Origin: Cystobacter fuscus
Lineage (GTDB): Bacteria > Myxococcota > Myxococcia > Myxococcales > Myxococcaceae
Length of the DNA stretch: 64,000 nt
NCBI RefSeq assembly: GCF_002305875.1
Contig: NZ_CP022098.1
Span: 5,642,001-5,706,000, forward strand
Direction of reading: 5' to 3'
The notes under the pieces: model-generated
Seen by the model: only the letters and a program-made list of their open reading frames with translations
Told to the model about the DNA's origin: nothing
The model's database searches: none
In this document: in pieces, positions 1 through 64,000 of the stretch
Layout of the letters: each line of letters opens with the position of its first letter
Position numbering within the stretch: position 1 is the stretch's first letter
Translations under genes and position numbers: made by a program

Positions 1-444
1 CGGATGGAGGCGGAGGCGCTGGTCGTGCTCGACCGGGAGGAGCACTCGCCAGGGGGGAGGGTGCGCAAGGTGTACCGGGTGACGGCGGAAGGGCGGAAGG
101 TGCTCGCGGAGTGGCTGCGGCGGCCGGTGGTGCCCCACGTGGAGCGCAACGAGCTGTTGCTCAAGCTCTTCTTCGGCGCCCGGGTGGGACCGGAGGACTC
201 GCTGGCGCACGTGGAGCGCAGCCGCGCCGAGGCCGAGGGACTGCTGGCCGCGCTGCGGCTCATCGACGAGGACTTCCGCCGCTCGCGCGAGGGCCACCCG
301 GAGGAGCCCTACTCGCACCTGTCCATTCGGGCGGGGTTGCTCGGGCTGGAGGCACACCTGCGCTGGTGTGACGAGGCCCAGGAGGCGCTCCAACGTCTGG
401 CTCACACGAAGGGTTCGAAGAAGGCAGAAGGAGGAGTGGGATGA
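1..444 (+). CDS. PadR-family transcriptional regulator, C-terminal part (5' end outside window)
   Basis: The open frame runs in from the left edge, so the start lies upstream and the first ATG at 4 is probably internal. The visible 146 residues begin in the wing of a winged-helix domain (KVYRVTAEGRKVL, the typical PadR hairpin and start of the C-terminal helices) and continue into a long helical C-terminal domain that mediates dimerisation in this family. Most of the DNA-binding helix-turn-helix is off the window. Its stop overlaps the start of the next gene by four bases (ATGA), so the two are probably co-translated. The target and effector cannot be deduced. Confidence 0.8.
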   Translation, partial: RMEAEALVVLDREEHSPGGRVRKVYRVTAEGRKVLAEWLRRPVVPHVERNELLLKLFFGARVGPEDSLAHVERSRAEAEGLLAALRLIDEDFRRSREGHPEEPYSHLSIRAGLLGLEAHLRWCDEAQEALQRLAHTKGSKKAEGGVG

Positions 445-2000
445 GCGGTGAAGAAGGCTCGCGGCGCTCGCCGGTGTTCCTGCCATGGCTCGCCCTGGTG
501 GGCGGGGCTGGCATGTCGATGCTCTTGAATTCGCGTGGGTCGCTGCTCCCCGGCTGGTTGATGGGCGCCTTGTTGCTCTTCTTCGTCCGCCAGCAGCGGC
601 CGTGGGTGGGCTTCGTCGGCATCCTGAGCGTGAACACCCTCGCCACGGGGCTGGCGAACCTGGAGGTGTTCCCGGGGTCCGTCGCGGGCAACTTCGGAAT
701 GGCCCTTGGCGGCGCGCTCTTCCTGGCGCTGACGTTCCTGGCGGATCGGCTCATCGTGGGGCCACGGGCGTCCTTCGCGGGGACGTTCTTCCTGCCGGCG
801 GCGATGACGGGGTTGGAGCTCTTCAGCAGCGTGGGCAACCCGTTCGGCACCTGGGGGTCGCTGGCCTATAGCCAGGCGGGGGCGCCCGTGCTGGTGCAGT
901 TCGTGTCGGTGACGGGACTGTGGGGCCTGACGTTCCTCCTGGCGTGGTTCGCCTCCGTGGTCAACTGGGCCTTCGAGCACCGGGACGAGGGGCGCCGCGT
1001 GCTGCCCGGGGTCGCGGTGTTCGCGGGCGTGCTCGGGGCCATCCTCGTTTTCGGCGCGCTGCGGCTCGCGGGGGCGGGGAGCGTGGGCGAGCGCGTGCCG
1101 GTCGCGGGCATCACGGTGGCGGGGGAGGTGGCCACGGGACGCGAGGCGGGGCTGTCCCGGCTCATCCAGGGCGGAGCCTTCGGTGACGAGGACTGGCGTG
1201 CCTTCGCCGAGGCCTCGGGGGCGGTGAACGAGGAGTTGCTGCGCCTGTCGGAGCGCGAGGCCGAGCGAGGGGCGAAGCTCATCCTCTGGTCCGAGGGCAA
1301 CGCGGTGGTGCTGGCCGGGCAACTGCCAGCCCTGCTCTCACGAGGGAGCGCCCTGGCGCGTGAGCGCGGCGTGTGGCTCGGCATGGCGGTGGCGAGCTTC
1401 GAGCCCTCGGCGGAGCGCATGTTGCGCAACGAGCTCATCCTGGTGGGGCCGGAGGGGAACGTGGCCTGGCGCTACGTGAAGGCCCGGCCGGTGCCGGGCT
1501 GGGAAGCGGCTCACTCCATCCCTGGCAGCCCGGAGGTGCCGGTGCTGAGGGACTCGGGCGTGGGCAACCTGGGCGGTGCCATCTGCTTCGATGGGGACTT
1601 CCCGGCGGATTTCGCCGGCCCCACGGCGCGGGGCCTCGAGCTGCTCCTGCTGCCCGCGAGCGACTGGCGGGGCATCAGCGCGCCGCACATGCGGCAGGCG
1701 GTGTTCCGCGCGGTGGAGCAGGGGTTCAGCCTGTTGCGGCAGGCCAACCAGGGCCTGTCGGTGGCGGTGGATGGCTACGGGCGTGTGTACGGCGAGATGG
1801 ATCACTTCACGGCGGAGGAGCGCGTGTTGCGCGCGGAGCTGCCGGTGGGGAGGGTGCCCACGCTCTATGCTCGCATCGGTGATGCCGTGGGGGTGCTCTC
1901 CGGTCTGGCCGCGCTGGGGTGGGTGGCCTGGGCCGTCGTGGGGGGGCTGGCCCGGCGGTGGCGTGCGCGTGAGCGACTTCACGCGCAGCCAGACGTTTGA
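441..2000 (+). CDS. Apolipoprotein N-acyltransferase-like membrane protein (nitrilase superfamily)
   Basis: This 519-residue protein has about six hydrophobic segments in its first 210 residues, then a carbon-nitrogen hydrolase domain and a final membrane helix, the architecture of Lnt, which adds the third acyl chain to lipoproteins. The triad is visible: Glu285 (in WSEGNAV), Lys347 (in YVKARP) and Cys382 (in GAICFDGDF). Glu355 is also kept, but the residue two after the cysteine, Glu in classical Lnt, is Asp384. It could be true Lnt or a paralogue with another acceptor, so no symbol is given. It overlaps the PadR gene by ATGA. The last 70 bases are duplicated, in decayed form, beyond the next gene. 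Confidence 0.8.
   Translation: MSGEEGSRRSPVFLPWLALVGGAGMSMLLNSRGSLLPGWLMGALLLFFVRQQRPWVGFVGILSVNTLATGLANLEVFPGSVAGNFGMALGGALFLALTFLADRLIVGPRASFAGTFFLPAAMTGLELFSSVGNPFGTWGSLAYSQAGAPVLVQFVSVTGLWGLTFLLAWFASVVNWAFEHRDEGRRVLPGVAVFAGVLGAILVFGALRLAGAGSVGERVPVAGITVAGEVATGREAGLSRLIQGGAFGDEDWRAFAEASGAVNEELLRLSEREAERGAKLILWSEGNAVVLAGQLPALLSRGSALARERGVWLGMAVASFEPSAERMLRNELILVGPEGNVAWRYVKARPVPGWEAAHSIPGSPEVPVLRDSGVGNLGGAICFDGDFPADFAGPTARGLELLLLPASDWRGISAPHMRQAVFRAVEQGFSLLRQANQGLSVAVDGYGRVYGEMDHFTAEERVLRAELPVGRVPTLYARIGDAVGVLSGLAALGWVAWAVVGGLARRWRARERLHAQPDV
1931..2000 (+). repeat. Direct repeat copy A: 3' end of the Lnt-like gene
   Basis: The last 70 bases of the Lnt-like coding sequence match 3996-4064 on the same strand at 60 of 70 hand-aligned columns, with one single-base gap. 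This copy is in frame and ends on the real stop codon. The pectate-lyase-like gene lies between the two copies. Confidence 0.8.
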
Positions 2001-2178
2001 GCGGCTACGAGAGCGGGTGCAACGGGTGATGCGCAGCGTCAATCCCGCGCAGGGTCCGCGTCGGCGCGCGAGTTGAAACCGAATGCCCTTCGCGCAATCG
2101 TCGCGAACGAAGCGGGAGCGCGCGTGTGAATGCCGCGTCTCCGACACGTCGGCGCTGCCGTTGGACCACAGGAGCGAG

Positions 2179-3987
2179 ATGATGAATCGCAGGACATTCA
2201 TGCTGTTGGGGGTTGCCCCGCTGGCCATGGTGGCGTGCCGCGGCGACGACGACAAACCGACACCCACGGAGCCAACACCCACCGACGACCGGGCGAGCCG
2301 CGCTCGCGATGCCATGAAGCGCGCCGCCGTGTACATGGACGAGCGGGTGTCCTACCGAGGTGGCTACGTCTGGGCCTATCTCGCGGACCTGTCCAAGAGC
2401 TGGGGTGAGATGGAAGCCAAGCGCACCATGTGCTGGATCCAGCCTCCCGGCACGCCGACCGCGGCTCATTCCTTCCTCGACGCCTATCACGCCACCGGGG
2501 ACGAGGCGTTCTACCGGGCGGCCGAACGCAGCGGCCTGGCGCTGATCGAGGCGCAACATCCGGCCGGGGGTTGGAACTACATCTACGACTTCGCGGGCGA
2601 GGAGTCGCTGAAGCACTGGTACGAAACCGTCGGCATCAACGGCTGGCGGCTCGAGGAGTTCCAGCATTACTACGGCAATGCGACCTTCGACGACGCCGGC
2701 ACCGCGGTGGCCTCGCAGGTCCTCCTGCGCTTGTACCTCGAGAAGCGCGATCCGCGCTTCCTCGAGCCGCTGAACAAGGCGATCTCGTTCGTCCTCGACG
2801 CGCAGTACAAGGGCGGAGTCGCCGACGGTGGCTGGCCGCAGCGCTATCCGCCGTCGCCCAACGCGATCTCGTCCATGCCACGGCCCAATCCGGAGCAATT
2901 GCCGTCGGGCGCGTCGCAGGGCATGGCGGACGGCGACTACACGCGTCACGTCACGTTCAACGACGATGTCGCCGGCGAGAACATCAAGTTCCTGCTGATG
3001 TGCGTGATCGGACTCGGCGAGACGCGGCTCATCGAGCCCGTCACGCGCGCGATGGAGGCGCTGCGCCGCTTGCAACAGCCGGCGCCGCAGGCCGGATGGG
3101 GGCTGCAACACCTGTCGGCCGATCAGGACGGCCGCCTCGCGGGGGCTCCGGCCGGCGCGCGCAGCTATGAGCCCAGGGCCCTGGCCACCCACACCACCCA
3201 GACGAACATCCAGCAGTTGTTCCACTACTTCCGGCTCACCGGCGACCGCAAGTACCTCGCGCGGGTGCCCGAGGCCATTGCCTGGCTCGAGAGCACGCGG
3301 CTGACGGAACAGATGATCGCCGAGAACCCGCTGCTCACGGGCCGCACGCACCCGACCTTCATCGAGCTGGGCACCAACCGGCCGCTGTTCGTGCACCGCT
3401 ACGGCTCCAACATCTGGAATGGCGCCTACTATGTGGACTACGACCATCGCGCCACGCCGTCGCACTACTCGGCGGGTCGCAGCATCAACCTCGCCAACCT
3501 GCGGGCGACCTACGATCAGCTCAGCTCGATGAGCGACGTGGCGATCGCGGAGATGGTGGCGAAGTCGCCCCTGAAGACCACCCAGCCGCGGGCGCTGCCG
3601 AAGTACTTCTCGCTTCGCGAGGTGGATTTTCCCGACCTGTATGCCGACGCGGTGATGACCACGCCCACGGTGACGGACGAGACGGTCGACACGCTGATTC
3701 AGGACCTGGGCACCAAGGATCATTGGCTGACGCCCGTGGTGCGCAGCGACCCGGCGGTCGCGGCCTCCTTCGTCACCAACCCGTACCGCGGCAACGGGCC
3801 CAGTGCGCCCTACCTCGGTGACGCGTACCGCAGCAAGCACGTCGGCGACATCTACGACACCTCCCCCTACGACTCCCAGGATCCGCCGGCCACCTATGAG
3901 AAGAAGCCGCGTTTGAACGGCATCTCCACCGCGGACTTCGTCAGCAACCTGGGCAAGCTGATCGCATACGTCGCGCCGCTGAAGTGA
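2179..3987 (+). CDS. Pectate-lyase-like secreted lipoprotein (PL10-type)
   Basis: The 602-residue protein starts with a twin-arginine-like signal (NRRTFMLLG) ending in a lipobox (LAMVAC), so it is probably exported folded and lipid-anchored. The mature part is helical and resembles PL10 pectic acid lyases, which cleave polygalacturonate by beta-elimination: it has GGWPQRYP and a FNDDVAGENI segment like the family's FNDDAM motif. It is longer than typical PL10 enzymes, and the C-terminal 200 residues are unassigned. AGGAG at 2170-2174 supports ATG at 2179 or, with better spacing, 2182. The longer frame from 2083 lacks a signal peptide. The gene sits between two copies of the lnt tail, suggesting late insertion. 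Confidence 0.65.
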   Translation: MMNRRTFMLLGVAPLAMVACRGDDDKPTPTEPTPTDDRASRARDAMKRAAVYMDERVSYRGGYVWAYLADLSKSWGEMEAKRTMCWIQPPGTPTAAHSFLDAYHATGDEAFYRAAERSGLALIEAQHPAGGWNYIYDFAGEESLKHWYETVGINGWRLEEFQHYYGNATFDDAGTAVASQVLLRLYLEKRDPRFLEPLNKAISFVLDAQYKGGVADGGWPQRYPPSPNAISSMPRPNPEQLPSGASQGMADGDYTRHVTFNDDVAGENIKFLLMCVIGLGETRLIEPVTRAMEALRRLQQPAPQAGWGLQHLSADQDGRLAGAPAGARSYEPRALATHTTQTNIQQLFHYFRLTGDRKYLARVPEAIAWLESTRLTEQMIAENPLLTGRTHPTFIELGTNRPLFVHRYGSNIWNGAYYVDYDHRATPSHYSAGRSINLANLRATYDQLSSMSDVAIAEMVAKSPLKTTQPRALPKYFSLREVDFPDLYADAVMTTPTVTDETVDTLIQDLGTKDHWLTPVVRSDPAVAASFVTNPYRGNGPSAPYLGDAYRSKHVGDIYDTSPYDSQDPPATYEKKPRLNGISTADFVSNLGKLIAYVAPLK

Positions 3988-4072
3988 CGTGGGCTGGCCG
4001 TCGTGGGGGGACGGCCCGGCGATGGCCCGCGCGTGAGAGGCTTCACGCGCGGCCAGACGCTTGACGCCGGCT
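3988..4072 (+). pseudogene. Decayed fragment of the Lnt-like gene 3' end (direct repeat copy B)
   Basis: Directly after the pectate-lyase stop codon the sequence resembles the end of the Lnt-like gene; the clear match is 3996-4064 against 1931-2000. One deleted base breaks the frame. If it is restored, the fragment reads as an arginine-rich tail ending ARERLHA-RPDA-stop, almost the same as the functional copy. No start or catalytic part is present. It reads as the original tail left behind, or a duplicated tail made, when the intervening gene arrived. Confidence 0.7.
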
Positions 4073-4285
4073 ACTGGATCTTCTTGTGCCCGGTGGGTGA
4101 GGAGTTGTCCTGGGGATGACTCTCGGGAGGAGGCTCTTGAGCAAGGTGTGGTTCATATGTTGTTCGAGGGGGGGCGTGGCGCCGTGTGGGGACGACGTTC
4201 GCATTACGGCTGGATTTCAATTTTTCCGGGGAAATGGCATGGAATTCCCGAACGGGTACCAGCCTGATCACCACGGGAGGTTCAT

Positions 4286-5182
4286 ATGGAGCTGAAGGAG
4301 AAGATCGTCCTCGTGACGGGGGCCAGCGGGTTCGTGGGGACGTACGTCGCCCGGGGCTTGCGCGAGCAGGGCGTCCGGGTTCGCGCGCTGGTGCGCCGCC
4401 CCGAGGCCCGGGCGGAGCTGGAGCGGTTCGGCGTGGAGGCGGTGCTGGGAGATCTGACGGACGCGCGCTCCGTGGAGGCCGCCGTGCGAGGCACCCAGGC
4501 CATCGTGCACTGCGCGGTGCAGGCCGCGGTGGATGTCTCCGAGGCCCGGCGGGTGAACGTGGAGGGCACGCGCACGCTGGCCCAGGCCGCGCTCGCCACC
4601 GGCTGCGAGCGCTTCGTGCACATCTCCACCATCGCCGTCTACCCGCTGCGCGACCGGGAGGGCATCGTGGACGAGTCCCTTCCCCTGGCGGATGACAAGG
4701 ATGCCTACTCCATCACCAAGATCGAGGCGGAGCGCGAGGTGGAGGCCGTGGCGGCCCGGGGCCTGCGCACGGTCATCCTCCGTCCTCCGGCCATCCTCGG
4801 CGCTCACCCCAGCTCCTTCTGGGGAACCCGGTTGCCCAAGGACATCGCGGCCGGACAGTTCGCGCAGGTGGACGAGGGCCGGCGCCCCCTGAGCTATGTC
4901 CACGTCCTCAGCCTGGTGGATGCCGTGATCCGCGCCTTGCGCGTCGACGAGGCCGTGGGCCAGACGTTCAACATCACCGACGGGCACACGCCCTGGCATC
5001 GGTACACGGACTTCTTCAAGACCCGCCCGCTGCCCTCGGTCCCGTCGACGCAGCTCCCCGCGTTCATGAGCTTCCAGGGGACGTTCTCGACCGAGAAGGC
5101 CCAGCGCGTGCTGGGCTGGACGCCCCGGGACACCTTCGACCCGGTCATGGCCGAGGTGGTGCGCGCCCTGCCGAAGCCGTAG
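4286..5182 (+). CDS. NAD-dependent epimerase/dehydratase (extended SDR)
   Basis: A 298-residue Rossmann protein. The nucleotide-binding motif TGASGFVG is at about residues 11-18, and the catalytic YSITK (YxxxK) with an upstream HISTIAVY segment marks an extended short-chain dehydrogenase/reductase. Family members act on nucleotide sugars or on steroid- and flavonoid-like alcohols; the C-terminal substrate domain gives no clear specificity. GGGAGG about ten bases before the ATG supports this start. The gene stands alone between a 213-base upstream gap and a hairpin-containing downstream gap. Confidence 0.8.
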   Translation: MELKEKIVLVTGASGFVGTYVARGLREQGVRVRALVRRPEARAELERFGVEAVLGDLTDARSVEAAVRGTQAIVHCAVQAAVDVSEARRVNVEGTRTLAQAALATGCERFVHISTIAVYPLRDREGIVDESLPLADDKDAYSITKIEAEREVEAVAARGLRTVILRPPAILGAHPSSFWGTRLPKDIAAGQFAQVDEGRRPLSYVHVLSLVDAVIRALRVDEAVGQTFNITDGHTPWHRYTDFFKTRPLPSVPSTQLPAFMSFQGTFSTEKAQRVLGWTPRDTFDPVMAEVVRALPKP

Positions 5183-5301
5183 GCTGCCCTGGCCTCGAGC
5201 GATTCGTGGAGGGGGTGGAGCCAGGGAGCGTAGCCCGTGGGTCCACGTCCCCGAGCCCGTGTGTTGCGTGCGTGTCGACATGTCTGGCTCGGCGGGCGGC
5301 C

Positions 5302-5324
5302 GCCCTCCCTCGGAAGGGAGGGGC
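5302..5324 (+). other. Stem-loop in the gap after the SDR gene
   Basis: CCCTCCCT at 5303-5310 pairs with AGGGAGGG at 5315-5322 around a four-base loop. There is no T-run after it, so it is either a weak transcription stop for the SDR gene or part of the leader of the LamG gene. Confidence 0.4.
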
Positions 5325-5380
5325 TCGCGAGTGCTGGTACAGGCCGTGCATTCCCTGGCAGACCCCTCCAGGAGAATCTC

Positions 5381-6445
5381 GTGAGCATTCAAGATGCGGT
5401 GATGAAGGTGGGTCTGCTCCTGCTGCTGACCGTGGGCTCGGCCGCCCAGGCCGACTACCCCATACTGTGTTATCCGGGCGTGGCCATCAAAGACGCCGTC
5501 TCGAACAACTTCGCGGGCTGCCAATATACCACCTGGGGCACCAACCCGTGCGCCCAGACCCCCCCGGGGACCAGTACCCCCTTGTATCCAACGAACAGCG
5601 GGTTTTGCGTCACCTGCCTCAACGAGCCGTATCGCAGCCAGGTGCTGGGCGGCAACTGGTCGGCTGTCTCGCCCAATGACTTCGCGTGCATGTCCTGCGT
5701 CACCAAGCCCGCGAGCAGCGTGGGGTGGTGGAGCTTCGATGAAAACTTCGACGACTCCTATAGCCTGTCGAGCAATGGCGTGAACCTCGACGACCGGATC
5801 GCGTACGACATGTACAATGCATTGCCCAGCGCCGGGAAGGTGCATGGGGCCTGGCAACTCGATGGCGTGCATGACTATGTCCAGGTGGCGGACCATCCCA
5901 GCCTGAACTTCGGGATGACCAGCTTCTCCTTCGAGGGGTGGGTGCAATTGTCGACCGCACTCACCTACGCCGGGTCCTTTGTCCTGGTGGACAAGATGGC
6001 GGGCAACAACCCTTTCACGGGCTATCGCATCGCGCTGACAGACCGAAGGTTGAACCTCTTTCTCGCGACTGGCGGCCTGCCCTATAGCTGGCTGTCCTCT
6101 GCGCAGCAAGCTGACCTCGTGCCCAACGATGGCCAATGGCACCATGTCGCCGTCAGGGTCGCTCGCGCCAGCTCGCCCACGGGTATCCAGTTCTATGTGG
6201 ATGGGGGCCTGGTGGGGACCGGCAACGCCGCCGTGCGCAGCGGCTCCCTGACGAACACCGCCCCCCTGAAGTTCGGCTCTGGCCTGAACGGTAACATCGC
6301 CCAGTACACGAAGATCGGGGTGGACGAGTTCTCGCTGTACAAGCGGGCGCTGGATGTTAGCGAAATCCAGCGCGTCTACAACGCGGGTCGTTCGGGTGTC
6401 TGTAAGGACTTCGAGCGGCCCGAGTGGTGGCCCACCCAGGGGTGA
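5381..6445 (+). CDS. Secreted LamG-like (concanavalin-A-fold) protein
   Basis: With GTG at 5381, preceded by AGGAG at 5370-5374, the protein has 354 residues and a signal peptide (hydrophobic core GLLLLLTVG, cleavage near AQA-DY). A cysteine-containing N-terminal stretch of about 80 residues follows; its spaced cysteines suggest disulfides. Then comes a LamG/jelly-roll domain with the family landmarks WWSFDEN, HDYVQVADHPSLNF, FSFEGWVQL, WHHVAVR, FYVDGG and VDEFSLYKRAL. Such domains bind glycans or proteins outside the cell; no catalytic residues are evident. ATG at 5402 is an alternative start. It converges on pyk with a gap of only six bases. Confidence 0.75.
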   Translation: MSIQDAVMKVGLLLLLTVGSAAQADYPILCYPGVAIKDAVSNNFAGCQYTTWGTNPCAQTPPGTSTPLYPTNSGFCVTCLNEPYRSQVLGGNWSAVSPNDFACMSCVTKPASSVGWWSFDENFDDSYSLSSNGVNLDDRIAYDMYNALPSAGKVHGAWQLDGVHDYVQVADHPSLNFGMTSFSFEGWVQLSTALTYAGSFVLVDKMAGNNPFTGYRIALTDRRLNLFLATGGLPYSWLSSAQQADLVPNDGQWHHVAVRVARASSPTGIQFYVDGGLVGTGNAAVRSGSLTNTAPLKFGSGLNGNIAQYTKIGVDEFSLYKRALDVSEIQRVYNAGRSGVCKDFERPEWWPTQG

Positions 6446-6451
6446 GGTGCT

Positions 6452-7855
6452 TCAGACGCGGTGCACGGAGATCATGTTGGTGCTGCCCGGCTCGTTGAGG
6501 GGCACGCCCGCCACGATGACCACGGGCGTGCCACTGGGGCACAGGCCCTCCTCGCGGCACAGCCGGCGCACCTGCCGCAGCATCGCGTCCGTGGACTGCA
6601 AGCGGCCCACCCTCCGCGGTGTCACGCCCCAGTAGAGCGCCATGCGGTTGACCGTCTCCGGGTTGGGCGTCAGCGCCACCACCCGGGCGTTCGGCCGGAA
6701 CTCGGAGATGAGCTGCGCGGTGCGGCCGCGCTCCGTGTACGCCACGATGGTGCCGATGCGCATCTGCTCGGCCGCGGCCACCGCCGCCGCCGCCACGCCC
6801 GTGGAGATGTCGTCCCGGGCGTGCTCGAAGGGCACGTCCCGGGCGATCCGCTCCGAGCCCGTTTCGATCTCCTCCACGATGCGCGCCATGGTGGACACCG
6901 CCTCCACCGGGAACTTCCCCGCCGCCGTCTCGCCCGAGAGCATCACCGCGTCCGCCCCGTCCAGGATGGCGTTGGCCACGTCCGAGACCTCGGCGCGCGT
7001 GGGCCGCGCGTTGGTGATCATGCTCTCCAGCATCTCCGTGGCCACGATGGTCAGCCCGCCCAGGCGGTTGACCAGGCGCACCATCTGCTTCTGCATCGAG
7101 GGCAGCTTCTCCAGCGGCATCTCCACGCCCAGGTCCCCGCGCGCCACCATGATGCCGTCCGCCGCGCGTGCGATGGCGTCCAGGTTGTCCACCGCCTGGG
7201 GCTTTTCAATCTTCGCGATGAGCGGCGTGTTCCGCCCGGCCACGAGCGCGCGGGCCCGCTCGATGTCGTCCGCCGTGCGCACGAAGGACAGCGCCACGTA
7301 GTCCACGCCCAGCTCCTGTCCGAAGGCCAGGTCCTCCCTGTCCTTGGCGGTGATCGTGGGCACCGACACGTGCGCCCCCGGCAGGTTGAGGCCCTTGTGG
7401 TCCTTGAGTACGCCTCCCTGCTCCACGGTACACGTCACGTCCTGGCCCGACACCGCGTCCACCCGCAGGCGCACCCGCCCATCATCCAGGAGGATGGGGT
7501 GGCCCGGCTCCACGTCCCGGGGCAGCGAGCGGATGGGCGTGGGGATGAGGTGGCCCTGTCCGAGCACCTTGCGCGTCGTCACCACCACCTGCTCGCCCAC
7601 CTTCACCTCCAGGCGGCCCCCCTCGAAGCGACCGAGGCGGATCTTCGGCCCCTGCACGTCCTGGAGGATGGCCACGGGCACGCCCAGCCGGCTCGACGCC
7701 CGCCGGATGCGCTGGACCCGGCGCAGGTGCTCCTCGGGCGTGCCATGGGAGAAATTGAGCCGGGCCACGTTCATGCCCGCACGGATGAGCGCCTCGATGA
7801 CGACCGCCGAGTCCGAGGAGGGCCCCAGGGTGCAGATGATCTTCGCCTTTCGCAT
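6452..7855 (-). CDS. pyk: Pyruvate kinase
   Basis: The 467-residue protein covers the whole family from RKAKIICTLGPSS to the C-terminal allosteric domain. It makes pyruvate and ATP from phosphoenolpyruvate and ADP. The metal/PEP loop AKIEKP, the GIMVARGDLGVE segment and the MLSGETAAGKFP signature are all present. ATG at 7853-7855 is chosen because homology begins there; the frame stays open for 63 further non-conserved residues upstream. The ribosome site before it is weak (AGGATGG). Confidence 0.95.
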   Translation of the reverse strand: MRKAKIICTLGPSSDSAVVIEALIRAGMNVARLNFSHGTPEEHLRRVQRIRRASSRLGVPVAILQDVQGPKIRLGRFEGGRLEVKVGEQVVVTTRKVLGQGHLIPTPIRSLPRDVEPGHPILLDDGRVRLRVDAVSGQDVTCTVEQGGVLKDHKGLNLPGAHVSVPTITAKDREDLAFGQELGVDYVALSFVRTADDIERARALVAGRNTPLIAKIEKPQAVDNLDAIARAADGIMVARGDLGVEMPLEKLPSMQKQMVRLVNRLGGLTIVATEMLESMITNARPTRAEVSDVANAILDGADAVMLSGETAAGKFPVEAVSTMARIVEEIETGSERIARDVPFEHARDDISTGVAAAAVAAAEQMRIGTIVAYTERGRTAQLISEFRPNARVVALTPNPETVNRMALYWGVTPRRVGRLQSTDAMLRQVRRLCREEGLCPSGTPVVIVAGVPLNEPGSTNMISVHRV

Positions 7856-7885
7856 GGACGACCATCCTAGGCGCCGGGGGGTGCC

Positions 7886-8027
7886 TTGACAGTTTCGCGG
7901 CCCCGGGAATAGATGTTGCGCACGCGCGGGCGCAAGCAACGGCGTTGGCGCGGGCCGTGGTGTTGTTTTTTCGTCGTTCTCGTTGCGAGAAAACCTGGCG
8001 TCCCAGGAGGGGGGGCCAGGTTTTCGT
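7886..8027 (+). ncRNA. Candidate small RNA with its own promoter, opposite strand to its neighbours
   Basis: On the plus strand, TTGACA at 7886-7891 is followed after 17 bases by ATAGAT at 7909-7914, predicting a start near 7921. A perfect 10-bp stem (7990-7999 with 8015-8024) ending in TTTT could stop it about 105 bases later. The interval carries further short inverted repeats, such as CTCG-TTG-CGAG, and no convincing reading frame. Both flanking genes are on the minus strand. The hairpin may instead only terminate the minus-strand gene ending at 8069. Confidence 0.35.
7990..8024 (-). terminator. Intrinsic terminator-like stem-loop after the bifunctional nuclease gene
   Basis: AAAACCTGGC pairs perfectly with GCCAGGTTTT around a 15-base loop. 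The stem is symmetrical, so both strands end in TTTT; it lies 45 bases past the minus-strand stop at 8069 and can serve that gene. Confidence 0.6.
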
Positions 8028-8068
8028 CGTCTTGCTCCAGCCACCCCAGCCGGGACGGCTTCTCTGTC

Positions 8069-8818
8069 CTAGAGACTGATCTCGTCCAGGCGGCCCGGCT
8101 CCGGCTTCATGCCGGGATGCGGGGACGGTAGGCTTTCGCGTGGGTGGAGGCCATGCGGCGTGAAGGGCGGGGCGTCGTTCATGTCCGGTTCCCCGCTGCC
8201 ACCCACGCCCGGGCCGTCGCCGCCGCGCAGTGAGTCGATCTCCTCGCGGCTGATGCCCGCCTCGTCCAGCACCTTGCGCGTCACCCGGATGCGCGCCCGG
8301 CCATCCAGCGCCATGGCGATGGAATCCGAGGGGCGGGCGTCCAGGGTCATCTTTCGAGCCCCCTGTTCGAGGAAGACCCGGCCCACGTAGATGTCGTCCT
8401 TGAGGTCATCGATGCGGACCTCGGTCACCTTGGCACCCAGCTCCACCACCATCGAGCCGAGGAGATCCTGCGACAGGGGCTGGGGCGAGCGCAGGTGGGC
8501 GAGCCGGAAGGCGATGGCCACCGCGGCCGACTCGTCCACGAAGATGGGCAGCACCATGGCGCCATCCGGGGTGGTGAGCACCACGGCGTGGGTCTTCGCC
8601 TCGACGAGCGGGATGACGTCCCGCACCTCCAACTCCACCAGCTCCTTGCAAGCGGAAGGATTGCCTCCTTCCTTGGGTTGACAGACCGGAGGGGCTGGCT
8701 CGGTGGATTTGGGTGAAGGCGCGGGGCCGAAGCCCGGCAGCAGCAGAGCGCCCAGGGTGAGCAGCGCGGCGGAGAGCGGACCCAGCAGGAACGTGGCGGC
8801 AGGAATGGGCGTTTTCAC
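8069..8818 (-). CDS. Bifunctional nuclease (BFN/DUF151) domain protein with signal peptide
   Basis: A 249-residue protein. An N-terminal hydrophobic segment (about residues 7-30) indicates export or membrane anchoring, then a proline-rich spacer. The BFN domain (about 58-200) has VVLTTPDGAMVLPIFVDE, a basic-acidic core and DARPSDSIAMAL, the family's most conserved motif. Characterised members are nucleases in plants, but bacterial roles are poorly known. An exported BFN protein is odd for a nucleic-acid enzyme. The start is GTG at 8816-8818 with a cramped GAAGG before it. A glycine/proline-rich C-terminal tail follows. Confidence 0.8.
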   Translation of the reverse strand: MKTPIPAATFLLGPLSAALLTLGALLLPGFGPAPSPKSTEPAPPVCQPKEGGNPSACKELVELEVRDVIPLVEAKTHAVVLTTPDGAMVLPIFVDESAAVAIAFRLAHLRSPQPLSQDLLGSMVVELGAKVTEVRIDDLKDDIYVGRVFLEQGARKMTLDARPSDSIAMALDGRARIRVTRKVLDEAGISREEIDSLRGGDGPGVGGSGEPDMNDAPPFTPHGLHPRESLPSPHPGMKPEPGRLDEISL

Positions 8819-8938
8819 CCTTCAAACCTGCACATGTATGACGGGGCGGGGAGGGCTGGGGAACGTGCTTGCTCGCCCTCCAGTCAACCGCCCCGTGCGG
8901 CCCCCTTCATCCGCCTGGGGGCGGTGGACAGGCGAGCC

Positions 8939-9292
8939 TCAGCGCTCGTCCTCGTCCTCGTCGTAGTCCTCGTCGTCGGACTCCTCGTCTTCGTCCTCGT
9001 CGAAGTCGAGTTCCTCGTCGTCGGACTCCTCGTCCTCGTCGGACTCCTCGTCCTCGTCGAGTTCGTCCTCGAGATCCTCGGTCTCCAGGGAGAGTGAGAC
9101 GCCGAAGCGCTTGCTCAACGCGGCCACCTGGGTCCGCATCTCGGTGAGCGCCGCGACGAAGTCCTCCTGGATGTTCGTCGGGGACTTCTGGCCGCAATGG
9201 GGGCACACCAGCTTCTCCGTCCCCTCGATGAGATCCTGAGCGGCCAGCTCGAAGGTGCCCTCGCACTTCTGGCAGGTGAGATCGATCGTCAT
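8939..9292 (-). CDS. Small zinc-ribbon protein with long Asp/Glu tail
   Basis: The 117-residue protein starts with a CxxC...CxxC ribbon (CQKC and CPHC, residues 8-34) like the MJ0042 type, then a short helical segment. The last 45 residues or so are almost only Asp, Glu and Ser. The DNA for the tail is a run of GAC/GAG/GAC-like triplets (8941-9075) prone to slippage. Such proteins are proposed regulators or chaperone-like partners; the function here is unknown. The upstream promoter-like sequence ends just before the ATG, suggesting a leaderless transcript. Confidence 0.75.
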   Translation of the reverse strand: MTIDLTCQKCEGTFELAAQDLIEGTEKLVCPHCGQKSPTNIQEDFVAALTEMRTQVAALSKRFGVSLSLETEDLEDELDEDEESDEDEESDDEELDFDEDEDEESDDEDYDEDEDER

Positions 9293-9303
9293 GTTCGAGG
9301 CGC

Positions 9304-9332
9304 GGAATATCCATGGGGATGTGAACTGTCAA
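9304..9332 (-). promoter_or_regulatory. Sigma-70-type promoter for the zinc-ribbon gene
   Basis: On the minus strand TTGACA (9327-9332) and TATTCC (9304-9309) are exactly 17 bases apart. The predicted start falls only a few bases before the ATG at 9290-9292, and no Shine-Dalgarno sequence precedes it. Confidence 0.55.
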
Positions 9333-9370
9333 CGCCCGTGGTACGCGCCGTATGGCTTTCCGTGACCCCG

Positions 9371-9426
9371 AAAACGTCGAGAGGGCCGAGGCGGAGAATC
9401 CGGAAGGACTCTCACCTCGACCCTCT
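9371..9426 (-). terminator. gltA: Probable terminator downstream of gltA
   Basis: A 12-bp stem with one mismatch (9380-9391 with 9415-9426) lies 25 bases past the gltA stop. On the minus strand TTTT follows about six bases after the stem. Confidence 0.45.
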
Positions 9427-9450
9427 GGTGGGACGCGCGCGGGGCGCGGG

Positions 9451-10752
9451 CTACTTCTGGTTGCGCTCGTTCATGGGCACGTAGTCCCGGCGCTTGGAGC
9501 CCGTGTAGATCTGACGCGGACGGGCGATCTTCTGCTCGGGATCCTTCACCATCTCCTCCCACTGGGTCACCCAACCCACGGTGCGCGGAATGGCGAAGAG
9601 CACGGGGAACATCTCCACCGGGAAGCCCATGGCCTCGTAGATGAGGCCCGAGTAGAAGTCCACGTTGGGGTAGAGCTTGCGCTTGACGAAGTACTCGTCC
9701 TGCAGGGCGATGCGCTCGAGCTCCACGGCGATCTCCAGCAGCGGATTCTTGCCGGTGATCTCGAAGACCTCGTCCGCCACGCGCTTGATGACCTTGGCGC
9801 GCGGATCATAGGACTTGTAGACGCGGTGGCCGAAGCCCATGAGCTTGGAGCTGCCCTCGCCGCCCTTCACCTGCTTGATGAAGTCCGGCACCTTGGAGAC
9901 GTGGCCGATCTCGCGCAGCATGCGCAGCACGGCCTCGTTGGCGCCGCCGTGCAGCGGGCCGTAGAGCGCCGCGATGCCCGAGGCCACCGCGCTGAAGGGA
10001 TCCACCTCGGAGGAGCCCACGGTGCGCACCGACGTGGTGGAGCAGTTCTGCTCGTGGTCGGCGTGGAGGATGAAGAGGACGTCGAGCGCCTTCTCCAGGG
10101 TGGGGTGCACCTTGTAGGTGGTGGTGCCGATCTTGCGGACCATCGCCAGGAAGTTGCCCACGTAGGACAGATCGTTGTCCGGGTAGACGTAGGGCAGGCC
10201 CATGCTGTGGCGGTAGGAGAAGGCGGCCAGCGTCGGCATCTTGGCGATGAGCCGGGTCATCTGGATGCGGCGGCTGCGCTCGTCCTTGGTGTGCTTGGCG
10301 TCCGGGTAGAAGCCCGAGAGCGCGGCCACCGTGGAGGACAGCATGGACATGGGGTGCGCGTCGTAGCGGAACCCGTCCATGAACGTCTTGATGTTCTCGT
10401 GCACGTAGGTGTGGTGCGTGACGAGGTACTTGAACTCCTCGATCTGCTTCTCGTTGGGCAGCTCGCCGTTGAGCAGCAGGTAGGCGACCTCGAGGAAGGA
10501 GGAGCGCTCCGCGAGCTGCTCGATGGGGTAGCCCCGGTACTCCAAGATGCCCTTGTCACCGTCGATGAAGGTGATGGCGCTCTTGCAGTTCGCCGTATTC
10601 AGGAACGCTGGGTCATACCCCATCAGACCGAAGTCATCGTCTGAGACCTTGATCTGCCTGAGGCCGTTGGTCCGAATGCATCCGTTCTCGATCGGGACTT
10701 CGTACGTCTTCCCGGTCCGGTTGTCCGTGATGGTCAGCGTATCCTTTGGCAT
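9451..10752 (-). CDS. gltA: Citrate synthase
   Basis: 433 residues, the usual length of hexameric type II bacterial citrate synthases. It condenses oxaloacetate with acetyl-CoA. The two catalytic histidine segments (PLHGGANEA and FGHRVYK) and the aspartate in PNVDFYSG are present. The start at 10750-10752 (MPKDTLTIT) is where homology begins; no good Shine-Dalgarno precedes it. It lies 88 bases after aroA on the same strand, behind a terminator-like element, so it may be expressed alone or by read-through. Confidence 0.95.
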   Translation of the reverse strand: MPKDTLTITDNRTGKTYEVPIENGCIRTNGLRQIKVSDDDFGLMGYDPAFLNTANCKSAITFIDGDKGILEYRGYPIEQLAERSSFLEVAYLLLNGELPNEKQIEEFKYLVTHHTYVHENIKTFMDGFRYDAHPMSMLSSTVAALSGFYPDAKHTKDERSRRIQMTRLIAKMPTLAAFSYRHSMGLPYVYPDNDLSYVGNFLAMVRKIGTTTYKVHPTLEKALDVLFILHADHEQNCSTTSVRTVGSSEVDPFSAVASGIAALYGPLHGGANEAVLRMLREIGHVSKVPDFIKQVKGGEGSSKLMGFGHRVYKSYDPRAKVIKRVADEVFEITGKNPLLEIAVELERIALQDEYFVKRKLYPNVDFYSGLIYEAMGFPVEMFPVLFAIPRTVGWVTQWEEMVKDPEQKIARPRQIYTGSKRRDYVPMNERNQK

Positions 10753-10788
10753 GGGAGGACTTTTCACAGGCGGCGGAGAGCTTTCAAC

Positions 10789-10830
10789 AAAAAAGAGCGG
10801 CGCCCGGAGAGGCCGCGTCTCCCTCCGGGC
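10789..10830 (-). terminator. Terminator between aroA and gltA with two competing stems
   Basis: On the minus strand a GCGGC/GCCGC stem (10797-10801 with 10812-10816) runs into TCTTTTTT, a classical terminator. An upstream 8-bp partner (GCCCGGAG, 10823-10830) can instead pair with the loop (CTCCGGGC, 10802-10809), so the two stems exclude each other or form a pseudoknot. This could make read-through from aroA into gltA conditional. Confidence 0.6.
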
Positions 10831-10840
10831 ACCCGTGGTC

Positions 10841-12115
10841 TCAGGTGAGCCGGGCTCCCGTGCGTTCCAGCTGTTGCCAGAAGCCGGGGAAGCTCTTCTC
10901 CACACACTCGGGGCCGGTGAGCGTCAGGGCCGCTCCCGAGAGGGCGGAGAGCGTCGCGGACACCATGGCCATGCGGTGGTCTCCCCGGCTGTCCATGGCG
11001 AAGTGGCGGGGCGGGGTGGGGGGAGGATGGATCGTGAGCGTCTCGCCCTCCAGAACCGTCTTCCCGCCAACAGCCTCCACCAGCGTGAGGATGCCCTCCA
11101 GTCGATCGCTCTCCTTGACCCGGAGGATGCCCACGTCGGTGAGCGTGGAGGAACGTGGCAGCACGCACGCGAGCGCGGCCAGGGTGGGCAAGAGGTCCGG
11201 GCACTCCTTGCCCGAGGCCACGAGACCGTCACGGGCCTCGCCCACCAGGCGCAGGGTGGCGTTGGGACCGGGCTCGGCGCGCAGTCCCGCGCGCTCCACC
11301 AGCCGCACCAGCGCCTGGTCCGGGTGCGCGCTGCCCAGGTCCGCCCGCTCCACGCTCCCGCCGGTGCGCCAGGCGAGCAGCAGCAGGTAGCCGAGCGAGG
11401 ACCAGTCACCCGGCATGGCCGGGGTGCGCTCGGGGGCGCGGTAGTCCGCTACCTCGAAGCGGCCGTCCCGCTCGTCCACCGTGAAGCCGAAGCGGCGCAG
11501 CCAGGACACGGTCAGCTCCAGGTAGCCCGCGCTGGTGAGCGTGCCGGTGATCTCCACGCGCCAGGGCCGGCGCTCGCGCAGGAACAGCGCCGCGCAGCCG
11601 AGCAACAGGCTGGAGGCGTACTGGCTGCTCTGAGCGCCGGGGACGCGGAAGACGGGCTCGCCGGTGCGCTCCGGGGCGCGGATCTCCACGGGCCAGGGCT
11701 TACCCTCGGTGAGCACGAGCCCCGAGCCCCCGAGCGCCTCGCGCAGGGACTCGAAGAGCGGGCCGTGGGGACGCTCGCCCAGGCGGGGCGTGCCGGTGAG
11801 GCGCACGTGGGCGCCGGGCGTCACCGCGGCCTGGGTGACGAGGATGCGGAAGGGGGCGCCGCCGTCCGCGCAGTCCACGTCCCGTACGGTGCCGGGTGGC
11901 AGGCGCAGGGCCTCGATGCCCCGGCGCAGCACGCGCACGTCCGCGGGGAGGAAGTGCTCGGGCTCGCGTTGGAGATCCGGCAGGGGCCAGGCTCCGGTGA
12001 GGTGCGCGAGCACCAGCGCCCGCTGGGCGTCCGACTTGGAGATGGGCGGCGTGAGGACGGCGGGGGTGAGCCGGCTCGGGTCGACGTGCAGCCGGGTCTG
12101 GGATGAACTCGTCAT
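10841..12115 (-). CDS. aroA: 3-Phosphoshikimate 1-carboxyvinyltransferase (EPSP synthase)
   Basis: A 424-residue divergent EPSP synthase, the step joining shikimate-3-phosphate and phosphoenolpyruvate. Recognisable parts are PISKSDAQRAL (substrate loop), LTGTPRLGERPHGPL, SSQYASSLLL, the catalytic aspartate in CPDLLPTLA and RVKESDRLEGI. The usual NAGTAMRP loop, which lines the PEP/glyphosate pocket, reads DGGAPFRI, so the positions of Thr97 and Pro101 of the E. coli enzyme differ. The start overlaps the aroB stop by four bases; last gene of the aro operon. Confidence 0.9.
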   Translation of the reverse strand: MTSSSQTRLHVDPSRLTPAVLTPPISKSDAQRALVLAHLTGAWPLPDLQREPEHFLPADVRVLRRGIEALRLPPGTVRDVDCADGGAPFRILVTQAAVTPGAHVRLTGTPRLGERPHGPLFESLREALGGSGLVLTEGKPWPVEIRAPERTGEPVFRVPGAQSSQYASSLLLGCAALFLRERRPWRVEITGTLTSAGYLELTVSWLRRFGFTVDERDGRFEVADYRAPERTPAMPGDWSSLGYLLLLAWRTGGSVERADLGSAHPDQALVRLVERAGLRAEPGPNATLRLVGEARDGLVASGKECPDLLPTLAALACVLPRSSTLTDVGILRVKESDRLEGILTLVEAVGGKTVLEGETLTIHPPPTPPRHFAMDSRGDHRMAMVSATLSALSGAALTLTGPECVEKSFPGFWQQLERTGARLT

Positions 12116-13206
12116 GGGCGGACTCCCTTCGTCCAGGCGGGCCAGAGCGCGCGCCACTCGGGCGCGGAGACGTCGCGCACCTCGGCGACGCCAATGTCGG
12201 TGAGCAACACCATGCGCAGCTCTCCCGCCGCGCCGGACTTCTTGTCCGCGGCCAGCAGCACCTCGATGTCCTCGAGCGCCGCGCGCTTGAGCAGCGCCGC
12301 CGCGCGCTTGCGGCCGAGCACTCCCGGCCCGTTCTCCAGCGCCGTCTCCACGCGCACGGCCACCTTGTCGGGCGTCACGCCCACGGCGCGCCCCACGTCG
12401 AGCGCGCACAACATGCCCAGGCCCACCGCGTCCCCGTGCGACAGCTTGAAGTGCGACACGCTCTCGAGCACGTGGCCGAAGGTGTGGCCGAAGTTGAGCA
12501 CCCGCCGCAGGCCCTGCTGCTCGTAGGGATCCTGCGAGCACACGGTTTCCTTGAGGCGCCGCGCGTCCTTCACCAGACGCTCCAGCGAGGGCGGCCGGCG
12601 CGTGTAGCCCTGGAAGAGCTGGGCGTCGAGGCTCGCCACCATCTTCCACGCCTCGAGCGCGCCCTCGCGCCGCTGCGTGTCCGAGAGGCTCTCGAACAGC
12701 TCCGGACACAGCCACGTCTCCTCGGCGTAGTGGAAGACACCCACGGGGTTCTTCACCACGCGCCCGTTCACGGTGACGTCCACCGCGCCCTTGCCGCCGA
12801 GACTGCTGTCCACCGCCGCGAGCAGCGTGGTGGGCACCTGCACCAGCCGCACGCCGCGCTTGAGCAGGTGCGCGGCCATGGTGGACACGTCGCCGATGGT
12901 TCCTCCGCCAATGGCCACGAGCGTGCCCGAGCGCGGCAGCGTGAGACCCGCGGAGAGCACCTGCTCCAGCGACTCGAAGGACTTGGCCCGCTCGCCCCCC
13001 ATGATCTGGAGGATGGCGTGGGGGCGGCGCGCCTGGATCGCGGGCAGCAGGGTGGGGTGCAGCTTCACCACGCGCTTGTCCACGACGACGAGGCTGCCCT
13101 CGGGCAGGGTGGCGCTCACGCGCGAGAAGGCACCCCAGCGGTCATTCGCGGGGCGGTAGGCGCCAGGAGGAAGAGAAGTGTAGGCGCCAGGAGGAAGAGT
13201 GGTCAT
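12112..13206 (-). CDS. aroB: 3-Dehydroquinate synthase
   Basis: 364 residues. It closes the DAHP chain to 3-dehydroquinate using NAD and zinc. The nucleotide loop GGGTIGDVSTMAAH, PTTLLAAVDSSLGGK and the zinc-site FGHTFGHVLES are clear. The extreme N-terminus holds the peptide SLPPGAY-like unit twice, from a 24-base direct repeat. ATGA overlaps at both ends tie it to aroC and aroA. Confidence 0.95.
   Translation of the reverse strand: MTTLPPGAYTSLPPGAYRPANDRWGAFSRVSATLPEGSLVVVDKRVVKLHPTLLPAIQARRPHAILQIMGGERAKSFESLEQVLSAGLTLPRSGTLVAIGGGTIGDVSTMAAHLLKRGVRLVQVPTTLLAAVDSSLGGKGAVDVTVNGRVVKNPVGVFHYAEETWLCPELFESLSDTQRREGALEAWKMVASLDAQLFQGYTRRPPSLERLVKDARRLKETVCSQDPYEQQGLRRVLNFGHTFGHVLESVSHFKLSHGDAVGLGMLCALDVGRAVGVTPDKVAVRVETALENGPGVLGRKRAAALLKRAALEDIEVLLAADKKSGAAGELRMVLLTDIGVAEVRDVSAPEWRALWPAWTKGVRP
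13156..13199 (-). repeat. Two-copy 24-base-period repeat at the aroB N-terminus
   Basis: A 20-base word occurs at 13156-13175 and again at 13180-13199, spaced 24 bases, so it adds eight residues in frame (LPPGAY twice). It begins seven bases from the aroB start codon. It looks like a recent slippage duplication. Confidence 0.8.
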
Positions 13207-14222
13207 GTCGAGTGGGGCCAGGCGTTGAACTGCAGGGCGAGATCGGCCAGGACGAGCGACACCATGGCCTCGAGGACGGGGACGGCGCGGGGCATGATGC
13301 AGGGATCATGGCGTCCGCCCTTCGCATGGTCCGCGAGCGTGGCGGGGGGCTTGAAGTAGACGCGCAGGAACAGGGGCTCGCCGTTGGTGAGGCCTCCCTG
13401 GATGCCGCCGTAGGTGTCCTTGCGCGCGTGGAACTGGAGGCCCGGCTGCGCGATGCGCTCGAGCAGATCCGGCGGCCCCCAGACGACGCCGGTGACGGCC
13501 CCCACGCTGCCCAGCGCCTGCGCGAGCAGCGCCTTGATCTTGCCGAAGATGGGCTCGCCCAGGCCCACGGGCAGGCCCTCGACGCGCACGTCGATGCTGC
13601 CACCCAGGCTGTCTCCCGCCTCCTTGGCGACGAGGATGCGCCGCGACATCTCCTCGCGCACCACCGGATCCGGGCAGCGCGTGGGGTGCGCGTCCACCTG
13701 GGCGCGCGTGAGGCCCAGCTCCGGCACCGCGCTCACCAGCTCGCCCACCTGCGACACCCACGCCACCGTGGACACCTTGGGGAACTGCCGCTCGAGATAC
13801 GCCTCGGCGATGGTGCCGCCGATGACCCGGCAGAGCGTCTCGCGGCCGCTGGTGCGTCCGCCACCGCGGTGATCCCGGTGCTTGAAGCGCTCGCGCCACA
13901 CGGCATCCGCGTGGCCGGGGCGATCCTCCGCCTTGAGCTTGTCGTAGTCCCCCGAGCGCTGGTTGGTGTTGCGCACGATGGCCGCGATGGGCGTGCCGAG
14001 CGTCTTGCCCTCGAAGACGCCGGAGAGGAGCTCCACCTGATCCGGCTCGGAGCGGGCGGTGGTGATGGTGGACTGGCCGGGCCGGCGGCGATCGAGCGCG
14101 GCCTGGATGCGCGCCGTCTCCAGGGGCACGCCCGCGGGACAGCCGTCGATGATGGAGCCCAGGGCCGGGCCGTGGCTCTCACCGAAGGTGGTGAGGCGGA
14201 ACAAGGTACCAAAGGTGTTCAT
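13203..14222 (-). CDS. aroC: Chorismate synthase
   Basis: 339 residues. It makes chorismate from EPSP with reduced FMN. FGESHGPALG, RSGDYDKL, the GGGRTSGRET stretch and RHDPCIMPRAVPV are family signatures carrying the catalytic histidines and arginines. ATG at 14220-14222 starts the homology; the frame extends 346 further codons but these lie antisense to aroE. ATGA overlaps link it to the aroDE fusion upstream and aroB downstream. Confidence 0.95.
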   Translation of the reverse strand: MNTFGTLFRLTTFGESHGPALGSIIDGCPAGVPLETARIQAALDRRRPGQSTITTARSEPDQVELLSGVFEGKTLGTPIAAIVRNTNQRSGDYDKLKAEDRPGHADAVWRERFKHRDHRGGGRTSGRETLCRVIGGTIAEAYLERQFPKVSTVAWVSQVGELVSAVPELGLTRAQVDAHPTRCPDPVVREEMSRRILVAKEAGDSLGGSIDVRVEGLPVGLGEPIFGKIKALLAQALGSVGAVTGVVWGPPDLLERIAQPGLQFHARKDTYGGIQGGLTNGEPLFLRVYFKPPATLADHAKGGRHDPCIMPRAVPVLEAMVSLVLADLALQFNAWPHST

Positions 14223-15466
14223 GTGGCGGACTCCCAGAGGGCTCGCTGCCGGCGGGCCTGGGCAATGAACCACGCCGCGCCGAGGAGCAGGGGAACTCCT
14301 CCGCGGCGGGTGATCTCGGTGGCGATGCGACGGGCCGGGGCGCCGTAGGCGATGACGGCGACGCGGGCTCCCTCGAAGCGCAGGGTCTCCGGGGGCGTGA
14401 TGCGATCCGGCCACGTCCAGATGCCCGTGCCCTTCAGGGGCTCGGAGATGGAGGCGCGGCGCAGGAAGCGCAGGTGGTCGCGCTCGGAGGCGGCGGCGCG
14501 CAACGCGGCACCCACCCCTCCATCTCCGAGCACGAAGAGGTCCCCTCCACCGAGCCGCTCGAGCACCGTGCGGGCGCCCTCGGTGTCGGTGTTGAAGGAC
14601 TCCCAATGGTCTCCGCGGCGCACGAGCGTGTTGATGGCGTCGATCGACGCGCCGGTGTGCCGGGCGAGGCGCGGCTTGAAGGGACTGGTGATGGCGAAGC
14701 CCCGGTAGTGGGGCAGCAGCGCGTCCACGAGCGCCTCGACGGGGGCGTCCTCGGCCAGGTCGATGCGATCGAAGGGCTGGGGGTGGATGCGGGGCGAGCG
14801 CGAGTGGGCGATGGACGTGCCGAGGATGCCCAGCCGTCCCTCTCGGGCGGGAGCACGGGCCTCGCGCGCCGCGTCCGCGAGCAGCCGCTGTCCCGGCGCC
14901 GCCTTCCAGTCGCCCCCGATGGCCACGTACTCGAGCAGGTTGCGCCGGGAGAGCACCGCGCGCACGGGAAGCGCGACCGGTCCCATCGTGAGCACCGTCA
15001 CCCGCTCCACGCCGAAGCGCTCGCCCAGCCTCGCCTGGGTCTCGAGCAGCACGGCGATCCGTGCCGCGGAGGGCTCGCCGAGCGGCTCGACATGCTTCAC
15101 CAGGGCGCCCTCCGGCAGGGGCCCCTCCCACAGGCGCAGCGCCTCGGCTGTCTCCAGGGGGCGATCGGCATGGTGCGAGGCGAGCAGCTTGCCCGCCGGA
15201 GCGTCCAGCGCGCTCGCGTGGACCACGTCGCGATCCACCCAGCGCGCGGCGGTCACCCACGCGGGGGGCAGGGGCACGCCGCGCTCGGACACGAGCAACT
15301 CCAGGATGCGCGCGAGGGCCGCGGCGTCCACCGCGTCGGCCGGGTGCAGGTCCGTGCGCACCTCCAACATGTCCGCGCCCTGGCTCCGGGCGTCGGTGGC
15401 GAAGCGCAGGGCTTCGGCGCCTCGCAGGACCGGGGGAAGGGTGACGACGAGGCGCGCGGACTTCAT
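14219..15466 (-). CDS. Fused type I 3-dehydroquinate dehydratase / shikimate dehydrogenase
   Basis: A 415-residue bifunctional enzyme for two consecutive shikimate steps. Residues 1-205 form a compact type I dehydroquinase: Glu35 in LEVRTDL, the His pair 98-99 in ASHHADRP and the Schiff-base lysine, Lys124, in ALVKHVEP. Residues 212-415 form shikimate dehydrogenase: SRSP (substrate serines), AITSPFK with the catalytic Lys264, IDAINTL, NTD at 292-294 and a nucleotide loop GDGGVGAAL. Both active sites look intact. AroD-AroE fusions are known from plants and some bacteria; here it also sits inside a fully overlapping aro operon. Confidence 0.9.
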   Translation of the reverse strand: MKSARLVVTLPPVLRGAEALRFATDARSQGADMLEVRTDLHPADAVDAAALARILELLVSERGVPLPPAWVTAARWVDRDVVHASALDAPAGKLLASHHADRPLETAEALRLWEGPLPEGALVKHVEPLGEPSAARIAVLLETQARLGERFGVERVTVLTMGPVALPVRAVLSRRNLLEYVAIGGDWKAAPGQRLLADAAREARAPAREGRLGILGTSIAHSRSPRIHPQPFDRIDLAEDAPVEALVDALLPHYRGFAITSPFKPRLARHTGASIDAINTLVRRGDHWESFNTDTEGARTVLERLGGGDLFVLGDGGVGAALRAAASERDHLRFLRRASISEPLKGTGIWTWPDRITPPETLRFEGARVAVIAYGAPARRIATEITRRGGVPLLLGAAWFIAQARRQRALWESAT

Positions 15467-16065
15467 CGGGGATTCTCCGGATCGGCGAAGGCTCGCAGGA
15501 ACGCGGCGAGCCTCACCGTGGGGACACGGGCGTGCAGCAGCTCGCGTTGCTCGTAGATGGAGCTCAGCTCCTCCTCGAGGCTCATGTCCGGGCGCAGTCG
15601 CGGCCGGCGCGTGTCCTTGAGCAGGCGATCGCGGTAGGTCTCGAAGGTGATGGGCACCAGCAGGATGTGGCAGTCCCGCAGGGCCTCCGGATGGTGGGAC
15701 AGGAAGCCGCCCCCCACCGCCACGAGCCCTCCGGCGGGCAGGGACAGGAACAGGTCGCGCTCGGCCCGGCGGAAGCCATCGGTGTCCGTGGCCACCCAGT
15801 CACGCAGCGCGCGGCCCGAGTGCTTTTCCAGCTCGACGTCCAGATCCACCCCGGGCCTGCCGGTCAGCGCGCTGACGAGAGGCAGCAGCCGCGTCTTGCC
15901 CGCGGACCGGTGTCCGCCGATCACGATCGTCTTCGACGCGGGAGGCGGTGAGCCGGGCGCGAGCCGGGCGAACTCCTCGCGGATCGAGTCGGACAGCCGC
16001 GGGTCCACGGACCCGAGGATTCTTTCGATGAGGTGTTTCCGCTGCTCAGCGGACGGTACCGACAT
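15463..16065 (-). CDS. aroK: Shikimate kinase with N-terminal extension
   Basis: 200 residues, about 25-30 more than a minimal AroK. The first 45 residues form an unassigned helical extension. The kinase then has a P-loop variant GGHRSAGKT (50-58), DLDVELEKHSGR (shikimate aspartate), FRRAE, the GGG loop and an arginine-rich lid (RRPRLRPD). It phosphorylates shikimate. It overlaps menG by 20 bases upstream and the aroDE fusion by four downstream. Confidence 0.88.
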   Translation of the reverse strand: MSVPSAEQRKHLIERILGSVDPRLSDSIREEFARLAPGSPPPASKTIVIGGHRSAGKTRLLPLVSALTGRPGVDLDVELEKHSGRALRDWVATDTDGFRRAERDLFLSLPAGGLVAVGGGFLSHHPEALRDCHILLVPITFETYRDRLLKDTRRPRLRPDMSLEEELSSIYEQRELLHARVPTVRLAAFLRAFADPENPR

Positions 16066-16735
16066 AGACGTAGGATGTCCCGAACGTCAGGGGATGGGCC
16101 ACTCTTTCCTTATAGCCGCCGGACTGCTCCATCAGGGCCAGGAATCTGTCGCCCGCCGGGAAAGCGGCGGAGGTGCGCGGCAGGTACTCGTAGGCGGCCC
16201 GGTTTCCGGTGAGCAGTCCGCCCACGCGGGGCATGACGACCTTGCTGTAGAAGCGGAACAGGGCGCCGAAGAAGCCCGTGGGCTGGCCGAACTCCAGCAC
16301 CACCACCCGGCCTCCAGGGCGCACCACCCGGGCCATCTCGCTCAGGCACTTCACCGGATCATCCACGTTGCGGATGCCAAAGGCGATGGATGCCACGTCG
16401 AAGCTGTCGTCCGCGAAGGGCAGGGCCATGGCGTCGGCGACCTGGAACTCCACGCGCAGCCCCTCGCGCTCGGCCTTGGCCGGAGCGCTGTCCAGCATCT
16501 CCTTGCAGAAGTCAGTGCCCACCACGCGCCCCGCCTCGCCCACCTGGCGCTTGAAGGCCAGCGCCAGGTCTCCGGTGCCGGTGGCGCAGTCGAGCACGGC
16601 ATCTCCGGGCTTCGCGCCGCTCAGGCGCACCGCCTTGCGCCGCCACAGGCGATGGATGCCGAGGGACAACACCTCGTTCGTCACGTCATAACGCGTGGCG
16701 ATGGAGGAGAACATCTGACGTACTTCGGTGCTCAT
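16046..16735 (-). CDS. menG: Demethylmenaquinone methyltransferase (MenG/UbiE family)
   Basis: 229 residues. A class I SAM methyltransferase with VLDCATGTGDLAL (motif I), DFCKEML, the family-specific FGIRNVDD and LEFGQPT. It performs the last step of menaquinone synthesis. It is the first gene of the aro operon but functions in the pathway of the divergent men operon, so the two operons are joined metabolically. GAGGG precedes the ATG. Confidence 0.93.
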   Translation of the reverse strand: MSTEVRQMFSSIATRYDVTNEVLSLGIHRLWRRKAVRLSGAKPGDAVLDCATGTGDLALAFKRQVGEAGRVVGTDFCKEMLDSAPAKAEREGLRVEFQVADAMALPFADDSFDVASIAFGIRNVDDPVKCLSEMARVVRPGGRVVVLEFGQPTGFFGALFRFYSKVVMPRVGGLLTGNRAAYEYLPRTSAAFPAGDRFLALMEQSGGYKERVAHPLTFGTSYVYVGTVR

Positions 16736-16797
16736 GCGAGCCCTCGCCTGGGGAGAGGCACCCCGCGTGCACCGCCGGGTCGCCCGTGGAGTTCACG

Positions 16798-16847
16798 TTG
16801 TTTTGAACCCCGTATTGCTTGTATAGCCCAACGCGCGGACAGGACAA
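16798..16847. promoter_or_regulatory. Overlapping divergent promoters between menG-aro and menFDHACE
   Basis: Minus strand: TTGTCC (16842-16847), 16-base spacer, TATACA (16820-16825). Plus strand: TTGTTT (16798-16803), 18-base spacer, TATAGC (16822-16827). The two -10 boxes share bases, so polymerase should bind one way at a time. Box quality is moderate. Confidence 0.45.
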
Positions 16848-16906
16848 CAAGAGGTTGTGGCGCGCACGGTGGCGCGGGACGGTGGCGGGACGCATGAGGA
16901 CGGCTG

Positions 16907-18208
16907 ATGACGACACTCGGATCCACTGACGCGAGCCGTTGGGTGGCGGGGTGGATCCCCCTGCCCGCGGTGGATCCGCTCGCCGGAGCGGAAGCGTTCG
17001 GAGAGCCGTCCGTGTATTGGGAGCGGCCGCTCGGGCGCGAGGCGGCGGCGGGCTGGGGCGAGGCGGGCGTGAGGGAGGCCACGGGCGCGGCGCGGGCCCT
17101 GGCGGTGTTGAGGGAGCTGTCGGCGCCGGACTCGGTGCGCTGGCTGGAGGCGCCTCCCCCGGAGCTTCCCGGGCCCTGGTTCGGAGGCATGCGCTTCTCG
17201 GCGAGTGGGCAGGACGCGGGGTGGAGTCCGTTCGGCTTCGGGCGGTGGACGCTGCCCGAGACGTTGGTGTGGCGCACGGAGAAGGGGCTCGCGTTGGCTG
17301 TTTTCGCGCCCGAGGGGCCTGGTGCCGAGGATCGGGTGCGCTCGCGGCTGTCGCGCATGGGCGCCGTGTTCCCCTCGGACTACCGGCATCCGCGGGGCAT
17401 GCCCCAGACGCTGCGCGTGTCCTCGCTCCGGCCGGACTTCGAGGCGCGGGTGGAGCGCGCGGTGGAGGCCATCCGCGCGGGGAACCTGCTCAAGGTGGTG
17501 CTGGCGCGGGCGGTGGAGGTGGAGGCCGAGCACGACTTCGACCGGGTGGACACGCTGGCGCGGCTGCGCGAGCAGAACCCGCGCTGTGCCACCTTCCTCT
17601 TCCAGGCCCCGGACGGCACGGCCTTCCTGGGCGCCACGCCGGAGACGCTCTGCCGGCTGGAGGGCCGCCAGCTGGAGACAGAGGCGCTCGCTGGCTCCGC
17701 CGCTCCCGCGCGCTCCGGGGAGCTGGAGTCGAGCGACAAGGATCAGCGGGAGCACCAGGCGGTGGTGCGCTACATCCTCGAGACGCTCCAGCCCCTGGCC
17801 GAGCGGGTCGAGTCGGACCGGGAGCCCGCGTTGCTGCCCTTGAAGAACGTGGTGCACCTGCGCACGGGCATCCGCGCCACGCTGCGCGAGGGGGTGGGGG
17901 TGGCCGAGCTGGTGGCGGCCCTGCAACCCACACCCGCGGTGGGTGGCACGCCCCGGGCGCTCGCCCTGGAGTTCATCGCCACGCACGAGTCGCTGGACCG
18001 CGGCTGGTACGCGGGGCCGGTGGGTTGGGTGGGTCCCGGGCGGGCCCACCAGGTGGTCGCGCTGCGCTCGGCCCGGGTGAAGGCCCGCCAGGCACGGCTT
18101 TTCGTGGGGGCTGGTATCGTGGCGGGCTCGCGCGCCGAGGCGGAGTGGCACGAGACGGAGATGAAGGGACTGGCGATGCTGCGGGCGCTCGGAGGCGGAC
18201 ATGTTTGA
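16907..18208 (+). CDS. menF: Isochorismate synthase
   Basis: 433 residues of the chorismate-utilising family. It isomerises chorismate to isochorismate, the entry to menaquinone. The C-terminal catalytic region has NLLKVVLARAVEVE, ATPETLCRLEGR, ALAGSAAPAR, QPTPAVGGTPR and WHETEMKG; the N-terminal half is variable as usual. It opens the men operon and overlaps menD by eight bases. Confidence 0.88.
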   Translation: MTTLGSTDASRWVAGWIPLPAVDPLAGAEAFGEPSVYWERPLGREAAAGWGEAGVREATGAARALAVLRELSAPDSVRWLEAPPPELPGPWFGGMRFSASGQDAGWSPFGFGRWTLPETLVWRTEKGLALAVFAPEGPGAEDRVRSRLSRMGAVFPSDYRHPRGMPQTLRVSSLRPDFEARVERAVEAIRAGNLLKVVLARAVEVEAEHDFDRVDTLARLREQNPRCATFLFQAPDGTAFLGATPETLCRLEGRQLETEALAGSAAPARSGELESSDKDQREHQAVVRYILETLQPLAERVESDREPALLPLKNVVHLRTGIRATLREGVGVAELVAALQPTPAVGGTPRALALEFIATHESLDRGWYAGPVGWVGPGRAHQVVALRSARVKARQARLFVGAGIVAGSRAEAEWHETEMKGLAMLRALGGGHV

Positions 18209-19970
18209 CGCCCACGTGAATCAACTCTGGGCCCGGGCCCTCGTGGAGGAACTGGTGCGGGGTGGGGTGAGGCACGCCGTGGTGTGCCCGGGCTCGCGCT
18301 CCTCTCCGCTGGCGCACGCGTGCGCCATGGCCGAGGGTCTGCGCACCTGGTCCGTCATCGACGAGCGCAGCGCGGGCTTCTTCGCCCTGGGCATGGCCAA
18401 GCAGTCGCGCGTGCCGGTGGTGCTGGTGGCCACGAGCGGCACGGCGGGCGCGCACTTCTATCCGGCGATCATCGAGGCCGCCATGTCGCAGGTGCCGCTG
18501 GTGGTGCTCACCGCGGACCGGCCCCTGGAGTTGCAGGGCTGGGGAGCGCCCCAGACGGTGCCCCAGGCGCGCATGTTCGGGGAGTTCTCCCGGCTGTTCG
18601 TGGACGTGGGCCTGCCGGAGTCGGAGGACGTGGCGCTCGTGCACCTGCGCGCCACGGTGGCCCGGGCGGTGGGCGTGGCCCAGCGCGCGCCCCGGGGCGC
18701 GGTGCACCTCAACGTGCCGTTTCGCGAGCCCCTGGCGCCCGTGCCCGGTGCCTCCAGCTCGGAGCACCTGTCCTCGCTCGCCCGGGTGGGGCGGTCGGGC
18801 GCCCCCCTCACGCGGATCAGCCCGCCGGTGCGCCAGCCCGATCCGCTGACGCTGGCGGCGGTGCGCGCGCGCGTGGCCGCCACCGAGCGGGGCGTCATCG
18901 TCTGCGGCCCCCGGGACGAGAACGATGGCTTCGCGGAAGCCATCGCCTCGCTGGCCGAGGCCACGGGCTATCCGGTGCTGGCCGAGGCCACGTCCCAGGC
19001 CCGCTATGGAGGTGGGCCCCTCACGCTGTCGCTCTACGACGCGATGTTGCGGCACGAGCCCTTCGCCCGCGACCACCGGCCGGAGCTGGTGCTGCGCTTT
19101 GGTGGCGGGCTCACGCCCAAGGCGCCCCAGACGTGGCTCGACAGCTCGGGCGCGGAGGTGGTGCTCTTCAGTGACGAGGGCGCGCTGTTCGATCCCTCGC
19201 ACCGCGCCTCGCGCGTGGTGGAGGGCTCGGCGGTGGCGGCGTGCGAGGCGCTCGGCAAGGGGTTGTCGCGAGGCCTGGGACCCTGGGCGCGCGGCTTCCT
19301 GTGGGCCGAGCAGTGGTGCCGGGCGGCGCTGGAGTCGGCCTTCTCGGAGGACGCGACGCTCACGGAGATGCGGCTCGCCCATGAGGTGGTGGCGGTGTTG
19401 CCGGACGGGGCGAACCTCTTCGTGTCCAGCAGCATGCCCATCCGGGACGTGGACGCGTTCGCGCCCTCGGCGGGTCGCCGGCTCCGGGTGCTGGCCAACC
19501 GGGGCGCCAATGGCATCGACGGCATCGTCTCGAGCGCGCTCGGGATGGCGGCGGCCTCGGGGCGGCCCACGGTGTTGCTCACGGGGGACCTGGCCCTGCT
19601 GCACGACATGGGCGGCCTGCTGCTGGCGCGCCGCAACGCCGTGCCCCTGACGCTGGTGGTGGTGAACAACGACGGGGGAGGCATCTTCTCCTTCCTGCCC
19701 ATCGCCCAGGCCGAGGGCGCGCGCGCGCATTATGAGACCCTGTGGGGCACGCCCCACGGCATGGACTTCGCGCACGCCGCCGCGCTCTACCAGGCGCGCT
19801 ACCGGCGGGTGGAGTCGCCCGCGGCGCTGCGCTCGGCTGTGGCCGAGGGGCTCAAGGGCGGGTTGAACCTCATCGAGGTCCAGGTGAGGGATCGCGCGAG
19901 GAACGTGGAGTCGCACCGGCAGCTGTTCGCGAGGATGGCCGCCGCACTGGGAGAGGGCCCATGGCTCTGA
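18201..19970 (+). CDS. menD: SEPHCHC synthase
   Basis: 589 residues. A thiamine-diphosphate enzyme that adds the 2-oxoglutarate-derived succinyl semialdehyde unit to isochorismate. Glu55 in IDERSAGFF matches the conserved cofactor glutamate position, PGSRSSPLA is the family N-terminal signature, and GDLALLHD...NNDGGGIF is the diphosphate/Mg motif. It overlaps menF by 8 and menH by 10 bases. Confidence 0.95.
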   Translation: MFDAHVNQLWARALVEELVRGGVRHAVVCPGSRSSPLAHACAMAEGLRTWSVIDERSAGFFALGMAKQSRVPVVLVATSGTAGAHFYPAIIEAAMSQVPLVVLTADRPLELQGWGAPQTVPQARMFGEFSRLFVDVGLPESEDVALVHLRATVARAVGVAQRAPRGAVHLNVPFREPLAPVPGASSSEHLSSLARVGRSGAPLTRISPPVRQPDPLTLAAVRARVAATERGVIVCGPRDENDGFAEAIASLAEATGYPVLAEATSQARYGGGPLTLSLYDAMLRHEPFARDHRPELVLRFGGGLTPKAPQTWLDSSGAEVVLFSDEGALFDPSHRASRVVEGSAVAACEALGKGLSRGLGPWARGFLWAEQWCRAALESAFSEDATLTEMRLAHEVVAVLPDGANLFVSSSMPIRDVDAFAPSAGRRLRVLANRGANGIDGIVSSALGMAAASGRPTVLLTGDLALLHDMGGLLLARRNAVPLTLVVVNNDGGGIFSFLPIAQAEGARAHYETLWGTPHGMDFAHAAALYQARYRRVESPAALRSAVAEGLKGGLNLIEVQVRDRARNVESHRQLFARMAAALGEGPWL

Positions 19971-20860
19971 AGCTGGCATATGAGACGTGGGGAGAGGGGG
20001 CACACCCCCTTCTCCTCGTGCACGGGTTCACGGGGAACCGCACGTCGTTCGATCACCTGCGTTCCTCGTGGAGCCCGCACGTCAAGGCCATCGTGGTGGA
20101 GCTGCCGGGACATGGACAGACACCGCTGCCCACGCGCCCCGGACGCGAGGGCTTCCTGGAGACGCTCGACGCGCTCTACGCGGTGCTCGACGAGCTGAAC
20201 GTGGCGCGGACCAACCTGCTGGGCTACTCGCAGGGAGCGCGCTTCGCCCTGGCGGCGGTGATGCGCCGGCCCGAGCGCTTCACGCGGCTCATCATGGAGA
20301 GCGGCTCGCCGGGGCTGCACCGTCGGCAGCACCGCACGGAGCGGCGGGTGAAGGACAGCGAGCTGGCGCTCTTCCTGCGGCAGAAGGGGCTCACGGCCTT
20401 CATGGACTACTGGGAGTCACTGCCGCTGTTCGCGGGATTGCAGCGTCTGCCCGAGGAGATGCGCGCGGCCCTGCGGGCCCGGCGGTTGGCGAACACGGCC
20501 GAGGGGCTGGCCGGGGCGCTGGAGTGCCTGGGCCTGGGCGTGCAGCCGGACTACTGGCCGGAGCTGCAACGCCAGCGGCTGCCCACGCTGCTGCTCACGG
20601 GATCGCTGGACGAGAAGTTCACCCTGACGGCGCGGCGGATGGCGGAGGAGCTGCCGGTGGTCTACCGCCGCGCGTTCGAGGGGTGCACCCACGCGCCGCA
20701 CCTGGAAGTGCCCGAGGAGTTCGCCCAGGAAGTGCTCTCCTTCATCCGCACGCCCTGGTACGAGTCCCCCGAGTTCGAGAGCACGGGGGCCGATGCGAGC
20801 CCGGCACCGGTCGCCACCGTGGATCCCTCCTCGCCTCCGAAGTCCCAGCCCACCCCATGA
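19961..20860 (+). CDS. menH: Alpha/beta hydrolase, probable SHCHC synthase
   Basis: 299 residues. Start ATG at 19961 lies inside menD and begins an alpha/beta hydrolase with HGFTGN oxyanion region, nucleophile elbow GYSQGA, acid in GSLDEKF and histidine in THAPHLE. Position directly after menD and before menA argues for MenH, which eliminates pyruvate from SEPHCHC. The last 35 residues are a low-complexity tail. Its stop overlaps menA by ATGA. Confidence 0.82.
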   Translation: MALKLAYETWGEGAHPLLLVHGFTGNRTSFDHLRSSWSPHVKAIVVELPGHGQTPLPTRPGREGFLETLDALYAVLDELNVARTNLLGYSQGARFALAAVMRRPERFTRLIMESGSPGLHRRQHRTERRVKDSELALFLRQKGLTAFMDYWESLPLFAGLQRLPEEMRAALRARRLANTAEGLAGALECLGLGVQPDYWPELQRQRLPTLLLTGSLDEKFTLTARRMAEELPVVYRRAFEGCTHAPHLEVPEEFAQEVLSFIRTPWYESPEFESTGADASPAPVATVDPSSPPKSQPTP

Positions 20861-21768
20861 ACGCGATTGCTCCCGCGGTGCAGGCGCCTCGCCCCACCTT
20901 GAAGACGTGGTTGATGGCCGCCCGGCCCAAGACGCTCACGGCGGCGCTGGTGCCGGTGATGGTGGGCACGGCGCTCGCGTTCGGGCTCGGCGTGGGCCGG
21001 TGGTTGCCCGCGCTGGCGGCGCTCGTGGGCTCGATGTTCATCCAGGTGGGCACCAACCTGACGAACGACTACTTCGACTTCAAGAAGGGCGCGGACACGG
21101 CGGAGCGGGTGGGACCCCAGCGGGTGACGCAGAGCGGGCTCATCTCTCCGGGCACGGTGCTGGCGAGCGCGCTCGTGTGCTTCGGGCTGGCGGTGCTCAC
21201 GGGCATCTACCTGGTGGTGGTGGGCGGCTGGCCCATCGTGGCCATCGGGTTGGCGTCGGTGCTGGCGGGCTACTCGTACACGGGTGGCCCCTTTCCCCTG
21301 GCCTACCACGGGCTCGGCGACGTGTTCGTCTTCGTGTTCTTCGGGCTGGTGGCGGTGCCGGGCACCTTCTACGTGCAGTCGCTGACGGTGACGCCGGCGG
21401 CGTGGTGGGCCGCCATTCCGGTGGGGGCGATCGGCACGGCCCTGCTGGTGGTCAACAACCTGCGCGACGCGGCCACGGACGTGAAGGCGGGCAAGCGCAC
21501 CCTGGTGGTGCGCCTGGGACTGAGCGCGGGACGGGCCGAGTACGTGGCGCTCCTGGCGCTCGCCTTCGCCACGCCCCTGACGATGTGGAGCCTGGGCCTG
21601 TCGAGCGCGTGGGTGATGCTCGCGTGGTTGAGCGCTCCCCTGGCGGTGCCGCTGCTCAAGCGGGTGCTCCGCGAGGAGGGTGCGCCGCTCAACCTGGCCC
21701 TGGGTGGGACGGCGAGACTCCAGCTCGTGTTTGGCCTGTTGTTCTCGGTGGGGCTGTACCTGAGGTAG
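20857..21768 (+). CDS. menA: 1,4-Dihydroxy-2-naphthoate polyprenyltransferase
   Basis: 303 residues with about eight or nine membrane segments. It attaches the isoprenoid tail to DHNA in the membrane. The first aspartate-rich motif (NDYFDFKKGAD) and the second (NNLRDAATDVKAGKRTL) are as in MenA. It is coupled to menH by ATGA and is followed five bases later by menC. Confidence 0.93.
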   Translation: MNAIAPAVQAPRPTLKTWLMAARPKTLTAALVPVMVGTALAFGLGVGRWLPALAALVGSMFIQVGTNLTNDYFDFKKGADTAERVGPQRVTQSGLISPGTVLASALVCFGLAVLTGIYLVVVGGWPIVAIGLASVLAGYSYTGGPFPLAYHGLGDVFVFVFFGLVAVPGTFYVQSLTVTPAAWWAAIPVGAIGTALLVVNNLRDAATDVKAGKRTLVVRLGLSAGRAEYVALLALAFATPLTMWSLGLSSAWVMLAWLSAPLAVPLLKRVLREEGAPLNLALGGTARLQLVFGLLFSVGLYLR

Positions 21769-21773
21769 GCGTG

Positions 21774-22847
21774 ATGCGCATCGTGGAAGCGAGCCTCGAG
21801 CGGTTGCGCCTGGAGATGGTGCGACCGCTGAGGACGGCGGCGGGCGTCTACGCGGCTCGCGAGGGCTTCGTGGTGCGGCTGGTGGACGACGCGGGGCGGG
21901 TGGGGTGGGGCGAGGCGATGCCCCTCGCGGAGTTCGGCACGGAGTCGCCGGAAGCGTGCGAGCGGGTGTTGACCGCGCTGCTCCCGGGGCTGCGAGACGC
22001 GGCGGGCCCGCCCTTCCCTGGGCCCTGGGCGGAAGGCGGCGAGGAGCGCTTCCCCGCGAATCACCCCGCGGCCCGGCATGCGCTGGAGCAGGCATGTCTG
22101 GATCTCCTGGCGCAACGGCGGGGACTTCCCCTGAGCCAGCTCCTGTCGTCCGGGGCGCGCGCGGAGGTCCACGTCAACGCGCTGCTGGGCGCCGCGTCCC
22201 CCGAGGAGCTGGCGCACGAGGCGCGGCGGGCGGTGGCCGAGGGGTATGAAACGCTGAAGCTCAAGGTGGCGGGCCGCCCGGTGGAGGAGGACGCCGTCCG
22301 CCTGGCGGCGGTGCGCGGGGTGGCGGGAGCGGCGCGGGTGCGGATCGACGCGAATGGCGGGTGGACGGAGCCGGAAGCGGAGCGTGCGTTGGAGGTGTTG
22401 GCCGGGGAGGGCGTCGAGTTGTGCGAGCAGCCCGTGGCGGCCGAGGCGCTCGAGGCCCTGTGCCGGCTGGCCGCGCGGGCGCCGTGTCCCCTGGCGGCGG
22501 ATGAATCCCTGGCACTGCCCGGAGCCACCCGGATGCTGCTGACGTCCGCGCCCACGGTGCGCCTGCTCGTGCTCAAGCCCATGGTGCTGGGCGGCTTGTT
22601 GCCCACGCTCGCCCTGGCGCGCGAGGCGGCCCGCCGGGGCGTGGACGCCTATGTGACGAGCTCGCTCGATGGGGTGATCGCCCGGGCGGGCGCCGCGCAT
22701 CTGGCGGCGGCGTTGCCGTCGGGGCGATATGCCTCGGGGCTCGGTGTGGGGCACCTGTTCCAGAACGAGCCGGACCTCCACCCATTCCGCCCGAGTCGGG
22801 GCCGCATCCTGCTGCCGCGGACACCGGGCCAGGGAGTGCATTCATGA
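21774..22847 (+). CDS. menC: o-Succinylbenzoate synthase
   Basis: 357 residues of the enolase superfamily; dehydrates SHCHC to o-succinylbenzoate. LKLKV carries the catalytic lysine, metal ligands lie in RIDANGGWT, CEQPV and AADES, and the second lysine is in VLKPMVLGG. ATG at 21774 follows GAGG at a suitable distance. It overlaps menE by four bases. Confidence 0.92.
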   Translation: MRIVEASLERLRLEMVRPLRTAAGVYAAREGFVVRLVDDAGRVGWGEAMPLAEFGTESPEACERVLTALLPGLRDAAGPPFPGPWAEGGEERFPANHPAARHALEQACLDLLAQRRGLPLSQLLSSGARAEVHVNALLGAASPEELAHEARRAVAEGYETLKLKVAGRPVEEDAVRLAAVRGVAGAARVRIDANGGWTEPEAERALEVLAGEGVELCEQPVAAEALEALCRLAARAPCPLAADESLALPGATRMLLTSAPTVRLLVLKPMVLGGLLPTLALAREAARRGVDAYVTSSLDGVIARAGAAHLAAALPSGRYASGLGVGHLFQNEPDLHPFRPSRGRILLPRTPGQGVHS

Positions 22848-24286
22848 AGGGCTCATGTCCCATCCAGGCCGGCGCACGGACGCGTCCGGACGCGCTGGCG
22901 CTCACGTTCGCGGGCCAGCACTGGACGTACGCGCGGATGGACACCGAGGTGGGCCGGTGGGTGGCCGCGCTCCGGGCTCGCGGCGTGGGGCCGGGAGATC
23001 GCGTGGGGGTGCTGTCGACGAACCACGTGGCACTGGCGCACCTCTTCTTCGCGCTCGGCCGGGTGGGGGCGGTGCTGGCCCCCTTCAACGCGCGGCTCAC
23101 TCCGGCGGAACTGCGGCCCCTCGTCGAGGACGTGGCACCCCGGCTCCTGCTGGCACTCGAGCCCCTCCGGGCCCGCCTCCCGGACGCCGAGCCCCTGGAG
23201 TCCTTCGCGGACGCGGTGGGCGGACCCTCTTCCGAGTGTGTCGACCTGGACGACACGTCGCCCCGGGTCATCCTGTTCACCTCGGGCACCACGGGCCGGC
23301 CCAAGGGCGCGGTGATCACCGAGGGCAACTTCCGGGCGTCCGCGCGCTGCTCCGCGACGAACCTGGGCGCGCACCCGGCGCCACGCTGGCTGGGCACGCT
23401 GCCGCTCTTCCACGTGGGGGGCCTCGCGATGCTCACGCGCACCGCCTACGACGGGGGCTGTCTGGTACTGCGCGAGCGCTTCGCGGTGGACGACACCAAC
23501 CGGGCGCTCGACGAGGAGGGCATCACCCACGCGAGCTTCGTGGCCACGACATTGGAGCAGGTGCTGGAGGCGCGTGGGGACAGGCCGGTGCCCGCTTCGT
23601 TCCGGTATTCGCTGATCGGCGGAGGGCCGGTGCCGGCGCCCCTGCTGGCGCGGGCGAGGGCGGTCGGACTCGGGCCCCTGCAGACGTATGGGCTGACGGA
23701 GGCGTGCTCCCAGGTGGCCACCGAGCATCCGGACGAGGCGGATGGGCTCACGGCGGGCCGGGCGCTGCCGGGGCTGGAGGTGCGTGTCGTGGGGCCCGCG
23801 GGTGAGCCCCTCGGGGCGGGAGCGGAGGGGGACATCGAGGTGCGCGGTCCCACGGTGATGGCCGGCTACCTGAACCGGCTCGAGGCCACGCGCGAGGCGC
23901 TGCGAGACGGCTGGTTGCGCACGAAGGACGTGGGACGGCTGGACGCGCGGGGGCGGCTCACGGTGCTGTCGCGGCGCACGGATCTGATCCTCCGGGGAGG
24001 GGAGAACATCTACCCGGCCGAGGTGGAGAAGGTCCTGGCGGATCATCCGGCGGTGCGGGAGGTAGCGGTGGTGGGCGTGCCGGACGCGCGCTGGGGCGAG
24101 GTACCGGTGGCCTTCGTGGTGGTACGCGCGGGCGCCGCGCTGCCGGAGGAACTCGGCACGTGGTGCCGCGGCTCGCTGGCGGGCTTCAAGGTCCCCGCGC
24201 GCTTCCTCGCCATCGACGCCCTGCCGCGCAACGCGCTGGGCAAGGTGGAGCGCACGGTGCTGCGCGAGCGGGCGCGGGGGGCGTGA
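22844..24286 (+). CDS. menE: o-Succinylbenzoate-CoA ligase
   Basis: 480 residues of the adenylate-forming family. The phosphate loop FTSGTTGRPKGA, LPLFHVGG, TYGLTEA, GWLRTKDVGRLD and the C-terminal catalytic lysine region (RNALGKVERT) are all present. Last gene of the men operon; its stop is one base from the convergent gene. The next enzyme, MenB, is not in the window. Confidence 0.9.
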   Translation: MKGSCPIQAGARTRPDALALTFAGQHWTYARMDTEVGRWVAALRARGVGPGDRVGVLSTNHVALAHLFFALGRVGAVLAPFNARLTPAELRPLVEDVAPRLLLALEPLRARLPDAEPLESFADAVGGPSSECVDLDDTSPRVILFTSGTTGRPKGAVITEGNFRASARCSATNLGAHPAPRWLGTLPLFHVGGLAMLTRTAYDGGCLVLRERFAVDDTNRALDEEGITHASFVATTLEQVLEARGDRPVPASFRYSLIGGGPVPAPLLARARAVGLGPLQTYGLTEACSQVATEHPDEADGLTAGRALPGLEVRVVGPAGEPLGAGAEGDIEVRGPTVMAGYLNRLEATREALRDGWLRTKDVGRLDARGRLTVLSRRTDLILRGGENIYPAEVEKVLADHPAVREVAVVGVPDARWGEVPVAFVVVRAGAALPEELGTWCRGSLAGFKVPARFLAIDALPRNALGKVERTVLRERARGA

Positions 24287-24287
24287 G

Positions 24288-24683
24288 TCACGCCGTGTCG
24301 TGCTGCTCTTCATCCGACATGAGCCAGCGCCGCGCCTCCTGCTCGTCCTGGAAGCGGCGCATCATGCGATACATGCCGCTGCCGCGTGCGATGCGGTTGA
24401 GCTGGAGCGCGGTGAGTTCGCTGTCGACGAGTTGGGCGAGTCGCCGCATGCCCGCCTCGATGGCGGTCTGCTGCCCCTGGCGGAGGATCTCGGCGGCCTC
24501 GGGGGAGGCGGCCTTGAGCAGGCGCATGTCGGACAGCACCCGGATGTAGCGGCCCTGGGCGGTCAGCGTCCGGGTCGCCGCGAGCGACTCGGCGATGAAC
24601 TGCCGCATCTCGTCCTCGCGGATGACGCCCTCCAGCTGCAACTCCACGAGCGCCTGGGCTTCATCGACGCGAATCCGGAACAA
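24288..24683 (-). CDS. Small SpoIIAA/STAS-like protein of unknown function
   Basis: I take TTG at 24681-24683 as start because GAGGAG lies eight bases before it and the 56 upstream codons are low-complexity. The 131-residue product has alternating strands and helices (FRIRVDEAQALVELQLEG, ...YIRVLSDMRLL) like SpoIIAA-type proteins, then a helical C-terminus rich in Arg and Glu. It faces the PilT-like gene head to head, so a shared role in motility is possible but unproven. Confidence 0.6.
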   Translation of the reverse strand: MFRIRVDEAQALVELQLEGVIREDEMRQFIAESLAATRTLTAQGRYIRVLSDMRLLKAASPEAAEILRQGQQTAIEAGMRRLAQLVDSELTALQLNRIARGSGMYRMMRRFQDEQEARRWLMSDEEQHDTA

Positions 24684-24869
24684 GGATTCATCTCCTCTTG
24701 AGCAGGGGGGCAAGTGGACTTGTACCTGGACTCGTGCTCGCGGGCCAGGAAGAGCAAGGGGGGCGGCGAGCGCGAGGGTGGGGGGACCCAGGGCTCGTTT
24801 CGGCGGGATTTTGGCTGGTCCCGGGGGGTTGTGGCTAGACTTCGCGACCAACGGGAGAGATCAACTCGC

Positions 24870-25943
24870 TTGGATCAGTCAACCCTCAACAAGTTGCTCA
24901 CGGTGGGCGTGCAGAATGGCGCCTCGGATATCCATTTCCGGCCGGGTGACCCTCCCATCTACCGGGTCAACGGGGTCCTGCGGCCCTTGAAGATGGAGAA
25001 GCTCCACCCGGATCATACCCGTCAGGTGGCGCTCCACGTCATCTCCGACCCGCTCACCAAGACGCAGCTCGACAGCCTGCAGGAGTACGACACCTCCTAC
25101 GGCCTGCCGGGCGTGGCGCGCTTTCGCGTGAACATCTACCGCCAGCGCGGCACCATCGCCTGCATCCTGCGCATCATCCCGGACGAAATCCCCACCATCG
25201 ACGGACTGGGGCTGCCGCAGGTGCTCAAGACGATCGCCGGCAATGAGCAGGGGCTGGTGCTCGTCACGGGGGCCGCCGGCTCGGGCAAGAGCTCCACGCT
25301 CGCGGCGATGCTCGATCACATCAACCGCACGGAGAACCTGCACATCCTCACCATCGAGGATCCGATCGAGTTCATCCACAAGAACGTCAAGTCCTCCATC
25401 TCCCAGCGGGAGATCGGCCCGGACACGGAGAACTTCGCCATCGGGCTGCGCGCCGCGCTGAGGCAGGACCCGGACGTCATCCTCGTGGGCGACATGCGCG
25501 ACATGGAGACGGTGGACATCGCGCTCAAGGCCTCGGAGACGGGCCGGCTGGTGTTCACCTCCATGCACACGATGGACGCGCCGCGCACCATCAACCGCCT
25601 GGTGTCGGTGTTTCCCGCCGAGGAGCAGGCGATGGTGCGCATGCGCCTGGCGGACAGCCTCAAGGCGATCGTCTCGCAGCGGCTGTTGCCCCGCGCGGAT
25701 GGCAAGGGGCGCACCGTGGCGCAGGAGATCCTCGTGCAGACGCCGCAGGTGGAGCAGTTCATCCGCGAGGATCGTGCCCACGAGCTCAAGGACGTCATCG
25801 AGCATGGAGGCGAGCCGTTCGGGATGCAGACCTTCGAGCAGCACCTCAGCCAGCTCTACCAGCAGACGGCCATCACCCTGGAGACGGCCATGAGCGCGGC
25901 CCCCCGGCCGGACGAGCTGCAGCGCGTGCTCGACTCCGCCTGA
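24870..25943 (+). CDS. PilT-like type IV pilus retraction ATPase paralogue
   Basis: From TTG at 24870 (GGGAGA 11 bases upstream) the protein has 357 residues, the normal PilT length. It has the N-terminal ASDIHFRPGDPP domain, P-loop GAAGSGKSS (134-142), the Asp box, a Walker B (VILVGDMRD) and a His box around His233. The catalytic Walker B glutamate of PilT (GEMRD) is aspartate here, Asp208. No pilus genes are adjacent, so it is likely one of several PilT paralogues; substrate pilus or secretion machine unknown. Confidence 0.85.
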   Translation: MDQSTLNKLLTVGVQNGASDIHFRPGDPPIYRVNGVLRPLKMEKLHPDHTRQVALHVISDPLTKTQLDSLQEYDTSYGLPGVARFRVNIYRQRGTIACILRIIPDEIPTIDGLGLPQVLKTIAGNEQGLVLVTGAAGSGKSSTLAAMLDHINRTENLHILTIEDPIEFIHKNVKSSISQREIGPDTENFAIGLRAALRQDPDVILVGDMRDMETVDIALKASETGRLVFTSMHTMDAPRTINRLVSVFPAEEQAMVRMRLADSLKAIVSQRLLPRADGKGRTVAQEILVQTPQVEQFIREDRAHELKDVIEHGGEPFGMQTFEQHLSQLYQQTAITLETAMSAAPRPDELQRVLDSA

Positions 25944-25953
25944 GCCCGGGGCC

Positions 25954-26682
25954 CTACGTCCAGGCCACCGAGTAGGTGCAGCGGTCGGCGCCCCGGTTGC
26001 GGCACGTCGCGGGCTCCAGGTGCGTCAGCATGGCCGAGGGCTCATGGGAGCGCGCGATGGCCAGCAGCAACCCCTCGTCGAAGGCACACGGATAGGGGCC
26101 GGTGCTCTCACAGAGGAGCTGCTTGTGGTGGGGGACGGAGCGCACCAGGTAGTGGCCGATGCCGTCCTGGAACTGGCCCGTGTGCTCGGAGAACATCGGC
26201 TGGCCGTTCACGGCATGGTTGAGGTGGTACATCACGTCCAGTTTCTGGAACGCGGCGCGGACGTCGATGCCAGCGGGCATGGCCCGGGCGAACCTCGGGG
26301 TCGAGGCCCCCACCTGCCGCAAGGCCACGTCTCCGAAATCCTTGCGGATCCGCTCGAGCACCCGGAGATGGCCCGTGAGCGGGTACCACGCCTCCGAATC
26401 GAACTGGACGAGTCCGTCGGGCCCCGTGGTCCCCATGCTCTCCTCCAGCATGAACCGGCTGGCGAGCCGCCAGAATGAGCCGAGCCCCGAGCTGACGATC
26501 CTCAGGTTCTGCCCCAGGCACTGGATGCGCTCGTCGGTGGCGTTTCGGATCATGGTTTGGATCATGGTTTCGAAGGATTTTCCGACCCGGAGGGTCCTCT
26601 CGTTCCGGCGGAATCGCGTTCCACCAGGAGTTGAAGGGTATTCTAGGTGTAGATTTCCATCGAGTGTGGGCTTTCCCTTCAC
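25954..26682 (-). CDS. Hypothetical protein with V4R-like C-terminal motif
   Basis: 242 residues from a GTG start without a good ribosome site; ATG codons near 26570 are alternatives and lie in a repeated 12-base word. The body is mixed alpha/beta. The end, LEPATCRNRGADRCTYSVAW, is cut short here to note Cys-x6-Cys after a Glu, resembling 4-vinyl-reductase/heme-NO-binding-related domains that sense small ligands or metals. No enzyme motif is seen. A myxobacteria-restricted family is likely. Confidence 0.55.
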   Translation of the reverse strand: MKGKPTLDGNLHLEYPSTPGGTRFRRNERTLRVGKSFETMIQTMIRNATDERIQCLGQNLRIVSSGLGSFWRLASRFMLEESMGTTGPDGLVQFDSEAWYPLTGHLRVLERIRKDFGDVALRQVGASTPRFARAMPAGIDVRAAFQKLDVMYHLNHAVNGQPMFSEHTGQFQDGIGHYLVRSVPHHKQLLCESTGPYPCAFDEGLLLAIARSHEPSAMLTHLEPATCRNRGADRCTYSVAWT

Positions 26683-26782
26683 AGAGGGTCAGCATGGATT
26701 CACTCCTGGACGGTGGACGAGGAGTCCAGGGCCCCCGCTGGGTGATGGAAGGGGGCGGGATGCATGCACTACAACCCGGGGA

Positions 26783-27544
26783 ATGAGCGTCAGCCGGACG
26801 GGCAGTCCATCCACGGAAGGGGCCACGGATCATGAGCCGGGGCCCGAGCGCCTCGAACCCGACGCGCAGGAGCGGGGCGTGCGGAGCGCCTATGGGGAGA
26901 TCGCCGAGGCCTATGAGGCCTTCTTTCCCTCGCTCCAGCGCTACGAGGGGCGTGTGGAGCGCTTCCTCGCGGAGACGGTGACTCCGGGTGCGAGGGTGCT
27001 CGACATGGGGTGTGGGCCGGGGCTGCTCACGCGGGCGTTGCCGCCGGACGTGGAGGTGGTGGGCCTGGATCTCTCGCCGGAGATGCTCGAGGTGGCGCGG
27101 CGGGGCCGACCTCGAGGGACCTACCGGTCGCACAGCTACCGGGAGCCGCTCGCCGGGGAGGAGGGCCGCTTCGGGGTGGCCCTGGCGGTGGGGTGCCTGG
27201 ACTTCTGCGAGGACCTGCCCCGGACCCTGGGACACCTGGCGAGGGCCCTGGCCCCGGGGGGACGGCTGCTCTTCACGGTGCTGGAGCGCCGGCCGGGGCT
27301 CGAGGCCCACGAGGAGGCGAGCTGGCGGCTGCCGGAGGCGGATCCCCCGGTGACCTTGTATTTCTGGTCCTTCGCGTTCGTGGCCCGGGCCCTGGAGGAG
27401 GTGGGGCTGGTGCCCGTGCGCTACCAGCACGCACCGGGTTGGCTGCGACTCATGGACGAGCGGGTGATGCACTTCGGGTGGTGGGACGTGGTGCGGACTG
27501 GCTCCGATAAGTCAGGACGCTCGACGGGCAGCCAAACTCCTTGA
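26783..27544 (+). CDS. Class I SAM-dependent methyltransferase
   Basis: 253 residues from ATG at 26783; the first 40 are probably disordered. Motif I VLDMGCGPGLLTRAL, the acidic end of strand 2 (VVGLDLSPEML) and the post-motif region LARALAPGGRLLFTVLE define a methyltransferase-11-type fold. Substrate cannot be inferred. The frame extends upstream across a minus-strand gene, so the later ATG is preferred. Confidence 0.75.
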   Translation: MSVSRTGSPSTEGATDHEPGPERLEPDAQERGVRSAYGEIAEAYEAFFPSLQRYEGRVERFLAETVTPGARVLDMGCGPGLLTRALPPDVEVVGLDLSPEMLEVARRGRPRGTYRSHSYREPLAGEEGRFGVALAVGCLDFCEDLPRTLGHLARALAPGGRLLFTVLERRPGLEAHEEASWRLPEADPPVTLYFWSFAFVARALEEVGLVPVRYQHAPGWLRLMDERVMHFGWWDVVRTGSDKSGRSTGSQTP

Positions 27545-27619
27545 CGCCAGGGGCCAGAGGCGCAAAGCATCCGCCGCCCTTAAGTCCCCCTCATTTCCTC
27601 ATCATCAGGAGCTTCGTCC

Positions 27620-29879
<2,260 letters not shown>

Positions 29880-29893
29880 TCGCCGCGCGCCGC

Positions 29894-29945
29894 CGCTCCG
29901 CCTGGCCGCCCCCGTGGGATGCTCCACGTGGGGCCGGGCGGAGCG
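29894..29945 (+). terminator. Strong hairpin after mdh, no T-run
   Basis: The outer nine bases (29894-29902) pair perfectly with 29937-29945, and CGTGG/CCACG (29913-29917 with 29924-29928) closes a six-base loop. It starts 15 bases past the mdh stop. Without a T-run it may act with Rho or stabilise the 3' end rather than terminate alone. Confidence 0.5.
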
Positions 29946-30131
29946 TGGCTGATGCCGGTGATGGAGCGCGCTTATTCTCCGTGATCCGGTAATCTTTGCG
30001 GCTTGCTGAATCCACCAGTTAACTTGACGTAGCACTGCACCGAGAGGTCCGGTTTCCCGCGCCCGCATGGGCAGGCGGCGCCGGCGCGTGAACCCGGCGA
30101 CGGGCTCTCGGGGACACCAAGGAGACGCAGC

Positions 30132-32012
30132 ATGGCAGCAGCAGCGCGATTCACGGTGGTGGGCGGCGGACTCGCCGGGCTGATGACCACCATCAAGCTG
30201 GCCGAGGCGGGGCATCAGGTCGACATCCTGTCGCTCGTGCCGGTCAAGCGATCCCACTCGGTCTGCGCCCAGGGAGGCATCAACGGCGCGGTGAACACGA
30301 AGGGGGAGGGTGACAGTCCGGACATCCACGTGAAGGACACGCTGCGCGGCGGAGACTTCCTCGCCGAGCAGGTCTCCGTGAAGGGCATGTGCTACGCGGC
30401 CCCCGGCATCATCTACCTGCTGGATCGCATGGGGGTGACGTTCAACCGCACGCCCGAGGGTCTGCTCGACTTCCGCCGCTTCGGCGGCACGCTCCACCAC
30501 CGCACCGCCTTCGCGGGTGCCACCACCGGCCAGCAGTTGCTCTACGCGCTGGACGAGCAGGTGCGCCGCTGGGAGTCCGAGGGCCGCGTCACCAAGTACG
30601 AGTACTGGGAGTGGCTCGGCACGGTGAAGGACGGCACGGGCCGGTGCATCGGCAGCGTGGCCATGGATCTGCGCACCAACGAGATCCGCACCTTCCCCGC
30701 CGAGGCCGTGTGTCTGGCCACCGGTGGTCCGGGCATCGTGTTCGGCCGCTCCACCAACTCCATCATCAACACGGGCACCGCCGCGGGCCGCGCGTACATG
30801 GAGGGGGCCATCTACGCCAACGGTGAGTTCATCCAGGTGCACCCCACCTCCATCCCGGGTGAGGACAAGCTGCGCCTGATGAGCGAGTCGGTGCGTGGCG
30901 AGGGCGGTCGCGTGTGGGTGCCGCGCAAGAAGGGCGACGTGCGCGATCCCCGGCAGATCCCCGAGAGCGAGCGCTTCTACTTCCTCGAGGAGAAGTACCC
31001 CAAGTACAAGAACCTCGTGCCGCGCGACGTGGCCACGCGCGAGATCTTCACCGTGTGCCGCGAGCTGGGCCTGGGCATCGGTGGCCGCGACGCCGTGTTC
31101 CTGGACGTCACGCACATCCCCGCCCAGAAGCTCACCGAGAAGCTCGGCGGCGTGATGGAGATCTACGAGAAGTTCGTGGGTGATGATCCGCGCCACGTGC
31201 CCATGCAGATCTTCCCGGGCATGCACTACTCGATGGGCGGCCTGCACGTGTCCTTCGAGGCGGACTCGAAGACGCAGACGCCGCTGGTGGGCAGCCCCGT
31301 CAACCACACCACGCGCATCCCCGGCCTGTACGCCGCGGGCGAGGCCGAGTACGCCTACCACGGTGCCAACCGCCTGGGCGCCAACTCGCTCCTGTCCTGC
31401 ATCTACGCCGGCATGCTCAGCGGCCCGGCCATGGCGTCCTTCGCCAAGAGCAACACCAAGAGCGCCACCGACGCGGATCTGCAGAAGCACTTCGCCGAGG
31501 CGAAGAAGTTCTGGGAGGAGCGCTTCGCTTCCATCAAGAAGATGGACGGCAAGGAGAACGCGTACGGGCTCACCAAGGAGCTCGGCGACATCATGACGGA
31601 GAACGTCACCGTCGTGCGCTACAACGACCGGCTCCAGAAGACGCTGGATCGGATCCGCGAGTTCAAGGATCGCTGGAAGAACATCAACGCGCTGGACACG
31701 GGCAACGTGGCCAACCGCAGCATCTCCTACGCCAACCAGCTCTGGAACATGTTCGAGCTGGCCGAGGTCATCACCAAGAGCGCGCTGCTGCGCGACGAGA
31801 GCCGCGGCGCCCACTACAAGCCGGACTTCTCGCTGCCCGAGCCCGCCTCGAAGGACCCGACGCAGGATCCCAACTGGATGGGGCTGTGGAAGAAGCGCCA
31901 CGAGAAGTGGGCCAAGACGACGCTCGCGTCCTATTCGCCCGAGACGCCGCAGATCAGCTACGAGGACATCCCCACGCCCGTGCTCGACCCCGAGCCGCGC
32001 TGGTACGCCTGA
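30132..32012 (+). CDS. sdhA: Succinate dehydrogenase/fumarate reductase flavoprotein subunit
   Basis: 626 residues. FAD loop VVGGGLAGLM, flavin-linking histidine region RSHSVCAQGG, active-site LHHRTAFAGATTG and HYSMGGLHV are present. The sequence is of the Bacillus/Wolinella-like type that normally works with a single di-haem cytochrome b subunit, SdhC. AAGGAG precedes the ATG. sdhB follows after 16 bases; no sdhC is adjacent. Confidence 0.95.
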   Translation: MAAAARFTVVGGGLAGLMTTIKLAEAGHQVDILSLVPVKRSHSVCAQGGINGAVNTKGEGDSPDIHVKDTLRGGDFLAEQVSVKGMCYAAPGIIYLLDRMGVTFNRTPEGLLDFRRFGGTLHHRTAFAGATTGQQLLYALDEQVRRWESEGRVTKYEYWEWLGTVKDGTGRCIGSVAMDLRTNEIRTFPAEAVCLATGGPGIVFGRSTNSIINTGTAAGRAYMEGAIYANGEFIQVHPTSIPGEDKLRLMSESVRGEGGRVWVPRKKGDVRDPRQIPESERFYFLEEKYPKYKNLVPRDVATREIFTVCRELGLGIGGRDAVFLDVTHIPAQKLTEKLGGVMEIYEKFVGDDPRHVPMQIFPGMHYSMGGLHVSFEADSKTQTPLVGSPVNHTTRIPGLYAAGEAEYAYHGANRLGANSLLSCIYAGMLSGPAMASFAKSNTKSATDADLQKHFAEAKKFWEERFASIKKMDGKENAYGLTKELGDIMTENVTVVRYNDRLQKTLDRIREFKDRWKNINALDTGNVANRSISYANQLWNMFELAEVITKSALLRDESRGAHYKPDFSLPEPASKDPTQDPNWMGLWKKRHEKWAKTTLASYSPETPQISYEDIPTPVLDPEPRWYA

Positions 32013-32028
32013 GCAGAGAGGGAACGAC

Positions 32029-32862
32029 ATGGACCACGCGACCACGACGCAAGCGCCTGTCAGCAACACGACCAAGCACGTCACCTTCCGCATCTGGCGC
32101 CAGGACGGTCCGGATCAGCAGGGGCACTACGACGAGTTCCGCATCGCCTACCGCCAGGGAGCCAACGTCGTCTCCTGTCTCATGGAGATCCAGCGCAACC
32201 CCGTCACCACCGACGGGCGCAAGGTGGCCCCGGTCATCTGGGACGCCGCGTGCCTGGAAGAGGTGTGCGGCAGCTGCGCCATGAACATCAACGGCCGGGT
32301 GCGCATGGCGTGCTCCGCGCTCATCGATCGCATCATCGGCGGCGGCGAGCCCATCATCACGCTCGAGCCGATGAAGAAGTTCCCCGTCACGCGCGACCTG
32401 GCGGTGAACCGTGATCGCATGTTCGACGCGCTCAAGCGCGTCAAGGCGTGGATCCCCATCGACGGCACCCACAACCTGGGCCCCGGTCCTCGCCAGTCTC
32501 CGGCGGATCACTCGGTGATGTACAAGCTGTCCACGTGCATCACGTGTGGCAGCTGCCTCGAGGCGTGCCCGCAGGTGACGATCGACAACGAGTTCATGGG
32601 CGCCGCCGCCATCAGCCAGGCGCGGCTCTTCAACATGAACCCCACGGGCAAGATGAACTCCGAGGAGCGCGTGCGCGGGCTCATGGGCCCGGGTGGCATC
32701 CAGGACTGCGGCAAGGCACAGAACTGCGTGAAGGTGTGCCCCAAGGAGATCCCGCTCACCACCTCCATCGCGGTGATGAACCGCGAGGTGACCAAGCAGA
32801 TCATCAAGGACATCTTCTTCAATCAGGAAGGTGACAAGAAGGCGACGGGCGGTCCGGGCTAG
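32029..32862 (+). CDS. sdhB: Succinate dehydrogenase/fumarate reductase iron-sulfur subunit
   Basis: 277 residues. The N-terminal ferredoxin domain has [15 protein letters not shown] with a later cysteine for the 2Fe-2S cluster; [12 protein letters not shown] and a CGKAQNC...CVKVCPKEI pair give the 4Fe-4S and 3Fe-4S sites. It carries electrons from SdhA toward menaquinone. Followed by a strong terminator. Confidence 0.95.
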
Positions 32863-32891
32863 CGCTCGCGTGTCACCCCGCTTTAGTTTTG

Positions 32892-32945
32892 CCGAGGCTC
32901 CGCGTCTGGCGTGAATTCGTCGGGCCGGAGCCTCGGTCTTTTTCC
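32892..32945 (+). terminator. Intrinsic terminator after sdhB
   Basis: An 11-bp perfect stem CCGAGGCTCCG/CGGAGCCTCGG (32892-32902 with 32926-32936) is followed at once by TCTTTTTCC. It separates sdhAB from sucCD. Confidence 0.85.
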
Positions 32946-33074
32946 GTCCGCCAGAGCAGGGCCCTTGACACTCGGGTCTTGCCAAGCGGGCCATTCTGCG
33001 CGAGAGAGGCAGCCGTCCCGGGGGGCTGGCTCCCGGCGGCCAGTCGCGCGTTATCCGCGTCACCCGGAGCTTCG

Positions 33075-34235
<1,161 letters not shown>

Positions 34236-34259
34236 TTCCAGGCAGAGAAAGGTCAAGCC

Positions 34260-35162
<903 letters not shown>

Positions 35163-35213
35163 TTCCCCCGTTTTCCGCCTCACTTCCCAACGACACAACG
35201 AGGAGCCAGGACC

Positions 35214-35657
35214 ATGGCCATCGAGCGTACGCTGTCCATCATCAAGCCCGACGGGCTTCAGAAGGGCGTCATCGGCAAGATCATCTCCCGCTTCGAGGAG
35301 AAGGGTCTCAAGCCGGTCGCCATCCGCCTGCAGCACCTGTCGCAGGCGCAGGCCGAGGGGTTCTACGCCGTCCACAAGGCGCGCCCCTTCTTCAAGGACC
35401 TGGTGAGCTTCATGATCTCCGGCCCCGTCGTCCTGATGGTGCTCGAGGGTGAGAACGCCGTCGCGGGCAACCGTGATCTCATGGGCGCCACCAACCCGGC
35501 CAACGCGGCCCCCGGCACCATCCGCCGTGACTTCGCCACCAGCATCGACCAGAACACGGTGCACGGCTCGGACAGCCTGGAGAACGCGAAGAACGAGATC
35601 GCGTACTTCTTCCGCGAGACCGAGATCCACGGCTACGAGTACTCCGGCAAGAAGTAG
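35214..35657 (+). CDS. ndk: Nucleoside-diphosphate kinase
   Basis: 147 residues, normal length. [14 protein letters not shown] at the start and the phospho-histidine in NTVHGSDS. It balances NTP pools and can use the NTP made by SucCD, which fits its place 51 bases after sucD. GAGGAG precedes the start. Confidence 0.97.
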
Positions 35658-35664
35658 TCCCGGC

Positions 35665-35731
35665 GGGCCTCGGTAGGAGGCCCCATGGACTTTGAGGCCC
35701 GGCTCCCGCGCAGCTCGCGGGGACTGGGCCT
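35665..35731. terminator. Paired stem-loops between convergent ndk and hydrolase genes
   Basis: GGGCCTC/GAGGCCC (35665-35671 with 35677-35683) is followed by a longer stem, AGGCCC/GGGCCT (35695-35700 with 35726-35731), with an inner CCCGCG/CGCGGG. No long T-run; probably bidirectional. Confidence 0.5.
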
Positions 35732-35738
35732 TCGTCTT

Positions 35739-36461
35739 TCAGGAGAAGAAGACCTCGGCGAGGAAGGGCGCGAGCGACGTCCACGCGCGGCGCGAGGCCT
35801 TCTCGCTGTAGAGGATGCCCGAGGCGGGATCATTGGCGAACGGCGCCATGAAGGCGTGCATGGTGGCGCCGTACGCGTGCACCTGCCAGTCCGCCTTGCA
35901 CCGGGTGAGCTCGCGGCCCAGGGCCACCACGTCCTCCGGCAGCGCCATGGGATCGTCCCACCCGTGGAAGACCATGACCTTGGCCTTGATCTCCGTCTCC
36001 GCGAGGCCCTCGGGGCGGCCGAGCAGGCCATGGAAGCTCGCCACGCCCCGCACGTCCGCGCCCGTGCGCGCCAGGTCCAGCACGCACAGCCCTCCGAAGC
36101 AGAACCCGATCGCGGCTACCCGGGTGGCGTCCACCTCGGGCTGGTTCCGGATGGTCTCGACGGTCTTCAGGATGCGCTCGCGCAGCGTCGCTCGGTCCGA
36201 CACCAGGGGGGTCATGAGCGCCCGACACTCGTCGGGTGTCGTGCCTCTCAGTCCCTTGCCGTAGAGATCGCAGGCGAAACCCGCATATCCCCAATCGGTG
36301 AGCTTCTTGGCGAAGTCGAGCTGCGCCTCGCTGCGGCCCTCCCACCCATGGAAGACCAGGACGGCGGGACGCTTGCCCTCGCGGTGGCCGTCGTAGGCCA
36401 GCACGCCCTCGAAGGACTTGTCGCCGTGGGTGTATTCGACTGCTCGGGTGTCGATGCGCAT
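35739..36461 (-). CDS. Dienelactone hydrolase family protein
   Basis: 240 residues. An alpha/beta hydrolase with a cysteine nucleophile (GFCFGG), acid in HGWDDPM and histidine in ATMHAF, the dienelactone hydrolase triad. Family members open lactones or cleave esters of carboxymethylene type; the natural substrate is unknown. ATG at 36459-36461 follows GGAGGG. Divergent from rlmN. Confidence 0.88.
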   Translation of the reverse strand: MRIDTRAVEYTHGDKSFEGVLAYDGHREGKRPAVLVFHGWEGRSEAQLDFAKKLTDWGYAGFACDLYGKGLRGTTPDECRALMTPLVSDRATLRERILKTVETIRNQPEVDATRVAAIGFCFGGLCVLDLARTGADVRGVASFHGLLGRPEGLAETEIKAKVMVFHGWDDPMALPEDVVALGRELTRCKADWQVHAYGATMHAFMAPFANDPASGILYSEKASRRAWTSLAPFLAEVFFS

Positions 36462-36614
36462 GGTGTGTGTCCCTCCGTCGTACCAGGGCCGCCCGCGACG
36501 CGACGGGGGCCGGAACGAGCGAGGATAGATCCAGGGCGGGGAAGGGGACGAGCCCTCCTTTGACTCCACCGGCCTGGTTGTGGGAAGTGGCTCCTACACC
36601 TCTCCGTTGGAACC

Positions 36615-37781
36615 ATGATGACGCCGACAGAGCCCGCCAGCGCCACCGTCGACACCGCCGCTCCGCCCGTGCCCGCGCCCACCCCGGCCGCCACGCCGCG
36701 CACGGAGGTCTCCAGCCTGACCCTGGAGGGGCTCACCCGCTTCCTCACCGAGCAGCTCGGCGAGCGCGCCTTCCGCGCCGGCCAGCTCTACCGGTGGCTC
36801 CACCAGCGCGGCGCCACCTCCTTCGACGAGATGACGGACCTGTCCAAGGCCCTGCGCGAGAAGCTCAAGGCCCGCGCGGAGATCGTCCCCCTCGTCAAGG
36901 ACGCCGAGCAGCGCTCGGTGGACGGCACCATCAAGTACCGCTGGAAGACCCGGGACGGCCGCTACATCGAGTCCGTCTACATGCCTTCCGAGGATCGCAA
37001 GACGCTGTGCGTGTCCACGCAGGTGGGCTGCGCCATGGCGTGCACCTTCTGCATGACGGGCACGCTCGGCCTCAAGCGCAACCTCACCCCGGGGGAGATC
37101 GTCGCCCAGGTGCACGCGGTCAACCGCGAGGTGCGCAGGAACGAGAGCCTGGAGACCCTGCGCCCGCTCTCCAACCTGGTCTTCATGGGCATGGGCGAGC
37201 CCCTGCACAACTTCGAGAACCTGAAGACGGCGCTCTCCATCCTCCAGTCCCAGGACGGGCCCAACTTCAGCCACCGCCACATCACCGTGTCCACCGTGGG
37301 GCTCGTGCCGATGATCGAGCGCTTCGGGCAGGAGACGGACGTGAAGCTCGCCATCTCCCTCAACGCGAGCACCGACGAGCAGCGCTCCAAGACGATGCCC
37401 GTCAACCGCAAGTGGAACATCGCCGCGCTGCTCGACGCCTGCCGCAAGTTCCCCCTGCGCCAGGGCCGCCGCATCACCTTCGAGTACGTGCTCCTGCGCG
37501 ACTTCAACGACTCGGACGAGGACGCCGCGCGCCTCATCCAGCTGCTCGACGGCATCCCCGCCAAGGTCAACCTCATCCCCTACAACGAGAACCCCGGCCT
37601 GGGCTTCCAGACGACCATGGACGAGCGCGCCGAGCGCTTCCGGGAACTGTTGTGCGCCGGGCACGTGGCGGCCTTCATCCGGCAGAATCGGGGCCGGGAC
37701 ATCGCCGGCGCCTGTGGCCAACTGGCCAACCGGGGAGGGGAGAGTCCCTCGGAAACGCCGCAAAGCCCCGAGCTTCCTTGA
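36615..37781 (+). CDS. rlmN: 23S rRNA (A2503-C2) / tRNA (A37-C2) methyltransferase
   Basis: 388 residues. A radical-SAM enzyme with CxxxCxxC (CAMACTFCM), GMGEPLHNFENL and a C-terminal cysteine (FRELLCAG, with a later C in GACGQL) used in the ping-pong methyl transfer. The first 30 residues are Pro/Ala-rich and not conserved. ATG at 36618 is an equal alternative. Confidence 0.93.
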   Translation: MMTPTEPASATVDTAAPPVPAPTPAATPRTEVSSLTLEGLTRFLTEQLGERAFRAGQLYRWLHQRGATSFDEMTDLSKALREKLKARAEIVPLVKDAEQRSVDGTIKYRWKTRDGRYIESVYMPSEDRKTLCVSTQVGCAMACTFCMTGTLGLKRNLTPGEIVAQVHAVNREVRRNESLETLRPLSNLVFMGMGEPLHNFENLKTALSILQSQDGPNFSHRHITVSTVGLVPMIERFGQETDVKLAISLNASTDEQRSKTMPVNRKWNIAALLDACRKFPLRQGRRITFEYVLLRDFNDSDEDAARLIQLLDGIPAKVNLIPYNENPGLGFQTTMDERAERFRELLCAGHVAAFIRQNRGRDIAGACGQLANRGGESPSETPQSPELP

Positions 37782-37806
37782 CAATCCGCTCGTGGGGGCG
37801 TTAAGA
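37778..37806 (+). promoter_or_regulatory. Promoter candidate for the rpsP-rplS operon, with overlapping hairpin
   Basis: A perfect TTGACA at 37778-37783 overlaps the rlmN stop; 17 bases on is a weak -10 (TTAAGA, 37801-37806). GGGGGCG/CGCCCCC (37794-37800 with 37808-37814) forms a hairpin across the -10, so this may partly be the rlmN 3' end. Confidence 0.4.
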
Positions 37807-37869
37807 GCGCCCCCCTCCAAGCTGATCACCTTCTTGTCTCACCTTCAGTTTTCACCTGGAGCATCAGAA

Positions 37870-38133
37870 ATGGCCGTTGTCCTCCGTCTCGCCCGCGCGG
37901 GCGCCAAGAAGAAGCCGTACTACCACGTGGTGGCCACCGACTCCCGCAACCCCCGGGACGGCAAGTTCATCGAGGCCGTGGGCGCCTACGATCCGAACCA
38001 GAACCCGGCCAAGGTGGAGTTCGACGCGGAGCGTCTGGAGTACTGGCTCAAGAGCGGCGCGCTGCCCTCCGAGACCGTTGGCGAGCTCATCAAGCGCCAC
38101 AAGCGCACCGCCGCCGCCACCCCCGCTTCCTAG
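37870..38133 (+). CDS. rpsP: Ribosomal protein S16
   Basis: 87 residues. VVLRLARAGAKKKPYYHVV and YDPNQNPAKV are family signatures; C-terminal Ala/Thr tail. Start at 37870 after GGAG; an upstream in-frame GTG inside rlmN is not needed. First gene of the ribosome-maturation operon. Confidence 0.97.
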   Translation: MAVVLRLARAGAKKKPYYHVVATDSRNPRDGKFIEAVGAYDPNQNPAKVEFDAERLEYWLKSGALPSETVGELIKRHKRTAAATPAS

Positions 38134-38158
38134 TCCCTGCCGGGGCTGAGTCGACAGC

Positions 38159-38437
38159 GTGGAGCAACTCATCCTCTATCTGGTGCGGGCCCTGGTCGAT
38201 CACCCCGATCAGGTTGGCCTGCGCGCGTCCGAGGTGGACGGGGCCCGGCTCTTCGAGCTGAAGGTCTCCCCCGAGGACGTGGGCAAGGTCATCGGCCGTG
38301 ACGGGCGCACCGTGGGCGCCCTCCGGACGCTGCTCGGCGCCGCGGGGCAGAAGCAGGGCCAGAAGGTCCGCCTGGAAATCCAGGACGATCGGCGCCTTCC
38401 CCAGGCCGCCTCTTCCGCCCCTCCCGAGGGCCAGTGA
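38159..38437 (+). CDS. khpA: KH-domain RNA-binding protein
   Basis: 92 residues from GTG at 38159. A single KH domain with the GxxG loop in VIGRDGRTV. KhpA proteins bind structured RNAs and often lie, as here, between rpsP and rimM. Its stop overlaps the rimM GTG start. Confidence 0.92.
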   Translation: MEQLILYLVRALVDHPDQVGLRASEVDGARLFELKVSPEDVGKVIGRDGRTVGALRTLLGAAGQKQGQKVRLEIQDDRRLPQAASSAPPEGQ

Positions 38438-38979
38438 CCCTCAAGCCTCATCTCGAAATGGGCTACGTGGCCCGGGCCCATGGGCTCAAGGGTGAAGTGG
38501 CCGTGCGCCCCTTCGATCCCGCCTCCGAGTCGCTCGATTACGTCGAGCGCGTGCTCGTGCGCACCCGCGCGGGCCAGGAGCGGCTGTTGCGCATCGAGTC
38601 CGTGCGGCCCACCCCCAAGGAGACCCTCGTGGTCTTCGAGGAGGTGGAGCGCCGCGAGGACGCCGAGGCCCTGGTGGGCGCCACCGTGCTCGTCTTCCGC
38701 GAGGACCTCGAGCCTCCCGAGGAGGACGAGTACTTCCAGGGCGATCTGGTGGGTCTCACCGCGGTGGACGAGGCCGGCAACGTGCTCGGCCGCGTGGAGG
38801 AGCTCTGGGACACCGGCGAGGTGCCCAACCTGGTGATCCGCGCCGAGGGCCGTGAGGAGCTCGTCGTGCCCTTCGCCGACGACTTCGTCTCCACCGTGGA
38901 CATCCCGGGTGGGCGGCTCGTGGTGAAGCCTCCGGAGTACCTGGAGGTGGGCGGAGGCGGACCGGAAGAGGAGGCGTGA
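38434..38979 (+). CDS. rimM: Ribosome maturation factor RimM
   Basis: 181 residues. Starts GTG in a GTGA overlap with khp[19 protein letters not shown] opens the N-terminal barrel, and the PRC-barrel has [18 protein letters not shown] and VPFADDFV. It assists 16S rRNA processing and binds S19. Overlaps trmD by one base. Confidence 0.93.
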
Positions 38980-39713
38980 TGTACCCCGTGGAGGTGCTCA
39001 CCCTCTTTCCCGACAGCGTCCTGGGCTACCTGGGCGCGAGCATCCTCGGCAAGGCACGCGAGAAGGGCCTGCTGGGCGTCACCGTCACGCACATCCGCGA
39101 CTACGCCGAGGGCAAGCACCGCGTCACCGACGACGCCCCCTACGGCGGCGGCGCGGGCATGGTGATGAAGCCCGAGCCCCTGGTGGCCGCGATCGAGGCC
39201 GCCCGGAGCCGCGCTCCCGCGGGCGCCAAGGTCCTGCTGATGAGTCCCCGGGGCCCGACCTTCACCCAGGCCCGGGCGCGTGAGCTTGTCCGGGAGCCGG
39301 GGCTCATCCTCGTGTGCGGCCGCTACGAGGGGGTGGACGAGCGCGTGATGCCCTTCCTGGATGGAGAGGTGTCGCTGGGCGACTTCATCCTCACCGGAGG
39401 CGAGGTGGCCGCCCTGGCCGTGGTGGACGCCGTGGCGCGGCTGCTGCCCGGGGTGCTCGGCAACGAGTCCTCCAGCATCACCGAGAGCTTCGAGGAGAAC
39501 CTCCTGGAGCATCCGCACTACACCCGGCCTCCCTCCTTCCGGGGAGCCGAGGTGCCCGCCGTCCTCCAGTGTGGGGATCACGCGCGGATCGCCCGGTGGC
39601 GGCGCTGGCACGCGCTGCGGCTCACCCAGGAGCGGCGGCCGGATCTGTTCGCTCGCCTGGAACTGGGCAAGGCGGACGTGAAGCTGTTGCAGAAGAAAGA
39701 GGAGGAGTTGTAG
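38979..39713 (+). CDS. trmD: tRNA (guanine37-N1)-methyltransferase
   Basis: 244 residues. Trefoil-knot SPOUT enzyme: [33 protein letters not shown] and [11 protein letters not shown] (the knot and SAM site). ATG at 38979 has GGAGG before it; the GTG three bases earlier is unlikely. Confidence 0.95.
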
Positions 39714-39835
39714 TCCTTCCGGTGGTTTCCAGATCCGGGTGGTGCTTTGCGGGCTTGTCCGCCCCCCGGCTCTCTGGTAGGACGGCCCGCTCTCAAGTTT
39801 TCGTACCGCCAGTCCAAGCTTTTCTGGAGTGAGTC

Positions 39836-40228
39836 ATGCGTCGCAGCGCTATCGAGTACGTGGAGGCCAAGAACCTCCGTCAGGACGTCACCGCTTTCCA
39901 AACGGGTGACTCGGTTCGAGTTCACTGGAAGATCAAGGAAGGCGACAAGGAGCGCGTGCAGGCCTTCGAGGGTCTCGTGATCCGCAAGACGCGGGGCTAC
40001 AACCGCGCCACCTTCACCGTGCGCAAGGTGTCCTTCGGCGTGGGCGTGGAGCGCATCTTCCCGGTGCACAGCCCCCGCTACGAGAAGATCGAGGTCCTCA
40101 CCCGCGGTCACGTCAACCGCAACCGCCTCTTCTACATCCGCAACCTCAAGGGCAAGGCCTCCCGCGTGGAGAGCCAGGAGGACGCGGAGATGCGCCGCGC
40201 CGCCAAGGCCCACCAGGCCAAGGCCTGA
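39836..40228 (+). CDS. rplS: Ribosomal protein L19
   Basis: 130 residues. [37 protein letters not shown] and YYIRNLKGK-like [14 protein letters not shown]. It lies 122 bases after trmD, then a strong terminator ends the operon. Confidence 0.97.
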
Positions 40229-40262
40229 GTCGACTCCGGCCTGCCCGGCCGGTCTCTTTTTG

Positions 40263-40294
40263 GGGAGCGCCCGTTCAGGGACGCTCCCTTTTTT
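40263..40294 (+). terminator. Intrinsic terminator after rplS
   Basis: GGGAGCG/CGCTCCC (40263-40269 with 40282-40288) around a 12-base loop, followed by TTTTTT. Confidence 0.9.
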
Positions 40295-40324
40295 CATATC
40301 CGCACGCGCTAGAATGGGGGGCGC

Positions 40325-42271
40325 ATGCACTTCGTTGAGCTCGCCGTCCAGAATGTCCGGGGGTTTTCCCCCGCCGGCCGTTTCGCCCTGAAAACCGGGT
40401 ACTTCGTGCTCAAGCCGCCCACGGCGGAGCCGAGTCCGCTGTCCGGGTTGACACTCGCGTTGCTCTACGCGGATGGCCGAGGCGGGGATGCCGCCTTCTC
40501 CGTCTCCGCGCAGAAGCCGGGCAAGGGCGCCTTGACGTTCGTGGGGCAGGACACGCTCACCTACCGCGTGCTGCGGGAGATGGGCGGAGGGGGCACGCTG
40601 CATCGGCTCAACCCCACCACGAAGCAGCCCGAGCTCGTGACGCAGGACACCGGCGAGGCCAATCAGTTCCTCCGTGGTCAGGCGGGGCTGCCGCCGCGCA
40701 CCACCTTCGAACAGCTCTTCACCCTCCAGGCCGCGCAGCTGCCCTCGCGTCGGCCCCGCTCCGGCGGACGCTCGATGTCCACTCCGGGCATGCCCGCCGC
40801 GAGGACGCTGTCCTCCCCGGGCATGCCCGCCGTGCGGACGAGTTCCTCGTCGGGCCTCGCCGCCGCGCAGTCGGTGCTGCCCGCCTCGGACATCCCCGCC
40901 GCCGAGGCCAGGCAGCGCGAGTTGGAGAAGGAGCTCGTGCTCTGCAAGGAGGTGGACAACCTCCAGTTCGAGGTGGACGGACTCAACTCCCAGGTCTTCA
41001 GCCTGGAGTCGAAGCTGCGCAGCACCGAGCCGCTCAAGGAGAAGGTGCGCGAGGCGGAGGCGCTGTGGAACGCCGAGCCCACCCCCGAGTCCATGGGCCT
41101 GCCCGCGGACATCGTCGCGCGCGCCGAGCGCTATGGCCGGGTCCTCGCCCGGCGCGACGAGGCGCTCGCGCGGTTGATGTCCGAGAAGGAGGTGGCCGAC
41201 GAGGAGGCCGCGCGTCTGCCCGACGTGGAGCCCCTGGTGCGCAACCGCAACTTCTGGATCGCCGTGGGCGTGGGCGTGGCGTGCCTCATCGCCAGCTTCT
41301 TCGTGCCCAAGGCGGTCCGCTACGTGGCGCTGTTGGACGTGCCCGCCTTCGGCTTCGCCGCCGTGCTCGCCCTGCGCTTCGTGGAGGAGCTGCAGGACAA
41401 GGATCGGGTGGCGCGCCGGGGCGAGATGTTCGTCGCGCGCGAGAAGAAGATCGCCGAGGAGTTCGAGGCCGAGGCGGGCCCCGTGCGCAAGGCCATGGAG
41501 GTGTTCGACGTGGACACCCCCCAGGACATCCCCCCGCGCCTGCAGCGCCGCGAGCAGCTCGGTTCCACCGTGGCCGAGCTGCGCACGCAGCTCATCTCCC
41601 AGGAGAAGCACCCCGACTTCATCGACGCCGCAAACCAGCTGCCCATCATCCGCCAGCAGATCGAGCTGCTCAACGCGCAGATCGAGCAGAAGGGCTCCTT
41701 CGTGCGCGACCTGCGCGAGGTGGAGCGCGAGCTGAGCCGGATCAAGGACTCCATCGCGCTCGCGCGCAATCCGCACATGGCCGGGGGTGCCGTGCCGGGC
41801 ATGGAGACGGCCGCCCACGGTCCGCAGGCCCTGGAGGATCCCTCGCCCCAGTTGCTGGGGCTCGCCGGAGATCTGCTCGCCACGGACATCCAGGCCGTCA
41901 TGGGGCTCGCCCGGGAGCGGTGCGTGCAGTACTTCAGCGCGCTCACCGAGCGCCGCTACACCGGCGTGGAGTGGGATCGGGATGGACGCACCTCCGTGCT
42001 CGGGGCCTCGGGCCGGCGCCTGCCGCTGAGCGAGCTGCCTCCTCGCGAGGTGGATCTCTTCTTCCTGAGCCTCCGGCTGACGTTGGTGGAGAAGGTGTGC
42101 GCCCGCGTGAAGCTGCCGCTCATCGTCGAGGACGCCTTCATCGGCGTGGACGAGTCCCGGCTGCCCCTGCTCGGCCGGATGCTCAAGCACCTGGGCACGA
42201 TCACGCAGGTGCTCCACGTCACGCCGCTCGCGGGCTTCCCGCAGCTGTCGGACGGGACTGTCAATCTGTAG
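40325..42271 (+). CDS. SMC/YhaN-like coiled-coil membrane protein lacking a Walker A motif
   Basis: 648 residues. The first 140 resemble the N-terminal lobe of SMC/Rad50-type ATPases (LAVQNVRGF...), but where the P-loop should be (residues 31-42) the sequence is KPPTAEPSPLSG, with no GKS/T. A Q-loop-like FTLQAAQLP remains. Coiled coil (190-260), two membrane helices (about 310-350), more coiled coil (370-480), then a C-terminal lobe with an ABC-like signature (LSELPPREVDLFFLSLRL) and Walker B (LPLIVEDAFIGVDESR). Residues 148-180 hold two copies of a PGMPAxRT unit. Function unknown; ATP hydrolysis is doubtful. Confidence 0.65.
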   Translation: MHFVELAVQNVRGFSPAGRFALKTGYFVLKPPTAEPSPLSGLTLALLYADGRGGDAAFSVSAQKPGKGALTFVGQDTLTYRVLREMGGGGTLHRLNPTTKQPELVTQDTGEANQFLRGQAGLPPRTTFEQLFTLQAAQLPSRRPRSGGRSMSTPGMPAARTLSSPGMPAVRTSSSSGLAAAQSVLPASDIPAAEARQRELEKELVLCKEVDNLQFEVDGLNSQVFSLESKLRSTEPLKEKVREAEALWNAEPTPESMGLPADIVARAERYGRVLARRDEALARLMSEKEVADEEAARLPDVEPLVRNRNFWIAVGVGVACLIASFFVPKAVRYVALLDVPAFGFAAVLALRFVEELQDKDRVARRGEMFVAREKKIAEEFEAEAGPVRKAMEVFDVDTPQDIPPRLQRREQLGSTVAELRTQLISQEKHPDFIDAANQLPIIRQQIELLNAQIEQKGSFVRDLREVERELSRIKDSIALARNPHMAGGAVPGMETAAHGPQALEDPSPQLLGLAGDLLATDIQAVMGLARERCVQYFSALTERRYTGVEWDRDGRTSVLGASGRRLPLSELPPREVDLFFLSLRLTLVEKVCARVKLPLIVEDAFIGVDESRLPLLGRMLKHLGTITQVLHVTPLAGFPQLSDGTVNL

Positions 42272-42313
42272 CGCACGAGGCCCCGAGAGGCGGGGCCGCC
42301 GGGGAGGGTGGGG

Positions 42314-42697
42314 ATGGAGCGGGAAGGGACGAGGGGCGAGCGCAAGCAGTACGGGGACGAGGGCGAGGAGGCCGCGGTGCGCTTCCTGGAGACCCAGGGC
42401 TATCGGGTGCGGGCGCGCAACTACGCGTGCCGCCACGGAGAGCTGGACGTGGTGGCCGAACGCGGGGATACCGTGTGCTTCGTGGAGGTGCGGATGCGCT
42501 CCACGGCGGTGTGGGGAGACCCTTCCCACACGGTGTCCTTCGCCAAGCAGCGCAGGGTCGTGAAGGCGGCCATGCACTACCTGATGGCGCACGGCGTGCG
42601 AGATCGGGAGCTGCGCTTCGATGTCATCTCGGTGGTGGGCCGCGGCGAGCGCGCGACGGTGGAGCACCTGCCGGGCGCCTTCGACGCCGGCATGTGA
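42314..42697 (+). CDS. YraN/UPF0102 family protein (endonuclease fold)
   Basis: 127 residues. A small restriction-endonuclease-like fold with GELDVVAERGDTVCFVEVRMR, matching the GExDxxA...FVEVK catalytic pattern. Role in DNA repair or uptake is suspected in the family but not established. GGAGGG before ATG 42314. rsmI follows after eight bases. Confidence 0.88.
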   Translation: MEREGTRGERKQYGDEGEEAAVRFLETQGYRVRARNYACRHGELDVVAERGDTVCFVEVRMRSTAVWGDPSHTVSFAKQRRVVKAAMHYLMAHGVRDRELRFDVISVVGRGERATVEHLPGAFDAGM

Positions 42698-42705
42698 GGC
42701 TGTCG

Positions 42706-43536
42706 ATGTCGGGAACGCTCTATCTGGTGGCCACGCCCATCGGGAACCTGGGGGACGTGTCCTCGCGGGCACTCGAGACGCTGCGGCAGGTGGCCTTCGT
42801 GGCCTGCGAGGACACGCGGCACTCGCGCGTGTTGTTGGAGCACTTCGGCATCGCCGCGGACACGGTGAGCCTGCCCGCCTTCGCCGAGGGCCAGCGCGCC
42901 GGTCGCATCCTGGATCGGCTGGTGGCCGGCGAGGACTGCGCGCTGGTGACGGACGCGGGCAGCCCCGGTATCAGCGATCCCGGCGAGAAGCTGGTGGCCG
43001 AGGCGCTCGAGCGCGGCGTGAAGGTGGTGCCCGTGCCCGGTCCCACGGCGTTGGTGGCGGCCTTGAGTGCCTCGGGCCTGCCCACCGGGCGCTTCCACTT
43101 CCTGGGCTTCCTGCCGCGCAAGGGCCCCGAGCGCCAGGCCATGCTGGAAGAGGTGGCCCCTCTGTCCGCCACGCTCGCCCTCTACGAGTCACCGCGCCGA
43201 CTGGCCGAGACGCTCTCCGACTTGCGCGACGCGCTGGGCGAGCGGCGCGCGGTGGTGGCGCGCGAGTTGACCAAGGTGCACGAGGAGTTCGCTCGCGGCA
43301 CGCTCGGCTCGTTGGGCGAGCGCTACGCGGCCGAGGAGCCCCGGGGAGAGGTGGTGGTGTTGGTGGAGGGGCGCACCGGCGAGCACCGCTGGAGCGAGGA
43401 GGAGCTGCTGCGTGCGCTGGAGGCGGGGCTCGGCCGGGGCGACAAGCTCAAGCCCCTGAGCACCGAGCTGGCCCGCCGCGCCGGTTGGTCCGGTCAGGAC
43501 GTGTACCGGCTCGGACTCGGGCTCAAGAAGCGCTGA
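42706..43536 (+). CDS. rsmI: 16S rRNA (cytidine1402-2'-O)-methyltransferase
   Basis: 276 residues. Tetrapyrrole-methylase fold: LVATPIGNLGDVS, CEDTRHSRVLL, TDAGSPGISDPG and YESPRRL. It works with RsmH on the decoding centre. Start ATG at 42706 coincides with the homology start. Ends 11 bases from a convergent gene with no terminator in between. Confidence 0.95.
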   Translation: MSGTLYLVATPIGNLGDVSSRALETLRQVAFVACEDTRHSRVLLEHFGIAADTVSLPAFAEGQRAGRILDRLVAGEDCALVTDAGSPGISDPGEKLVAEALERGVKVVPVPGPTALVAALSASGLPTGRFHFLGFLPRKGPERQAMLEEVAPLSATLALYESPRRLAETLSDLRDALGERRAVVARELTKVHEEFARGTLGSLGERYAAEEPRGEVVVLVEGRTGEHRWSEEELLRALEAGLGRGDKLKPLSTELARRAGWSGQDVYRLGLGLKKR

Positions 43537-43547
43537 AGGCGCCTCTT

Positions 43548-44771
43548 TCAGAAGGTGAAGTTGATCGTCGCGCTGAAGTGCAGATCCCTGCTCCCGACGG
43601 CGTAGAAGCGCCCCCCGGGCTGATCCCAGGTGGGATTGAAGTTGGGATTGCGGTCCTCCGGCTTGTTGGCGACGTCCAGGAAGTCCACCTTGCCATCGTC
43701 GTTGGTGTCCCGGCCCACGGACTCGGCCGTGAGGGCGTGGTCCGTGTTGTAGAGGAACGAGGCCGTGCCGCGGAACGAGATGTACTCGTTGAGCTGGAAC
43801 GTCGCGCCGAGCTGTCCTCCCAACTGGAGGTACTCCGAGGAGTAGAGCAGCTTGCCCAACGCACCGCTCAGCTCGTTGTAGTAGCGGCCCGCGGACACGA
43901 AGTTGCTCACGACGCGCGCGTCCAGCTTGAGCATGCGCGCGGACCGGTCTCCAACCTGGAACTCCGAGCCCATCGTCACGCCCACCACGTGCGGCGCCTG
44001 GATGCCGGTCTCTCCTCGGCTCCACCCGGGCTTGCCACAGTTCTCCGGGGTGCCCATGCCCAAGGTGTTGTCGCAGTTGGAGTAGGCAAACGGGCCGCGG
44101 ACCGGGATGGTGTAGGCCACATTGAAGTAGGGCTCGGCCAAGCCGATCTTCCGCGAGAGCGCCGTGGACAGAGTGTACTTGTGCACCCGGTCCCCGACCG
44201 TCGTGCGGTCGGTCGCCGCGGTGTCGTAGCTCGGATCGAACGCCGGAGCCGTGGGCGCCTCGTAGTTGAGGCGCGCCACCCACGTGGGCTTGGTGTCGTC
44301 CTTGCGCTGGTTGAAGATGGCCCACCCAAGGCCGAAGCGCGCGTTGCCCAGACCCCAGCGGTACACTCGCAGACCCCTGGAGAGGTCGATGTCGGAGATG
44401 TCCGCGCGTGGGCCTTGCTCGGCTCTCGGGCGGTTCCAGTACTCGTTCTGCAGGAGCACCAGCGGTAGGCCGAAGGAGAACTCCACGTCCCGGGAGATAC
44501 CCACCGCCAGGTCGAGGTTCAGCCGGGCCTCGTATCGCCCGTACTCCAACGCATCGCGGAGCTGGGGCGTGGCACTGCCGTCGGGAGTGGCGACGGACGT
44601 CTCGCGCACGATCCTCGAGTTGCGCTGTGCGTACTCGACGCCCGCGTCGATGAAGAGCCCGAAGGGATCATCATCCTCGAAGGAAGAAGCGACGCGGGTG
44701 ATGTCCGCCGCCGTGGCGGCGAAGGGCACCCCCAGCGTCAGGACGGCGGCAACGGCGCGAAGCCTGGACAT
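43548..44771 (-). CDS. Outer-membrane beta-barrel protein candidate
   Basis: 407 residues with a signal peptide (cleavage near ATA-AD), many alternating amphipathic strands and a C-terminal aromatic (INFTF), the signature recognised by the BAM complex. A loop near residue 360 contains DTNDDGKVDFLD, a canonical 12-residue calcium-binding (EF-hand/dockerin) loop. Start ATG at 44769-44771 has a near-perfect GGAGGT site. Cargo or ligand unknown; it may be a porin or structural barrel. Confidence 0.7.
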   Translation of the reverse strand: MSRLRAVAAVLTLGVPFAATAADITRVASSFEDDDPFGLFIDAGVEYAQRNSRIVRETSVATPDGSATPQLRDALEYGRYEARLNLDLAVGISRDVEFSFGLPLVLLQNEYWNRPRAEQGPRADISDIDLSRGLRVYRWGLGNARFGLGWAIFNQRKDDTKPTWVARLNYEAPTAPAFDPSYDTAATDRTTVGDRVHKYTLSTALSRKIGLAEPYFNVAYTIPVRGPFAYSNCDNTLGMGTPENCGKPGWSRGETGIQAPHVVGVTMGSEFQVGDRSARMLKLDARVVSNFVSAGRYYNELSGALGKLLYSSEYLQLGGQLGATFQLNEYISFRGTASFLYNTDHALTAESVGRDTNDDGKVDFLDVANKPEDRNPNFNPTWDQPGGRFYAVGSRDLHFSATINFTF

Positions 44772-44848
44772 CCGACCTCCGTTAATCACACCCCCCGGCA
44801 AGCACACCCAACCGCCTAACCCCCGGGAAATGTTGAGAAATTTCGGGG

Positions 44849-44877
44849 ACGCTAGCCGCCGGGCACGGGGGTGTCAA
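44849..44877 (-). promoter_or_regulatory. Promoter of the beta-barrel gene
   Basis: Minus strand TTGACA (44872-44877), 17-base spacer, TAGCGT (44849-44854). It predicts a leader of about 70 bases that ends in the GGAGGT ribosome site. Confidence 0.6.
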
Positions 44878-44890
44878 GAAACGGATGCGG

Positions 44891-46015
44891 TCAATTGCCC
44901 GCGCCCCCCGAGCCGGCCATCGCCGTGGCCCCGAGCAGCCCCTCCTGCCGGCGCATCTCGGTCTCGAAGGCGGCGCGCTGGGACGCCGGGAGCGAGCGCC
45001 GGTAGGTGCGGTGGTTCTCGTAGGGGTCCAGGATGCGCTCGTTGGCGGCCTCGAGCTGGTAGTGCAGGTGAGGCGCGAAGGAGCGGCCGCTGTTGCCGCT
45101 GCGGCCCAGCACGCTGCCCACCGCGATCCGGTCTCCCACCTTGAGCGAGCGCGGCAGCTCGTCCATGTGCAGGAAGAGGGCGTGGCGGTGCTTGCCGCCC
45201 ACCTCCTCGAGGTCGATGCAGTTGCCGTTGAAGCGGAAGGCCCAGTTCTTGCGCCGGACAATCCCGGTGAAGGGCGCCTTGATGGGCGTGCCCACGGGCG
45301 TCTTGAAGTCCACGCCCTTGTGCTTGCGGCCATCGCGCAGGAGCGACGTCACCTGCTCGTAGTCGTCCAGGGGCGAATTCACCAGGCGCAGCTCCAGCTC
45401 CTCGCCGCTCGGCAGGTAGTAGCGGGCGTTCTTGTCGCTCGCGGCCTGGAAGCGGTAGGCGCGGTGCGTCTGGCCCGTCTTGCCGCTGGAGAAGCGCACC
45501 GCGTGCACGAGGGGCTCCTCGTTGGAGCGCACCTCATAGAGCACGTCCAGGGTGTCCCCGCGGCGGATGTCTCCCGGCACGTCCACCCACCACACCAACG
45601 TGCGCGTCACCACCTGGGCGAGCGCGGGACCCACGGCCGCTCCGGCCGCCGCGACGACGGCCGTCTCCAACGGGCCCTCCACGCGGATGGTGGCTCGCGA
45701 CAGCTCGCCGGGGACGGCGGGCACCGCGCCCGGGGGTGGGGTGGCGGGTATTGGATCCACCGTCGTGGGGGCCAGGGGAGGCACGTCGGGGTTGGTCGAA
45801 GACGGAGTGGCGGCGAGCGCCCCGGCCTTCGCGGGATCCTCGGCCCCAGCCTTCTCGGGGGAGTCCCCGGCATCGGCCGAGGGCGGCGAGGCGGGCCGGT
45901 GCTTCCACCACCACACGCCTCCGGTGCACAGACCCAGAAGCAATGAGAGACCTATCACCGGCCCCAGGGGGCTTTTCTTCGGTTGAGGTCCAAGGGTGGG
46001 AAGAGGCGGCCGCAT
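44891..46015 (-). CDS. Membrane-anchored M23-family metallopeptidase
   Basis: 374 residues. One N-terminal membrane helix (about 17-37), a Pro/Ala-rich linker to about 105, a mixed domain, then a LytM/M23 domain with HKGVDFKTP (zinc His and Asp), a conserved tyrosine-free core and HLHYQL (HxH). The zinc set looks complete, so it should cleave peptidoglycan cross-links or activate amidases. It follows the NtrC-type gene by 79 bases on the same strand. Confidence 0.88.
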   Translation of the reverse strand: MRPPLPTLGPQPKKSPLGPVIGLSLLLGLCTGGVWWWKHRPASPPSADAGDSPEKAGAEDPAKAGALAATPSSTNPDVPPLAPTTVDPIPATPPPGAVPAVPGELSRATIRVEGPLETAVVAAAGAAVGPALAQVVTRTLVWWVDVPGDIRRGDTLDVLYEVRSNEEPLVHAVRFSSGKTGQTHRAYRFQAASDKNARYYLPSGEELELRLVNSPLDDYEQVTSLLRDGRKHKGVDFKTPVGTPIKAPFTGIVRRKNWAFRFNGNCIDLEEVGGKHRHALFLHMDELPRSLKVGDRIAVGSVLGRSGNSGRSFAPHLHYQLEAANERILDPYENHRTYRRSLPASQRAAFETEMRRQEGLLGATAMAGSGGAGN

Positions 46016-46094
46016 TCAGGCTCCCAGAGGGTGAAGAGGGGGGTGGCGCGGGGACCGGAACCGTTGATTTCGCGGCGATATTTCGCCACCGGCC

Positions 46095-47510
46095 TCAGTC
46101 CTCGGAGCCGTCATCCCGCCCATCTTGGGCGGTCGTGTCGCGCAGGCCAAATTCCTTCATTTTCGTTTGAAGGGACTTGCGGCTGATTTGCAGCAATCGG
46201 GCCGCCCGGGTGACGTTGCCGCCTGTCTCCTCGAGGGCCTTGGTGATGAGATCCTTCTCCAGCTCGGCCGCCTTCATGCGGACGATGTCCTTGAGGCCCC
46301 CTTCGCCCGGAGGCGTCTCCGCGAGAGCGGCCGGGGAGGCGGGCACTGGAGAGGAGGCCTGGCGCACCGGCTCGGGCAGATCCTTCGCGGTGATGAGCGG
46401 CCCATCGGCGAAGAGCAGCACGCGCTCGATGAGGTTCTCCAGCTCGCGGATGTTGCCGGGCCAGTTGTAGGCCTGCAGCAGCACGAGCGCGTCGTCGGCG
46501 ATGCCCTCGATCTTCTTGTTGAGCTTGCGGTTGTACTTCTCCACGAAGTGCGTCGCGAGCATGCGGATGTCGCCCCGGCGCTCGCGCAGGGCGGGCAGGG
46601 TGATGGGCACCACCGCGAGCCGGTAGTAGAGATCCTTGCGGAAGCGTCCGGCCTCGATCTCCGCCTGCAGGTCGCGGTTGGTGGCGGCGATGAGGCGCAC
46701 GTCCACGCGCGTCGTCTTGATGCCGCCCACGCGCTCGAACTCGCCCTCCTGGAGCGCGCGCAGGAGCTTCACCTGCATCTCCACGGGAATCTCGCCGATC
46801 TCGTCGAGGAAGAGCGTGCCCCCGTCGGCCAGCTCGAAGCGGCCGGGCTTGGAGGTGACGGCGCCGGTGAAGGCCCCGCGCTCGTAGCCGAACAGCTCGG
46901 ACTCCAGGAGGTTGTGGGGGATGGCGGCGCAGTTGATCTTGATGAACGGCTTGTCCCGGCGGCTGGAGGCGCCGTGCAGCGCGGAGGCGATGAGCTCCTT
47001 GCCCGTGCCGCTCTCGCCGGTGATGAGGACGGTGGAGGGGGTGTCCGCCACCTTGTCGATGATCTTGAAGACGTCCTGGAGCTGGGGCGACTCGCCGATG
47101 ATGGCGGCGCGGGCCTTGGCATCCGCGCGCACCGAGCGCTGGGCCACGACGTGGGCCTTGGCGGCCTTGGCGATGGCGGCCGAGAGCTCGGATTGATCGA
47201 AGGGCTTGGTGACGTAGTCGAAGGCGCCCGCCTTGATGGCCTCGACGGCGGAGTCCACGGTGCCGTGAGCGGTGATGATGATGACGGGCACGTCGGGGTT
47301 GGCGGCGTTGACGGCGCGCAGGACCTCCATGCCGCCGGCCTTGGGCATGACGAGGTCGGTCACCACGATGTCGGCGCCGTTCTTGTGGAACTCGGCGAGG
47401 CCCTGCTCGCCATCGGCCGCGACGGTGACGTCGAAGCCGTCCCGGCGCAGCATGGCGGCGAGCACCTTGCGGAGGTTCGTCTCGTCGTCGATGACCAGTA
47501 CTTTGGGCAT
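46095..47510 (-). CDS. NtrC-type sigma-54-dependent response regulator
   Basis: 471 residues. Receiver domain 1-120 with acidic pocket (IDDE), phospho-acceptor Asp52 (TDLVMP) and the TKPFD lysine. AAA+ domain about 140-375 with P-loop GESGTGKE and the sigma-54 contact loop GAFTGA. Fis-type helix-turn-helix at the end ([20 protein letters not shown]). No sensor kinase is adjacent, so the partner is unknown. ATG at 47508-47510 starts the receiver. Divergent from murJ. Confidence 0.93.
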
Positions 47511-47649
47511 GGGAGGTCGCGGCGCCGGGGGGCCGACGCGAAGCGGTTGACCATCGCGGTCCGTTGGGGGGAGCGTCAAGGGAAACCCGGGGGGGCAAGG
47601 GAGTTCGGGCTTCAAGCCCGTGAAGGCGTCGACATAGAGTGCGGCCGTC

Positions 47650-49353
47650 TTGACCGTTCCCTCTCCTGGCTCCGAAGCTCCCGTCTCCTCTCCTCCTCCT
47701 CGTCCCACAGTACAGGGTCGCGCCGCCAAGGGCGGTGGCGCGCTGTTCGTCGCCGCGGGCATCCTGGCCTCGAAGCTGGTGGGCCTGGTGCGCGAGGTCT
47801 TCATCGCCTACTTCCTGGGCAATGGGATGGCGGCGGGCGTGTTCAAGGCGGCGCTGCGCATCCCCAACTTCCTGCAGAACCTCTTTGGCGAGGGGGTGCT
47901 GTCCGGCTCCTTCATTCCCGTGTACGCCGGGCTGCTCGGCAAGGGGGACGAGAAGGAGGCGGACCAGGTGGCGGGCGCGGTGTTCGGCCTGCTCGCGCTG
48001 ACCACCGCGGTGATGGTGGCGCTGGGCATGCTGGCCACGCCGCTCTTCGTGGACACCATCGCCGCGGGCTTCGAGGGGGAGGCGCGGCGGATGACCATCC
48101 GGCTGGTGCGCATCCTCTTTCCCGGCACGGGCCTGCTGGTGATGTCCGCGTGGTGCCTGGGCGTGCTCAACAGCCACCGCAAGTTCTTCCTGTCCTACGT
48201 GGCCCCGGTGGTGTGGAACCTGGCCATCGTCACCTCGCTGGTGGGCGCGGGGCTGAGCGGGCTCGCCGAGGAGTCCCTGGTGGTGGTGCTCTCCTACGGC
48301 GTGGTGGTGGGCTGTGCCCTGCAGTTCCTCGTGCAGGTGCCCTCGGTGTTGCGGGTGCTCGGCCACTTCCGGCCCCACCTGTCCACGGCGAGCGAGTCCG
48401 TGCGCCAGGTGCTGCGCAGCTTCGCCACGGTGGTGCTCGGCCGCGGCGTGGTGCAGATCAGCGCCTACGTCGACACGTCCTACGCCTCGCTCATCGCCGT
48501 CCGGGCGCTGTCCACGCTCACCTACGCGCAGACCCTCTACCTCATTCCGGTGAGCCTCTTCGGCATGGCGATCTCCGCGGCGGAACTGCCGGAGATGTCC
48601 CGCGCGGCCGGGGCGGGCGAGGCCGTGGCGGGCAAGCTGCACGCGCGGCTGGAGGCGGGCTCGCGCCGCATCGCCTTCTTCGTGGTGCCCTCGGCGGCGG
48701 CGCTGCTCTTCATCGGCGACGTGGTGGCGGCGGCGCTCTTCCAGTGGGGCCGGTTCACCGCCGCGGACACGCGCTACCTCTGGTACGTGCTGATGGGGGC
48801 CTCGCTGGGCCTGGCCGCCTCGGCGCTGGGGCGCCTGTACGCCTCGACCTTCTACGCCCTCAAGGACACGCGCACGCCCCTGCGCTTCGCCACGCTGCGC
48901 GTGGTGCTGGGCGCCGCCCTGGCCTGGTTCCTGGCGCTGCGGCTGCCGGGGCTGCTCGGCCTGCCCTCCCAGTTGGGCGCGGCCTTCCTGCCCCTGGCCG
49001 GGGGGCTGATGGCCTGGTTCGAGGCGCTGATGCTGCGGCGCACGCTCGCCTCCCTGATTGGTCCCGTGCCCCCGCCCGAGGGGATGGTGAAGCTGTGGGG
49101 AGCGGCGCTCGCGGCGGGTCTGACGGGCCTGGGCGTCAAGGTGGCGCTGACCCACCTGCTGGGTCCCACCCCCCGGGTCCTGACGGAGTGGGGAGGGAGC
49201 GTCCTGCCTCCGCCCCACCTGCACCCGGTGCTCGTCTTCCCCCTGGTGGTGCTGCCCTTTGGCCTCGTCTACTTCGCCCTCACCAGCGCCCTGGGCGTCC
49301 CCGAGGCCAGGGCGGTGCTCCAGCGGGTGTTGCGGCGCAAACGATCCGCCTAG
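47650..49353 (+). CDS. murJ: Lipid II flippase MurJ
   Basis: 567 residues with about 14 membrane segments. [20 protein letters not shown]-like [25 protein letters not shown] and YASFYAL-like [15 protein letters not shown] are hallmark segments. It flips lipid II for peptidoglycan synthesis. The start is TTG at 47650 with no ribosome site visible; the Pro-rich first 25 residues make an internal start possible. Confidence 0.92.
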
Positions 49354-49603
49354 GCCATGCCCCGCTCGCCTGGAGTCCGGGGGCGGGTGCGGAGCAGGCG
49401 GGCATGCCCCCTCGGGGAGGGGGAGGGATGGACCTCGTGTCCGCCCGCGTTATGGGGGGATTCAAGGCCGGAGTGCGGAAGATGACCAGATGCGTCTTCC
49501 GTCCAGACACGGCGCGTGTGTAGAGTGCGCCGCCTTTTTCCCCCAGCGGGGGGGCATGGTCCCCCAGCGCTGGATTTCGATTTCGTTCAGGAAGGTCCCC
49601 GCA

Positions 49604-51619
49604 GTGAGCGACGAGAAGAACGGTTCCGTGGGTTCTGGTGGCGGCGATGGGGCAGGGGGCTTTGGCCCCAAGAAGCCCAAGGCCACCTTTGGTGACGTGA
49701 TGCTCGGCATTCCCGCGGGTCGTGGCGGCGAGCGCGAGGAGCGCGGTGGTCGCGGCGACAAGGACCGCCGTTCGGATCGCCCGCGTGGCGAGCGCGAGGC
49801 CGCTGCCCCCAAGCCCACGGGCGAGGCGGGAAGCAAGCCGCAGGGGGCGCCCCGCGAGGAGCGCCGTCCGCGTGGTGAGCGTGGTGGCCGCGGCGGTGGC
49901 GGTGGCGAGCGCCAGCAGGGCCCCATGGTGGTGGTCAAGCGCGCCTCGGGCGCGGTGGAGACGCGCGGACCGGTGACCCCGGCCCCGGCGGCGTCGTCCG
50001 AGCCCACCGCCGAGGCGGCCCCCGAGGCCTCGGCCGCTCCGACGCCGGCCCCCGTGACGCCCAAGGCGCCCGTGGTGCCCGCGCCCTCCAGCGCGCTCTA
50101 CGAGGAGGTCCCCGAGGACAAGTCCTTCGCGGAGATGTTCGAGGCGCAGCAGAAGGATGGCGGCGTGCCGGGCCGGCGCTCGGTGCGCGTGGGTGAGAAG
50201 GTCACCGGCACCATCTTCCAGCTCGGCGCGGACACGGCCTTCGTGACGCTGTCCAACGCCAAGAGCGAGGCGATGATCGAGCTGCGCGAGCTCAAGGACG
50301 ACGAGGGTGTGCTGCGCTACGGCGTGGGGGACACCATCGAGGCGCACGTCATCGAGGCGGGCGCCCGGGGCATCCTGCTCAGCCGCGCGCTGGCCAAGGG
50401 CAGCGCCAACATGGCGATGCTCGCCGAGGCCCGCTCTTCCGGCATGCCGGTGGAAGGCCTGGTGCTCAGCGTGAACAAGGGAGGCGTGGAGGTGGCGATC
50501 GGCGACGTGCGCGCCTTCTGCCCCATCAGCCAGCTGGACATCCGCTTCGTGGAGAAGCCGGACGCCTTCATCGGCGAGAAGCTCACCTTCCGCGTCACCG
50601 AGGTGCGTGACCGCAACGTGGTGCTCTCGCGCCGCTCGCTGCTCGAGGACGAGCAGAAGCAGCTGGCGGCCAAGACGCGCCAGACGCTGGACGTGGGCAA
50701 GGTCGTCAAGGGGAAGATCACCGGCGTGCGCGACTTCGGCGCCTTCGTGGACCTGGGCGGCGTGGAGGGGATGATCCCCGTCTCCGAGATGTCCTACATG
50801 CGCGTGGCCCACCCGAGCGACGTGGTGAAGCAGGGCGACGAGGTGGAGGTGGAGATCCTCCGCATGGAGCCCGGCCAGCCCAACTCGCCGGACAAGTCCA
50901 AGCAGAAGGAGCGGATCACCCTCTCCATGCGCGCCCGCCAGGAGGATCCCTTCAAGACGGCGCTCTCGGAGATCAAGGAAGGCGACCGGCTGCAGGGCAA
51001 GGTGGTGCGGTTGCAGCCCTTCGGCGCCTTCGTGGAGCTGCGCCCGGGCGTGGATGGCCTGGTGCACATCTCCGCGCTGTCCGAGCGCCGCATCGCGCAC
51101 CCGCGCGACGCCGTGAAGGAGGGCGAGGTCATCTGGGTGCAGGTGGAGAAGATCGACGCGAACGACAAGCGCATCGGTCTGCGCCGCATCTCCGAGGAGG
51201 AGGCCCAGCGCCCCGCCGAGGAGCGTCCGGCGGCCGCCGCCCCCGAGGAGAAGAAGCCGGCCGAGCCCGCGGCGCCGCGCCCCAAGGTGGGCCAGGTGGT
51301 GGTGGGCAAGGTGGATCGCATCGAGCCCTACGGCGTGTTCCTCGCGTTCCCGGGCGGCAAGGGGCTCATCCCCGCCTCCGAGACGGGCACCGAGCGCGGT
51401 ACGGACCTGCGCAAGAAGTTCTCGCTCGGCCAGGAGCTGAAGGTGGCCCTGGTGGACATCGACGCCTCCGGGAAGATCCGCCTGTCCATCACCGCCGCCG
51501 AGCGCGCCGAGGAGCGCGCCGAGGTCGAGGCCTGGACGAAGACCCAGCAGCCCGTGGGTGGCGGCAAGAAGGGGCTCGGCACGTTCGCCGATCTCTTCAA
51601 GCAGAAGCTGGGCAAGTAG
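49604..51619 (+). CDS. Multi-S1-domain RNA-binding protein with Arg/Gly-rich N-terminus
   Basis: 671 residues from GTG at 49604 (GGAAGG nine bases upstream). Residues 30-120 are rich in Arg, Gly, Glu and Asp (RGGERE, RGDKDRRSDRPRG), an RGG-like disordered arm, then an Ala/Pro linker. Five S1 folds follow at about 195-262, 280-345, 365-445, 460-530 and 565-632; the third and fourth have the classic FGAFVDLG/FGAFVELRPGVDGLVHIS surface. It resembles ribosomal protein S1 but the N-terminus differs; a translation or RNA-decay role is likely. Confidence 0.8.
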   Translation: MSDEKNGSVGSGGGDGAGGFGPKKPKATFGDVMLGIPAGRGGEREERGGRGDKDRRSDRPRGEREAAAPKPTGEAGSKPQGAPREERRPRGERGGRGGGGGERQQGPMVVVKRASGAVETRGPVTPAPAASSEPTAEAAPEASAAPTPAPVTPKAPVVPAPSSALYEEVPEDKSFAEMFEAQQKDGGVPGRRSVRVGEKVTGTIFQLGADTAFVTLSNAKSEAMIELRELKDDEGVLRYGVGDTIEAHVIEAGARGILLSRALAKGSANMAMLAEARSSGMPVEGLVLSVNKGGVEVAIGDVRAFCPISQLDIRFVEKPDAFIGEKLTFRVTEVRDRNVVLSRRSLLEDEQKQLAAKTRQTLDVGKVVKGKITGVRDFGAFVDLGGVEGMIPVSEMSYMRVAHPSDVVKQGDEVEVEILRMEPGQPNSPDKSKQKERITLSMRARQEDPFKTALSEIKEGDRLQGKVVRLQPFGAFVELRPGVDGLVHISALSERRIAHPRDAVKEGEVIWVQVEKIDANDKRIGLRRISEEEAQRPAEERPAAAAPEEKKPAEPAAPRPKVGQVVVGKVDRIEPYGVFLAFPGGKGLIPASETGTERGTDLRKKFSLGQELKVALVDIDASGKIRLSITAAERAEERAEVEAWTKTQQPVGGGKKGLGTFADLFKQKLGK

Positions 51620-51687
51620 TTCGTGCCCCGAGCGCGCGGGAGACACGGGGAATCCCAGACGTGTCTCCCGGCGTTCGATCAAAAGAG

Positions 51688-51716
51688 TTGACGGTCCAGG
51701 GGGAGGGCGGTACTAA
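51688..51716 (+). promoter_or_regulatory. Promoter of the initiator tRNA pair
   Basis: TTGACG (51688-51693), 17-base spacer, TACTAA (51711-51716). Transcription would begin about seven bases before the tRNA. Confidence 0.65.
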
Positions 51717-51730
51717 GCCTCTCACTTCGC

Positions 51731-51805
<75 letters not shown>

Positions 51806-51813
51806 TTGACAGG

Positions 51814-51851
51814 CCAGAGACCCTGTCGAAATCAGGTGACAGGGTCTCTGG
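51814..51851 (+). other. Perfect 14-bp hairpin between the two initiator tRNA genes
   Basis: CCAGAGACCCTGTC (51814-51827) and its exact reverse complement (51838-51851) surround a ten-base loop. No T-run follows. It may pause or stop part of transcription, or guide processing of a dimeric tRNA precursor. Confidence 0.8.
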
Positions 51852-51892
51852 TGTCTGACAAAGAGAAGCGCAACAAAGGCAGCAAACGGTAT

Positions 51893-51967
<75 letters not shown>

Positions 51968-51979
51968 TCGAAGACGAAG

Positions 51980-52015
51980 CCCCGTGGACGATGAGTCCAC
52001 GGGGTTTTTTCTTTT
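51980..52015 (+). terminator. Intrinsic terminator after the tRNA pair
   Basis: CCCCGTGGAC/GTCCACGGGG (51980-51989 with 51995-52004), five-base loop, then TTTTTTCTTTT. Confidence 0.93.
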
Positions 52016-52022
52016 CCGGGCC

Positions 52023-52724
52023 TCAGCTCCCGCGAGCGCGGTGCTCCTCGAGATACGCGGAGAAGCCCGCCTTGGATTGGATACGGAACGCGGGCAGCCG
52101 CGCCAGCGCCTCGGGAGCGAACGCGTACTGCTCGCACACGAGGCTCGCCCGGAGCGCGCCCTCGGGGCCACCGGTGAAGGGCTGGACCTCGTGCGTCAGG
52201 TCGCCCCGGAAGTGCACCAGCATGCCCGGCCGCGGACGCACCTCGCCCAGCGCGAGCTGTCCCCGGGAGAGCACCAGCGCGCCGCCCTTCGCGCCCCCGG
52301 GCACGTTCAGGTAGAGCACGCTCACGTGCTCGGGCGTCGCGCCCGGCACGCCGCTGGGCTCCTGCAGGGTCGCGTCGATGTGCCGGCCCACGCCCCGGCC
52401 CGCCTCGAGCAGCAGCAGGTTCAGATAGAAGGCGTTGGGGCGGCGTCGCTCGGGCCGGGGGCCGAGGAGCCGCTCGCGCCACGGCAGGAGCCCCCGCCAG
52501 CTCCGGGGCTCCAGTATCCGGGCCAGGTAGTCGCGCAGGAAGGGGAAGCGCTCCTCGAGCGTGGACCGTCCCGCTTCCGTGAAGATGAGGGCGAAGCCGC
52601 GGCTGCCCTGGAAGGTGCCCATCAGGGGGCTCCTCGCCACGAAGCGCGAGGCGAGCAGGGCGCCGCGTAGGGACTCCAGCGCCTCCTTCGGCAGGGCGCC
52701 GCGATGGGTGACGTACTCGCTCAC
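52023..52724 (-). CDS. 2-Oxoglutarate/Fe(II)-dependent oxygenase-like protein
   Basis: 233 residues. HID (HxD iron ligands) in GRHIDATL, and about 70 residues later LTHEVQPF with RASLVCEQY supplies the distal histidine and the 2-oxoglutarate-binding arginine. FYLNLLLLEAG resembles prolyl-hydroxylase-type strands. Substrate unknown. The start is GTG at 52722-52724 with GGAG directly abutting, which is not ideal, but homology-like sequence starts early. Confidence 0.75.
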   Translation of the reverse strand: MSEYVTHRGALPKEALESLRGALLASRFVARSPLMGTFQGSRGFALIFTEAGRSTLEERFPFLRDYLARILEPRSWRGLLPWRERLLGPRPERRRPNAFYLNLLLLEAGRGVGRHIDATLQEPSGVPGATPEHVSVLYLNVPGGAKGGALVLSRGQLALGEVRPRPGMLVHFRGDLTHEVQPFTGGPEGALRASLVCEQYAFAPEALARLPAFRIQSKAGFSAYLEEHRARGS

Positions 52725-52738
52725 CTCCGCGAGTCTAC

Positions 52739-52755
52739 GCGGGTTCGACTCCCGC
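52739..52755 (+). other. tRNA T-arm-like fragment
   Basis: GCGGG-TTCGACT-CCCGC has the shape and loop sequence of a tRNA T-arm, followed by CGACTTCA. No matching acceptor, D or anticodon arm precedes it. It could be an attachment-site remnant or chance. Confidence 0.25.
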
Positions 52756-52881
52756 CGACTTCACGAGAAACCACCCGCCGCATCAAGCCGCGTCCCCACC
52801 GGCCGAGGGGGCTCGGTTTCTGAGCCGAGGGCATCGACGGGCAGACGGCGAAGGACTACGAGGCGAATCTGGAGGCCAACC

Positions 52882-55800
52882 TCACCCGAGGGGCAGCTCG
52901 AGCGTGGCCGTGGCGCCCTTGCCCGGCCCTTCGCTCTCCAGGGAAAGGCGGCCGCCCAGCATCTCCGCCGCCAGGGCGCTGGAGTGAAGGCCCAGGCCCA
53001 GTCCCCCCTCTCGGGTGGTGAAGCCCTGGGTGAAGAGCCGCGGGCGGAGCTCTGGCGCCAGGCCCATGCCATTGTCCGCCACCTGGAGATAGGCCGTGTG
53101 GCCTTTCGCGGCGAGCCGTACGTGAAGCTGCCGCTGCCCCTCGGGGAGGGTATTCATGGCGTACCTGGCATTGCTGATGAGGTTGACGAGGATCTGCAAC
53201 ACCTTGTGCTTGTCGAGCCGCAGCCTGGGCACCGTGGAGAACTCCCGGGTGACGGTGACGCCGTTGAGTTGGAGGGAGGGCATCTGGATGCTCAAGGCAT
53301 CCTCGATGAGGAGTGAGAGCTCGCACTCCTCGAGGACGAGCGTGTTGCGCGCATGGGCCTGCTGGACCTGGACGATGGCGCGGATGTGCTCGATGTGCTT
53401 GCCCATGGCCTCCATGCTCTCCTGGAGCGTCTTCCGCTCGCGGAGCAGCTCGTCACCGAGCGCGGAGAGGTAGGCCGGAAGCTGGGTGCCGCGCGGATCG
53501 CGGGTGAGGAAGTCCGCCAGCTCTCCGCCGTGCTCCTCGAACAGGGAGGTGACCTGCTTGAGCCGGCCCACGCGCGAGGCGCTCACCATCTCGAGCATGC
53601 TCTGGAGGTTGATGACGGCGCTGGTGAGGACGTTGCCCACGTTGTGGAGCACATGGATGGCCACTTCGGCCATTCCCGCCTTGCGCGCGGAGTCCACCAG
53701 GCAGGCCTGGGCATTCTTGAGCTCCTGCGTGCGCTCCTCCACGCGCCGCTCCAGGTCATCGTTGGCACGGCGCAGGGCGCTCTCCGCGCGTTGGACCTCG
53801 GCGTAGAGCTGGGCGTTCTCGATGGAGATGGCCGCCTGGGAGGCGAGATGCCCGAGCAGGGAGAGGCGAGCGGGAGTGAAGGCGTTGGTGGCGAGTCCGT
53901 TCTCCAGGTACAGCACCCCGCGGAACTCCTCCTGGCGCAGCAGGGGCAGGCAGAGCACGGAGCGGGCGCGGCCGTGCTCGAACCAGGGATCCAACGAGAA
54001 CGGATGGGGCTGGGAGACGTCACCGATGAGCACGTGCTCACGGGTGCGCCTGACGTAGGCGACGAGGGTCCAGGGCAGACGGAATTCGTCCGGCCTGGGG
54101 GTGGAGTCCTCCGGCGAGGAGCCCGCGACAGCGACCACCGGGAGACTGTCACCGCGAGGCAGCAACAGGGCGCCGCGCTGGGCCCCGGCGTTCTCCAGGG
54201 CGGCGCGCAGCAGTGTGTCCGCCAGCCGTTCGAGGACGATCTCTCCCGAGATGGCCTGCTGGGCCTTCACCACGGTGAGCGCGTCGACCTGGGTGGAGTC
54301 CGTCTCGGTGGTGGTCCCCTCCGTGCCGGGGGAAGAGGCCAGATGGGGGCAGTGGGCGTCCAGGTGCGCCACCTTGCCCCTGGCGCCCCAGCGCAGGTAC
54401 GCCGTCCGGGCCTTGCGCGCGTAGGTGTCCGCGAGCGTCGGCATCTTCCGCTCGCGCCAGAAGCGGGCGGCGAGCTCACAGGCCAGGGCGACGTGCTGGA
54501 TGAGGCCGTGCTCCCGCGCCGATTGGTGGGCTTCCTCGTAGGCCCGGAGGGCCTCGCCCTCCCGATCCAGAATGCGGGCCAGCTCCGCGGACACCATCCG
54601 CTCGGGAGCCCGGAAGGTCGCGGGCTGGAGGCTGGCCCATTCGGCGAGCAGTTGCTGGTGCTCGCGCAGGGACTCCAGGGTCCGGGGTTGCTCCTCGGGT
54701 GACATGTCGCCGTAGCAGGCGGCCAGGGTCAGCGCGTAGAAGAGGTGGAAGTCCAGGCGCCGCACCTGCCCGAGCGAGGACCACCACAGCTCCGCGGCCC
54801 GGGCCCCCGCCTCGCGCGCCTCGGCATGGGCACCGCACAGGAAGCGCGCCTGCATCTTGAGGGTCCAGTACCAGAACCGCATGTTGCTCAGGCGGTCGGG
54901 GGTCAGCCCGGCCTCGAAGGAGGCCTCGTCGAAACCCTCCCCCGTCAGCGAACCGAACGAGGGGGAGAGGCCGCGCAACTGCTGCACGTAGAGCTGCTGG
55001 TGGAGCAGGATGAACTGCATGTCCGGGAAGCTCGCGTTGGCCATGAAGGCCAGGCGCACGACGGACTCCTGGTAGACCTCCTCCAGGTCATGTCCCAGCA
55101 TGAGCCGGAGCGTGACGAGGTGATTGGCGCAGTAGCCCGCGGGCTGGAGATCACTGCTCTGGAACGCGAGATGGAAGGCCCTGCGGAGAACCTCCAGCGA
55201 GTTGGACAGGGGTTCGATCCAGTTGTTGATGCTCTCCTGGGTGTAGAGGATTTTTCCTCGGAAGGCGGAGAGATCGTAGCGCTCGATGATGGCCCAGGCG
55301 AGCCGACCGAAGGACCAGGCCTCCTCATAGCGCCTGAAGGTGGAGACCAGCACCATGCCGTACAAGCCATACCCCAGTGCGGCCGAGCCACTGTTTCCAT
55401 GGCGGATGCTCAAGGAGACCATCCGGCACAGGCTGAGGATGAGCAGGTTCGGGTCGGTCAGGACCGCCGGCACGAACAGGGCGCCCAGCACGCTCATCAC
55501 CGCCTCCAGGTCCGGGTCCTCCATGCGAGGCAGGTCGACGAGGCTCTCGATGGGGCGCTCCCCCAGGAGCTTCCACACCTCCTCGTTGGCGGCCACGACC
55601 TCCTCCCACGAGGGGCGCGGGGACATGGGCATGCCCCACAGGGAAAGACACTCCAGGAGGCAGGCGATGGCCGCCGGAATCTCACTGGCGGCGATGTGGA
55701 GGCTGCTCTTCAAGCGGTAGACGGCCGCTGTGTCCGGGCGGGTGCGGGCCCGGGACCGGAGTTCCTCCACCAGGCGGCGCGCCTCGGCGGCATTGCCGCT

Positions 55801-58176
55801 CATGAACTCGCAGAGGGCCCGGTCGAGCTGGCTCCTGAAGGCCAGCCCGGCGGCGGTCTCCCACGGGTCCTCCGGGAGGAGCTGGAAGGCCGTGGTGAAA
55901 TAGGCGATGGCCGAGTGGAACGCGGTGGAGGCCTTGGCCTTCCCTCCGGCCTCGATGTTCAGGCGCGCCACCCGGAGTCGCTCCTCGGCGTTGTCGAGCA
56001 GCTCCAGCCCGGCGTTGAGCTGACTCACGACATCGAAGAGCTTCTCCCGCACCTCTTCCGGATTCAGGCTCGCCAGCAGCAGCCGGCCGATGCGCAGGTG
56101 GACGGCCTTGCGCTCCGCTTCGGGGATGAGGGAGTGGGCCGCCTGCTGGATGCGGTCGTGGAGGAAGCGGTAGTGCTCCGGACCGCTCCGCACCAGCAAG
56201 CCCTCCAGGAGCGCGGGCTCCAGACCCTGCTCCACCACCGAGGACTCCCGCGTGTCGGAGAGCAGGCCGAGCAACTGGAGCGGGAAGGCGTTGCCCACGC
56301 AGGCCGCGAGCCGCAGCAGGTGCTGGGTCCCCAGGGGGAGCTGGCGCAGCTTGCCGACCATGAAGTCGACGACGTTGTCGGAGTAGCCCCGGGCACGGGT
56401 GGCCCCGGCATCCCAGCGCCATGAGCCCTCCGGCGAGCGGACCAGGAGCCCGTCCTGGTTGAGCGTCAGCAGGAACTGCAGCAGGAAGAAGGGGTTGCCT
56501 CCGGTCTTCTCGAGCGCCAGGGCCGAGAGCGGCTCGACCACCCCGGCGTCCGCTCCCGGGAGCGAGTCGGTGACGAGCTGTCGCACCTGCGCGAGGCCCA
56601 GCGCCTCCAGCCGGAGGTCGGTCATCTGGGTACCGGCCCCGCGCAAGCCCTCCAACGCCTGCGCCACCGGGTGGGTGGGGCCGACCTCGTTGTCGCGGTA
56701 GGCGCCGATGAGCAGGACCGGAGGCGTCTCCGGGTGGGTGAGCAGGTGGTGGAGCAGCTGGAGGCTGGCGAGGTCGGCCCACTGGAGGTCATCCAGGAAG
56801 ACGACGAGGGGGTGCTCGGGGGTGGCGAAGACGCCGAGGAACTCGCGGAAGACGCGGTTGAAGCGGTGCTGGGCCGCGGAGGGAGGCAGCTCCTGGACCG
56901 GGGGCTGCGTGCCGGCGACGAGCGCGAGCTGGGGCACCACGTCCACGAGCACCTGGCCCTGGCCCTCCCAGGCCTCGTTCAGGCGAGCACTCCAGCGCGC
57001 CAGCTCCTCGTCGGTGCTCGCGAGCAGTTGTTGTGTCAGGCCGCGGATGGCCTGGGCCAGGGTGTAGTAGGGAACGTCCCGCCGGAACTGGTCGAACTTG
57101 CCACTGAGGAAGAAGCCACGCTGGCGCACCACCGGCTTGTGCAGCTCGTGCACCAGAGAGGACTTGCCGATGCCGGAGTAACCCCGGACGAGGATCAGCT
57201 CGGGCCGTCCCCCCCGGGCCACGCGCTCGAAACCCTGGCGCAGGGCCGCGGCCTCGGAGGCCCGCCCATAGAGACGCTGGGGGAGCTGGAAGCGCGTGGG
57301 ATGGTCGTGCACGCCGAGGGGGAAGTCCTCGTGCACGCCCCGGAGCAGGTCCTCCCGGCACCGCTCGAGGTCGGCCTTGAGGCCGTCGGCGCTCTGGTAG
57401 CGCTCCTCGGCGACCTTGGCCAGCAGCTTCAGGACGATGGCGGACAGGACGGGAGGCAGGTCCGGTACGAGCTTCAGCGGGGGCTGGGGCGCTTGTGCCA
57501 TGTGGGCATGGAACCACTCGAGCGCGTCGTGCCCCTGGAAGGGTCTCGTTCCGCTCAGGAGTTCGTAGAGGGTGACGCCCAGCGAATACAGGTCCGTGCG
57601 GTAGTCCACCGCGCGGTTCATGCGCCCCGTCTGCTCGGGAGACATATAGGCCAGGGTGCCTTCGATGAGCGTGGCGGGGGGGGCATCCACGTGCTCGACG
57701 AGCTGCACGGAGGCGATGCCGAAGTCGATGAGCCGTGTCTCGCCAGACGGGGTGACGATGATGTTGGAGGGCTTGAGATCCTTGTGGATGACACCCCGAA
57801 GGTGGATCTCGGTCAGGGTGGACGCCAGGGAGATCACCAGGTCCAGGGCGCGGAGTACCTCGAGGGGGCCATGGGTGAACTCCGACAGGGTCTCGCCCTC
57901 TACCTCCTCCAACAGGAGGACCGGGCGCTCCTGGAGCTGTTCGCAGGCATGGACGCGGGGGACGCCGCGCACGTCCTGGAGGCGCTGAAGGATGCTGAAC
58001 TCACGGCGGTAGCGCTCGATTGCTCGAGGGCCCGGGGGAGAGGCCACGGGCGTCTTGAGGATGAGGGGAAGGCCATCGGTATCGCGCACCGCGTGGAAGA
58101 GCTGGTTGGAGCCAGTGATCCTGAGGGGCCTTCGAAGGGTGTAGCCAGGAATGCTCAACATACCTGGATGGAACAA
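52882..58176 (-). CDS. Hybrid Ser/Thr protein kinase - AAA ATPase - GAF - histidine kinase
   Basis: 1,764 residues. Ser/Thr kinase (about 12-275) with Lys41, HKDLKPSN at 131-138 (HKD for HRD), DFG at 151-153 and GTLAYMSPEQ. An ORC/STAND-like ATPase follows with P-loop GYSGIGKSS (332-340), then about 700 helical, TPR-like residues. A GAF domain (about 1310-1460) and a short coiled coil lead to a histidine kinase with HNVGNVLTS (phospho-His), NLISNARYAMN, DNGMGL and GLGLGLHSS boxes. Such trifunctional kinases occur in cyanobacteria and myxobacteria. No response regulator is adjacent. TTG at 58176 or ATG at 58161 may start it. Confidence 0.9.
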   Translation of the reverse strand: MFHPGMLSIPGYTLRRPLRITGSNQLFHAVRDTDGLPLILKTPVASPPGPRAIERYRREFSILQRLQDVRGVPRVHACEQLQERPVLLLEEVEGETLSEFTHGPLEVLRALDLVISLASTLTEIHLRGVIHKDLKPSNIIVTPSGETRLIDFGIASVQLVEHVDAPPATLIEGTLAYMSPEQTGRMNRAVDYRTDLYSLGVTLYELLSGTRPFQGHDALEWFHAHMAQAPQPPLKLVPDLPPVLSAIVLKLLAKVAEERYQSADGLKADLERCREDLLRGVHEDFPLGVHDHPTRFQLPQRLYGRASEAAALRQGFERVARGGRPELILVRGYSGIGKSSLVHELHKPVVRQRGFFLSGKFDQFRRDVPYYTLAQAIRGLTQQLLASTDEELARWSARLNEAWEGQGQVLVDVVPQLALVAGTQPPVQELPPSAAQHRFNRVFREFLGVFATPEHPLVVFLDDLQWADLASLQLLHHLLTHPETPPVLLIGAYRDNEVGPTHPVAQALEGLRGAGTQMTDLRLEALGLAQVRQLVTDSLPGADAGVVEPLSALALEKTGGNPFFLLQFLLTLNQDGLLVRSPEGSWRWDAGATRARGYSDNVVDFMVGKLRQLPLGTQHLLRLAACVGNAFPLQLLGLLSDTRESSVVEQGLEPALLEGLLVRSGPEHYRFLHDRIQQAAHSLIPEAERKAVHLRIGRLLLASLNPEEVREKLFDVVSQLNAGLELLDNAEERLRVARLNIEAGGKAKASTAFHSAIAYFTTAFQLLPEDPWETAAGLAFRSQLDRALCEFMSGNAAEARRLVEELRSRARTRPDTAAVYRLKSSLHIAASEIPAAIACLLECLSLWGMPMSPRPSWEEVVAANEEVWKLLGERPIESLVDLPRMEDPDLEAVMSVLGALFVPAVLTDPNLLILSLCRMVSLSIRHGNSGSAALGYGLYGMVLVSTFRRYEEAWSFGRLAWAIIERYDLSAFRGKILYTQESINNWIEPLSNSLEVLRRAFHLAFQSSDLQPAGYCANHLVTLRLMLGHDLEEVYQESVVRLAFMANASFPDMQFILLHQQLYVQQLRGLSPSFGSLTGEGFDEASFEAGLTPDRLSNMRFWYWTLKMQARFLCGAHAEAREAGARAAELWWSSLGQVRRLDFHLFYALTLAACYGDMSPEEQPRTLESLREHQQLLAEWASLQPATFRAPERMVSAELARILDREGEALRAYEEAHQSAREHGLIQHVALACELAARFWRERKMPTLADTYARKARTAYLRWGARGKVAHLDAHCPHLASSPGTEGTTTETDSTQVDALTVVKAQQAISGEIVLERLADTLLRAALENAGAQRGALLLPRGDSLPVVAVAGSSPEDSTPRPDEFRLPWTLVAYVRRTREHVLIGDVSQPHPFSLDPWFEHGRARSVLCLPLLRQEEFRGVLYLENGLATNAFTPARLSLLGHLASQAAISIENAQLYAEVQRAESALRRANDDLERRVEERTQELKNAQACLVDSARKAGMAEVAIHVLHNVGNVLTSAVINLQSMLEMVSASRVGRLKQVTSLFEEHGGELADFLTRDPRGTQLPAYLSALGDELLRERKTLQESMEAMGKHIEHIRAIVQVQQAHARNTLVLEECELSLLIEDALSIQMPSLQLNGVTVTREFSTVPRLRLDKHKVLQILVNLISNARYAMNTLPEGQRQLHVRLAAKGHTAYLQVADNGMGLAPELRPRLFTQGFTTREGGLGLGLHSSALAAEMLGGRLSLESEGPGKGATATLELPLG

Positions 58177-58318
58177 CGCGAACCCTGGGGGGAAGAGTTC
58201 GAGAGGGCCATGACCTCATCAAGAGCAAGCATTCCGAGAGACAATCCCTTGTACGCTCCCCGGTCGCCGCTCCCCCGCGCTGGGCCTCCCGCGCCCGGGC
58301 GGCGCGGGGTGCCACCGT

Positions 58319-59500
58319 TCATTTCAGCGAGCGGATGAAGTCCGTCAGCCGGGTGGCCATGGCCTCCTGGGTCGCGGTCGAGGGATGCCAGTCCTCACCG
58401 TAGGGACCTTGCTGCGGGGCATAGGCGAGGTAGTGCACGCGGGCGTCCCCCCGAGCGTTGAAGTCCTTCACCACCGAGGAAACCCAGTCCTGGATCTTGC
58501 TCCAGTGCTTCTGCCCGGCGGGGTACCAGTCGTTCATGATGGGGCCCACGGCGCAGATGATCCTCGCCTTGGGATAGTAGCTCCGGAGACGGGCGACGAA
58601 GTCCTGGTAGGCCGCGGTGAACCGGGCGGCGTCTGGTGTACCCGGGGCGAAGTCGTTCGTGCCCAGGTTGAGCACCACGATGGAGGGCGTGTAGCGCGCG
58701 AAGTCCCAACGTGGGGTGGCCTGCCTGGGAAGGACGCGGTCGTGGAGTTGGGGGAGCGTTCCCGTCGTGTCTCCGGTGTTGTTGCGGTACATCCCCCGGC
58801 CCGAATAGCAGACCGTCATCACCTCGGCGCCGAGGTTGCGCGCGGTGAGCCAGCCATGGGAGCGGGTGATGTTCTGGTTGATGGAATGGAAGCCCGTCGT
58901 CGGGTTGTCGGCTTCCGGGATGGACGCCTCATTCCCGTAACCGCAGGTGATGGAGTCCCCGATGAATTCGAGCTTCAGGGCCGGACGGGCCGGAGGGTCC
59001 AGGAGCTCTCCGTGGACCTTGAAGCCTTGCAACTCGCTGGTACCGACCTCGCTCTCCGTCAGCTTGACGAGCTCGAGGGTGTGCTCGCCTGGCGCCAGGC
59101 CCCATCCCATCTCATATACCGCCTGGTCTCCGTGGACAGCGAACTTCATGGACATCTGGGCGTCGAGCGTGACCTGGTAGTAATTGGTCGTCCGCTTGTC
59201 ACCCGCGCTACGATCCTTCAGCAACAAGGCGATCGCGTCTCCCTTGAACCGGACCTTGACGGAGACTCCCGGGTGGGAGAACACCGCGGACGCATCGGAG
59301 ACGTCGACCCGCCCCATGTATTGGATTCGTGAATCGGACGCGGGGACCGTCACCCACGTGAGCCCGGGGGAGGGCGACTGGGATGGGGGGATCGCGGAGC
59401 CCGGTAGCTCCTGGGGCGGCGGGAACGCCTCCGGAGGCCACCCCCCGCACGCGAGGAGGGCCGAGAGAGCCCAAGTGAGAACTGGGATTCGCCGTGTCAT
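58319..59500 (-). CDS. CE2-like SGNH esterase lipoprotein
   Basis: 393 residues. Signal with lipobox (LLACGG), an N-terminal beta-sandwich (RIQYMGRVDVSD..., VKVRFKGDAIALLL) typical of carbohydrate esterase family 2, then an SGNH domain with GDSIT (serine), NLGTNDF and EDWHPS (Asp/His). CE2 enzymes remove acetyl groups from xylan and mannan. ATG at 59498-59500 is the signal-peptide start. Divergent from a second SGNH esterase. Confidence 0.85.
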   Translation of the reverse strand: MTRRIPVLTWALSALLACGGWPPEAFPPPQELPGSAIPPSQSPSPGLTWVTVPASDSRIQYMGRVDVSDASAVFSHPGVSVKVRFKGDAIALLLKDRSAGDKRTTNYYQVTLDAQMSMKFAVHGDQAVYEMGWGLAPGEHTLELVKLTESEVGTSELQGFKVHGELLDPPARPALKLEFIGDSITCGYGNEASIPEADNPTTGFHSINQNITRSHGWLTARNLGAEVMTVCYSGRGMYRNNTGDTTGTLPQLHDRVLPRQATPRWDFARYTPSIVVLNLGTNDFAPGTPDAARFTAAYQDFVARLRSYYPKARIICAVGPIMNDWYPAGQKHWSKIQDWVSSVVKDFNARGDARVHYLAYAPQQGPYGEDWHPSTATQEAMATRLTDFIRSLK

Positions 59501-59885
59501 TCGTAACGCCTCCGCCGAGGGGTGGGGAGGCGCAACGTAGGGAGCCGACTCGGGAGGAGCCAGGGAGGGGCCTGCCCGGAGGGTTGTCCATTCCACCGAG
59601 CTGGCATCTCAGTGTCTGGTTCGTGCCGAGAGAGGTCTCCAAAGGTCTCGGGAAAGGTGTCAAAGGAGTCGTTCTCCGACACGAACGACCGGGTGTCGCA
59701 CGTCAAGGCAAGTCGTTGACAGCCGTAGTGTGATTTTCAAGGCACGCTGGCTAAGAAGTGCTGTCGCGAAAAATGCGTTTTGACAGGCTTCATCGAGTAA
59801 TGCACTATCGTTCCCCCCGCACGGGCGTGCACGCCCGCTCGCTCGCGCATCAATGGAAGTTCCGCATCATACACGAGGAAGTGTC
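59501..59885. other. Intergenic region between the two divergent esterases
   Basis: 385 bases. Besides the promoter candidate listed next, it holds a 7-bp inverted repeat GTCGTTC/GAACGAC (59668-59674 with 59683-59689) and a nearby imperfect direct repeat of a GTCAA-GG-GTCGTT word (about 59660 and 59702), which may be regulator sites. No gene seen. Confidence 0.5.
59780..59808 (+). promoter_or_regulatory. Promoter of the lectin-linked esterase
   Basis: TTGACA (59780-59785), 17-base spacer, CACTAT (59803-59808), in a locally AT-richer stretch about 70 bases before the ATG. Confidence 0.55.
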
Positions 59886-61043
59886 ATGTACCGGACTCAT
59901 GCGCTGCGCTTGACGAACATCCTGGCCGTTCTGCTTTTCGTGCTGCTTGCCTGCCCGCGGCCGGCGGATGCACAGACACGCATCATGCCGCTCGGGGATT
60001 CGATTACCGGATCACCGGGGTGTTGGCGTGCGCTGCTGTGGAACCAACTGCAAAGCACTGGCTTCACGAATATCGATTTCGTCGGCACGCTGCCGCCCCA
60101 GGGGTGCGGGGTCGCTTACGACGGCGACAACGAAGGCCATGGTGGATATCTGGCCACCAGCGTGGCGGATCAGAATCTTCTCCCCGGCTGGTTGAGCGCG
60201 ACACGCCCGGACATCGTGCTCATGCATTTCGGCACCAACGATGTCTGGAGCGCGCGAACGCCCAGCCAGCTCCTGGCTGCCTTCAGCAAGCTCGTGGATC
60301 AGATGCGCGCGAGCAATCCGAACATGAAGATCCTGGTGGCGCAGATCATTCCAGTGGCACCGGGGAGCTGCGCGGATTGTCCGCGGCGGACCATCGAGTT
60401 CAACGCCGCGATTCCCGCCTGGGCGGCGAGCAAGAGCACGACGGCTTCGCCGATCGTCGTCGTGGATCAATGGACCGGTTTCAACCCGGCCACGGATACG
60501 GGCGATGGCGTGCACCCCAACGACGCGGGCATCGTCAAGATCGCGAACAAGTGGTACTCGCCGCTGACTCAGTTCCTGACCGACAATGGCGGCGAGGGCA
60601 ATGGAATCATCGCTGACGGAACCTATCGCATCACACCGCGCGATAGCCTCGACAAGGCGCTCGATGTCGCGGGGCATGGGACGGCGGACAATACCAACGT
60701 GTTGCAGTGGTCCTATGGCGGAGCGAACAATCAGCGCTGGACGCTGACCCACCTGGGCGACGACGTGTATCGGATCACCGGCGTGGAAAGCGGCAAGGTC
60801 CTGCAGGTCACCAGCCCCTCGACGGCCAACGGAACGAATGTCGATATCTACACCTATACGGGCGCCGCGAACCAGCACTGGGCCATCACCGCCACGAGTG
60901 GTGGGTTCTATCGTCTTACGCCCTTGAGCAGCGGTGGGTCGGCATTGGAGGTGTCAGGCGGCTCCACGGCCAACGGAGCCAATGTCCAGCAGTGGCAGTG
61001 GACCGGCGGCACGAATCAACAGTGGACGTTCCAAACGCCTTGA
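59886..61043 (+). CDS. Secreted SGNH esterase with C-terminal ricin-type lectin domain
   Basis: 385 residues from ATG at 59886 after GAGGAAG. Signal peptide to about residue 31 (ADA-QT). SGNH/CE3-like domain 32-235: PLGDSITGS, HFGTNDVWS and DGVHPND. A ricin/CBM13 trefoil (about 248-385) has three QxW-type repeats (NNQRWTL, NQHWAI, NQQWTF). Likely an extracellular polysaccharide deacetylase targeted by its lectin. Cysteines in the esterase part (SCADCP) suggest a disulfide. Codon use is somewhat less GC-biased than in neighbouring housekeeping genes. Confidence 0.87.
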   Translation: MYRTHALRLTNILAVLLFVLLACPRPADAQTRIMPLGDSITGSPGCWRALLWNQLQSTGFTNIDFVGTLPPQGCGVAYDGDNEGHGGYLATSVADQNLLPGWLSATRPDIVLMHFGTNDVWSARTPSQLLAAFSKLVDQMRASNPNMKILVAQIIPVAPGSCADCPRRTIEFNAAIPAWAASKSTTASPIVVVDQWTGFNPATDTGDGVHPNDAGIVKIANKWYSPLTQFLTDNGGEGNGIIADGTYRITPRDSLDKALDVAGHGTADNTNVLQWSYGGANNQRWTLTHLGDDVYRITGVESGKVLQVTSPSTANGTNVDIYTYTGAANQHWAITATSGGFYRLTPLSSGGSALEVSGGSTANGANVQQWQWTGGTNQQWTFQTP

Positions 61044-61708
61044 TGATCACCGCGCGCGGGAGGCCTGCCGCGGGCTTCGATTCGTAGGGCGGGGAGGGAT
61101 CATCCCTCGCCCCTGGCCCAGGTGGACCGGGCAGGGAACCCGTGATGACGTCCAGGTTCAGCAGGGCAGGGTTGGTGCTGAGCCGAGGGGGAGCGTCGAG
61201 GAAACATCCATCTTCCGGCAACCAAGGGATTGACAGACGCCCGGAGTGCGTCTATCTGCTGTCTCAGCATCAAGAGCGGCCACCGCTTCGCGCGGTGGCT
61301 CGACAACCTGGAGTCGGACCTCCAAGGTGTCCAAACGATGCGGCTCGAGGAGAAATACCTCCCGGGCAATCCAAGCGTCCGAAGCAGAGGCCACCCCTCC
61401 GCTTCGGTGAGAGAGGACCCTCCCGTGGTTCCATCCACCCGTGCCGCATCCCTGAACGCCGCCGCTGACCGCCTCATGCCGTGCCGTCTCCCGGCCGCGA
61501 GCATGCGCCAGCTCCGCGTGGACCCCGCTCGAATGCGCTAGCCCTCCGGCGAACGCGAGTCCGCGTCCGCCAGGGCTTCACCTCCTCCCCATTCCTCTCA
61601 TGCCGTGGGCGCACGTGCGCCGCGACGGGCCCTCGTGTGCCCGGAGCGCGGAACGTGTCTGCCTTTGACCGTCTTCCCGGGCCCGTGCGGCCCTCCAGAG
61701 GTTCGCAG
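61044..61708. other. 665-base gap before the fused aspartokinase gene
   Basis: No convincing gene. TTGACA (61230-61235) and TATCTG (61253-61258), 17 bases apart, could be a promoter, with AGACGC/GCGTCT (61235-61240 with 61248-61253) spanning the spacer like an operator. A protein-like plus-strand frame (about 61240-61370, with HRFARWLDNLESDLQG) may be a gene remnant. A perfect 14-base palindrome is at 61608-61621. No Thr-rich leader peptide is seen. Confidence 0.45.
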
Positions 61709-64000
61709 ATGAGCAGCGCTCCCTTCCAGGTGATGAAGTTCGGAGGTTCCTCCGTGGGCTCGCCCCGGCGGCTCCGTCAGGTCATCGAGCTGATTGGTCG
61801 ACACGCGAAACAGGGGCCCCTCGCCGTCGTCGTCTCGGCCATGGGCGACACCACGGACTGGCTCATCGAGGCGGCGGGGCTCGCCACCCAGGGAGACCTC
61901 GAGGGCGCGCTGAGCGGGGTGGCGCGCATCGCCCACCTCGCGAAGACGAACGCCGCCGCGCTGGACCCGGCGCGTGCCACGGCGCTCGCGGCGCGGGTGG
62001 ACTCCCTGCTCGAGCCCCTGCGGCAGCTCCTCCAGGGCATCTCCCTCACCCGCGAGTGCTCGGCGCCCTCTCGCGACAGGGTGCTCTCCTTCGGAGAGCT
62101 GGTCTCCGCCACGCTCCTCGCGGAGCTGCTCACGGCCTCGGGCACCGAGGCCACCTTCCGCGACGCGCGGCAGTTGCTGGTGACGGATGACCGCTTCGGC
62201 GCGGCGCGGGTGGATGTGGCGCTCACGCGCGAGCGGCTCCAGGCGGCCGTGGCGGGCTGGAGGAGTTCCGTGCCCGTCCTCCCCGGCTTCATCGCCGCGA
62301 CGCCGGACGGGCGCACCACCACGCTGGGGCGCAATGGCTCCGACTACACCGCGGCGCTGGTGGCCCAGGGCATCGACGCGACCGAAGTCACGGTGTGGAC
62401 GGACGTGCTGGGTCTGCACACCGCCGACCCGGACCTCGTGAGTGACGCCTACCCCGTCGCGCACCTCACCCACGGCGAGGGGCTGGAGCTGGCCGCCGTG
62501 GGCGTGCGCATGCTGCACCCGCGCACGATGATTCCGCTCATCGAGGCGGGCATCTCCCTGCGCATCCGCAACACGATGCACCCGGACCACCCGGGCACGC
62601 TCATCGACGCCATCGGCTCGCGCGACGGCCAGCGGCCCACGTGCATCGCCACCCGGGAGGAGCTCGCGCTGCTCGGCATCGAGGTGCGCAAGCTGTCGGA
62701 CCAGTTCCAGCTCGGCGAGCGCGTGCTGGCCGCGCTGCGCGAGGCGAGCGTCACGGTGTGGCTGTCCACGCAGTCGGCCAATGGCCAGTCCATCGCCGTC
62801 GTCGTCCCCCGGCCGGACCTGCTCCGCGCCCGGGGTGCCCTGGAGAGCGAGCTGGCCCAGGAGCTGGCCCGGCACGAGGTGGAGCCCCTCGCCCTGCGCG
62901 AGCCGGTGACGCTGCTGACGCTGGTGGCCGAGGCCATGGGGCAGGGCGCCAACGTGGCGGGGCGCTTCTTCGGCGCGCTGGGCGCGGTGGGCGTCAACGT
63001 GCGTGCGAGCGCCCAGGGTGCCAGCTCGCGCTCCATCTCCTGTGTCGTGGACGCGGCGGACACCACCATCGCCGTGCGCACCACGCACGCGGCCTTCAAC
63101 CTGGCGCACCAGCAGGTGAGTCTCTTCCTCCTCGGCCGGGGCACCGTGGGCGGCCAGCTCCTGGCACAGGTGCGCGCGCAGCAGGCGCTGCTCCAGGACA
63201 AGCACGGCATCGCCCTGCGAGTCGTGGGTCTCGCCGATAGCCGGCGCGCCCTGTTCGACGCGGCGGGCCTGCCGCTGGAGGGACTGGAGGAGCGGTTGGC
63301 GCGCGAGGAGCCGGTGGGCCCGAAGACGCGCACGCTGGTGCCGCTGCTGGACGAGCTGCGTCGGCTGCCCGTGCCCATCCTCGTGGACTGTACCGCCGCG
63401 GGCGGCATCGAGGCGCTCTACACGGAGGCCTTTCGCCGGGGCATCCACGTGGTGGGGGCCAACAAGAAGCCGCTGGCGCTGCCGTGGGAGGAGCGGGAGA
63501 CGCTGCTCGCCGAGGCCCGGCGCCACCATGTGGCCTACCACTACGAGACGACGGTGGCGTCCAGCCTGCCCGTCATCGACACGCTGGCCAACCTCGTGCG
63601 CACGGGCGACACCGTGCGCCTCATCACCGCGTCGCTGTCCGGCAGCGTGGGCTTCATCTGCAACGAGCTGACGGCGGGCGTCCCCCTGTCCGTGGCCGTG
63701 CGCACCGCGAGGGAGCGCGGCTTCACCGAGCCGGACCCGCGCGAGGACCTGAGCGGCACGGACGTGGCGCGCAAGGCGCTCATCCTCGCCCGCGAACTGG
63801 GGTTGCCCCTCTCCCTGTCCGACGTGGCGCTGGAGCCCTTCGTCCCCGAGGACCCGCGGCCCGGCGCTTCCGTGGACGCGTTCCTCCACGGGCTCAAGGC
63901 CCTGGACGCGGCCTTCGCGGACCGTGTCGCGCGCTGCCGGAGTGCTGGCACGGTGCTGCGCTACCTGGCGCGCATCGATCCGTCGAAGGTGGGCACCGGC
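61709..64000 (+). CDS. Bifunctional aspartokinase / homoserine dehydrogenase, 3' end outside window
   Basis: 764 residues are visible and the frame is open at the window end; full enzymes are about 810-820. Aspartokinase part: KFGGSSVG (10-17), GRNGSDYTA and WTDVLGLHTADP. Two ACT-like regulatory segments follow near residues 310-450. Homoserine dehydrogenase part: nucleotide loop LLGRGTVGGQL, DCTAAGG, GANKKPLAL and FTEPDPREDLSGTDVARK. It catalyses the first and third steps of threonine/methionine synthesis. It could correspond to ThrA or MetL; allosteric type cannot be read. Start ATG at 61709 lies after a long untranslated stretch. Confidence 0.93.
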   Translation, partial: MSSAPFQVMKFGGSSVGSPRRLRQVIELIGRHAKQGPLAVVVSAMGDTTDWLIEAAGLATQGDLEGALSGVARIAHLAKTNAAALDPARATALAARVDSLLEPLRQLLQGISLTRECSAPSRDRVLSFGELVSATLLAELLTASGTEATFRDARQLLVTDDRFGAARVDVALTRERLQAAVAGWRSSVPVLPGFIAATPDGRTTTLGRNGSDYTAALVAQGIDATEVTVWTDVLGLHTADPDLVSDAYPVAHLTHGEGLELAAVGVRMLHPRTMIPLIEAGISLRIRNTMHPDHPGTLIDAIGSRDGQRPTCIATREELALLGIEVRKLSDQFQLGERVLAALREASVTVWLSTQSANGQSIAVVVPRPDLLRARGALESELAQELARHEVEPLALREPVTLLTLVAEAMGQGANVAGRFFGALGAVGVNVRASAQGASSRSISCVVDAADTTIAVRTTHAAFNLAHQQVSLFLLGRGTVGGQLLAQVRAQQALLQDKHGIALRVVGLADSRRALFDAAGLPLEGLEERLAREEPVGPKTRTLVPLLDELRRLPVPILVDCTAAGGIEALYTEAFRRGIHVVGANKKPLALPWEERETLLAEARRHHVAYHYETTVASSLPVIDTLANLVRTGDTVRLITASLSGSVGFICNELTAGVPLSVAVRTARERGFTEPDPREDLSGTDVARKALILARELGLPLSLSDVALEPFVPEDPRPGASVDAFLHGLKALDAAFADRVARCRSAGTVLRYLARIDPSKVGTG

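Follow-up and report, generated by a model that had tools for sequence, protein, structure and literature searches.

The window, i.e. the whole 64,000-nucleotide stretch of Cystobacter fuscus DNA analysed here (contig NZ_CP022098.1, positions 5,642,001 to 5,706,000), contains a gene for an SMC-like protein in the order rlmN, rpsP, KH protein gene, rimM, trmD, rplS, SMC-like gene, UPF0102 (YraN) and TP_methylase (RsmI), in which the families were assigned by Pfam and some of the short gene names are those that we presume to apply. The reading frame of the SMC-like gene was re-checked, which confirmed the open reading frame and coordinates of the first-pass annotation, and the gene is present as a single copy in the host genome of 12.35 Mb (Table 1). 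Its position next to translation genes, also pointed out in that annotation, is held across the phylum: in 116 of 123 testable loci the gene is directly preceded by rplS (9 in lineage f11, where all nine have it, 12 in other deep lineages and 95 at order level, with duplicates between the collections), with a median gap of 81 nt, and two further loci had too little upstream sequence. The seven loci without an rplS match include L037 and L106, which, judging from their equal length, are probably one contig, and three of the four f25 loci. According to a consensus scan, there are four terminator-like sites in a 3151-base region of the window, against 1.3 expected from shuffles, and terminator-like hairpins occur in 50 of the 116 rplS gaps (48 order-level, two other, none in f11). 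Such hairpins are present in the window as well, so cotranscription with rplS is not implied. On the other side, among the testable loci, a UPF0102 gene comes directly next in 65 of 79 at order level, in 6 of 12 of the other deep ones and in 0 of 8 in f11, while 25 further loci had too little downstream sequence. Elsewhere in the neighbourhood, the RlmN-type radical SAM protein (window 36615-37781) has two similar proteins in the same genome (G000:C1:2227476 and 11109924, 41% and 36% identical), and a convergent reading frame of 419 amino acids (window 43548-44807, - strand), in which a signal-peptide-like start was noticed by eye, yielded no Pfam match over the 418 residues scanned at E 1e-5.

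Table 1. Position of the SMC-like gene, the parts of its product and the adjacent features in the window
Feature	Coordinates	Strand	Basis
Gene for a 648-aa putative membrane-tethered SMC/Rad50-like pseudo-ATPase	40325..42271	+	ORF, orthologues, dN/dS
Head N-lobe, aa 1-145	40325..40759	+	model secondary structure; dN/dS 0.08-0.21; profile alignment to P-loop-bearing orthologues
Former Walker A loop, aa 30-41, KPPTAEPSPLSG	40412..40447	+	between strand 26-30 and helix 39-47; aligned to GDSGAGKST of L187
Low-confidence linker, probably disordered, aa 146-189	40760..40891	+	pLDDT under 50 at 146-183
Ascending coiled coil, aa 190-297	40892..41215	+	model helices 190-232, 235-250, 263-297
Predicted membrane helix 1, aa 308-326	41246..41302	+	model helix; hydropathy peak 310-328 (2.2)
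Predicted membrane helix 2, aa 329-352, continuing into descending coil	41309..41380	+	model helix 329-394; hydropathy peak 334-352 (1.85)
Descending coiled coil, aa 353-481	41381..41767	+	model
Head C-lobe, aa 507-648	41843..42268	+	model; Rad50 profile match; AAA_27-type profile match
ABC signature position, aa 571-577, LPPREVD, not LSGGE	42035..42055	+	profile matches, aligned rows
Walker B equivalent, aa 597-605, LPLIVEDAF	42113..42139	+	profile alignment, aligned rows
rplS (ribosomal protein L19), directly upstream	39836..40228	+	PF01245
Two terminator-like hairpins between rplS and the SMC-like gene	40236..40289	+	consensus scan only
UPF0102 (YraN-type) gene, downstream	42308..42697	+	PF02021
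TP_methylase (RsmI-type) gene, downstream	42706..43536	+	PF00590

By protein search, 56 of 59 genomes, counting the own genome, have the gene, and a profile of 38 rows gave matches with E up to 0.001 in 169 of 195 genomes searched in the phylum, a figure that is slightly too high since a few of the weakest matches are other or unclear proteins (e.g. L207, 57 bits). The family is unannotated and nearly phylum-wide, and no name for the gene or the family was found in open-access titles and the beginnings of abstracts, searched without the M. xanthus locus tag. The order-level alignment consisted of 46 full-length rows, 11 other rows (fragments and one paralogue) having been dropped beforehand, and 28 deeper rows were added, among which L202 is without the C-lobe and L192 without its end. 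A second set comprised 49 loci from named records, several of them from the same genomes as the first set. The nearest named relatives found were Archangium lansinium and A. violaceum (76% identity in the best segment, 77 and 78% over the alignment), in a scan that may have left out records very near the window. The gene is under purifying selection: against L002-L005, dN/dS was 0.25-0.37 overall, 0.08-0.21 in the N-lobe and 0.26-0.29 in the C-lobe, with 0.68-1.72 in the hairpin (four comparisons with few changes) and 0.43-1.94 in the linker 481-508, and between L011 and L013 it was 0.04. No internal stop was seen in any family match among the matches listed. An orthologue was not found in the nearly complete genomes G022 (99%, 2.7 Mb) and G048 (96%, 3.0 Mb), which indicates that the function is dispensable in some lineages. 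G022 belongs to the genus g20 (with G156 and G157; 2.1-2.7 Mb), a small-genome lineage of the same taxonomic family; the order-level profile A1 gave no orthologue there, and only marginal matches to the f11 profile A4 were obtained in G156 and G157 (E 5e-4 and 6e-4). The f17 orthologues are longer (L199, L203 and L206 with 1025, 848 and 754 aa), and in these the profile match is interrupted ahead of the C-lobe; they contain about 330, 130 and 100 additional residues, respectively. Moreover, L067 (BNCN01000016.1), titled Comamonas sp. KCTC 72670, contains the same myxobacterial gene cluster, with a protein 54% identical to the window protein; the title or the assembly looks wrong.

The window sequence alone gave nothing significant, the best E values being 0.046 in Pfam, 0.056 in NCBIfam (RecN, residues 596-635) and 0.89 in PDB. 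Profiles of the family were built from the P-loop-less order-level proteins (A1, 38 rows) and from the P-loop-bearing f11 proteins (A4, 9 rows), and the two matched each other over their full length (probability 100, E 9e-97, 627 columns). Against PDB, A4 matched Rad50 in both lobes with a best E of 1.3e-7, and A1 matched the Rad50 C-lobe with E 7e-9, so the claim of the first-pass annotation that the head is a relative of SMC proteins is confirmed by the family profile. The C-lobe profile also matched the AAA_27 type (E 6e-13). Individual f11 proteins exceeded the Pfam cut-off for AAA_23 (5/9) and AAA_29 (3/9), and 8 of 38 order-level rows matched SMC_N at E up to 1 (best 0.0013). In the Pfam scan, no AAA_27 domain above the cut-off was obtained for the window protein, and two of the nine f11 proteins matched it below the cut-off. 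PADLOC gave a single match for the window protein, LmuB with E 0.063 over the coil stretch 375-477, and the two f11 proteins and one AAA_27 protein scanned matched numerous ATPase models, often over the P-loop end; such matches provide no evidence for a defence role.

An AlphaFold2 model from 32 sequences reached a mean pLDDT of 83.7 and a pTM of 0.49, the latter meaning that the arm geometry is uncertain. The lobes are mostly at a pLDDT of about 90, with lower values of 75-81 at residues 51-70, and the low-confidence stretches are 146-183 and 486-500. From the N-terminus, the model has strands 2-9, 17-21 and 26-30, the former P-loop, helix 39-47 and the remaining N-lobe, followed by the coils (190 to 481), whose turn holds helices 308-326 and 329-394, and then the C-lobe 507-648. 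This strand, loop and helix order is the same as in a Rad50 head. The lost loop was placed between strand 26-30 and helix 39-47 in this prediction of the head, a check that had been proposed at the outset. Both the profiles and the predicted model thus give a two-lobe head with an antiparallel coiled coil between the lobes. Neither the hinge of SMC nor the zinc hook of Rad50 was found at the tip of the coil, which is interrupted instead by a hydrophobic hairpin (308-352) according to hydropathy and the model. The central hairpin is predicted to insert in the membrane on the basis of hydropathy and helix prediction, in agreement with the coiled coils and two central membrane helices described in the first-pass annotation. 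In the columns of residues 300-365, two hydropathy peaks over 1.5 were present in 44 of 74 rows and one in 30 of 74, so that in many rows the second helix is of weak hydrophobicity.

At the place of Walker A the N-terminal sequence of the window protein reads LKPPTAEPSPLSGL, without a P-loop. There is no GK[ST] anywhere in its 648 residues, which bears out the loss of Walker A noticed earlier and rules out a P-loop elsewhere in the protein. The motif GxxGxGK[ST] is absent from the window protein and from all 46 order-level rows. Over the columns that correspond to window residues 25-46, all nine f11 rows show GxGK[ST], against 0 of 46 rows at order level and 0 of 19 in the other deep lineages, and lysine at the P-loop lysine column has exactly the same distribution (9/9, 0/46 and 0/19). 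Likewise, GxGK[ST] was found at residues 21-50 in none of the 47 named-record proteins that hold the N-terminus, a set that overlaps the 46 order-level rows. Twelve further GK[ST] matches were detected in ten rows outside f11, all at other positions. The replacement loop is proline-rich, and L29, P32 and P38 are among its invariant residues in 12 closer rows (38-78% identical). Whether all orthologues lack the P-loop therefore has a divided answer: it is missing in the 46 order-level and 19 deep rows, but intact in the nine f11 proteins. Orthologues with an intact Walker A had been named as the observation that would speak for a local mutation; they do exist, and at the same gene position beside rplS (9 of 9), but a local mutation of the window strain is ruled out, as the loop is absent from 46/46 order-level and 19/19 other deep rows. 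G34, G36, K37 and the Walker B Asp648 do not vary among the aligned f11 proteins. Since f11 keeps both GxGK[ST] and the Walker B aspartate, an ATP-binding form of the family probably exists there, and the window protein is probably a derived pseudo-ATPase of the SMC/Rad50-type ABC-ATPase fold, judging from sequence and model. No P-loop paralogue beyond the AAA_27 protein was found in the own genome, where the A4 profile finds only the window locus and, weakly, that protein.

The other ATPase motifs were followed over the 74 rows (46 order-level and 28 deeper, with L202 lacking the C-lobe). The signature and the Q-loop-like motif, both listed as kept in the first-pass annotation, could not be upheld. 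The signature position reads LPPREVD, and Ser 572 together with Gly 574, as in LSxG, occurs in 0 of 74 rows, f11 included; there is no conserved Q-loop glutamine either, as position 138 is Gln in 22/46 order-level and 2/9 f11 rows and position 135 in 11/46 and 0/9. Walker B is kept in part: of the 74 rows, 67 have an acidic residue at position 602, but only 33 have Asp there, and the window protein carries Glu602-Asp603 in place of the Asp. At position 603, Asp occurs in 33 of 46 order-level rows, and all nine f11 rows have the Walker B aspartate. With acids retained at 602-603, the protein may still bind some ligand. Gln is found at 628 in 72 of 74 rows, and the columns conserved family-wide in at least 85% of the 74 rows include E5, Q9, R19, G25, R81, L92, P123, P140, R532, D577, E589 and Q628. 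As these best-conserved columns are kept with or without the P-loop, they would point to a shared function that is independent of it. Taken together, we hold with high confidence that the head is of the SMC/Rad50 type and that it has lost the P-loop. Despite its Rad50/SMC-like descent and appearance, the protein fails on the ATPase features tested and is therefore not named an SMC ATPase or YhaN here.

The loss of the P-loop is old, since the loop is missing from all 46 order-level orthologues and all 19 deeper ones outside f11, as read from the alignments. In an unrooted family tree of 68 rows, f11 forms one side of a branch, and the rows with the loop group together. A tree of the flanking proteins RpsP, RimM, TrmD and RplS, rooted on E. 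coli, covered 39 of 54 loci with one f17 row, 15 loci with too little sequence having been left out. In that tree, the loop-less f17 and f31 branch outside f11 and the class of the window (supports 89/71 and 97/95), a topology that would require two or three losses, or else one regain. A tree with all loop-less rows in one clade was not rejected (p-AU 0.1), so there may also have been a single loss. The P-loop is present in the wider Rad50/AAA_27 superfamily, and the AAA_27 proteins here show GPNEAGKS/T; on this presence rests the view that it was lost rather than gained, with a regain in f11 as a formal alternative. As a tentative scenario, to which we give slightly less than even weight, this would be a vertically inherited family of membrane-tethered SMC/Rad50 heads, carried by most of the phylum, whose ancestor dropped the signature and most of whose lineages then dropped the P-loop, perhaps several times independently, so that the arm became constitutive at the inner membrane without ATP, with f11 preserving the nucleotide-binding intermediate.

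Considering these features, we favour, with moderate confidence, a nucleotide-independent, membrane-tethered scaffold derived from a pseudo-ATPase SMC/Rad50 head as the overall best explanation, while the scaffold mechanism on its own seems to us evenly balanced between right and wrong. The signature would have been lost first in the family, and with it the ATP-sandwich cycle, because even the P-loop-bearing f11 orthologues lack it; the P-loop would then have been free to drift away. The hydrophobic hairpin would insert in the inner membrane with the head facing the cytoplasm, and the arms may hold the head roughly 15 nm or less from the membrane, because the ascending helix has 108 residues, with breaks. 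The head would serve as a nucleotide-independent docking or dimerisation module, and the scaffold would tether a partner, protein or DNA, to the membrane. The 'structural, non-hydrolysing' character proposed in the first-pass annotation is likewise a putative one. SMC/Rad50 heads are thought to need ATP-driven engagement, and a loop-less head together with loop-keeping orthologues at the same gene place offers a natural comparison of heads without nucleotide. It also marks an unannotated gene in most searched genomes of a phylum of predatory and social bacteria, and the gene can be deleted and tagged in Myxococcus xanthus.

Several other explanations were weighed. That nucleotide or other ligand binding persists in the head, in a non-canonical pocket using the residual Walker B acids, appears rather unlikely: the acidic residues at 602 (67/74 rows) and 603 (Asp in 33/46 order-level rows) would fit it, as would the f11 relatives with both Walker A and the Walker B Asp, but the Walker A lysine is missing in all 46 order-level and 19 other rows, there is neither an LSxG signature nor a conserved Q-loop Gln, and the loop is proline-rich. 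We also regard it as rather improbable that the protein is a regulator which pairs with an active SMC-like ATPase, e.g. of the AAA_27/YhaN type in the same genome, and blocks or tunes it, as has been proposed for SMCL-1. An intact AAA_27 protein with GPNEAGKS is indeed encoded in the own genome (G000:C1:11070679), and there is the precedent of an SMC-like head predicted to be non-hydrolysing that binds and regulates condensins (PMC5373644). However, strong AAA_27 matches (over 60 bits) occur in 20 of 59 genomes, against 56 of 59 for the family, no AAA_27 match with E up to 0.001 was obtained in G018 and G035, both of which have the family, and the AAA_27 gene and the SMC-like gene are far apart in the own genome. 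A role in ribosome function or translation at the membrane is unlikely; the place directly downstream of rplS in 116 of 123 loci would be its main argument, but a hairpin separates the gene from rplS in 50 of the 116 loci (48 order-level) and in the window, and the place is accounted for just as well by a vertically inherited gene order. It is very unlikely that the head docks the UPF0102/YraN product of the next gene, which belongs to a predicted nuclease family, by analogy to the docking of Mre11 by Rad50: the two genes are adjacent in 65/79 order-level and 6/12 other deep loci, but in 0/8 testable f11 loci, and as the neighbouring RsmI-type gene usually accompanies yraN in other bacteria, the adjacency may be a matter of these two genes. 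The view of the gene as a non-functional, decaying relic, for which the loss of the ATPase motifs could be cited, is rejected by the dN/dS values (overall, in the N-lobe and for L011 against L013) and runs against the matches in 169 of 195 genomes and the lack of internal stops among the matches listed.

Compared with known systems, the putative scaffold shares with Rad50/SbcC (AAA_23, PF13476; PDB 3qkr, 1ii8 and 3qf7) the head split into N- and C-lobes on an antiparallel coiled coil, together with the C-lobe profile match (E 7e-9) and the f11 orthologues above the AAA_23 cut-off (5/9). It differs from Rad50 in having no Walker A, signature or conserved Q-loop Gln, and in the predicted membrane hairpin that replaces the zinc hook; moreover, there is no Mre11-type gene among the scanned neighbours, the next gene being UPF0102. 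The second relative is the YhaN type (AAA_27, PF13514), to which the C-lobe profile matched with E 6e-13. These proteins have about 1000-1080 aa with GPNEAGKS/T and LSRGTREQ, whereas the window protein shares neither this length nor these motifs and gave no AAA_27 match; in one of them, L053, a hydrophobic stretch in the middle of the coiled coil was seen by eye only. The intact member of the own genome (L165, G000:C1:11070679-11071263) has about 1068 aa, GPNEAGKS and LSRGTREQ, with an AAA_27 score of 103.9 bits. The third is SMCL-1, an SMC-like condensin regulator of C. elegans (PMC5373644). Like the window protein, it has an SMC-derived head predicted to be unable to hydrolyse ATP. SMCL-1 has kept Walker A, lost the signature and Walker B residues and has no coil or hinge, while the window protein shows the opposite pattern, without Walker A but with the coil.
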